Part shown: positions 1-33,439 of the stretch, in pieces
Layout of the letters: each line of letters starts with the position of its first letter
Numbering within the stretch: position 1 is the stretch's first letter
From: an uncultured Clostridia bacterium
Lineage (GTDB): Bacteria > Bacillota > Clostridia > UBA1212 > SIG427
Assembly: GCA_945965275.1 (NCBI GenBank)
Contig: CAMFNB010000014.1
Location: 1 to 33,439, forward strand
Reading direction: 5' to 3'
Length of the DNA: 33,439 nt
The notes under the pieces: model-generated
Told to the model about the DNA's origin: nothing
Databases searched by the model: none
What the model saw: the letters and a program-made list of their open reading frames with translations, nothing else
Made by a program: the position numbers and the translations under genes

Positions 1-32
1 TTGCCGTGGCAAATGAACAGTACTTTAATCAT
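1..32 (-). CDS. Low-molecular-weight protein tyrosine phosphatase, N-terminal fragment (runs off the left edge)
   Basis: Only the first ten codons and part of the next are present. They read MIKVLFICHG from an ATG at 32-30. This is the usual opening of the LMW-PTP family, where the P-loop Cys-x5-Arg begins at this cysteine. A strong ribosome binding site, AAAGGAG, sits about 7 bases upstream at 41-47. The enzyme would hydrolyse phosphotyrosine (or phosphoarginine) in the cytoplasm. It lies about 50 bp downstream of the Fic gene on the same strand, so the two are probably co-transcribed. The catalytic Arg and Asp lie outside the window, so the call rests on the N-terminal motif, the start codon and the ribosome site. 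Confidence 0.72.
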   Translation of the reverse strand, partial: MIKVLFICHG

Positions 33-83
33 AGTGTGACTCCTTTTGAGAATATGTATTGCTTTTTTATATCAATAAGTTGC

Positions 84-1130
84 TTAAAGCAGCTTGCAGT
101 AGATTGTGTTCTTTCCTTTGCCTTCTTTTTTTAATTCGCCGAGTGCGATAAGTTTACGTAAAGCACCTTCTATAGAACTGTCACTGAGAGAGGGACAAAG
201 TTCTCGAATATCCTGTTTGTTAAACTTTCCCAGTTTGTTTTTGCTCGCTCTTCGAACCATTTCCAAAGCAGGAAGTTTTGTTTCAACAAGAGACATACGA
301 TTTTCAAACTCTTTGTAAGCAGCCAGTATTGTACCCAGAATGTATTTTATAAACGGCAGTGCATCTTCCGTCCCTTCATGCCATCCTGTCTGCGATTCAG
401 CAAGAGCACTGTAATACAGGTCTTTATTCTTCGCAATCATTGCTTCCAAGGAAATATACTTTCCCACATAGAAGCCACATCGATATAACAAAAGTGTTGT
501 GAGCAAGCGACTCATCCTGCCGTTTCCATCGTTGAAAGGATGTATGCAAAGAAAGTCGTGAATAAAAATCGGAATTGCGATAAGAGGTTCAATCTCCATA
601 TTGCCAATAACCCTATTGTATTCTTCACAAATTTTATTAATGGCATCAGGTGTTTCAAACGGTGCAAGCGGTGTAAATAAAATCTGAACATGACCATCAG
701 GAAACGTTGCACTGATATAGTTCTGCACATTCTTGGTTTGGCCTGCAATCGGATTGTTCATGTGACTGTACAAAATCTTATGAAGCTGCAGGATGTAGTT
801 TTGCGTAATTGGGATCGAGTCAAAATTCTCGTGAATTATATTCAGCACATCTCGATATCCGGCAATTTCCTGTTCGTTCCTGTTTCTCGGAGTCGTCTTT
901 TCCTCAACAAGCTGACGAATTCTTGTATTGGTAGTTACTATTCCTTCAATTGCATTGGATGCCTCTGTACTTTGTATCTTTGCAATCTCAACGAGTTTCT
1001 CAAGTTCTTCGGGCTTTTGTTTCAGAAAAAGTTCCTGTTTTCCGGCCTCTTTATAAATTGCCGCAATTAAACTCAATATTTCAGAATCCCACTTTTGTTC
1101 CTTTATTTTTGAATAATTAAAGCTTCTCAT
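84..1130 (-). CDS. Fic family protein (class II, with C-terminal winged helix)
   Basis: 348 residues. The Fic active-site loop HPFNDGNGR is intact at residues 197-205, so the protein should transfer AMP (or another nucleotide moiety) from a nucleotide to a hydroxyl group on a target protein. An N-terminal inhibitory-helix motif of the form S-x3-E-G is seen at residues 58-63 (SNAIEG). This places it among Fic proteins that inhibit themselves in cis, which may also catalyse de-AMPylation. Residues from about 290 to the end resemble a winged helix-turn-helix, common in Fic proteins of this size and possibly DNA-binding. The ATG at 1130 is preceded by AAGGAGG 10 bases upstream. The gene has its own promoter with repeated boxes, and a tyrosine phosphatase gene follows. 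The target is unknown. Confidence 0.93.
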   Translation of the reverse strand: MRSFNYSKIKEQKWDSEILSLIAAIYKEAGKQELFLKQKPEELEKLVEIAKIQSTEASNAIEGIVTTNTRIRQLVEEKTTPRNRNEQEIAGYRDVLNIIHENFDSIPITQNYILQLHKILYSHMNNPIAGQTKNVQNYISATFPDGHVQILFTPLAPFETPDAINKICEEYNRVIGNMEIEPLIAIPIFIHDFLCIHPFNDGNGRMSRLLTTLLLYRCGFYVGKYISLEAMIAKNKDLYYSALAESQTGWHEGTEDALPFIKYILGTILAAYKEFENRMSLVETKLPALEMVRRASKNKLGKFNKQDIRELCPSLSDSSIEGALRKLIALGELKKEGKGKNTIYCKLL

Positions 1131-1158
1131 TCCCTTACCGCCTCCTTCTTTCGCTTAA

Positions 1159-1187
1159 ATATTAGTGGTTTTTAAGGGAATTGTCAA
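1159..1187 (-). promoter_or_regulatory. Sigma-A promoter of the Fic gene with two operator-like direct repeats
   Basis: Read on the minus strand, a perfect -35 TTGACA (1187-1182) is followed by a 17-bp spacer and a -10 TAATAT (1164-1159), about 30 bp from the Fic start. The decamer TTCCCTTAAA occurs twice, at 1200-1191 just upstream of the -35 and at 1180-1171 inside the spacer, 20 bp apart. Two identical boxes two helical turns apart around the -35 look like a repressor site. The winged-helix domain of the Fic protein is one candidate binder, which is inference. Confidence 0.75.
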
Positions 1188-1199
1188 TACTTTAAGGGA

Positions 1200-1236
1200 A
1201 TAATCGCTTATTTTTATATCGAAAATAAGCGATTAT
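1200..1236. repeat. Perfect 15-bp inverted repeat upstream of the Fic promoter
   Basis: The arms at 1200-1214 and 1222-1236 are exact reverse complements of 15 bp separated by a 7-base loop. The right end of the upstream Fic-promoter decamer touches the left arm. No U-run follows on the minus strand, so this is not a typical intrinsic terminator. It could be a regulatory site or a second RNA hairpin behind the ABC transporter terminator. Confidence 0.6.
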
Positions 1237-1240
1237 GCAC

Positions 1241-1281
1241 AAACAATAAAAACCAGGAGAATTCATTTCTGAATCCTCCTG
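1241..1281 (-). terminator. Rho-independent terminator of the ABC exporter gene
   Basis: On the minus strand a 12-bp stem (CAGGAGGATTCA paired with TGAATTCTCCTG, one G-U pair) closes a GAAA tetraloop and is followed by a GTTTTTATT tract. It lies 14 bp after the stop codon of the exporter. Confidence 0.9.
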
Positions 1282-1294
1282 CGTAAGGCTTTTG

Positions 1295-4200
1295 TTACTC
1301 CGTTCTGAGTGCGATAACCGGATCCTTCTTTGCAGCCGAACGTGACGGTAACAATCCGCCGATAATGGTGAGTATCGTTGCAATTGCCACAAGTATTACA
1401 GCCGATATCGGATGAAGGACAGCCGTAATGTCATTGTTTTCAGTCAGCGTATGTATCAGGTAGTTTATAGGTATAAGCAATAAATATGACACTCCCACAC
1501 CTATCAATCCGGAAATAAGACCGATGATAAATGTTTCTGCATTGAAGATAGATGATACATTTCTCTTTGAGGCACCTATTGCACGGAGTATACCGATTTC
1601 CTTCGTTCTTTCAAGTACCGAAATATATGTGATAATACCGATCATGATAGACGATACAACCAGTGAAATAGAAACGAATGCAATGAGAACATATGTTACA
1701 CTGTTGATAATTGTTTCAACCGATCCCATGAGAAGGCCGGTCAGGTCTGTGTAGCGAAGTCTGGTATTGTCATCAGCTTTCTCGTTATACTTGTCCAGGA
1801 ATTCCATGAAACGACCCTTCGATTCAAAGTCTTTGAAGTAGAATGAAATCGATGAAGGCTCATCAGTATCCTGATAACCGAGTCCAAGAAGATTCCTTTC
1901 ATACGTTGTGTCAGAGCCGGACATCATGGTTTCCATGATACGAGAAAGTTCATCTTCGTCCATATCAAAATTGAATGCCTTGGCAAACTTATCTGTATCA
2001 ATTGAGAACATATCACCCATGCCTGAGAACATCTTCGATACAGGAGCCATTACCTCACCGACTGCACTGCCTATTCCCTGAGCCACAAGCAATGATGTGT
2101 ATTCTGTTGCGAGATTTGCGCCCTCTTCATAAATCACGGAGCTGTTATTCGCAACGGCGCTGTCTGCCGCTACCGATGCTTCGGGAACTTCTTCCCTTGG
2201 CACCATACCCGCGGGATTCACATTAAGTGAAGAAATAAAGCTGTCAAATGCTTCTCCAACAATCTTTTTGAGATTATCGGTGCTGATTTTAAGACCGTCC
2301 ATATTTTCAGTCATACTGTTTATTGCAGCATCAGAAAGGGCCTGTGACTTATATACATCAGGAAGATATGTTTCTCCTGAATTTATCATAAGGAAGGAAC
2401 TTTCTTCAGGCTGCGGATTCTCTTCGGTGGGAGTGCCGGGCAATGTAATTGTAAAAGCACTGACATATCCCTGAATAACGCCCTCGGAAACCTGCTTGTA
2501 TACAGTGTTAAGAGCTGTAACCATGCTCTCGGTTGTACTTTCAAGATTTGCTGCAACCGCATTTGCTGACGCCATTACGATTTGTTTCATTTGGTCTTCA
2601 TTAACCGGATTACCCATAGTCCCGTTAACTCTAAAGGCGTTCTTCAGCATGTCTTCATCTACTGAAACCATGTCGTTGAAATTAAGACCTGTTTCTGTTT
2701 TTTCTTCATCAAACTTGTTGCCGGAGAAAACATCAACGTCCTTGTTTTCCATTTGCTTCTTAACTATTTCTGATTTCTTTGCCTCATCAATCACATGTGA
2801 AGTTAAATCAGACAGATAGAAAATACCTGAGGATGCAGAACCGTTATTGTCAGTTGAACATGCTATGCCAACCACCTTAAGCCTCTCGCTCTTTTCGTAA
2901 ACGTCATGCATGAACTCGTCATTGCCTGACATATCCTCATAAATATCATATTTTTCATTGTATTTGTATTTCGAACTCGGATTAACAAGACGGATGTCCA
3001 GATTCATAAGATCATCATAGGTTATGGACATTGGTTCATTTTTGTTTTCAACAGCTACTCCTGACATTATGTTTTTCATAATGTCCCTGAACTCCGTTGA
3101 ATCACGAAATCCGAGGGAGTAAAGCATAAGATCCGAAATCTGACTTGGATCGGACACTACTGCGATTACTTCATCATATTTTTCAGGCCAACGTCCGGAC
3201 AGAAGTTCATGTGATTCCTCCAACATTTTAAGGTCTGTGATTTCAGAAAAAGCACCCATAGAGTATCCGTCCATCATACTCATCGCAGAAGAGCTGCCTG
3301 ATGTTAGCAGAGCCGTACTCGGATTTATCTGAACGAGCTTATCTGTAACATCTATTGTATAAATAAGAGGTTTAACATCGTAGTTATATTTCAGCAGTTT
3401 CAAATCATTGACATATTTATCTTCATTATCCTGCAGATATTTTTTAAATGTTTTAAGATCGTTTGTGGATAAAGAGTCCGTCATTGTGGAAATATACTGC
3501 TGTTCGGCAAGTGTGTTTTCAGGCACATCCTCTTTCTCTTTGGAACGCATGGAAAGAATTGCAGAAAAAATATCAGCCGATTCCGATGTTATAGTCAGAG
3601 GATAACTGGTCATTGTATCCTCCTGTATTTTGTCAACATAGTCCTGGAATCCGGTGGATACGGCAAGAATAAGAGCAATACCTATTATACCGATAGAGCC
3701 TGCAAAAGCAGTTAAAATGGTACGTCCCTTCTTTGTGAGAAGGTTGTTAAGGCTCAGGCTGAATGCCGTTAAAAGCGACATTGAGGCCTTGCCCAGATTC
3801 TTATGAACAGTTGGTATTTCCTCTTCAATTTCACACGGGTTGGTATCGGATATAATTTTACCGTCCTGCAGACGAACAATACGATTTGCATATTCTTCGG
3901 CAAGCTCCGGGTTGTGAGTAACCATTACAACAAGACGGTCTTTTGCAACCTCCTTGAGCAGCTCCATAACCTGTATGCTTGTCTTTGTGTCAAGGGCACC
4001 GGTTGGTTCATCCGCAAGTAGAATACGCGGATTGTTTACCAAGGCTCTTGCAATTGCAACACGCTGCATCTGTCCGCCGGACATCTGATTTGGTTTCTTA
4101 TTTGCCTGGTCACGAAGTCCAACCTGTTCAAGTGCATCAAGTGCCATTTGTTTGCGTTTTGATCTTGATATGCCGCCGATTGTGAGTGCCAACTCAACGT

Positions 4201-4507
4201 TTTTAAGAACTGTCTGATGAGGAATCAGATTGTATGACTGAAACACGAAACCGACAGTATGGTTTCTGTACGAATCCCAGTCACGGTTTTTGTATTTCTT
4301 AGTAGAGACACCGTTTATGACAAGGTCTCCGCTGTCATATCGGTCCAAACCACCGATAATATTAAGAAGTGTTGTTTTACCCGAACCACTGGGGCCGAGA
4401 ATGGCAACAAACTCATTATCTCTTAAATTCAGAGATACATCGTCAAGTGCGGTCTGGATAAAATCACCTGTTTTGTATTCTTTGCGAACATTCTTTATCT
4501 GCAGCAT
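1295..4507 (-). CDS. MacB/FtsX-type ABC transporter, fused ATPase and permease
   Basis: 1070 residues. Residues 1-225 are an ABC ATPase with Walker A (GPSGSGKTT), signature (MSGGQMQRVAIARAL) and Walker B (ILLADEPTGALD). A first transmembrane helix follows at roughly residues 260-290. Next comes an unusually long extracytoplasmic region of about 650 residues, then three C-terminal helices of the FtsX type (about 945-1060). This order matches MacB-like exporters and mechanotransmitters, which couple ATP hydrolysis to periplasm- or surface-side movements and often act on antimicrobial peptides, lipoproteins or toxins. The substrate here cannot be told. ATG at 4507 with AAAGG nearby. A broken TetR-type regulator gene is divergently oriented upstream, and an intrinsic terminator follows. 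Confidence 0.9.
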   Translation of the reverse strand: MLQIKNVRKEYKTGDFIQTALDDVSLNLRDNEFVAILGPSGSGKTTLLNIIGGLDRYDSGDLVINGVSTKKYKNRDWDSYRNHTVGFVFQSYNLIPHQTVLKNVELALTIGGISRSKRKQMALDALEQVGLRDQANKKPNQMSGGQMQRVAIARALVNNPRILLADEPTGALDTKTSIQVMELLKEVAKDRLVVMVTHNPELAEEYANRIVRLQDGKIISDTNPCEIEEEIPTVHKNLGKASMSLLTAFSLSLNNLLTKKGRTILTAFAGSIGIIGIALILAVSTGFQDYVDKIQEDTMTSYPLTITSESADIFSAILSMRSKEKEDVPENTLAEQQYISTMTDSLSTNDLKTFKKYLQDNEDKYVNDLKLLKYNYDVKPLIYTIDVTDKLVQINPSTALLTSGSSSAMSMMDGYSMGAFSEITDLKMLEESHELLSGRWPEKYDEVIAVVSDPSQISDLMLYSLGFRDSTEFRDIMKNIMSGVAVENKNEPMSITYDDLMNLDIRLVNPSSKYKYNEKYDIYEDMSGNDEFMHDVYEKSERLKVVGIACSTDNNGSASSGIFYLSDLTSHVIDEAKKSEIVKKQMENKDVDVFSGNKFDEEKTETGLNFNDMVSVDEDMLKNAFRVNGTMGNPVNEDQMKQIVMASANAVAANLESTTESMVTALNTVYKQVSEGVIQGYVSAFTITLPGTPTEENPQPEESSFLMINSGETYLPDVYKSQALSDAAINSMTENMDGLKISTDNLKKIVGEAFDSFISSLNVNPAGMVPREEVPEASVAADSAVANNSSVIYEEGANLATEYTSLLVAQGIGSAVGEVMAPVSKMFSGMGDMFSIDTDKFAKAFNFDMDEDELSRIMETMMSGSDTTYERNLLGLGYQDTDEPSSISFYFKDFESKGRFMEFLDKYNEKADDNTRLRYTDLTGLLMGSVETIINSVTYVLIAFVSISLVVSSIMIGIITYISVLERTKEIGILRAIGASKRNVSSIFNAETFIIGLISGLIGVGVSYLLLIPINYLIHTLTENNDITAVLHPISAVILVAIATILTIIGGLLPSRSAAKKDPVIALRTE

Positions 4508-4564
4508 TTTTAAACCTTTCTGCTTTATAATCCTTTACTTGCTATAATTTTGTACTAAAAATTT

Positions 4565-4605
4565 ATGATAACGAACTGTAGTAAATTATTCAATAACCGA
4601 TTATT
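4565..4605 (-). promoter_or_regulatory. Promoter of the ABC exporter with an overlapping palindrome
   Basis: On the minus strand TTGAAT (4593-4588), a 17-bp spacer and TATCAT (4570-4565) form a plausible sigma-A promoter. A near-palindrome, AATAACCGATTATT (12 of 14 positions symmetric, 4592-4605), overlaps its -35. This fits an operator for the divergently encoded TetR-type regulator. A further inverted pair TCAACA/TGTTGA lies within about 4622-4646. Confidence 0.45.
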
Positions 4606-4666
4606 AATTGCAGTCCGATATTCAACAAATCATCAAAAGTGTTGATTATCTTTTCGAGGTAGCACG

Positions 4667-5019
4667 ATGTCAAAAGAACAAAGCTCAGCATACGTCAGGC
4701 ATTTCTGTAATTGTGTCAGAAAAAAACAGTCAGCAAAATCACTGTTACGGAGCTTGCAGAACGTGCCATGATCAATAAAGTAACTTTTTATCCGCACTAC
4801 ATAGATATATATACACTTTATACAGAAATAATCAAGGAAGCATGTATGTTCATTTTCGATAAAATTGAAGATTATTCACTGTTCTTCACCGATCCCGAAA
4901 ATGACATAAAACCCGAATGCATTATTTATTCTCTCTTTGTGATAAGACACAGCCATTACGAGAATGATCCGGACACATCTGTCAGAATCATGGCAGATAT
5001 TATCAAAAGAAGTTTTTGA
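4667..5019 (+). pseudogene. TetR-type transcriptional regulator, frameshifted at an A7 run and shortened
   Basis: An ATG at 4667 with GAGGT 6 bases upstream opens a frame beginning MSKEQSSAYVRH, typical of small clostridial TetR regulators. That frame ends at 4771. The rest of the DNA-binding domain (KITVTELAERA then NKVTFYPHY, a recognisable TetR helix-turn-helix) continues in the neighbouring frame from about 4726 to 5019. The switch falls exactly on seven adenines (4720-4726); one extra A, or a -1 slip on A AAA AAA, joins the two parts. Even when joined the product is only about 117 residues against a usual 180-200, so the ligand-binding part is also cut. It faces the ABC exporter and was probably its regulator. 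A functional frameshift cannot be excluded. Confidence 0.7.
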
Positions 5020-5070
5020 TTATTCACACACACAAATACCGGAAGCAGTATATTTTAATCATATTAGTTT

Positions 5071-6405
5071 TTAAAATTTTACCGTTATGTTTGTTCCCTT
5101 ATCCACTTCGCTGTCAATCGAGATTTCCGCTGAATGGATTTCAACAATGTGCTTTACGATTGCAAGGCCGAGTCCTGTGCCTCCGGTATCTCTCGATCTG
5201 CTCTTGTCCACTCTGTAAAAACGTTCAAAAACACGGTTCAGTTGGTCTGCCGGAATTCCGATGCCCGTATCTTTTACCGATATCAAAGGATGTCCGTTTT
5301 CGCTTGTGACATAAACCTGAACGCTTCCGTTTTCCTTATTGTATCGAATTGCATTTTGAAGTAGATTATCAATCATTTCACGAATCAGCCCGCGATCCGC
5401 ACTGACGGTTGCGGATGTTCCGTTGCATGTGATTTCAATGCTTTTCTTTGCAGCCACCGGCAAATACTCGTTTACACACTCTTTTGCCACGGAAAGTAAA
5501 TCAGTCTGCTCATATTTTCTCGGAAGTTCGCTGTGGTCAAGTTCAGACAACTGAATAATATCAGTAACAAGAGACAGCAAACGATCGGCATTATGCCTGA
5601 TTTGTCCGGCAACATGCACTTCGGCATCCTCATCCACCAAATGGTTTTCTATAAGTTCCGCATATCCTGAAATTGCAGTAATCGGTGTTTTAAGTTCATG
5701 CGAAACATTCGCGGTAAAATCCTGCCTGCTTTTTGCTGCTGCCAAAATATTCTCATGCTGACTTCTGATTTTATCTGCAAAGGGTTCGAGTTCTTTATAT
5801 GAATGAACGCTGTTGCCGTCGTCAAGATGTTCAGCCATTTCTTCTATCGGTTTCATCAGTTGTCTCGTAAGCAGATATCCTATCAAAATACATCCGAGAA
5901 GAACAAGCACTATGATTGCCGCAATCACCGGTAATGCCGTAACAAGGACACTGAAGATTGTTCTTGCCTGAGTTGATACACGAAGCACTGTTCCGTTATC
6001 GAGAAGCAGAGCGTAATAGAAGGTGTTCATATTCATTGTGTCTGAACGTCTGATGCTTTCTCCTTCTCCCTTTTCAATTGCCATTTTAATTTCTGGTCTG
6101 TCCAGGTGATTTGAAAGACCGGCTATTGCCATATCATTATCGAACAAAACAGTACCGTCCGCATCTACCCATGTAATTCTGAGATTTCCCGCACTCAGGT
6201 GTTCAAGACTCTTTGCTCCCTCTTTTCCGGAAGTGTACGCATTCTGGAACACCTCTGTTTCCATAAGAAGCTCGGCGTTCTGTCGAAGGTCTTTTTCCAC
6301 CTGTCTCTGAAACAGATTATAATATACAAAAGTTATTCCGATTGTCGTTGTTATGATTGCAATCAACGCAATCATGGCAAGTCTCAGATTTATTTTCTGT
6401 TTCAT
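5071..6405 (-). CDS. phoR: PhoR-like sensor histidine kinase
   Basis: 444 residues, full-length for the family. A transmembrane helix at about 10-30 and a second at about 151-179 enclose a roughly 120-residue extracytoplasmic sensor. The dimerisation and phosphoacceptor motif SHELKTP carries His236. The ATPase domain shows the N box (NLLQNAIRYN), G1 (DTGIGIP), F box and G2 (GGTGLGLAI). The kinase should phosphorylate the response regulator encoded just upstream. The ATG overlaps the regulator stop as ATGA, indicating translational coupling. Location behind a Na+/phosphate symporter gene and beside pst-phoU supports phosphate sensing. The response regulator is not diagnostic alone, so the PhoR name is context-based. 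Confidence 0.88.
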   Translation of the reverse strand: MKQKINLRLAMIALIAIITTTIGITFVYYNLFQRQVEKDLRQNAELLMETEVFQNAYTSGKEGAKSLEHLSAGNLRITWVDADGTVLFDNDMAIAGLSNHLDRPEIKMAIEKGEGESIRRSDTMNMNTFYYALLLDNGTVLRVSTQARTIFSVLVTALPVIAAIIVLVLLGCILIGYLLTRQLMKPIEEMAEHLDDGNSVHSYKELEPFADKIRSQHENILAAAKSRQDFTANVSHELKTPITAISGYAELIENHLVDEDAEVHVAGQIRHNADRLLSLVTDIIQLSELDHSELPRKYEQTDLLSVAKECVNEYLPVAAKKSIEITCNGTSATVSADRGLIREMIDNLLQNAIRYNKENGSVQVYVTSENGHPLISVKDTGIGIPADQLNRVFERFYRVDKSRSRDTGGTGLGLAIVKHIVEIHSAEISIDSEVDKGTNITVKF

Positions 6406-7091
6406 GCTTCTTCACCGCATTCCTTGTCGATTGAATATCCGACACCTCTTATGGTATGAATCTGCTTTCCGCAGTCACCCAGCTTTTGTCTCAGCGTCTT
6501 AATGTGCATATCAACGGTTCTGGTTTCACCTTCAAAATCAACACCCCACACAATGCGCATTATGGAATCCCTTGTCAGAACTATTCCCTCATTTATCATG
6601 AGACATCTGAGAAGTTCATATTCCTTTAATGTGAGGATTACGTTTCTTCCCTCTGCAATTACGGCATGACGCTCATGGTCAAGCATGATATTGCCTACCG
6701 TAAGTTTATCCGGCACTTCTTCCTGTGATCTTCTCAAAAGAGCACGAACTCTTGAAAGAAGTTCCATTACGGAGAAAGGCTTGCGAATATAGTCATCGGC
6801 GCCGTCATCGAGTCCTTTTACCATATCCATTTCCGCTGTCTTTGCGGTTATCATAATAACCGGTGTTTTTCTTGTTTTCGGATTGCTTCGAAGTCTGCGG
6901 ACAATTTTATATCCGTCTTCATCGGGAAGCATAATGTCAAGTAAAACCAAGTCAGGTATGATTTCTTCAAGCTTATCATAGAACGATGCCGCACGGTCAA
7001 ACGCCTGTACCATATAGTTACTGTTTTTAAGAGCCATTATTTCTATTTCACGTATGCTTGCATCGTCTTCAACAATGTAAATCAAAGCCAT
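6402..7091 (-). CDS. phoP: PhoB/PhoP-family response regulator
   Basis: 229 residues of the OmpR/PhoB class. The N-terminal receiver domain has the acidic pair at residues 9-10, the phosphoacceptor Asp52 (in LLDIMLPDEDG), a Thr near 82 (MITAK) and Lys near 104 (RKPF). The C-terminal winged helix (about 130-225) includes the typical LTLKEYELLRCL and RTVDMHIKTLRQKLG segments. It should bind direct-repeat Pho boxes when phosphorylated. The ATG lies directly after the symporter stop with no gap, and AAAGAGG is inside the symporter end. The next gene, the kinase, overlaps by 4 bp. Candidate target boxes occur in front of pstS and in front of this operon. Confidence 0.9.
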   Translation of the reverse strand: MALIYIVEDDASIREIEIMALKNSNYMVQAFDRAASFYDKLEEIIPDLVLLDIMLPDEDGYKIVRRLRSNPKTRKTPVIMITAKTAEMDMVKGLDDGADDYIRKPFSVMELLSRVRALLRRSQEEVPDKLTVGNIMLDHERHAVIAEGRNVILTLKEYELLRCLMINEGIVLTRDSIMRIVWGVDFEGETRTVDMHIKTLRQKLGDCGKQIHTIRGVGYSIDKECGEEA

Positions 7092-8882
7092 TTATATTTC
7101 CTCTTTCTTTTTTGGCAGAACATATTTATTCTTCATGCGAAGGTATTCTTCCCGGAAATGACTGTCCGTACCCTTTGCTTTGTTTTCCGCGTATTTGTGC
7201 ATGTCAAGCTCATCTGCCTGAATCTCTATTAGTGCGGCAGCTATATTCGAACAATGATCGGATACTCGCTCGTAGTTTGTCAGTATATCTTCAAGAAGTA
7301 TTCCGGCTTCCATTGAGCAGTCACCGTTTCTGAGTCTCATAATATGGCGCTGCTTCATCTCGGCCACAAGATCATCAATTACTTCTTCAAGGGGTTCAAC
7401 ATTTGCCGCATTTTTTTCGTCTCCCGCAGAAAATGTTTCCTGCGTCATTACCATTATATCACTTATTGCTGTTTCAAGTGCGTCAAGTTCCTTTCTTCCG
7501 TCACCGGTAAAAGAAAGTCCCTGCTTCTGCATTTTTTCCGCAGCTTCGGTAATGTTTATTGCATGATCGGAAATACGTTCAAAATCACTTATTGAATGCA
7601 GCAGCACTGACAGCATATGACTGTCCTCGGTACTCAGATCCTTTCCGGCGAGTTTTACAAGATACGTGCCGACGGAGTCTTCAAATTTATCCACAAGTTG
7701 CTCAAGTCTTATTACCTCTTTGACCTTATCCTTTGTGTAATTGGAATTCATGTCCAAGGCAATCAGTATTGCCGTTTTTGAATATTCTGCCATTTTAACG
7801 ACCGCATTTCGACAGAGTGAAATGGCAAAGGACGGGGTTTCAAGGAATCGCTCATCTAAAGCCAAAAGCTCCTCAGGGAGGTTTTCCTTATTTTCGGTGT
7901 TCTTTTTGTTTTTAACGGTAAAAGTTGCAAGTGAAACCAGTTTGTTGGCAAACGGGAATAATACGACCGCACAACCTATATTGAAAAGACTGTGTACCAC
8001 TGCAATTCCGGCAGCCCCCACTGTTTCGTTTAAAAACTCAAAATTCACAAAGTGATTTATTGTATAGAAAGCAACCATGAATAAAACGGTGCCTATCAGA
8101 TTAAAGTAAAGATGAATGAATGCTGCTCTTTTTGCATTCTTGTTTGCGCCTACTGATGATATCAAAGCTGTTACGCAGGTTCCGATATTTTGTCCCATTA
8201 TTATCGGTATCGCAGTGCCGTAGCTTACCGCACCGGACAGGCAGAGTGCCTGCAGAATACCAACCGATGCCGAAGAGCTCTGAATAACGGCAGTGAGTAC
8301 TGCACCCGCAATCATTCCCAATATCGGATTCGAGAATGCAGTCAGCATTCCGGTAAATGTGGGATTGTCCTTAAGCGGAGCGACCGCACCGCTCATGGTT
8401 TCCATTCCGAACATCAGAACGGCAAATCCAAGAAGAATGTTTCCGATGGTCTTCTTCTTTGTTCCGTCCTTTCCCGTCATAATGCAGATTATTCCGATTG
8501 CAGCAAGAATCGGAGAGAAAGAACTGGGCTTAAACAATTTCACGAATACGTTTCCGCTGCTGATTCCCGTAAGTGACAGGATCCACGACGTAACCGTGGT
8601 TCCTATGTTTGCGCCCATAATGATGCCGACAGCCTGTGTCAGCTTCATGATTCCGGAGTTTACAAATCCTACCACCATAACGGTTGTTGCAGACGATGAC
8701 TGAATCACCGCGGTAACCATTGTACCTAGCAACAGTGCCATAACTCTTTTCTTTGTCAGTTTTTCAAGTATCTGCTCCAGTCTTCCTCCTGAGAGCATAA
8801 CCAAGCCGTCTCCCATTGTGTTCATTCCGTAAAGGAACAAGGCAAGGCCTCCGATCATGGTTAAAATGCCGAATACATCCAT
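7092..8882 (-). CDS. Na+/phosphate cotransporter with C-terminal PhoU domain
   Basis: 596 residues from the ATG at 8882, chosen because AAAGAGG lies 6 bases before it; an upstream TTG at 8900 has no such site. The membrane part holds the two inverted NaPi-II repeats, each with a QSSSA motif (residues 61-65 and 201-205) and a matching GANIGT or GQNIGT segment. These residues form the sodium and phosphate pathway in the NptA/YjbB family. From about residue 340 to the end is a helical PhoU-like domain, probably regulatory. The protein would import or export inorganic phosphate across the cytoplasmic membrane. It is the first gene of an operon with the regulator and kinase, so the transporter and its likely controllers are co-expressed. 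Confidence 0.93.
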   Translation of the reverse strand: MDVFGILTMIGGLALFLYGMNTMGDGLVMLSGGRLEQILEKLTKKRVMALLLGTMVTAVIQSSSATTVMVVGFVNSGIMKLTQAVGIIMGANIGTTVTSWILSLTGISSGNVFVKLFKPSSFSPILAAIGIICIMTGKDGTKKKTIGNILLGFAVLMFGMETMSGAVAPLKDNPTFTGMLTAFSNPILGMIAGAVLTAVIQSSSASVGILQALCLSGAVSYGTAIPIIMGQNIGTCVTALISSVGANKNAKRAAFIHLYFNLIGTVLFMVAFYTINHFVNFEFLNETVGAAGIAVVHSLFNIGCAVVLFPFANKLVSLATFTVKNKKNTENKENLPEELLALDERFLETPSFAISLCRNAVVKMAEYSKTAILIALDMNSNYTKDKVKEVIRLEQLVDKFEDSVGTYLVKLAGKDLSTEDSHMLSVLLHSISDFERISDHAINITEAAEKMQKQGLSFTGDGRKELDALETAISDIMVMTQETFSAGDEKNAANVEPLEEVIDDLVAEMKQRHIMRLRNGDCSMEAGILLEDILTNYERVSDHCSNIAAALIEIQADELDMHKYAENKAKGTDSHFREEYLRMKNKYVLPKKKEEI

Positions 8883-8952
8883 AAAATACCTCTTTATCAA
8901 TTTTTACAGGCATTATGATAAAGCAGGCATGTAAAGACACTTGGGTTGTTAC

Positions 8953-9019
8953 TGTAAAATGTATGTAAAATTTATATGTTTTACATAAATCTTACGACAA
9001 TACGGTTACAGCTTTTACA
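8953..9019. promoter_or_regulatory. Divergent control region with candidate Pho boxes
   Basis: On the minus strand, facing the symporter operon, TTTTACA occurs at 8970-8964 and again at 8959-8953, giving an 11-bp period with a 4-base spacer. On the plus strand, facing the small gene at 9058, TTTTACA at 8979-8985 is followed at the same period by TCTTACG (8990-8996), and another perfect TTTTACA stands at 9013-9019. Direct repeats with an 11-bp period are the known architecture of PhoB and PhoP sites. I could not assign a convincing -10 for either direction. Confidence 0.6.
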
Positions 9020-9057
9020 TTAAAACCTTATGCTCAATATACAGGAGGACAAATCAT

Positions 9058-9309
9058 ATGAAACGTTTATGGAATTACATTGACAAAAAAGATTGGAATG
9101 CGGAAGCAAAGTTTCATGTTGTAACCCTCATCCTCAGTATTACATCAGCGCTCGTCGGATTTGCATTATGGCAAATCATAAAGCCATGGGCATTATCCAC
9201 AATTGACTGGATGATTTGCTTCACATGCTATCCGGTGTTCTTTTCCTGGGTTGCTGCTTTTTATTATTACTGCAGCCACGATTTTCACGACGGCAAATCC
9301 GCAGATTAA
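9058..9309 (+). CDS. Small two-helix membrane protein of unknown function in the Pho locus
   Basis: 83 residues, not recognised. The ATG at 9058 is preceded by AGGAGG at 9043-9048, an excellent site, so I regard the gene as real although it is the only intact plus-strand gene in this region. The N-terminal 20 residues are charged (KRLWNYIDKKDWNAEAKF). Two hydrophobic stretches follow, about 22-43 and 50-69, then a short polar tail rich in His and Asp (CSHDFHDGKSAD). It is rich in tryptophan and tyrosine. It sits between the symporter operon and phoU, and its end overlaps the phoU stop by 4 bp tail to tail. Pho-box-like heptamers precede it, so expression under phosphate starvation is likely. 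It could modulate a transporter or the kinase, which is speculation. Confidence 0.75.
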   Translation: MKRLWNYIDKKDWNAEAKFHVVTLILSITSALVGFALWQIIKPWALSTIDWMICFTCYPVFFSWVAAFYYYCSHDFHDGKSAD

Positions 9310-9965
9310 TCATACTTATTTTTCTGAGGGTTCTCAGGTGAACAAGAAAAGATAACCCACTCTGCTATGTTTGTTGCATGATCTCCGATACGTTCTAAGT
9401 ACTTGCTTACCATGAGAAGGTCTGCAGCATACTCCGCATTGTTCGGATTATTTTGCATCATTTTTATCAGGTTCGCTTTCACTTCAGTAAACAAAGCATC
9501 CACCACATCATCGTGTTCTATCACTTCGCGTGCCTTTTCCATATCTCTTTCCACATAAGCCTGAACTGCAGAAAGCAGCATTACTATTGTTTCAGCAGAC
9601 ATTCTTCTGACCTGCTCCACATTAAGCATGAACGGGCTCTTGGACATTACGATTGTAAGTTCTGCAATATCAGCCGCATGGTCTCCGATACGTTCCATAT
9701 CAGTAACCATTTTCATGGCCGCTGTTACTGTTCTTAAATCCTTTGCTACCGGCTGCTGCTGAATCAGCAGCTGAAAGCAGATGTTTTCAATCAGTTTTTG
9801 TTCACGGTCAACCAATTCATCATCCTTCATTATCATTCTTGCTTTTACCGTATTCTGACTGAAAAAAGCATCAATGGTATCCTGAATGGCCTTCTGAATC
9901 ATATTGCCCATTGAAATCATTTCATTATTCAGCGTTCTAAGCTGTTCGTCAAATTTGATTCTCAT
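9306..9965 (-). CDS. phoU: Phosphate signalling complex protein PhoU
   Basis: 219 residues, normal length. The protein consists of two similar three-helix bundles. Each contains the characteristic metal-contacting segment, ERIGDHAADIAE in the first half and ERIGDHATNIAEW in the second. PhoU connects the Pst importer with the PhoR kinase and shuts down signalling when phosphate is plentiful. ATG at 9965 has AAAGGAG 6 bases upstream. It is the last gene of pstSCAB-phoU, 11 bp after pstB. The C-terminal domain of the nearby symporter is a second PhoU-like module in the same locus. Confidence 0.96.
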   Translation of the reverse strand: MRIKFDEQLRTLNNEMISMGNMIQKAIQDTIDAFFSQNTVKARMIMKDDELVDREQKLIENICFQLLIQQQPVAKDLRTVTAAMKMVTDMERIGDHAADIAELTIVMSKSPFMLNVEQVRRMSAETIVMLLSAVQAYVERDMEKAREVIEHDDVVDALFTEVKANLIKMMQNNPNNAEYAADLLMVSKYLERIGDHATNIAEWVIFSCSPENPQKNKYD

Positions 9966-9976
9966 TTGTTTCTCCT

Positions 9977-10738
9977 TTATCCGAATCTTCCGGTAATATA
10001 GTCTTCTGTTCTCTTGTCTTCGGGATATGAAAAAATACTTTTTGTGTCACCGAATTCAATCAATTCTCCCAGAAGGAAGAATGCAGTATCGTCTGCAATT
10101 CGCACAGCCTGCTGCATGTTATGTGTAACAGTCACCACTGTGTATTTCTTTTTGAGTTCTTCCATAAGGTCCTCGATTTTTGATGTTGAAATCGGGTCTA
10201 ATGCAGAAGTCGGCTCATCCATCAAAAGAACCTCAGGCTGGACAGCCAATGCTCTGGCAATGCATATTCTCTGTTGCTGTCCTCCTGACAATCCGAGAGC
10301 GGATTTTTTCAGTCGGTCTTTCACTTCTTCAAATATGGCCGCGCCGCGAAGACTCTCTTCAACTATTGCATCCAGTTTTTTCTTATCCTTTATTCCGTGA
10401 ACACGTGGACCGTATGCAATATTGTCGTATATGCTCATGGGAAACGGGTTCGGTTGCTGGAAAACCATTCCGACTTTTTTTCTCAACACTGTTGTGTCAA
10501 CTTCTTTTCCGTAAATGTCTTCTCCGTCAAGAAGGACCTCTCCCTCAATTCGAACATTTTCCACAAGATCATTCATCCTGTTTAATGTTTTCAAAAGAGT
10601 TGATTTACCGCAGCCCGAAGGTCCGATAAGCGCCGTTACCGCATTAGGACGAATTTCCATGTTTATTTCTTTCAGTGCATGGTTGTCTCCGTAATACAGA
10701 TTCAGATTTCGAATGCTCATTTTTGATTTATATTCCAT
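9977..10738 (-). CDS. pstB: Phosphate ABC transporter ATP-binding protein PstB
   Basis: 253 residues from the ATG at 10738, which has AAGAGG about 10 bases upstream; an in-frame upstream start at 10762 would overlap pstA and lacks a site. Walker A ([11 protein letters not shown]), the PstB-type Q-loop ([15 protein letters not shown]), signature ([15 protein letters not shown]), Walker B ([13 protein letters not shown]) and switch His (THNMQQ) are all present. It powers the PstA/PstC channel on the cytoplasmic side. The start is one base past the pstA stop, so the genes are tightly coupled. Confidence 0.97.
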
Positions 10739-10739
10739 T

Positions 10740-11618
10740 TTATTTTTTCCTCTTAACATCAAATTTTACTGCAAGTTTTTTTGTGCCTAAATTAATCAGG
10801 AAGACAAGTATGATTAACACAACTGCAATTCCGAAAGCAGTGTCAAAATCTCCTTCACTGGTTGCGGAAAGATATAACTGAAGTGTCATGGTTCCTCCTG
10901 ACTGAAAAATCTTAGGGAATAAGGCCGCGAAAGTCTTCGGCAATGCCTTCGCACTTCCTGCGGTAAAGAGCAAAGCTGCTGATTCTCCGACAATTCTTCC
11001 TACGGCCAGAATCACACCCGTGATTATTCCTGATATAGACGACGGTAAAAGAATCGTACGAATCGTATGCCATTTGCCGGCTCCCAGTCCGACTGCTCCG
11101 TGTCTGTAGCTGTCAGGTACTGTTTTGAGTGCTTCCTGTGTATTCCTTGTTATAAGCGGGAGCACCATCAGAATTAATGTAAGTGATCCGGTCATTAATG
11201 AATAGCCAAGACCAAGTGTTTGTCCGAAAAACATCATTCCGAAAAGGCCGAATATTACAGAAGGAATTCCGGATAATGTTTCAGTTGCAAACTCCACTGC
11301 GTTTACAAGTTTTCCCGGCTTGGCATATTCATTAAGATAAATTGCTGCGCCCACTCCCAGCGGTGTTGCAATAATCATGGTAATAAAGACTATCATTATC
11401 GTGTTCACTATATTTCCGGCAATGCCCACGGTTCCCTTTCTGACTGATGTCACCGTAGTCAGGAATTCCGGCGTTACACTTTTTATTCCCCGCACGAAAA
11501 CATAAATTATTATTCCCGCAAGAAGTATTACGGATAAAGACGCACACAGGTATATGAGAAAATACATGAACTTGTCTGCCGGTCTTTTTTTAATGCGTGA
11601 CAGTTTTTTCTCATTCAT
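10740..11618 (-). CDS. pstA: Phosphate ABC transporter permease PstA
   Basis: 292 residues from the ATG at 11618. This start is preferred over a GTG at 11627, because AAAGGGA is about 10 bases from the ATG but only about 2 from the GTG. About six hydrophobic helices are visible, with a positively charged N-terminus and the PstA-type cytoplasmic coupling loop ([19 protein letters not shown]). It forms half of the membrane channel. It overlaps pstC by 8 bp. Confidence 0.95.
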
Positions 11619-12516
11619 TTTTCTCACGTCCCTTTCGTATTCTCTGCAGCATCAGATTAATAATCATAATGAAAACATAAAGAACAAGTCCTACTGTAAA
11701 AAGCACCTGTCTGTGTGTTCCCTCCGCGTAACCCATTTCACTTACAATCTGTGTTGTAAGAAAACGAACAGAATTAAACGGAAGCGGAATATTCACTGCT
11801 CCGCCTGCCACCATGTTTATGGCCATTGCCTCTCCGAGCGCTCGTCCGATTCCGAGCGCAACGCCTGTCATGATTCCTGACTTCGCGGCTGGAATCGTAA
11901 CCTTAAATATTGTTTGAATTTTACTTGCACCCAGAGCAAGAGATGCTGCTCTGAGATCCTTTGATACCGCACGTATCGATGATGCACTTACATTAACCAC
12001 AGTCGGCAGAATCATTATCGCAAGTATCAGTATCGCCGAAAGCATATTTGATCCGCCTGTAAAACGATGTGTTTCAGACCCCGCAAAAATCAGTTTTTCA
12101 AGCTTGTACATTGCAGGATTCAAAATCATAAGTCCCAGAAGTCCGTATATTACCGACGGAATTGCTGCAAGCAATTCAATGGCAGGCTGTACTACTGATG
12201 CAAGTTTTCGATTTGCCACTTCTGTCAGGAAAACAGCAGTGAGAAGCGCAATCGGCACACCTATTAAAATGCAGGCTCCTGTTCCGATGACAGAAGAAAG
12301 AATTATATACACAATACCATAGGACGGTTCCGCTGCGGTCGGCTGCCATAATGTTCCGAATAAAAGTTCAGACACTCCGACATTTTTGAATGCCGGAGTG
12401 CCTTTTGCAATCATATAGATTGTTATGGAACAAACTGCAAGTATTGCAACTGCGGCACATATCGCGAACACATATTTTGCTGCGGATTCTCCGATATGTT
12501 TTTTAGGTTTGTTCAT
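11611..12516 (-). CDS. pstC: Phosphate ABC transporter permease PstC
   Basis: 301 residues with about six transmembrane helices. It carries the coupling-loop sequence LRAASLALGASKIQTIFKV and the GIGRALGEAMA segment typical of PstC. It pairs with PstA to form the phosphate channel in the cytoplasmic membrane. The start ATG lies 18 bp after the pstS stop; a purine-rich AGAGGCAGG precedes it. Its stop overlaps the start of pstA. Confidence 0.95.
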   Translation of the reverse strand: MNKPKKHIGESAAKYVFAICAAVAILAVCSITIYMIAKGTPAFKNVGVSELLFGTLWQPTAAEPSYGIVYIILSSVIGTGACILIGVPIALLTAVFLTEVANRKLASVVQPAIELLAAIPSVIYGLLGLMILNPAMYKLEKLIFAGSETHRFTGGSNMLSAILILAIMILPTVVNVSASSIRAVSKDLRAASLALGASKIQTIFKVTIPAAKSGIMTGVALGIGRALGEAMAINMVAGGAVNIPLPFNSVRFLTTQIVSEMGYAEGTHRQVLFTVGLVLYVFIMIINLMLQRIRKGREKNE

Positions 12517-12534
12517 AGCTTACCTGCCTCTGTT

Positions 12535-13389
12535 TTACTGTGGAAGAATTAATCCCAAATCAGAGATTATGCTTTTACCTTCGTCTGATGAAATGAATTC
12601 GAACCATGTTTTTACAAGTTCATTCTGTTCAGACACTTCACCCATTGTTGCCATTACAAACGGTCTTGAGAGAAGATACTTTCCGGCAAGAATGCTTTCT
12701 TCTAAAGCCGGTACACCGTTAAGTGATACGGCATTAACAGTATCGTCAACTACATCAAGAGAAACATATCCGATTGCACCCGGGGTTGATGCAACCTTTG
12801 CAAGAACTGCACCTGTTGAATCAAGTTCCTGAGCATATTGGCATGCATCCTCAATCTTAAGCAATTCTTCAAAAGCACTTCTTGTACCGGAGCCTGCTTC
12901 ACGTCCGATAACAACGATTGCTTCATCATTTCCGCCGAGTTCTTTCCAGTTTGAAATCTCTCCTGTGTATATTGCTGCAAGCTGTTCTGTTGTTAAATCC
13001 TTTGTTGCGTTTTCTTTGTCAGTGATTACTGCAATACCGTCAATTGCAACAACATTTTCTGTTACGCCCTTCTCTTTTTCTCCATCCTTAAGCTCACGTG
13101 ATGCATTTCCGATATCGATACTTCCCTGAGTGAGTGACTCGATTCCTGCGCTTGATCCTGTATACTCAGTTGTTACTGTTACATCCGGATATGCTTCCAT
13201 AAAGCTTTCGCTCATTGCTTCACAAAGCTTTTCCATAGAAGTGGAGCCTGCAAGAGAAATTTTGCCTGATAATTTTGTTGTTTCTTCTGTTTTTCCTTCT
13301 TCTGTTGCACTACCGCAACCTGTTGCAATGCCAGCTGTCATAAGTACTGCCATTCCCACAGCCACTGCTTTCATAATAAATCTTTTCAT
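12535..13389 (-). CDS. pstS: Phosphate-binding lipoprotein PstS
   Basis: 284 residues from the ATG at 13389; the longer frame from 13410 would read through its own AGGAGG. A signal peptide ends in a lipobox-like sequence (GIATGC), so the mature protein should be lipid-anchored outside the membrane at this cysteine. Typical phosphate-contact segments are seen: LAGSTSME, YTGSSAGIE and REAGSGTRSAFEE. It captures phosphate and delivers it to PstC/PstA. It is the first gene of the operon, with a Pho-box-like repeat and promoter upstream and a possible leader hairpin touching its ribosome site. Confidence 0.96.
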   Translation of the reverse strand: MKRFIMKAVAVGMAVLMTAGIATGCGSATEEGKTEETTKLSGKISLAGSTSMEKLCEAMSESFMEAYPDVTVTTEYTGSSAGIESLTQGSIDIGNASRELKDGEKEKGVTENVVAIDGIAVITDKENATKDLTTEQLAAIYTGEISNWKELGGNDEAIVVIGREAGSGTRSAFEELLKIEDACQYAQELDSTGAVLAKVASTPGAIGYVSLDVVDDTVNAVSLNGVPALEESILAGKYLLSRPFVMATMGEVSEQNELVKTWFEFISSDEGKSIISDLGLILPQ

Positions 13390-13399
13390 ATTTAACCTC

Positions 13400-13437
13400 C
13401 TGTGATTCATTAACTTGTTGATCTCTGATGATCACAG
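13400..13437 (-). promoter_or_regulatory. Leader hairpin overlapping the pstS ribosome binding site
   Basis: In the pstS leader CTGTGAT (13437-13431) can pair with ATCACAG (13406-13400) across a 24-base loop. The downstream arm runs directly into the AGGAGG of pstS, so this 7-bp stem would partly mask the site. Loop length makes it weak, and no functional claim is made. Confidence 0.35.
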
Positions 13438-13441
13438 TGAG

Positions 13442-13497
13442 ATTGTATTTTCGGTGTGTAAATTTCAAAACCCGAATGAGGTAAAAAGAAAGTAAAA
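13442..13497 (-). promoter_or_regulatory. pstS promoter region with a Pho-box-like direct repeat
   Basis: On the minus strand TTTTACT (13497-13491) and TTTTACC (13486-13480) are separated by 4 bases, an 11-bp period. The same layout is found before the symporter operon. Downstream, TACAAT (13447-13442) is a likely -10; TTGAAA (13468-13463) is a weak -35 with a 15-bp spacer, as is common for activator-dependent promoters. Confidence 0.6.
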
Positions 13498-13500
13498 CTT

Positions 13501-13530
13501 AAACAAAAAAGACAGGATTTGAATCCTGTC
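13501..13530 (-). terminator. Rho-independent terminator after the acyltransferase gene
   Basis: On the minus strand GACAGGAT and ATCCTGTC form a perfect 8-bp stem with a 4-base loop (13530-13511), followed by TTTTTTGTTT. It insulates the pst promoter that starts just below. Confidence 0.92.
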
Positions 13531-13538
13531 CGTAAGTC

Positions 13539-14051
13539 TTATTTGTTATATTTTTCTATGAGATATTTTTTCTTTTCTTCAAATGAAAGATGTTTTGTAT
13601 AATCAAAATCTCCTTTGTGCTGCTCTTCATAATCCTGTATTGTTTTTATTACCCTTGCCGGTACACCTACCACAATTGAATTGTCCGGAATGTCTTTTGT
13701 AACAACGGCCCTGCATCCTATGATGCAATTGTCACCGATTGTAACCCCCGGCATGATTACCGCATCAGTACCGATATGGCAGTTGTTTCCGATTTTGATT
13801 TTTCCGAAGAGATCAGCGTTTTTGAATTTTTCGTCCAAACCTCTGAGAACCCAGGTTCCGCCGTCATGAGTAATGAAACTCACTCCGCGGTTGACCCTTA
13901 CATGATCCCCGATTGTAATAAGAAAAGGCTCAGAACCCAAATCAGCGGTGCCGTGAATATAGCAACCGGTACCGATTTTAGCTCCGTTCTTTTTCCAGAA
14001 TTTAATCGGATTATTTCTCAATATGATAGCTTTTAAAATACCTTTAATCAT
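13539..14051 (-). CDS. Left-handed beta-helix acyltransferase (CatB/WbbJ-like)
   Basis: 170 residues from the ATG at 14051, preceded by GGGGGAG; the frame extends upstream to 14099 but without a ribosome site. Hexapeptide repeats give a left-handed beta-helix, for example IGTGCYIHGTADLG, IGNNCHIGTDAVIMPGVTIG and DNCIIGCRAVVTKDIPDN, ending with VVGVPARVIKTI. His in FITHDGG is a likely catalytic base. Such enzymes transfer acetyl groups from acetyl-CoA to sugars, amino acids or drugs. The neighbours do not show the substrate. It is monocistronic, with its own promoter and a terminator. Confidence 0.85.
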   Translation of the reverse strand: MIKGILKAIILRNNPIKFWKKNGAKIGTGCYIHGTADLGSEPFLITIGDHVRVNRGVSFITHDGGTWVLRGLDEKFKNADLFGKIKIGNNCHIGTDAVIMPGVTIGDNCIIGCRAVVTKDIPDNSIVVGVPARVIKTIQDYEEQHKGDFDYTKHLSFEEKKKYLIEKYNK

Positions 14052-14105
14052 GTTTCTCCCCCATATTCGCCTTCCCGTATATTCGAAAAACATCAGCAAA
14101 AAATA

Positions 14106-14134
14106 ATTTTATCATTGTTTTTAAACCTTCGCAA
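14106..14134 (-). promoter_or_regulatory. Predicted promoter of the acyltransferase gene
   Basis: On the minus strand TTGCGA (14134-14129), a 17-bp spacer and TAAAAT (14111-14106) are found about 55 bp before the acyltransferase start. Confidence 0.55.
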
Positions 14135-14150
14135 ATATTGAATATTTTCT

Positions 14151-14879
14151 TTAATTATCGAAATCTTTTGTATACTCTCTGACCGAACGGGTCATTTCTT
14201 TTGAAAAATCCGAGTTGTATTTTCTGTTGCAGAATGCCCTCATGAAATCTTCATAAGAGCGTGCCTGTGCCTTGTATGCAAAAAGTTTTTCTCTGTATTC
14301 GCTGTTCATTTCCGGATAAGCGTTTTCGGACACAATGACATCCATAGGTGCCCTTTCCGGTTTTTGTCTTTTTTTCTGTGATTCTGTGGGATAACCGAAT
14401 ACAAGCATTGCTGCCGGGAAAACGTACTCAGGAAGCTTAAGAAGCTTTCTCTGCTCTTCACAGTTTTCCATTATGTCTCCGATATAGCAGCTTCCGATAC
14501 CGAGGCTTTCAGCAGCTACAACTGAATTCTGTGCTGCAATATTTGCATCGGATATTGCAAGGAACAAATCTCCGAGTCCCGGATTGCGCGGCTCACAGCC
14601 TGTGTCAAGGAAAGCGTCATACCATTTTTTACAGTCTGCACAAAAAACAAGAACCATTTTACCGCTTCCTATAAAGGGCTGATGATCACATGTATCAATC
14701 AGGGCATCTTTGATTTTCTGATCCGTCACATCAATTATTGTATAAAGTTGCTGGCATCCGGCTGTGGGTGCCTCTGCTGCCGCACGAAGAATGCACGCCT
14801 TATCCTCTGCGGAAATCTCCCTGTCAGTGAATTCTCTTACGGATTTTCTGTTATACAAAGAATCAAGTATTTCGTTCAT
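14151..14879 (-). CDS. Nitroreductase-family FMN-dependent oxidoreductase
   Basis: 242 residues from the ATG at 14879. The N-terminal NRKSVREFTDREIS segment is the FMN-contacting RxSxRxF motif of the family. SDANIAAQNSVVAAESLGIGSCYIG and AMLVFGYPTE are also typical. It should be a cytoplasmic homodimer that reduces nitro compounds, quinones or flavins with NAD(P)H. It starts 2 bp after the stop of the unknown anchored protein and is last in the pepP-containing run. The native substrate is unknown. Confidence 0.92.
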   Translation of the reverse strand: MNEILDSLYNRKSVREFTDREISAEDKACILRAAAEAPTAGCQQLYTIIDVTDQKIKDALIDTCDHQPFIGSGKMVLVFCADCKKWYDAFLDTGCEPRNPGLGDLFLAISDANIAAQNSVVAAESLGIGSCYIGDIMENCEEQRKLLKLPEYVFPAAMLVFGYPTESQKKRQKPERAPMDVIVSENAYPEMNSEYREKLFAYKAQARSYEDFMRAFCNRKYNSDFSKEMTRSVREYTKDFDN

Positions 14880-14881
14880 GA

Positions 14882-15298
14882 TCAACCTGCATATTTTTTA
14901 TACAAATTATTGATTGTTTCCCACTCGTCATCATTTAACGTGATATATGTGGATTGATTATAAACCAGGATGTTGCTCGTACCGTCTTTTGCAAGGCAGA
15001 ACATTTCTTCGCCGTCCACTCCGTCAAGAACAAACGACTTGTTCATATCATACGAAGAAGTGTCCGTGCATCTTGTTGTTTCTTTTCCGTCTAAAATTGC
15101 AAACAGCCTGTCTGCATCATCGGAAGTAAGTTCCTTTTGAGTATTTTCATTGGTTTCCGTGTTGAGACTGATTGCGCCTGCAAAAACGTAGCCGTCAGTG
15201 CTTACCTTGGGATTTCCCAGGGCTACGAAAAGAATTATTCCTATTACTATAACTGCCGCAGCTGCAATTATACAGCCTATTACTGTCTTTCTGTTCAT
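14882..15298 (-). CDS. Membrane-anchored protein of unknown function
   Basis: 138 residues, not recognised. One hydrophobic helix at about residues 6-28 near the N-terminus, preceded by Arg and Lys, should anchor the protein with about 110 residues outside the cell. The outer part is acidic and contains two cysteines (TTRCTD and EMFCLAKDG) that could form a disulphide. The segment GTSNILVYNQSTYITL looks beta-rich. The ATG overlaps the aminopeptidase stop as ATGA, so the two are translationally coupled, and the nitroreductase follows after 2 bp. Confidence 0.8.
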   Translation of the reverse strand: MNRKTVIGCIIAAAAVIVIGIILFVALGNPKVSTDGYVFAGAISLNTETNENTQKELTSDDADRLFAILDGKETTRCTDTSSYDMNKSFVLDGVDGEEMFCLAKDGTSNILVYNQSTYITLNDDEWETINNLYKKYAG

Positions 15299-16359
15299 TT
15301 GCTCTTTCCTGTGATGATTTCAAGTCCGCTGTCTGTAACAACACCGAGGTCTTCGATTCTTACGCCGCCCAGGCCTTCAACATAGATGCCGGGTTCAATT
15401 GAGAATACCATACCTTTTGTAAGCGGAATCGTACCGCGTTTGTTTACATTGGGAAGCTCGTGAATTTCAACTCCCACACCGTGTCCCAGACCGTGTCCGA
15501 ACTCTTTTCCGTATCCCGCCTTTGTTATAACATCACGGGCGATTTTATCAACTTCAATTCCTGTCATTCCCGGCTTGAATTTTGCAATTGCCTGGTCATG
15601 GGCTTCTTCAACGATTTTGTAAATTTCAACAAGCTGCTTGTTTCTTCTGCCCGGAGCAAAAGGTGTTCTTGTCTGGTCAGAGCAGTATCCCTGATAAAGT
15701 GCACCAAAGTCGATTGTTACAGGTTCACCTGCCTTGATAACTCTTTCTGATGCAGCACCGTGAGGCATTGCGCTTCTCGGTCCTGATGCAAGAATCGTAT
15801 CAAAAGAAACCTTTGAAGCTCCTCTTTTTCTCATCTCAAGTTCAAGCTGTGCCGCAACATCAACTTCTCTGTTTCCGGCCTTTACAAGAGGAAGAATTGC
15901 TTCGTATGACTGCCATGCGCAAACACAGGCCTTCTTTATGATTTCGATTTCGTCTTCATCCTTAATCATTCTCATCATTGTGAGAGTGTTGCCCATCGAA
16001 GAGAATTTAACACCTTCAAAAGCTTTTTTGAAGTTCTGATACTGCGCAAATGAAAGTGCTTCATCCTGAACACCCATTTTCTTTATGCCGAGTGTTGCAA
16101 CAAGTTTTGAAACCTTGTCGAGCTTCGGTCCGCCGAAAAGCTTGAGTGTATATTCAGGGCACTGTTCCTTTGCCTGAACCGTGTATCTTGAGTCAGTAAT
16201 GATAAATGCTTTTTTCTCAGTGATGATTAAGTATCCGTCACCGTCCATGCCCGTAAAACCGGACAAATAGAAAACATCATACGGATTTGTGATCAATGCT
16301 GAATCAATTTTAAGTTCTTTGAATTTGCTTCTGAATGCGTCAATTCTTATCTGTGACAT
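15295..16359 (-). CDS. M24B-family Xaa-Pro aminopeptidase
   Basis: 354 residues. The N-terminal creatinase-like domain (about 1-130) precedes the pita-bread catalytic domain. The metal ligands can be read in order: Asp in TIDFGALYQGYCSDQT (two ligands), His in FGHGLGHGVGVEIHE, Glu in SIEPGIYVEG and Glu in VRIEDLG. It should remove N-terminal residues preceding proline from peptides in the cytoplasm. ATG at 16359 has AAGGAG 8 bases upstream. It overlaps the YqeG-family gene by 20 bp. Confidence 0.95.
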   Translation of the reverse strand: MSQIRIDAFRSKFKELKIDSALITNPYDVFYLSGFTGMDGDGYLIITEKKAFIITDSRYTVQAKEQCPEYTLKLFGGPKLDKVSKLVATLGIKKMGVQDEALSFAQYQNFKKAFEGVKFSSMGNTLTMMRMIKDEDEIEIIKKACVCAWQSYEAILPLVKAGNREVDVAAQLELEMRKRGASKVSFDTILASGPRSAMPHGAASERVIKAGEPVTIDFGALYQGYCSDQTRTPFAPGRRNKQLVEIYKIVEEAHDQAIAKFKPGMTGIEVDKIARDVITKAGYGKEFGHGLGHGVGVEIHELPNVNKRGTIPLTKGMVFSIEPGIYVEGLGGVRIEDLGVVTDSGLEIITGKSK

Positions 16360-16849
16360 TGTAATTTCTCCTTAAAAACGGTTTTTCCAAAAATCTTTTA
16401 AAAGCCACGAAAGGCGGCTCTATTTCCTGATTAATCGGCTTTACCAGAATCGTATAAGCACCGAATATATTTCCCCCGAGAATATCAGTATAAAGCTGAT
16501 CTCCCACCATGGCAACTTCATTTGGTCTCAGGCCGAACTTTTTACAGATTTGTTTAAATCCTTTGGAGAGAGGTTTTCCCGCTTTCCATACTCTGTCCGG
16601 TAAAATGTCTCCGCAGAACATTTCCGTTCTTTCCCGCTTGGCATTGGAGACAACACCAACCTTAAAGCCCTTTTCCCTTAACTGATTTATGAAATCTCTT
16701 GTTTCGGGAAGCGGTTCCGGGGCACTGTATTCTTCAAGCGTATTGTCTATGTCGAAAAATATTCCCCTGATTCCCATGTTATAAAGCTTATCGAAATCAA
16801 TATCAAATTTTGAATTAAAGAAGGCCTTGGCCGTCATGGAAAAAGACAT
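16340..16849 (-). CDS. YqeG-family HAD phosphatase
   Basis: 169 residues from the ATG at 16849, which has AAAGGAG 6 bases upstream. HAD motifs are present: FFDIDNTLEEY (nucleophile Asp and acid-base Asp), VVSNA, the Lys in KAGKPLSKGF, and VGDQLYTDI. The family (TIGR01668, YqeG) is a phosphatase of the phosphatidylglycerophosphate type or a related small-molecule phosphatase; its substrate in Firmicutes is uncertain. It follows shikimate kinase closely and overlaps the aminopeptidase start. Confidence 0.9.
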   Translation of the reverse strand: MSFSMTAKAFFNSKFDIDFDKLYNMGIRGIFFDIDNTLEEYSAPEPLPETRDFINQLREKGFKVGVVSNAKRERTEMFCGDILPDRVWKAGKPLSKGFKQICKKFGLRPNEVAMVGDQLYTDILGGNIFGAYTILVKPINQEIEPPFVAFKRFLEKPFLRRNYNVTDKN

Positions 16850-16863
16850 ATTGTCTCCTTTTC

Positions 16864-17403
16864 TCAATAATCAAAAATTTCGCCGTTCTTTTTAAGTTCG
16901 TTGACCTTTTCGATGATTTCGCTTATTGCTTCTGCCCTGTCTGTTTCATTGGGTACGATAACGGTTGAATATTTGGTATACAAGGGAACTCGCTGCATAT
17001 ACATATTATGAAAGTCCTTGTTCGAAATATTTTTCAGAAGCGGTCTTCGTTCCTTTACCCAGTCAGGTGTGTTTATTATTTTATAGAAACCTCTCTTGAG
17101 GTAAATTGAATATGTTTCTTCGTTTACGAGAGCCTCAATAGCAGCAGGTCTTGTGACAATTCCGCCGCCTGTGGAAATAACGACACCTTCCGACTCTCCG
17201 AGCTTCTTTGCAAGAAGTTCTTCAAGCTGTCGGAACTTATCCTCTCCGAACTTAGAAAAAATATCTTCTATCTTCATATGGACCTTTTCTTCGATTACGG
17301 TATCCATATCAATAAACCTGCAGTTAAGTTGTTCGGCAATTGCCTTTCCGACGGAGGACTTTCCGGAGCACGGCATACCAAGTAACACTATTCTTTTATA
17401 CAT
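16864..17403 (-). CDS. aroK: Shikimate kinase
   Basis: 179 residues from the ATG at 17403 with GAGGAG 8 bases upstream. Walker A is GMPCSGKSS (residues 9-17). The shikimate-binding acid is in FIDMDTVIE, the GGG loop in VISTGGGIV, and the lid arginine in KERRPLL. It phosphorylates the 3-hydroxyl of shikimate in the pathway to chorismate and aromatic amino acids. The start overlaps the trmFO stop by 8 bp. No other aro gene is near, so the grouping is by position only. Confidence 0.95.
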   Translation of the reverse strand: MYKRIVLLGMPCSGKSSVGKAIAEQLNCRFIDMDTVIEEKVHMKIEDIFSKFGEDKFRQLEELLAKKLGESEGVVISTGGGIVTRPAAIEALVNEETYSIYLKRGFYKIINTPDWVKERRPLLKNISNKDFHNMYMQRVPLYTKYSTVIVPNETDRAEAISEIIEKVNELKKNGEIFDY

Positions 17404-18745
17404 TCCAAAGCTCCTCAATTACAGAAAGTGCATATTCGGAAATTGCTTCTCTGTGTTCTTTCTTGTCCTTCTTTTTGAATTTGCGTTTTGCAATTTCTTC
17501 GGTTTCCTCTATTATACCAAAATTCATGCCCATTGGCTGAAAATCTTCGCCTTTGTATTCAGCAACATAAGCAGCCAAAGCTCCGGTTGCTGTTGTTCTC
17601 GGTAAAATGAGTTTCTCCTCTCCGAGAATTTCCCTTGCAGCATTTATTCCGGCCACCATTCCCGAATTTGCAGATTCCATGTATCCTTCAACACCGGTAA
17701 TCTGACCGGCAAAATATACTCTGCGATTTCCGAAACCGAGTTTCTCAGATTCAGTTACTTCATATGTTCTGTCCAACACACCCGGTGATTTGATATATGT
17801 GTTTTTATGCATAACACCGTAACGGGCAAATTCGGCATTTTCAAGTCCCGGAATCATTCCGAAGACCCTCTTCTGTTCGCTGAATTTAAGACGGGTCTGG
17901 AAACCGACGATATTATACATTTTACCGTCAGTGTCATCACGCCTGAGCTGAACCACTGCATAGTTTTTTGAACCGTCGGGATTATCCAGTCCCACAGGCT
18001 TCAGCGGGCCGAATCGCATTGTGTCGGTTCCTCTGTGAGCCATGGACTCTATCGGCATGCAGCCCTCATAGAGCATCTTTTTGTCAAAGTCATGAACCTC
18101 CGCGGTTTCAGCATTTACAAGTGCTTCACAGAAAGCAAGATACTGCTCTTTGTTCATCGGACAATTGATATAGTCGGCAGTTCCTTTGTTGTATCTTGCA
18201 GCCATAAAAGCAATATCCATGTTAATGGAATCCCTGTAAACAATAGGTGCTGCCGCATCAAAGAAATTAAGTTTCGTAAGCCCGAACTGTTTTGAGAGAT
18301 TGCCGAGAAGTCCTTCGGATGTAAGAGGGCCCGTTGCGATTATGACAGTCGTATTTTCAGGGAGTTCGTCAACTGAATTTACTTCTTCGTATCTTATCTC
18401 AATATTCGGATTTTCTTTTATTTCTTTTGTGATTTTTTCCGCGAACAATTCTCTGTCAACTGCCAGGGCTCCTCCTGCCGGGATTCTGGTTTCATCGGCA
18501 ATGCGGATGTTAAGAGAACCCATACGACGCATTTCTTCCTTCATGAGTCCTGTTGCCGTTGAAAGATCTTCTGCTTTAAATGAATTGCTGCACACAAGCT
18601 CACCCAAGAGATCAAGACTGTGTGCAGGAGATTTTTTATTTGGTTTCATCTCATGCAAAACGACGGACACGCCCAAGCGTGCAGCCTGATATGCTGCCTC
18701 CGCACCTGCTAATCCGCCGCCGATAACATAAATTTTTTTGTCCAT
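17396..18745 (-). CDS. trmFO: Methylenetetrahydrofolate-tRNA-(uracil-5-)-methyltransferase TrmFO
   Basis: 449 residues from the ATG at 18745. The FAD dinucleotide motif is GGGLAGAEAA near the N-terminus. Family signatures include PAHSLDLLGELVCSNSFK, with the catalytic-site cysteine, and the C-terminal YFAGQITGVEGYMESANSG. The enzyme makes 5-methyluridine at position 54 of tRNA using methylenetetrahydrofolate and FADH2. It lies just after topA, the usual neighbour in Firmicutes. Confidence 0.97.
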   Translation of the reverse strand: MDKKIYVIGGGLAGAEAAYQAARLGVSVVLHEMKPNKKSPAHSLDLLGELVCSNSFKAEDLSTATGLMKEEMRRMGSLNIRIADETRIPAGGALAVDRELFAEKITKEIKENPNIEIRYEEVNSVDELPENTTVIIATGPLTSEGLLGNLSKQFGLTKLNFFDAAAPIVYRDSINMDIAFMAARYNKGTADYINCPMNKEQYLAFCEALVNAETAEVHDFDKKMLYEGCMPIESMAHRGTDTMRFGPLKPVGLDNPDGSKNYAVVQLRRDDTDGKMYNIVGFQTRLKFSEQKRVFGMIPGLENAEFARYGVMHKNTYIKSPGVLDRTYEVTESEKLGFGNRRVYFAGQITGVEGYMESANSGMVAGINAAREILGEEKLILPRTTATGALAAYVAEYKGEDFQPMGMNFGIIEETEEIAKRKFKKKDKKEHREAISEYALSVIEELWNV

Positions 18746-18749
18746 CAAT

Positions 18750-20846
18750 TTAGGAATCCTTCTTATGTGTGTATTTGCAGTCGTTGTTGCTGCAAATCAG
18801 ATAGTTTTTTCTGTTCATTATTATATCCATTCTGCTTCCGCACTTAGGGCACTTCCGGTCAGTAGGAATATTCCATGAATTAAATTTACAATCCGGATAT
18901 CCGGAACATGTTACATACTTTCTTCCGGATTTTGTTTTTCTGTAGATAAGCATCTTTCCGCAGTCAGGACACGGAATACCTGCTTCTTCCACGATAGTCT
19001 TTGTGTTTCTGCACTCAGGGAATCCCGGACATGCAAGGAATTTACCGTACTTACCTGTCTTGTAAACCATGAGTCTTCCGCACTTGTCACAGACAACATC
19101 TGAAACAGGATCCTGAATAACAACCTTTTCTACTTCCTGTTCTGCCTTGTGAAGCTTTGGTTCAAAACCGTTGTAGAATTCTCTTATTACATCATTCCAA
19201 ACAAGGACATTTTCCTCAACACGGTCAAGTTCTTCTTCCATGTGTGCCGTGAAATCCACGTCAACAATTTCTTCGAAGCTCTGCTTCATGATTGTGTTTA
19301 CGATTTTACCGAGTTCTGTCGGGAAAAGTGTTCTCTTTTCTTTTCCGACATAGCCTCTGGCCTGAATTGTTGAAACGATTGAAGCGTATGTACTCGGGCG
19401 ACCGATTCCGTATTCTTCCATTGCTTTTACAAGAGAACCTTCAGTATATCTTGCCGGAGGCTGTGTGAAGTGCTGTGCTTCCTTGATGCCAAGTACATCA
19501 GGAGTCTCGCCTTCAGTAAGTTCCGGAATATTTCCTGCCTCTTCTTCATCACCTTCAATTGCAACTGCATAAACAGATGTAAAGCCCGGAAATTTAACAG
19601 TTGAGCCGCTTGCTTTGAACACGTAACCTGCTGCTTCTATTTCAGCTACGCTTGTATTATATACACAGTCTGCCATTTGGCTGGCAACAAAGCGCTCGAA
19701 TATAAGCTTGTAAATCTTATATAAATCAGGCTGAAGAACGGATGAAAGTTTTTCAGGCTTAAGATCAAGATTAACAGGTCTGATTGCTTCGTGTGCGTCC
19801 TGAGCTGAGTTCTTGTTTTTGTAGAATCTTCTTGACTTCGGAAGATATGAATCGCCGAAGTTCTCTTTGATGTATTTTTCTGCTGCATTTGCGGCATCAC
19901 TCGAGATACGAACAGAGTCTGTTCTGATATATGTAACAAGACCCGTAAGACCTCCGGCTGACTTACCCAAGTCAATGCCTTCGAAAAGCTGCTGTGCGGC
20001 ACGCATTGTACGTGATGTTGTAAATCCGAGTTTTCTTGAAGCTTCCTGCTGAAGTGTTGATGTTGTGAAAGGTGCAAACGGACTTCTCTTCTTCTCTCCG
20101 TTTTTTACAGATGTTACTTTAAACTCAGCGTCTGAAACGGCATTTTTGATTTTGAGTGCTTCCGCTTCGTTTTCAACATTTATTTTACCGTTCTTGTCAC
20201 CGAAAAACTTAGCAACAAACTCATACTTTTTGAGAGGCTTTTCTGCCTGTTTGCGAAGCTTTGCGTCAATTGTCCAGTATTCCTTCGGAATAAAGGCATC
20301 GATTTCTTCTTCTCTGTCGCAGATGAGTCTTGTTACCACTGACTGAACACGTCCGGCTGAAAGACCCTTCTTAACTTTCTTCCAAAGAATCGGGCTGATT
20401 TTGTATCCCACGATTCTGTCAAGAACTCTTCTTGCCTGATAAGCATCAACAAGGCCTCTGTCGATTGCTCTCGGATTTGCAATTGCTTCCTTAACAGCTG
20501 TCTGTGTGATTTCGTGAATCGGCACACGGCATACATCTTTATCGGCTATTCCCAGGATGTACTGAAGGTGCCATGAAATTGCTTCTCCCTCACGGTCAGG
20601 GTCAGTTGCAAGATACACTTTCTTAGCAGCAGCTGCTGCTTTTTTCAAATCTTTGATTGTCTGGGCTTTGCCTCTGATATTTATATATTGCGGTTCAAAG
20701 TTATTATCAAGATCTACCGCTATTCTGCTCTTCGGAAGGTCTCTCAAATGACCTACTGAAGGAAGAACTTCATACTTAGGGCCAAGAAACTTTTTGATTG
20801 TTTTGGCCTTAGACGGCGATTCCACTATAACTAAATAATCTGACAT
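18750..20846 (-). CDS. topA: DNA topoisomerase I
   Basis: 698 residues. The Toprim domain holds Glu9 (IVESPSKAKT) and the Asp triad near residues 82-86 (TDPDREGEA). The DNA-cleaving tyrosine is Tyr306 in TYIRTDSVRIS. Three C-terminal four-cysteine zinc ribbons follow (CDKCG, CPDCG and CPKCG starts), as in full-length bacterial enzymes. It relaxes negative supercoils. ATG at 20846 has GAGGTGA 5 bases upstream. Its own promoter lies next to the vapBC hairpin. Confidence 0.98.
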   Translation of the reverse strand: MSDYLVIVESPSKAKTIKKFLGPKYEVLPSVGHLRDLPKSRIAVDLDNNFEPQYINIRGKAQTIKDLKKAAAAAKKVYLATDPDREGEAISWHLQYILGIADKDVCRVPIHEITQTAVKEAIANPRAIDRGLVDAYQARRVLDRIVGYKISPILWKKVKKGLSAGRVQSVVTRLICDREEEIDAFIPKEYWTIDAKLRKQAEKPLKKYEFVAKFFGDKNGKINVENEAEALKIKNAVSDAEFKVTSVKNGEKKRSPFAPFTTSTLQQEASRKLGFTTSRTMRAAQQLFEGIDLGKSAGGLTGLVTYIRTDSVRISSDAANAAEKYIKENFGDSYLPKSRRFYKNKNSAQDAHEAIRPVNLDLKPEKLSSVLQPDLYKIYKLIFERFVASQMADCVYNTSVAEIEAAGYVFKASGSTVKFPGFTSVYAVAIEGDEEEAGNIPELTEGETPDVLGIKEAQHFTQPPARYTEGSLVKAMEEYGIGRPSTYASIVSTIQARGYVGKEKRTLFPTELGKIVNTIMKQSFEEIVDVDFTAHMEEELDRVEENVLVWNDVIREFYNGFEPKLHKAEQEVEKVVIQDPVSDVVCDKCGRLMVYKTGKYGKFLACPGFPECRNTKTIVEEAGIPCPDCGKMLIYRKTKSGRKYVTCSGYPDCKFNSWNIPTDRKCPKCGSRMDIIMNRKNYLICSNNDCKYTHKKDS

Positions 20847-20908
20847 ACAGTCACCTCAAATGCTTTATTTTTCGTGCTTTAGGCAGTACGTTCTTTGCAA
20901 CGTGCGAA

Positions 20909-20938
20909 ATTATATATTATATAGTACATAATTGTCAA
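20909..20938 (-). promoter_or_regulatory. topA promoter
   Basis: On the minus strand, a perfect TTGACA (20938-20933), an 18-bp spacer and a perfect TATAAT (20914-20909) precede topA by about 60 bp. The spacer is entirely AT-rich. Confidence 0.75.
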
Positions 20939-20939
20939 A

Positions 20940-20970
20940 CAAGGGCATTTTCGTTGTGAAAATGCCCTTG
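20940..20970 (-). terminator. Hairpin terminator after vapC, abutting the topA promoter
   Basis: A perfect 13-bp inverted repeat with a 5-base loop. On the minus strand it is followed only by TTTGACAATT, so the U-run is short and merges with the topA -35. A terminator function is likely but efficiency is uncertain. Confidence 0.65.
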
Positions 20971-20989
20971 AAGTATTCTGTGTGATATA

Positions 20990-21391
20990 TCATTTGGTCC
21001 AGTCTTCAACTTTCAGTCCTTCAACCCGCTCAAACTCCCTTGTATTGTTTGTGACTAAGGTGAGATTTTCAGACAAAGCATGGCCTGCGATAAGAGTGTC
21101 AATGGGGCCGATTTTGTTTCCCTTTAATTCCAGACGTGCCATAACATTTCCATACATTGCAGCTGCGCTTGAGTCAAACGAGATAATCGGAATATTTTTC
21201 AGAAAAGCAAGCAGAACTCTCATATTCTTTGCTTTCCGTTCACTTTTTTCGATGCCATGCATAAGCTCAGCAAATGTAAGCGAGGATATGCAGACAGCAT
21301 CCTCAGAAATTCCGCTGAATTTTCTTTTCAGTATTTCAGAGCTTTTCTTCATGATAAAGATGCATATATTTGTATCCAACATATATTTCAT
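20990..21391 (-). CDS. vapC: VapC-type PIN-domain ribonuclease toxin
   Basis: 133 residues. The PIN acidic residues are Asp6 (MLDTNIC), Glu42 (FAELMHGIEKSE) and Asp98 (GPIDTLIAGHA), with the terminal TNNTREF segment. These bind Mg2+ or Mn2+ for RNA cleavage, typically of tRNA or rRNA. It overlaps the antitoxin gene by 4 bp, the normal coupling of vapBC. The pair is accessory, between topA and dprA. Confidence 0.94.
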   Translation of the reverse strand: MKYMLDTNICIFIMKKSSEILKRKFSGISEDAVCISSLTFAELMHGIEKSERKAKNMRVLLAFLKNIPIISFDSSAAAMYGNVMARLELKGNKIGPIDTLIAGHALSENLTLVTNNTREFERVEGLKVEDWTK

Positions 21392-21627
21392 AGTTCAATA
21401 TCTCTTTCCTGCTCGTCATAAACCGGCCTTCCGTCCGGAAAGAAGTCGTCCGTAGCCTGACCCATTGCCTCAAACAAAGAATCCCATCCCTTTTTCTTCG
21501 GCATGAGTATAACCATATCATCAATCCTGTTTACAAGAACTTCTTCTGTTCCCTCGGGGAACCTGTATTCTTTTGGCAGACGTATAGCCTGACTTCTTCC
21601 GTTTTCAAATATTTTAGCCGTAAGCAT
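21388..21627 (-). CDS. vapB: VapB-type antitoxin (AbrB/MazE-like swapped-hairpin fold)
   Basis: 79 residues from the ATG at 21627, chosen because GAGGTG lies just upstream; the frame extends to 21687 but passes through the promoter. N-terminal TAKIFENGRSQAIRLPKEYRF is the DNA-binding swapped-hairpin of VapB. The acidic C-terminal part (DDFFPDGRPVYDEQERDIEL) should wrap the toxin active site. It neutralises VapC and represses its own promoter through the palindrome just upstream. Confidence 0.92.
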   Translation of the reverse strand: MLTAKIFENGRSQAIRLPKEYRFPEGTEEVLVNRIDDMVILMPKKKGWDSLFEAMGQATDDFFPDGRPVYDEQERDIEL

Positions 21628-21645
21628 TTTCATCACCTCGGCATC

Positions 21646-21675
21646 AGTATATACCAAAGTATATATCTCGGTCAA
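21646..21675 (-). promoter_or_regulatory. vapBC promoter with operator palindrome
   Basis: On the minus strand TTGACC (21675-21670), an 18-bp spacer and TATACT (21651-21646) form the promoter. The perfect inverted repeat TATATAC-N4-GTATATA (21648-21665) covers the spacer and part of the -10, as expected for autorepression by VapB alone or with VapC. Confidence 0.7.
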
Positions 21676-21683
21676 TAATTTCA

Positions 21684-22316
21684 TCATGTCGTTAAAGCTG
21701 TGTCCTTTCTTCTGTTTTTTCTTATATACTTTTTTTCATATTCCGGGTCATACAAGACACCCGAACGGGACAATTTGAATGTGATATCCAAAGTGTCGGT
21801 ATCATCTCCGAGCTGCAGTTCATCTACATTGCAATTATAGTGAACATGAGCGGAAAACAAAGCATCGTTTCCTTCTCTTTTCACTAACGGTTTTTCACAT
21901 ATTTTTTTCCATTCCTCTTCACTGCCCTCAAAGTACACATCCTCGAGCTTTGCGCAGTTGAGAAAGGCATTTTCTCCGACTTCCAATATGTTCTTACCGA
22001 GTGTGATTTTTTTAAGATTTGTGCATCCGGCAAATGCGTATGGCTCAAGTACTTTCATTGCAGAAGACAGAATGATATCAGTGACTCCGGTTTGCCCTTC
22101 GAAAAGATTGCTGTGAATAGCATAAATATCAACTATTCTGTCATAACTGTTTTTCCCTCTTGCGGGTATCTTTACAACACCATTAAGATTATCTCCCGCC
22201 CAAAATGCTCCTATTGGCATCATAGACAGATGGAGACTCCAGCAAACTAAATGCAAAGCAAGCGGCTTCGGATATTCAATGTCCTTTACTTTTTCTCTGA
22301 ACTCTTCGTAATTCAT
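21684..22316 (-). CDS. BspA-type leucine-rich-repeat protein (cytoplasmic)
   Basis: 210 residues from the ATG at 22316 with AAGGAG 6 bases upstream; the longer frame begins at a TTG inside this site. The middle part has LRR_5 type repeats, visible as VTDIILSSAMKVLEPYAFAG, CTNLKKITLGKNILEVGENA and CAKLEDVYFEG. There is no signal peptide or membrane helix. Such repeats usually bind proteins. The C-terminus is very basic (KKYIRKNRRK). It is followed by vapBC and lies in the same insert. No specific role can be assigned. Confidence 0.8.
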   Translation of the reverse strand: MNYEEFREKVKDIEYPKPLALHLVCWSLHLSMMPIGAFWAGDNLNGVVKIPARGKNSYDRIVDIYAIHSNLFEGQTGVTDIILSSAMKVLEPYAFAGCTNLKKITLGKNILEVGENAFLNCAKLEDVYFEGSEEEWKKICEKPLVKREGNDALFSAHVHYNCNVDELQLGDDTDTLDITFKLSRSGVLYDPEYEKKYIRKNRRKDTALTT

Positions 22317-22382
22317 ATATTTCTCCTTCAAGTAAACATACGAATTATTTTATGCAGGTTATGAGTCAAAAACAGTTCAGTG

Positions 22383-23492
22383 TCATCCCACTTCAAATCC
22401 CCCGCTTTTCCTTCTTGTGATTACGCCTTTAATCTCAAGAATTGTTATAGCATTAAGTATCTCACTGAACTTAAGTCCCGTAGCCTGTTGAATTTTATCA
22501 GGTGTGTTGTTGCCTTTCTCGATTGCTTTTGCCACAGCCAGATTTGTCCCTTCAAGTCCCGTTATGCTTTCAAGCAGTTTCTTAGGCGGCACCTTGTCTG
22601 TTTTATATCCAAGCTCCCTTATAACGTCTTTGTAATCCGTGCAGCATACGGCACATCTTTTAAGAAGATTGTTTGTTCCTTCACTGAGCGCACTGTCTAT
22701 GTTCCCCGGCAAAGCAAAAATTGTTCTGTTCTCTTCAATTGCCCGCTCAACAGTTATCATTGTTCCTGATGAAGCCGCCGCCTCACAAACAATAAGTCCG
22801 TCGGACAATCCTGCGATTATTCTGTTTCTCATGGGAAAATAGTATTTATTCGGTGTCGTTCCCGGCGGATATTCTGACATCACACATCCGAACTCCTTGA
22901 TTTTGTAATACAGATGAAGATTTTCATAAGGATAAATCACATCAGCGCCTCCGCCTAATACAGCCAGTGTATATCCGCCTGCCGTAAGAGCGCCTTCGTG
23001 TGCTCTTGAGTCACTCCCTCTTGCCATGCCGCTTACTATTCCCACACCCAGATATGCAAGCTCTGCAGACAGTTTAAAAGCACACCTCGATCCGTATTGA
23101 GAACAGCCTCTTGCCCCCACAACGGAAATAAGGGGCATAGACGGGTTCTTTATTTCCGGCAGAGTTCCGTAATAGTAAAGGACAGCAGGAGGCATGTATA
23201 TTTCTTTCAGATTTTTCGGATAATCAGCCTTTGTGAAATATGTTATCTTCCCCTCATTCAGTTTTGCTTTGTCTTCTATGTCATACGCCTTTTCTCTTAA
23301 ATACGGGTCTGCAATTTTCTCTGCCAGTTTCTTTTTTGTTGCCACTGTATCAGGCATAAGTTCAGGAGTTTCCGCTTCCCACACCTTTTCTGCGGTTCCG
23401 AAAGCCTTTATCAAATCCTGATAAACAGTTTTGTACCCGGAGCCCAGTTCTCCCAGCCATATCCACAGTACTTCTTCACTTACTTTATTCAT
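22383..23492 (-). CDS. dprA: DNA-processing protein DprA
   Basis: 369 residues. An N-terminal helical part is followed by the Rossmann-like Smf domain with VVGARGCSQYG, SGMARGSDSRAHEGAL, AVLGGGADVIYPYENL and SEYPPGTTPNKYYFPMRN. A small winged helix closes the protein (from about 300). It loads RecA on incoming single-stranded DNA in transformation. ATG at 23492 with AGGTGA 5 bases upstream, 8 bp after comM. With comM this suggests a competence apparatus. Confidence 0.96.
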   Translation of the reverse strand: MNKVSEEVLWIWLGELGSGYKTVYQDLIKAFGTAEKVWEAETPELMPDTVATKKKLAEKIADPYLREKAYDIEDKAKLNEGKITYFTKADYPKNLKEIYMPPAVLYYYGTLPEIKNPSMPLISVVGARGCSQYGSRCAFKLSAELAYLGVGIVSGMARGSDSRAHEGALTAGGYTLAVLGGGADVIYPYENLHLYYKIKEFGCVMSEYPPGTTPNKYYFPMRNRIIAGLSDGLIVCEAAASSGTMITVERAIEENRTIFALPGNIDSALSEGTNNLLKRCAVCCTDYKDVIRELGYKTDKVPPKKLLESITGLEGTNLAVAKAIEKGNNTPDKIQQATGLKFSEILNAITILEIKGVITRRKSGGFEVG

Positions 23493-23500
23493 GCTGTCAC

Positions 23501-25036
23501 CTATACAAATCTTTTTATTTGATCCAATGCGCGATATTGAAGGGCTTCGCCGATGTGAAATGCCAATATATTCTCTGACTGATTTAAATCCGCTATCGTT
23601 CTTGCAACACGGAGAATCTTTTCATAAGACCGCATGCTGAACTCGCTCTCATCGGAGGCTGACATCAAAAGCTGAATGCCCTCTTTGTCAGGACGACAAA
23701 ACCTTTCAATAGTTTCCCGATCCATTTGAGCGTTACATTTGAAGGGATAGGCAGCATAACGCTCTTCCTGAATCTTTCGCGCATGAATAACTCTCTTTCG
23801 AATTTCGGAAGAGGGTTCTTCTTTTATGTCTTCTGTCATTTTGTCTATGGGTAATCTTCTGGCTATTATCTGGAGATCAATTCTGTCCAAAAAAGGAATT
23901 GACAGTTTTCCTATTCTTGATTTGATTTGTGTTCTGTTGCAGTTGCATTTGTTTCCGTCTTCAAACAGGTTGCCGCACTTGCACGGATTGGCCGCACCCA
24001 CAAACATAAAATTTGCAGGCATGGATTCACTTATTCCTACGTGGGATATTTTCACGCAGCCCGTGGCCATCGGTTCCTTTATAAGTTCAATGATTCTGCT
24101 TTCGGCTTCCGTTATCTCGTCAAAGAAAAGCACACCGTTGTGAGCAAGGGACATCTCACCTATTTTCAGAGGCCTTCCGCCTCCTGTCAGACCCTTTTGA
24201 GTTACGGTATTGAAAACCTTTCTGAACGGTCTTTTAGTGATGAGCGGAACTGCTCGTTCTATCTTTCCCGCCATACTGTACACTGCAGTTGTTTGCGCGC
24301 TTTCCTCAAAAGTCATGGGCGGTAAAATTGACGGCAAACACTCTGCCATCATGCTCTTTCCGCATCCGGCCGCTCCCAGCATAATTATATTGTGACCGCC
24401 TGCAGCCGCTACCTCAAGTGCTCTTTTGCACTCGTGCTGTCCTGCGACCGAAGCAAAATCCGCTTCGTGATATTCTTCACCGGGGATATAGTTTTTCCTT
24501 CCGTCTCCCGTAAAAATGCCTTCATCCTTATCTGACAGCTGAGTTACAGCCTGTCTTAAACTGGTGGATCCTATCACGTTAACCCCGGGACAAAGCATTG
24601 CCTCTCTTAAGTTTTCCCTGGGTACGAGAAATCTTTTGATACCGTTTTTCTTTCCTTCGGTAATCATCGGTAAAATGCCGTTAACTGCCTTAAGCTTGCC
24701 GTCCAGAGAAAGCTCTCCGACCATTACCACATCTTTAAGTGCAGTTGCTTCAATAATGCCTTCCGCTCCGAGAATGCTGACTGCAATGGGAAGATCAAGT
24801 GCCGTTCCTTCTTTACGCGTTGACGGAGGTGCCAGATTGATAATGACCTTGCCGAGAGGAAAATTAAAGGATTGATTTCCGAATGCAGTCCATATTCTTT
24901 TTCTGGACTCTTTTACAGCGGCATCGCCCATGCCTATAATGTCAAAATCGGGTATACCCCTGCTGATATTTGCTTCCACGGTTACCGGGAATACTTTTAT
25001 GCCGTTCGTACTGAATGACAATACATCAGATACCAA
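23501..25036 (-). CDS. comM: ComM/YifB-family AAA+ helicase (Mg-chelatase-like)
   Basis: 511 residues. The N-terminal domain has a Lon-protease-like fold (ISRGIPDFDIIGMGDAAVKESR). The AAA+ core shows Walker A (GAAGCGKSMMAE, slightly unusual) and Walker B (GVLFFDEITE), with a Cys-rich NPCKCGN loop and the C-terminal YifB domain. ComM promotes branch migration in natural transformation. Start is TTG at 25036, because GGAGGTGG lies 7 bases before it and no ATG fits. The ribosome site is complementary to an upstream stretch. It forms a pair with dprA. Confidence 0.94.
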   Translation of the reverse strand: MVSDVLSFSTNGIKVFPVTVEANISRGIPDFDIIGMGDAAVKESRKRIWTAFGNQSFNFPLGKVIINLAPPSTRKEGTALDLPIAVSILGAEGIIEATALKDVVMVGELSLDGKLKAVNGILPMITEGKKNGIKRFLVPRENLREAMLCPGVNVIGSTSLRQAVTQLSDKDEGIFTGDGRKNYIPGEEYHEADFASVAGQHECKRALEVAAAGGHNIIMLGAAGCGKSMMAECLPSILPPMTFEESAQTTAVYSMAGKIERAVPLITKRPFRKVFNTVTQKGLTGGGRPLKIGEMSLAHNGVLFFDEITEAESRIIELIKEPMATGCVKISHVGISESMPANFMFVGAANPCKCGNLFEDGNKCNCNRTQIKSRIGKLSIPFLDRIDLQIIARRLPIDKMTEDIKEEPSSEIRKRVIHARKIQEERYAAYPFKCNAQMDRETIERFCRPDKEGIQLLMSASDESEFSMRSYEKILRVARTIADLNQSENILAFHIGEALQYRALDQIKRFV

Positions 25037-25038
25037 AA

Positions 25039-25095
25039 AACCACCTCCGTAAAACAGCGTAGGAAAATGCTATTTCACAAGAAGGTGGTTGTCAA
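25039..25095 (-). promoter_or_regulatory. comM promoter and inverted repeat over its ribosome site
   Basis: On the minus strand a perfect TTGACA (25095-25090), 17-bp spacer and TAGCAT (25072-25067) form a possible promoter. AACCACCT (25090-25083) can pair with AGGTGGTT (25046-25039), which contains the comM ribosome binding site. The hairpin would form only in transcripts that start farther upstream, such as read-through from nrdR. Confidence 0.4.
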
Positions 25096-25138
25096 AACTT
25101 TACCAATTATTTCCCGTCTTTTCGGGAGTGTCGATTTT

Positions 25139-25594
25139 TTATTTCTCTTTCATAATCTTTGAAAGCTCAGCCATAAATGTGTCAATGTCCTTGAACTCAC
25201 GATATACGGAAGCAAATCTTACATAAGCAACCTGATCAAGGTCTTTTAATGCTGTCATTAATATTTCCCCGATTTCGGTTGTTGAAACTTCTTTTTTCAT
25301 GCTGTTGTAAAGCTGTGCTTCTATTGAATCAACAAGCTTTTCAATTTGCTGTACGGACACAGGTCTTTTCTCACATGCTTTTACAATGCCGCCGAGAATC
25401 TTGTTTCTGTCAAAAGCCTGTCTGGTTCCGTCTTTCTTCACAACCATAAGAGGCACGGTTTCAACCTTCTCATAAGTTGTAAAACGTGAACCGCACTTTG
25501 TGCACTCTCTTCTTCTTCTGATAGAAAGGCCTTCATCGGTTGGTCTTGAGTCTACAACCTTATCTTCATCATTACCGCAAAATGGACACTTCAT
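25139..25594 (-). CDS. nrdR: Transcriptional repressor NrdR
   Basis: 151 residues, normal length. The N-terminal zinc ribbon has its four cysteines in CPFCGN and CTKCGS. The ATP-cone domain (about 46-136, [16 protein letters not shown]) binds ATP or dATP. It represses ribonucleotide reductase genes when dATP is high. ATG at 25594; GGAGG lies in the last codons of the DUF218 gene, so they are co-transcribed. No nrd gene is in the window. Its first 15 codons are copied in the tandem duplication. Confidence 0.97.
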
Positions 25595-25597
25595 GGC

Positions 25598-26275
25598 TTA
25601 ACCTCCAAAACTGTAATCTTTTGTATTGTATTGAACATCCAAATCCAAATATGTGAATGTTACGTCCTTACATCTGCCGAGAACTTCTCTGGCTTCGTCA
25701 TAAAGTTTGTTTTTACCGCTCGGGAAATCCGCCACACAGCCGTATGCCTCTATTCCTCTTTCTCTTGCATCATAAATTGCTCTGTAAATATGATACCTCT
25801 GCGTTACGACAACAATCTTCACATCTTCCGGCTTCTTGCCTTCACTCTTTATCAGATTAACAAGTCTGTTTATTGTGTCATATGAACTTACACCGTACTT
25901 GTCCACAAGAATATTTTCCTCGGCAATATCATAGGGCTCACCCATTGCATATTTTTTCATCGGTCCTGTTTCGTCATAATTGCTTGTATCCTGAGAGTCG
26001 CCTGAAAGAAGAAGTGTCTTGCCTGCGCCTTTGGTGAAAATTAGGCTGCCTGTTGCCATTCTGTTTGCAAGCATATCCGACAGTTTTCCGCCGGGCCTTA
26101 CCGATGCCCCGAATACAACAACATAGTCAGCGTTGAAATTTTCAAGCTCACTTTCCGACTTTATATACTTTTTGCCTTCTGAGATTACGTGATAGTTCAT
26201 TGCGGCAACAAGTGCGATAAATGCCACTGCAAGAAACAATATTATTAAGAAAAATACTTTTAAAAACTTTTTCAT
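25598..26275 (-). CDS. DUF218 membrane protein (SanA/YdcF-like), copy 1
   Basis: 225 residues from the ATG at 26275, which has AGGTGA 8 bases upstream. A single N-terminal transmembrane helix (about 5-27) anchors a DUF218 domain. Motifs are VVFGASVRPGGKLS, LLLSGDSQD, STNR-like YDTINRLVNL and VVTQRYHIYRAIYDARE. SanA affects envelope barrier function and vancomycin sensitivity in E. coli; the biochemical role remains unsettled. It appears identical to the copy at 26459-27136. It is followed by nrdR, 3 bp away. Confidence 0.88.
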   Translation of the reverse strand: MKKFLKVFFLIILFLAVAFIALVAAMNYHVISEGKKYIKSESELENFNADYVVVFGASVRPGGKLSDMLANRMATGSLIFTKGAGKTLLLSGDSQDTSNYDETGPMKKYAMGEPYDIAEENILVDKYGVSSYDTINRLVNLIKSEGKKPEDVKIVVVTQRYHIYRAIYDARERGIEAYGCVADFPSGKNKLYDEAREVLGRCKDVTFTYLDLDVQYNTKDYSFGG

Positions 26276-26315
26276 TCGTAAATCACCTGTGCTTTTGTAT
26301 ACACTAATTAAGTTA

Positions 26316-26344
26316 ATTATATCACAACAAAATGTAAGTGGCAA
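26316..26344 (-). promoter_or_regulatory. Promoter of DUF218 copy 1
   Basis: On the minus strand TTGCCA (26344-26339), 17-bp spacer and a perfect TATAAT (26321-26316). One arm of the 13-bp inverted repeat lies in the spacer. Confidence 0.75.
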
Positions 26345-26368
26345 TTACAAAATACACATTTTGTTGTG
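26323..26368. repeat. 13-bp perfect inverted repeat between divergent promoters (unit 1)
   Basis: CACAACAAAATGT at 26323-26335 and its exact reverse complement at 26356-26368, separated by 20 bp. The left arm is inside the minus-strand promoter and the right arm is 6 bp before the plus-strand -35, a good place for a shared repressor site. An identical pair is in unit 2. Confidence 0.7.
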
Positions 26369-26374
26369 TATTGC

Positions 26375-26402
26375 TTTACATTTCTAACAGATTTGGTAAA
26401 AT
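26375..26402 (+). promoter_or_regulatory. Duplicated plus-strand promoter, now pointing at DUF218 copy 2 in antisense
   Basis: TTTACA (26375-26380), 16-bp spacer and TAAAAT (26397-26402). In unit 2 the same promoter serves the lipid kinase. In unit 1 it lies just before the junction, so a transcript beginning near 26409 would run antisense through the nrdR fragment and DUF218 copy 2. Confidence 0.5.
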
Positions 26403-26455
26403 ATATCAGAGTCTACAACCTTATCTTCATCATTACCGCAAAATGGACACTTCAT
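26384..26455 (-). pseudogene. NrdR N-terminal fragment created by the duplication
   Basis: The first 15 codons of nrdR with its ribosome site (CPFCGN, half of the zinc ribbon) continue across the junction into DIFYQIC and stop, giving a 23-residue frame. It cannot form the full zinc site. It may be translated but is probably inert. Confidence 0.8.
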
Positions 26456-26458
26456 GGC

Positions 26459-27136
26459 TTAACCTCCAAAACTGTAATCTTTTGTATTGTATTGAACATC
26501 CAAATCCAAATATGTGAATGTTACGTCCTTACATCTGCCGAGAACTTCTCTGGCTTCGTCATAAAGTTTGTTTTTACCGCTCGGGAAATCCGCCACACAG
26601 CCGTATGCCTCTATTCCTCTTTCTCTTGCATCATAAATTGCTCTGTAAATATGATACCTCTGCGTTACGACAACAATCTTCACATCTTCCGGCTTCTTGC
26701 CTTCACTCTTTATCAGATTAACAAGTCTGTTTATTGTGTCATATGAACTTACACCGTACTTGTCCACAAGAATATTTTCCTCGGCAATATCATAGGGCTC
26801 ACCCATTGCATATTTTTTCATCGGTCCTGTTTCGTCATAATTGCTTGTATCCTGAGAGTCGCCTGAAAGAAGAAGTGTCTTGCCTGCGCCTTTGGTGAAA
26901 ATTAGGCTGCCTGTTGCCATTCTGTTTGCAAGCATATCCGACAGTTTTCCGCCGGGCCTTACCGATGCCCCGAATACAACAACATAGTCAGCGTTGAAAT
27001 TTTCAAGCTCACTTTCCGACTTTATATACTTTTTGCCTTCTGAGATTACGTGATAGTTCATTGCGGCAACAAGTGCGATAAATGCCACTGCAAGAAACAA
27101 TATTATTAAGAAAAATACTTTTAAAAACTTTTTCAT
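26459..27136 (-). CDS. DUF218 membrane protein (SanA/YdcF-like), copy 2
   Basis: 225 residues and identical in the predicted protein to copy 1, with the same ATG, ribosome site and N-terminal helix. It has its own full promoter upstream (27177-27205). Unlike copy 1, its downstream gene is only the nrdR fragment. It also lies under a predicted antisense transcript from the duplicated promoter in unit 1. This is probably the upstream, original-context copy with respect to the lipid kinase. Confidence 0.88.
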   Translation of the reverse strand: MKKFLKVFFLIILFLAVAFIALVAAMNYHVISEGKKYIKSESELENFNADYVVVFGASVRPGGKLSDMLANRMATGSLIFTKGAGKTLLLSGDSQDTSNYDETGPMKKYAMGEPYDIAEENILVDKYGVSSYDTINRLVNLIKSEGKKPEDVKIVVVTQRYHIYRAIYDARERGIEAYGCVADFPSGKNKLYDEAREVLGRCKDVTFTYLDLDVQYNTKDYSFGG

Positions 27137-27176
27137 TCGTAAATCACCTGTGCTTTTGTATACACTAATTAAGTTA

Positions 27177-27205
27177 ATTATATCACAACAAAATGTAAGT
27201 GGCAA
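27177..27205 (-). promoter_or_regulatory. Promoter of DUF218 copy 2
   Basis: The same TTGCCA-N17-TATAAT promoter as in unit 1, shifted by 861 bp. The 13-bp inverted repeat here occupies 27184-27196 and 27217-27229. Confidence 0.75.
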
Positions 27206-27235
27206 TTACAAAATACACATTTTGTTGTGTATTGC

Positions 27236-27263
27236 TTTACATTTCTAACAGATTTGGTAAAAT
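27236..27263 (+). promoter_or_regulatory. Promoter of the lipid kinase gene
   Basis: TTTACA (27236-27241), 16-bp spacer and TAAAAT (27258-27263) precede the kinase start at 27305 by about 40 bp. It is divergent from the DUF218 promoter and separated from it by the inverted repeat. Confidence 0.6.
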
Positions 27264-27304
27264 ATATCAGTACAAAAGATTATACGAAAGAGTTAAGATT
27301 TTTT

Positions 27305-28240
27305 ATGAAACATATCTTTTTAATCAACTCAGTCTCTTCGACTGAATCAAAAAGAAAAAAGTTATTCAACAGAATCGTTCATACATGCAAACAGGAAAGT
27401 CTGGATTATGATATTCATTTCACAAAAGGTGTCGGCGATGCATTTGCATATGCCCGCAAGATTGCAGAAACAGGTATCCCGGTAAGATTTTATGCATGCG
27501 GCGGAGACAGTACGCTTAATGATGTTGCTGCGGCCGTTTACGGAATAGACACTGCCGAGATTACCGCAATTCCTATGGGAAGCAACAACAACTTTGTAAG
27601 AAACTTCGGTAAAAAGGCAGACTTCGATGACATTCTCAGTCTCATCTACGGCAAAACAATATCCATTGACTTGCTTAATCTCAATGCAAAATGTTGTCTT
27701 AACAATACAACAATCGGATTTGACAGAAGATGTCTTTCCATTCAGAAGAAAATCAGCAAATCAAAGATTATCACAGGCAGATTTGCATACCACCTTGCGA
27801 TTTTTGCTGCAATCAGCGCCAACAAAAAAGAGCTGCTCCACTTTGAATACGATGACGGCACAAGCGAAACAATTCGAGTTGCGCTTGCAAACATTGCCAA
27901 CGGTTCATATTTCGGAGGCGGATATCAGGGCGCAGGAAATACTGCAGATCTTCAAGACGGAACATTTGACTTAATGCTCATTTTACCGACATCAAGATTT
28001 ACATTCATGAGAATAATGCATGCCATGAGAAAAGGTAATATTCTTGATACCGAACTCAGCAGAAAATACATCAGAATAAGAGAGTGCAAAAAACTCACAA
28101 TCAGTAAAGCCGAAAAAATAAAATACAGCCTCGACGGCGAACCGCTCAAGGCTGAAGAAATCAAGGTTTCAATCCTGCCTGCTTCCTGCAAATTTGTAGT
28201 GCCGGCTGAGATTGCATCGGAATTCCCTGCTGAGAAATAA
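27305..28240 (+). CDS. Diacylglycerol kinase family protein (DAGK catalytic domain)
   Basis: 311 residues from the ATG at 27305; the frame extends upstream to 27227 through the promoter, so the shorter start is right. GAAAGAG lies about 12 bases before it. The nucleotide-binding motif is CGGDSTLND (residues 65-73) where GGDGTLN is usual, and the second glycine-rich segment is IPMGSNNNFVRNFG where GTGNDFAR is usual. The C-terminal beta-sandwich carries YSLDGEPLKAEEIKVSI. Members phosphorylate diacylglycerol, sphingoid or other lipids, or are uncharacterised. The gene ends directly against the stop of the convergent cyclophilin gene. Confidence 0.88.
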   Translation: MKHIFLINSVSSTESKRKKLFNRIVHTCKQESLDYDIHFTKGVGDAFAYARKIAETGIPVRFYACGGDSTLNDVAAAVYGIDTAEITAIPMGSNNNFVRNFGKKADFDDILSLIYGKTISIDLLNLNAKCCLNNTTIGFDRRCLSIQKKISKSKIITGRFAYHLAIFAAISANKKELLHFEYDDGTSETIRVALANIANGSYFGGGYQGAGNTADLQDGTFDLMLILPTSRFTFMRIMHAMRKGNILDTELSRKYIRIRECKKLTISKAEKIKYSLDGEPLKAEEIKVSILPASCKFVVPAEIASEFPAEK

Positions 28241-28921
28241 TTATTCTCCGTACCCCGTCCACCACGGGTTATATGAATTCCAAACATAATATTCGCGTTT
28301 AATTGTTTCGGGAGGTGCATAGCGGCCTCCCATTTTTTGTACCGTTGCTTCTGCAATTTTAACGGAATAAATGGGTTCAAAATGAAGAGTTGCATCAGTT
28401 GTCTTTGATGCTGCAATCTGTCTTATGACATCCATTCCCTTTATCACTTTTCCGAATATGGTAAATTCGCCCTGTGCTTCCGGAAATTTTCCCAGTGTAA
28501 TGAAAAATCCGTCGGTTGCACTGTTTTTGTCCTTCTTGTCATACCTGCTCATGGCAACCATGCCCTCGTCGAACTGCAAATCGTTTTCCTCGAATTTAAT
28601 TGCATAGTCAGGTGCTTTTCCCGTATCACCGAGAGTCTTGAGACCGCCCCCGTCGGCAATTTCGATAAAACTGTTTTCAACAGCCATATTCACTTTCATA
28701 TTGTTGTAGAAGCCCTGTTCCGTAAGGTAAATAATATTTCTTACCGTGTTTGGAGCTTCTTTCCTGAATAATTCAATAACAACTTCCCCTTCTATTTCGG
28801 CCAGTCCGCCGCCGAATTTAAGAGTAAGCGTCGGGTTCGGTGTGTTATCCTCACATCCTGTAAAAGCAAAGCACAATCCGAACATCATTATTGCAAGAAT
28901 CAAACATGAAATTCTTTTCAC
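28241..28921 (-). CDS. Cyclophilin-type peptidyl-prolyl isomerase-like lipoprotein
   Basis: 226 residues. A signal peptide ends in the lipobox FTGC (Cys23), so it is lipid-anchored outside the membrane. The cyclophilin fold is seen in VVIELFRKEAPNTVRNIIYL, GMVAMSRYDKKDKNSATDGF, FFITLGKFPEAQGEFTIFGK and VIKGMDVI. The FHRVIPGFMIQGGD segment with the catalytic arginine is replaced by MKVNMAVENSFIEIADGGG, so catalysis is doubtful. The start is GTG, overlapping the upstream stop as GTGA, with AAAGGAG upstream. Its stop abuts the lipid kinase stop with no gap. Confidence 0.88.
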   Translation of the reverse strand: MKRISCLILAIMMFGLCFAFTGCEDNTPNPTLTLKFGGGLAEIEGEVVIELFRKEAPNTVRNIIYLTEQGFYNNMKVNMAVENSFIEIADGGGLKTLGDTGKAPDYAIKFEENDLQFDEGMVAMSRYDKKDKNSATDGFFITLGKFPEAQGEFTIFGKVIKGMDVIRQIAASKTTDATLHFEPIYSVKIAEATVQKMGGRYAPPETIKREYYVWNSYNPWWTGYGE

Positions 28922-29505
28922 TTCTTCATTCTCCTTTTAAGGGCATCCTCTCCCGCAATTGAATATCCGAAGAAGCCTTCGAATTTCCCCAGGTCGTAAT
29001 ATTCACCGTGAGAATATGCAACAAGGTTTGCTTTTGAGAAGTCTATCGCACCCTTCTCGTCCATGAGACTGTCATCAACATGTATCTTAAGGATTTCCGC
29101 TATGAACATGTCATGGCTTCCCAGTTCAAGCACCTTCTTAACTTTGCACTCCATATTAACGGGACACTCCTCAATCATCGGAGCATCGATAAGATCTGCT
29201 TTTATCTTTGTAAGCTTTGTTTCCTTGAACTTATCAAAATCTCTTCCGGATTTAACGCCGCAGAAGTCGCAGGCTTTTACGGTTTTATTGTTTACGAGAT
29301 TTATGACAAACTCTCCGGTCCTGGAGATAATTTCATGTGACAAGCGCGATTTTCTTATTGATACGGAAACAAGCGGAGGCTCTGAGTTTACCGTGCCCGC
29401 CCATGCAATCGTAACAATATTTGAGTTTTCCATATCTCCGCAGGATACCATAACAACCGGTACCGGATTTAACATTGTTGATGGTTTTATATCTGTTTTT
29501 CCCAT
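28918..29505 (-). CDS. Flavin reductase-like FMN-binding protein
   Basis: 195 residues of the split-barrel flavin reductase-like family. NPVPVVMVSCG, ATG-start region TIAWAGTVNSEPPLVSVSIR, TGEFVINL and the C-terminal YYDLGKFEGFFGYS are typical. It probably binds FMN and either reduces it with NAD(P)H or acts as a small flavoprotein (iron-sulphur-free, flavoredoxin-like) electron carrier. It overlaps the racemase stop by 1 bp and the cyclophilin start by 4 bp, so all three form one translational unit. Confidence 0.9.
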   Translation of the reverse strand: MGKTDIKPSTMLNPVPVVMVSCGDMENSNIVTIAWAGTVNSEPPLVSVSIRKSRLSHEIISRTGEFVINLVNNKTVKACDFCGVKSGRDFDKFKETKLTKIKADLIDAPMIEECPVNMECKVKKVLELGSHDMFIAEILKIHVDDSLMDEKGAIDFSKANLVAYSHGEYYDLGKFEGFFGYSIAGEDALKRRMKK

Positions 29506-30587
29506 TATATATTCTCCTTATATACTCTCGGAACATTTGAATTAATAAGCATCATATTAACATCAATTTCAACCGTGTCTCCCGGTTTGATATCTGTTTT
29601 TCCTCTGCCTATGACAGTATACTGTGTTCCGATTCTTCCGAGAATCGGGAGTTTCTTATTCTCATATTTTACCGTTCCGGCACTCTTTCCGCCTCGGAGC
29701 AGTTTAAGAATTCGTGAGAGTCTGTCTCTGAAGTTTCTTATCGGGATTACCCTCTCCATTCCGATTCCGTCGGTATATCCGGCTGTAATTACAGCAGTTT
29801 TAACATCTTTCTTTGCTTTGTATATACATGAATACCCTGAGGTATCATTTTTTTCAAGTTCATTTACATCCGCAACTGTTGCTCTGAATATTCCGATTCT
29901 TTTCAGTTCAAAGCCCGGATTTACGAGAAGTCTTCCCGTAAGTGCAGAACCGATTCTGACAGCATCCAAATGTGTTGCGGGATATTTAAGTGCGGCGCTG
30001 GAATTTGCAATATGTGCAATTCCCGTGTTTATGCCCGAAGACCTGAGTTCCTGAACAATTCCCGTAAAGTCATTCAGCTGTCTGAATGTTATGGTTTCGT
30101 CATCACCGAAGGCCATCGGAAAATGTGCGAATATTCCTTCAAAGGACAATCCTTCAACCGTATATATTTCCTTTATTAAGTCCGTTTTTGTATGTTTAAT
30201 GCCGAAGCGTCCCATTCCCACGTTAACTTTCACATGGACACGGGCAGCAGCCACTGAGGCATAATTTTCAGCACATTCCTTGCTTGTGACAGTAAGAATA
30301 ACATTGCATTCGCAAAGTCTCTGAATTGTCTGTTTGTCCCATACCGGTGCAAGCAGTAAAATGTTGCAGTCTTCATATCCCATTGCTCTGATTGAAAATG
30401 CTTCCTTTGGCTCTGACACTGCGAAATATCTGATTCCGGCCTCATACCAAATCTGAACAGCTTTATCAATTCCGATTCCGTATCCGTTGCATTTTACAAC
30501 GGCAATCACAGGAGAATTAACCGCATCAATTATGTTTTTTGCATTAAATAAAAGGTCCTCTTTTGAAAGTAAAATACAGTTTTCCAT
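29505..30587 (-). CDS. Alanine racemase-like PLP enzyme, diverged
   Basis: 360 residues from the ATG at 30587 with AAAGGTGA upstream; the frame continues to 30647 but through a terminator. The PLP lysine is in VVKCNGYGIG (usual form VVKANAYGHG). Supporting residues are in VKVNVGMGRFGIKHT, FEGIFAHFPMA, HIANSSAALKYP and VRIGSALTGRL. The likely catalytic tyrosine is in SGYSCIYKAKKD, followed by TAGYTDGIG. The conserved CMDQ block is replaced by GRIGTQYTVIG. It may racemise L-alanine for the cell wall or act on another amino acid. Confidence 0.85.
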   Translation of the reverse strand: MENCILLSKEDLLFNAKNIIDAVNSPVIAVVKCNGYGIGIDKAVQIWYEAGIRYFAVSEPKEAFSIRAMGYEDCNILLLAPVWDKQTIQRLCECNVILTVTSKECAENYASVAAARVHVKVNVGMGRFGIKHTKTDLIKEIYTVEGLSFEGIFAHFPMAFGDDETITFRQLNDFTGIVQELRSSGINTGIAHIANSSAALKYPATHLDAVRIGSALTGRLLVNPGFELKRIGIFRATVADVNELEKNDTSGYSCIYKAKKDVKTAVITAGYTDGIGMERVIPIRNFRDRLSRILKLLRGGKSAGTVKYENKKLPILGRIGTQYTVIGRGKTDIKPGDTVEIDVNMMLINSNVPRVYKENI

Positions 30588-30596
30588 ATTCTCACC

Positions 30597-30635
30597 TTTA
30601 AAAAGGCGCTCCAAAACCGGTATGTTTCGGAGCGC
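30597..30635 (-). terminator. Rho-independent terminator after hydA
   Basis: On the minus strand GCGCTCCGAAAC (30635-30624) pairs with GTTTTGGAGCGC (30617-30606), 12 bp with one G-U, a 6-base loop and then CTTTTTAAA. The U-run reaches nearly to the racemase ribosome site. Confidence 0.9.
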
Positions 30636-30653
30636 GCAGTAAATCATTCAGGA

Positions 30654-32432
30654 TTATTTTTTAACAGGGTAGTTTTCTCTTGCAACATAGTGAGTATGTA
30701 ACTCATGGTGTGCCTTCTCGCTTCCCGGTTCTCCATAGTATTCAGCATAAATCTTCTTAACTGCTTCGTTCTCATGTGACTTTCTTACAGGAAGTGCTCT
30801 GTCTTCATCATAGAGAGCTTTTGCTCTTTCTGTACGAAGGTCAATCCAGCTTCTTACTGAAGAAGGCTGAATAATCTGTCCGCCGCCGTTTACACAACCG
30901 CCCGGACAAGCCATGATTTCGATGAACTGGTAGTCAGCCTCGCCTGCTCTGATCCTGTTAAGGAGTTCTCTTGCATTTCCGAGACCGTGAGCAATCGCAA
31001 CCTTAACTGTTGTTCCGTCGAGATCGATTGAAGCTTCTTTTATTCCTTCAACACCTCTTACCTGAGTGAACTCAATGTTATCAAGAGGCTTCTTTGTTAC
31101 GATTTCAGCAACTGTACGAAGAGCTGCTTCCATAACACCGCCTGTTGCGCCGAATATAACACCGGCACCTGTTGCGTTACCCATAGGATCATCGAAGTCT
31201 GAATCAGGAAGTGAGTTGAACTCAATGCCTGCCTGCTTAATCATTCTTGCAAGTTCTCTTGTTGTGATAACTGCATCTACATCAGGATATCCTGCTGCAG
31301 CCATCTCAGGTCTGCCTGCTTCGAATTTCTTAGCTGTACAAGGCATTACAGAAACAACATACATATCCTTAGGATCAATATTATTCTGCTTTGCATAGTA
31401 TGTCTTAAGAACTGCACCGAACATCTGGTGAGGTGACTTACATGTTGAAAGATTATCAAGGAAGTCAGGGAAATTGTGCTCACAGAACTTAATCCATCCA
31501 GGTGAACAGGATGTGATAAGAGGAAGCTTTCCGCCGTTCTTCATTCTGTTAAGAAGCTCTGTTCCTTCTTCCATAATTGTAATGTCAGCACCTGTGTCTG
31601 TATCAAATATTTTATCAACACCGAGACGCTTGATAGCTGAAACCATCTTTCCTGTAGCACGTGATCCGACAGGCATTCCGAATGCCTCACCGATTGAAGC
31701 ACGAACAGCAGGAGCTGTCTGGAATACTACATACTTTTCTGTATCAGCGATTGCATCCCATACTCTGTCGATGTCGCTCTTCTCTGTGAGAGCACCAACA
31801 GGGCAAACAGCGATACACTGACCGCAGTTTACACAAGGAGTTTCAGCAAGTGAAAGTCCGAATGGGCTTCCTACAACTGACTTGAAGCCTCTTTCCATTG
31901 TCTCAATTGCACCGACTGTCTGAACGTTCTTACATGCGCTTACGCAACGACGGCAAAGGATACATTTATTAGGATTTCTTACGACTGAAGTAGATACATC
32001 ATCAATAGGAAGGTTTGTCTGCTCACCCATATATCTGATGTTCTCTACGCCAAGCTCTTTTGAAAGTCTCTGGAGTTCGCAGTTTTCTGAACGAACACAT
32101 GTAAGACATTCTCTCTGGTGGTTTGAAAGGATAAGCTCCAATGTTACCTTTCTTGCACTTCTTACTGCAGGAGAATTTGTTTTTACAACAAGGTCAACGC
32201 CTGTTGCTTCAACGCTTTTTGGGTTCTTTGAAATCGGGTAAACACAAGCTGCCTGAAGAGCTCTTGCACCTACATCAACAACACACATTCTGCATGCGCC
32301 GATTTCATTAATATCTTTGAGGAAGCAAAGTGTAGGGATATTTACACCGGCTTTTTTAGCGGCTTCCAAAATAGTTGTTCCCTCAGGAACTTCAACAACG
32401 ACACCGTCGATTGATGCTTTAACCATATCCAT
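30654..32432 (-). CDS. hydA: [FeFe] hydrogenase catalytic subunit (bifurcating HydA/HndD type)
   Basis: 592 residues. Cysteines 36, 47, 50 and 63 bind a [2Fe-2S] cluster. His105, Cys109, Cys112 and Cys118 bind a [4Fe-4S] cluster. Two ferredoxin-type sites follow at Cys157-167 and Cys200-210. H-cluster motifs are TSCSPGW (307-313), MPCTAKKFEAGR (about 363-374) and EIMACPGGCVNGGGQ near 510-525. The usual first motif is TSCCPGW, so Ser310 is notable. It reduces protons or oxidises H2 in the cytoplasm. With the NuoF-like HydB just upstream it resembles electron-bifurcating hydrogenases that use NAD(P)H and ferredoxin. ATG at 32432 has GGAGG 9 bases upstream. Confidence 0.95.
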   Translation of the reverse strand: MDMVKASIDGVVVEVPEGTTILEAAKKAGVNIPTLCFLKDINEIGACRMCVVDVGARALQAACVYPISKNPKSVEATGVDLVVKTNSPAVRSARKVTLELILSNHQRECLTCVRSENCELQRLSKELGVENIRYMGEQTNLPIDDVSTSVVRNPNKCILCRRCVSACKNVQTVGAIETMERGFKSVVGSPFGLSLAETPCVNCGQCIAVCPVGALTEKSDIDRVWDAIADTEKYVVFQTAPAVRASIGEAFGMPVGSRATGKMVSAIKRLGVDKIFDTDTGADITIMEEGTELLNRMKNGGKLPLITSCSPGWIKFCEHNFPDFLDNLSTCKSPHQMFGAVLKTYYAKQNNIDPKDMYVVSVMPCTAKKFEAGRPEMAAAGYPDVDAVITTRELARMIKQAGIEFNSLPDSDFDDPMGNATGAGVIFGATGGVMEAALRTVAEIVTKKPLDNIEFTQVRGVEGIKEASIDLDGTTVKVAIAHGLGNARELLNRIRAGEADYQFIEIMACPGGCVNGGGQIIQPSSVRSWIDLRTERAKALYDEDRALPVRKSHENEAVKKIYAEYYGEPGSEKAHHELHTHYVARENYPVKK

Positions 32433-32446
32433 GTCCTTTTACCTCC

Positions 32447-33439
32447 TTATTCTCTGATAATAGCGTCAAACTTACAGTTATCCATACAAACACCGCACTT
32501 TAAGCACTTGTTCTGATCGATAACGTGAACTTCCTTAACTGCACCTGTGATGGCATCAGCAGGACAGTTTCTTGCACACTTTGTACAACCCTTACACTTT
32601 TCAGCAACAATCTTGTACTGAAGGAGAGCTTTACATACGCCTGCAGGACACTTCTTGTCTACTACGTGAGCGAGATACTCATCTTTGAAGTATCTGAGAG
32701 TTGAAAGAATCGGGTTAGGAGCTGTCTGTCCGAGACCGCAAAGAGCAGAGGCTTTAATTCCTGCTGCAAGCTCATAGAGCTCATCAATATCGGAAAGTTC
32801 GCCTTTGCCTGATGTGATCTTGTTAAGGATTTCAAGCATTCTCTTTGTACCGATTCGGCAAGGAGGACATTTACCGCATGATTCGTCTACTGTGAATTCA
32901 AGGAAGAACTTCGCAATATCAACCATACATGTATCTTCGTCCATTACGATAAGTCCGCCTGAACCCATCATTGAACCGATCTGGATAAGAGAGTCATAAT
33001 CGATAGGTGTATCGATAAGGCTTGCAGGAATACATCCGCCTGAAGGACCACCTGTCTGAGCAGCCTTGAATTTCTTTCCGTTAGGAATACCGCCGCCGAT
33101 ATCGTATACGATTTCACGGAGTGTTGTACCCATAGGAATTTCAACAAGACCTGTGTTTTTAATCTTACCGCCTACTGCAAATACCTTTGTACCTGAGCTC
33201 TTCTCAGTACCCATTGATTTGAACCAATCAGCACCCTTCATGATGATCTTAGGAATATTTGCAAGTGTTTCTACGTTGTTAAGAATTGTAGGCTTTCCGA
33301 ACAAACCTTTGATTGCCGGGAACGGTGGTCTGGGTCTTGGCTCACCTCTGTGACCTTCAATAGAAGTCATAAGAGCTGTTTCCTCACCGCATACGAATGC
33401 GCCGGCACCGAGTCTTAAGTCGATGTCAAATGAGAAGTC
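32447..33439 (-). CDS. hydB: NuoF-like subunit of bifurcating hydrogenase (HydB/HndC), truncated by the window edge
   Basis: 331 codons are visible and the frame stays open to the right edge; the methionine at 33370 is internal. The NuoF signature [12 protein letters not shown] followed by [16 protein letters not shown] forms the FMN/NAD(H) site. [16 protein letters not shown] and [10 protein letters not shown] carry the N3-type [4Fe-4S] cluster cysteines. The C-terminus adds two ferredoxin-type clusters ([18 protein letters not shown] and [15 protein letters not shown]), as in HydB of trimeric hydrogenases. It oxidises or reduces NAD(P)H. It is followed by hydA 14 bp later; a NuoE-like hydC is expected further upstream. 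Confidence 0.95.

Follow-up and report, generated by a model that had tools for sequence, protein, structure and literature searches.

SMP, a small two-helix membrane protein with a three-box Pho-type promoter in gut and rumen Clostridia

The DNA analyzed here (hereafter, the window) is a 33,439-nt stretch of contig CAMFNB010000014.1 from an uncultured Clostridia bacterium. It contains a phosphate (Pho) locus in which the gene of a small membrane protein (hereafter, SMP) lies between a symporter-PhoP-PhoR operon and phoU. The features of this locus are as follows:

5071-6405, minus strand: PhoR/PnpS-type sensor kinase (best NCBIfam matches PnpS and PhoR, below cut-off; Pfam HisKA, HATPase_c)
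6402-7091, minus strand: PhoP/PhoB-type response regulator (best NCBIfam match PhoB, below the equivalog cut-off)
7092-8900, minus strand: NptA-type Na+/Pi symporter with C-terminal PhoU domain (Pfam Na_Pi_cotrans and PhoU; NF037997 above cut-off)
8915-8970, minus strand: mirror triad of Pho-type boxes toward the symporter (boxes 8964-8970, 8953-8959, and 8930-8936; -10 at 8915-8920)
8979-8985, plus strand: Pho-type box 1 of the SMP promoter, TTTTACA
8990-8996, plus strand: Pho-type box 2, TCTTACG
9013-9019, plus strand: Pho-type box 3, TTTTACA, near the expected -35 place
9029-9034, plus strand: -10 element TATGCT, 9 nt 3' of box 3, a spacing conserved in the family
9043-9048, plus strand: Shine-Dalgarno sequence AGGAGG of SMP
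9058-9309, plus strand: SMP, 83-aa two-helix small membrane protein (ORF, homologues, pN/pS, AF2 hairpin)
9306-9965, minus strand: phoU, convergent with SMP with a 4-nt overlap (TIGR02135 above cut-off)
9977-13410, minus strand: pstS-pstC-pstA-pstB (NCBIfam models above cut-off)
9977-10762, minus strand: pstB
10740-11627, minus strand: pstA
11611-12516, minus strand: pstC
12535-13410, minus strand: pstS
13442-13497, minus strand: Pho-type triad ahead of pstS

Curated cut-offs were passed by PstB, PstA, PstC, PstS, PhoU, and the symporter, whereas PhoP and PhoR are only best matches below them. A position of the small gene between the symporter-PhoPR operon and an opposite-strand phoU had been claimed in a sequence-only reading of this DNA and is as described; we add that SMP is divergent from the operon and that positions 9306-9309 are common to the convergent SMP and phoU ORFs. 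This overlap, together with a search of positions 8850-9450 that found no terminator, would suit an explanation in which the protein is incidental and a low-phosphate transcript running antisense into phoU is what counts. Such an explanation is exceedingly improbable, given that the SMP protein is under purifying selection (see below) and that most members of its family are not convergent with phoU.

The SMP ORF starts with ATG and encodes 83 residues with two hydrophobic stretches (Kyte-Doolittle 19-mer maxima of ~2.1 and 1.4). These agree with the two long helices (residues 15-41 and 49-73) of a confident AF2 hairpin model (mean pLDDT 89.7, pTM 0.72), which also contains a short helix at residues 2-9. 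Family members are about 73-112 aa long with two helices, and across 43 of them G34 and Y58 are invariant and W38 is almost so. The motif CFxGYP opens the second helix in the close group, and HxFHxG forms the C-terminal end in the group of the window SMP itself. Lysine and arginine average 4.8 at the N-terminus versus 0.8 in the loop, therefore, following the positive-inside rule used for membrane topology, both ends of the protein are probably cytoplasmic. The pN/pS ratio was <1 in all family pairs among those listed, 0.18-0.55 in the closest 14 of all pairs compared, and 0.32-0.61 between the window SMP and 23 relatives, where synonymous sites are near saturation. The ribosome site and the two membrane helices of the sequence-only reading were both recovered, and a non-coding pattern of substitution, which it had named as grounds for rejecting the gene, was not seen. 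Based on these comparisons, SMP is a real gene, with homologues, purifying selection, and promoter conservation that exceed chance.

The label 'unrecognised' given to the protein in that reading also holds. The best matches of SMP in Pfam (E = 0.046) and NCBIfam (E = 0.053) lie below a credible level, the best in PHROGs (E = 0.16) is not significant, a PDB fold search returned 13 matches with none at E ≤ 0.001, and a profile search of PDB sequences returned no match. Among 23 members, the best single hits (Pfam: SdpI, E = 3.6e-4; NCBIfam: RhaT, E = 3.5e-4) each came from one member and no family was convincingly shared. The weak Pfam and NCBIfam matches to unrelated membrane families were dismissed as composition effects. 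Searches of the open-access literature listed no title or abstract start that describes the family. We conclude that the SMP family is real and previously unnamed, and that it occurs in gut and rumen Clostridia.

The promoter layout of the family is TTTTACA-N4-TTTTACA-N16-TTTTACA-N9-TANNNT, followed by the Shine-Dalgarno sequence and ATG. When the second spacing was left free by ±1 (maximum score 24), the triad was present upstream of all 46 distinct members, within or outside phosphate loci (scores 20-23), and the 7+4 spacing of boxes 1 and 2 was kept in 46/46. None of 200 dinucleotide shuffles matched the own triad score for any of these members, including that of the window, although this test is not fully independent: some of the members are closely related, and the motif had been recognized by eye in almost the same set of sequences. 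Among 12 members found later, the triad beats all shuffles in ten (scores 18-21) and one has a score of 16 that was reached by 3/200 shuffles; the other (L180) has no triad of its own and lies directly 3' of the symporter on the same strand. A stretch resembling GATA or GATTT directly precedes box 3 in many members (e.g., GATAGTAGA-TTTTACA).

Scanning both strands of 2,206,816 bases (fetched loci >5 kb and the window; some loci overlap, so repeats are counted) revealed 147 triads scoring ≥20, of which 75 belong to the symporter, 40 to SMP, 20 to pstS, and 12 to others. These 12 comprise contig-end places with the downstream gene cut off, a PstS-like lipoprotein, a polyphosphate kinase, an HD-domain protein, a calcineurin-like phosphoesterase, a 52-58-aa ORF (L058), and two ORFs in L034 and L047. 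The 1.53-Mb genome of the window holds four triad sites (≤3 mismatches), ahead of the symporter, SMP, pstS, and an HD-domain gene, compared to none for the reversed control. In PMC4415409, the PHO box is described as direct repeats of 7 nt, arranged in 11-nt units ahead of a promoter. The boxes of the SMP promoter have this 7+4 layout, and we therefore take the triad as a candidate PhoP site. Since it stands upstream of SMP members and also at the symporter and pstS, the family is very probably a component of the Pho regulon. The Pho-box-like heptamers previously noted in front of the gene are thus real and more ordered than had been claimed, forming a strictly spaced triad with a -10 element, and the assignment of SMP to the Pho system gains from orthologues inside Pho loci and from a Pho-type promoter kept by members that lie elsewhere. 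As judged from these sequence features, SMP is very likely a real membrane protein under PhoP control. In the intergenic region (8901-9057), the two divergent three-box triads lie within 120 bp, so the symporter and SMP are probably co-activated from one common PhoP region.

Several other genes carry triads of this type. The HD-domain gene (PF01966; L151:1577-2245, plus strand) has its triad in the window's own genome at C4:8636-8691, and a look-alike beside the symporter (L005:1873-2529, plus strand) has a triad with a score of 24; its product is a probable new Pho-regulon phosphohydrolase. A calcineurin-like phosphoesterase (L129:7661-9076, minus strand) with its own triad lies just 3' of an SMP member outside a Pho locus, and a polyphosphate kinase with its own triad (L132:10590-13049, minus strand) lies directly 3' of another member. 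In Floccifex porci, a membrane-type ORF of 52-58 aa (L058:4682-4858, minus strand; triad near 4918, score 22) occupies the same place as SMP in the window, between phoU and the symporter and divergent from the latter. Against the SMP family profile this ORF scores 4 bits, which is not significant, and it may be a shortened homologue or an analogous replacement.

The 83-aa protein alone, used as a query of genome contigs, gave no match; genus, family, and order searches gave none beyond the window's own genome, and a plasmid search gave none. Relatives were revealed only via the symporter neighbourhood. In 80 loci fetched with the symporter, tblastn matches had ≤59% identity and were mostly divergent from and adjoining the symporter, and a 43-member profile placed a relative in at least 26/80, since some loci end before the place of SMP. 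An example is given by contigs in G332 and G724, which have the same lengths as those of L074 and L067 and seem to represent these loci, and in which a member lies just 5' of pstS. The possibility, raised at the outset, that no conserved orthologue exists next to phoU or NptA-type genes was therefore not upheld. Across genomes, SMP was found only in the window's own genome among 31 of its order and in 3/336 of its class (E ≤ 1e-5). A Lachnospiraceae-like family (397 genomes) holds most relatives, with at least 48 matches at E ≤ 1e-3 and at least 41 at E ≤ 2e-7, counts from which some members may be missing. By reading of their loci, the 41 confident members comprise 16 in a Pho locus, one beside polyphosphate kinase, 22 elsewhere, and two that are unplaced (contig end, or a reading frame broken by stops).

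A profile-profile comparison joined a distant clade (L171, L172, L174, L175, L176, L179, L181, L182, and L141) to the core (probability 96.8, E = 2.8e-10), and the hairpin model of this clade is similar but less confident (pLDDT 79.9). Here SMP often lies 3' of a cell-wall amidase and 5' of a sigma-like protein (a ~231-aa sigma-region-like ORF, by eye); the adjoining pair in L172 was scanned with Pfam, which identified Amidase_3+SPOR, and the other loci were judged by eye. Weak profile matches in L183-L186 were rejected, with triad scores of 11-15 that were reached by 138, 200, 185, and 3 of 200 shuffles and, by eye, without a like-sized family ORF; L087/L147, L146, and other weak matches were likewise excluded from the counts.

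These settings bear on the idea that SMP serves the envelope independently during phosphate starvation (e.g., by saving lipids or wall polymers) and is physically unconnected to uptake or sensing. The 22/41 Lachnospiraceae-like members located off Pho genes, nearly all with a Pho-type promoter, are consistent with this, as are the amidase neighbourhood and the single member beside polyphosphate kinase (L132). However, the amidase neighbourhood is limited to one clade, and the closest relatives of the window SMP are nearly all within Pho loci. An envelope role is somewhat unlikely but a serious rival.

We propose instead that SMP probably tunes phosphate uptake or sensing, and our best guess is that it acts in the membrane to modulate the module formed by the Na+/Pi symporter and PhoR. 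Under phosphate starvation, active PhoP would lead to production of the SMP hairpin, whose amphipathic N-terminal segment and two ends would lie in the cytoplasm and whose G/Y/P/G-rich second helix may dock on a partner inside the membrane. The likeliest partner would be the NptA-type symporter with its PhoU domain, whose divergent promoter has the same three-box design. SMP would adjust the activity or stability of the symporter and, via the PhoU domain, the signal reaching PhoR. The full mechanism, a PhoP-induced hairpin acting on the symporter and thereby on the PhoR signal, is a serious but tentative possibility. In support of the symporter as partner, SMP in symporter loci is most often divergent from or adjoining that gene.

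Protein distances were compared in 22 loci and in 10 loci that also hold pst. In the 22 loci, SMP distances correlated with those of the symporter (r = 0.81), PhoR (0.78), and PhoP (0.76), with partial correlations of 0.29, 0.06, and 0.12, respectively. In the 10 loci, the correlation was 0.82-0.86 with symporter, PhoP, and PhoR compared to 0.30 with PhoU, 0.08 with PstB, and 0.17 with PstC; here the partial correlation was 0.03 for the symporter and 0.30 for PhoR, which argues against the symporter. The test, which included a jackknife, is weak, given the relatedness of the loci and the different best partners in the two subsets, so the distances weakly favour the symporter-PhoPR module over Pst/PhoU and, within that module, only slightly favour the symporter. 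The low values for PhoU, PstB, and PstC speak against SMP as an accessory PstSCAB subunit or PhoU partner. Several copies do lie directly upstream of pstS (among them those in G332 and G724) and the window SMP ends within phoU, but the copies upstream of pstS retain their own promoter, and such a role is very unlikely.

Genome-wide occurrence sets limits on all models with a fixed partner, given that the majority of Lachnospiraceae-like members are outside a Pho locus. With only 16/41 inside one, no fixed neighbour points to the symporter alone. The symporter is present in 378/397 Lachnospiraceae-like genomes versus SMP in ~41; therefore, SMP is dispensable for the symporter, and co-occurrence between the two was abandoned as a test. 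The role suggested earlier, in which SMP may regulate the kinase or phosphate transport, is compatible with the neighbourhood and with the weak distance-tree test.

MgrB is a single-helix small membrane protein that acts as a feedback inhibitor of PhoQ and is itself under the control of that two-component system; by description, a comparable arrangement can be proposed for SMP. PhoP-induced SMP would then bind the membrane part of PhoR and damp or prolong the response. SMP very probably belongs to the regulon controlled by that kinase, it lies 3' of phoR in L142 (and in L119/L145, cut by the contig end), and the raw distance correlation with PhoR is high (0.78 in 22 loci, 0.86 in 10). PhoR-type kinases are common, yet SMP is patchy (3/336 class genomes), and the partial correlation is only 0.06 in the 22 loci. 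PhoR-binding small proteins are on record: according to PMC12501420, small DUF1127 proteins (A. tumefaciens, E. coli YjiS) bind PhoR and tune phosphate acquisition. They resemble SMP in small size and in the link to phosphate acquisition, but are often <50 aa, whereas SMP is predicted to be membrane-embedded, has a Pho-type promoter, and has no DUF1127 match (in Pfam for the window protein, and among the best 25 of 33 families for 23 members). We consider direct feedback on PhoR somewhat unlikely but, like the envelope role, a serious rival.

For a modulator of the symporter, the closest parallels are small membrane proteins that adjust transporters, such as MgtS acting on PitA and AcrZ acting on AcrB, as stated in PMC10710835. 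MgtS of E. coli shares with SMP the small size, membrane location, nutrient limitation, and a phosphate symporter as (putative) target. The two differ in length (MgtS: 31 aa; SMP: about 73-112 aa, two helices) and in partner, which is Pit-type PitA for MgtS and, based on neighbourhood and distance correlation, a putative NptA-type symporter for SMP. SCO1846, an uncharacterized membrane protein beside pitA with one third the size of PhoU (PMC13170248), likewise is an unstudied membrane protein adjoining a phosphate transporter gene; compared by description, it neighbours pitA, whereas SMP sits with the NptA-type symporter or pst, and the window neighbour of SMP is a Na_Pi_cotrans + PhoU protein. 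We regard SMP as a new family under Pho control whose putative function is of a familiar type. More tentative still is the wider picture of an undescribed, regulon-locked part of Gram-positive phosphate homeostasis. Here the PhoP-induced hairpin would gate both the NptA-type symporter and its PhoU-domain signalling, would move between loci nearly always with its three-box promoter, and may have been replaced in Floccifex porci by the 52-aa membrane ORF with the same promoter at the same place.

Most accounts of bacterial phosphate control invoke PhoPR, PhoU-type proteins, and transporters of the Pst, Pit, or NptA type. A conserved membrane protein that is unique in sequence and keeps the same promoter wherever it has moved would be an added component in gut and rumen Clostridia, for which we found little literature on the Pho response. 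The triad is specific (four sites in a 1.5-Mb genome) and may serve to predict the Pho regulon in Lachnospiraceae-type genomes; it also sorts true homologues of the small protein from false ones. Whether such a small membrane protein tunes the symporter or the kinase is a question that is testable directly in a culturable relative.
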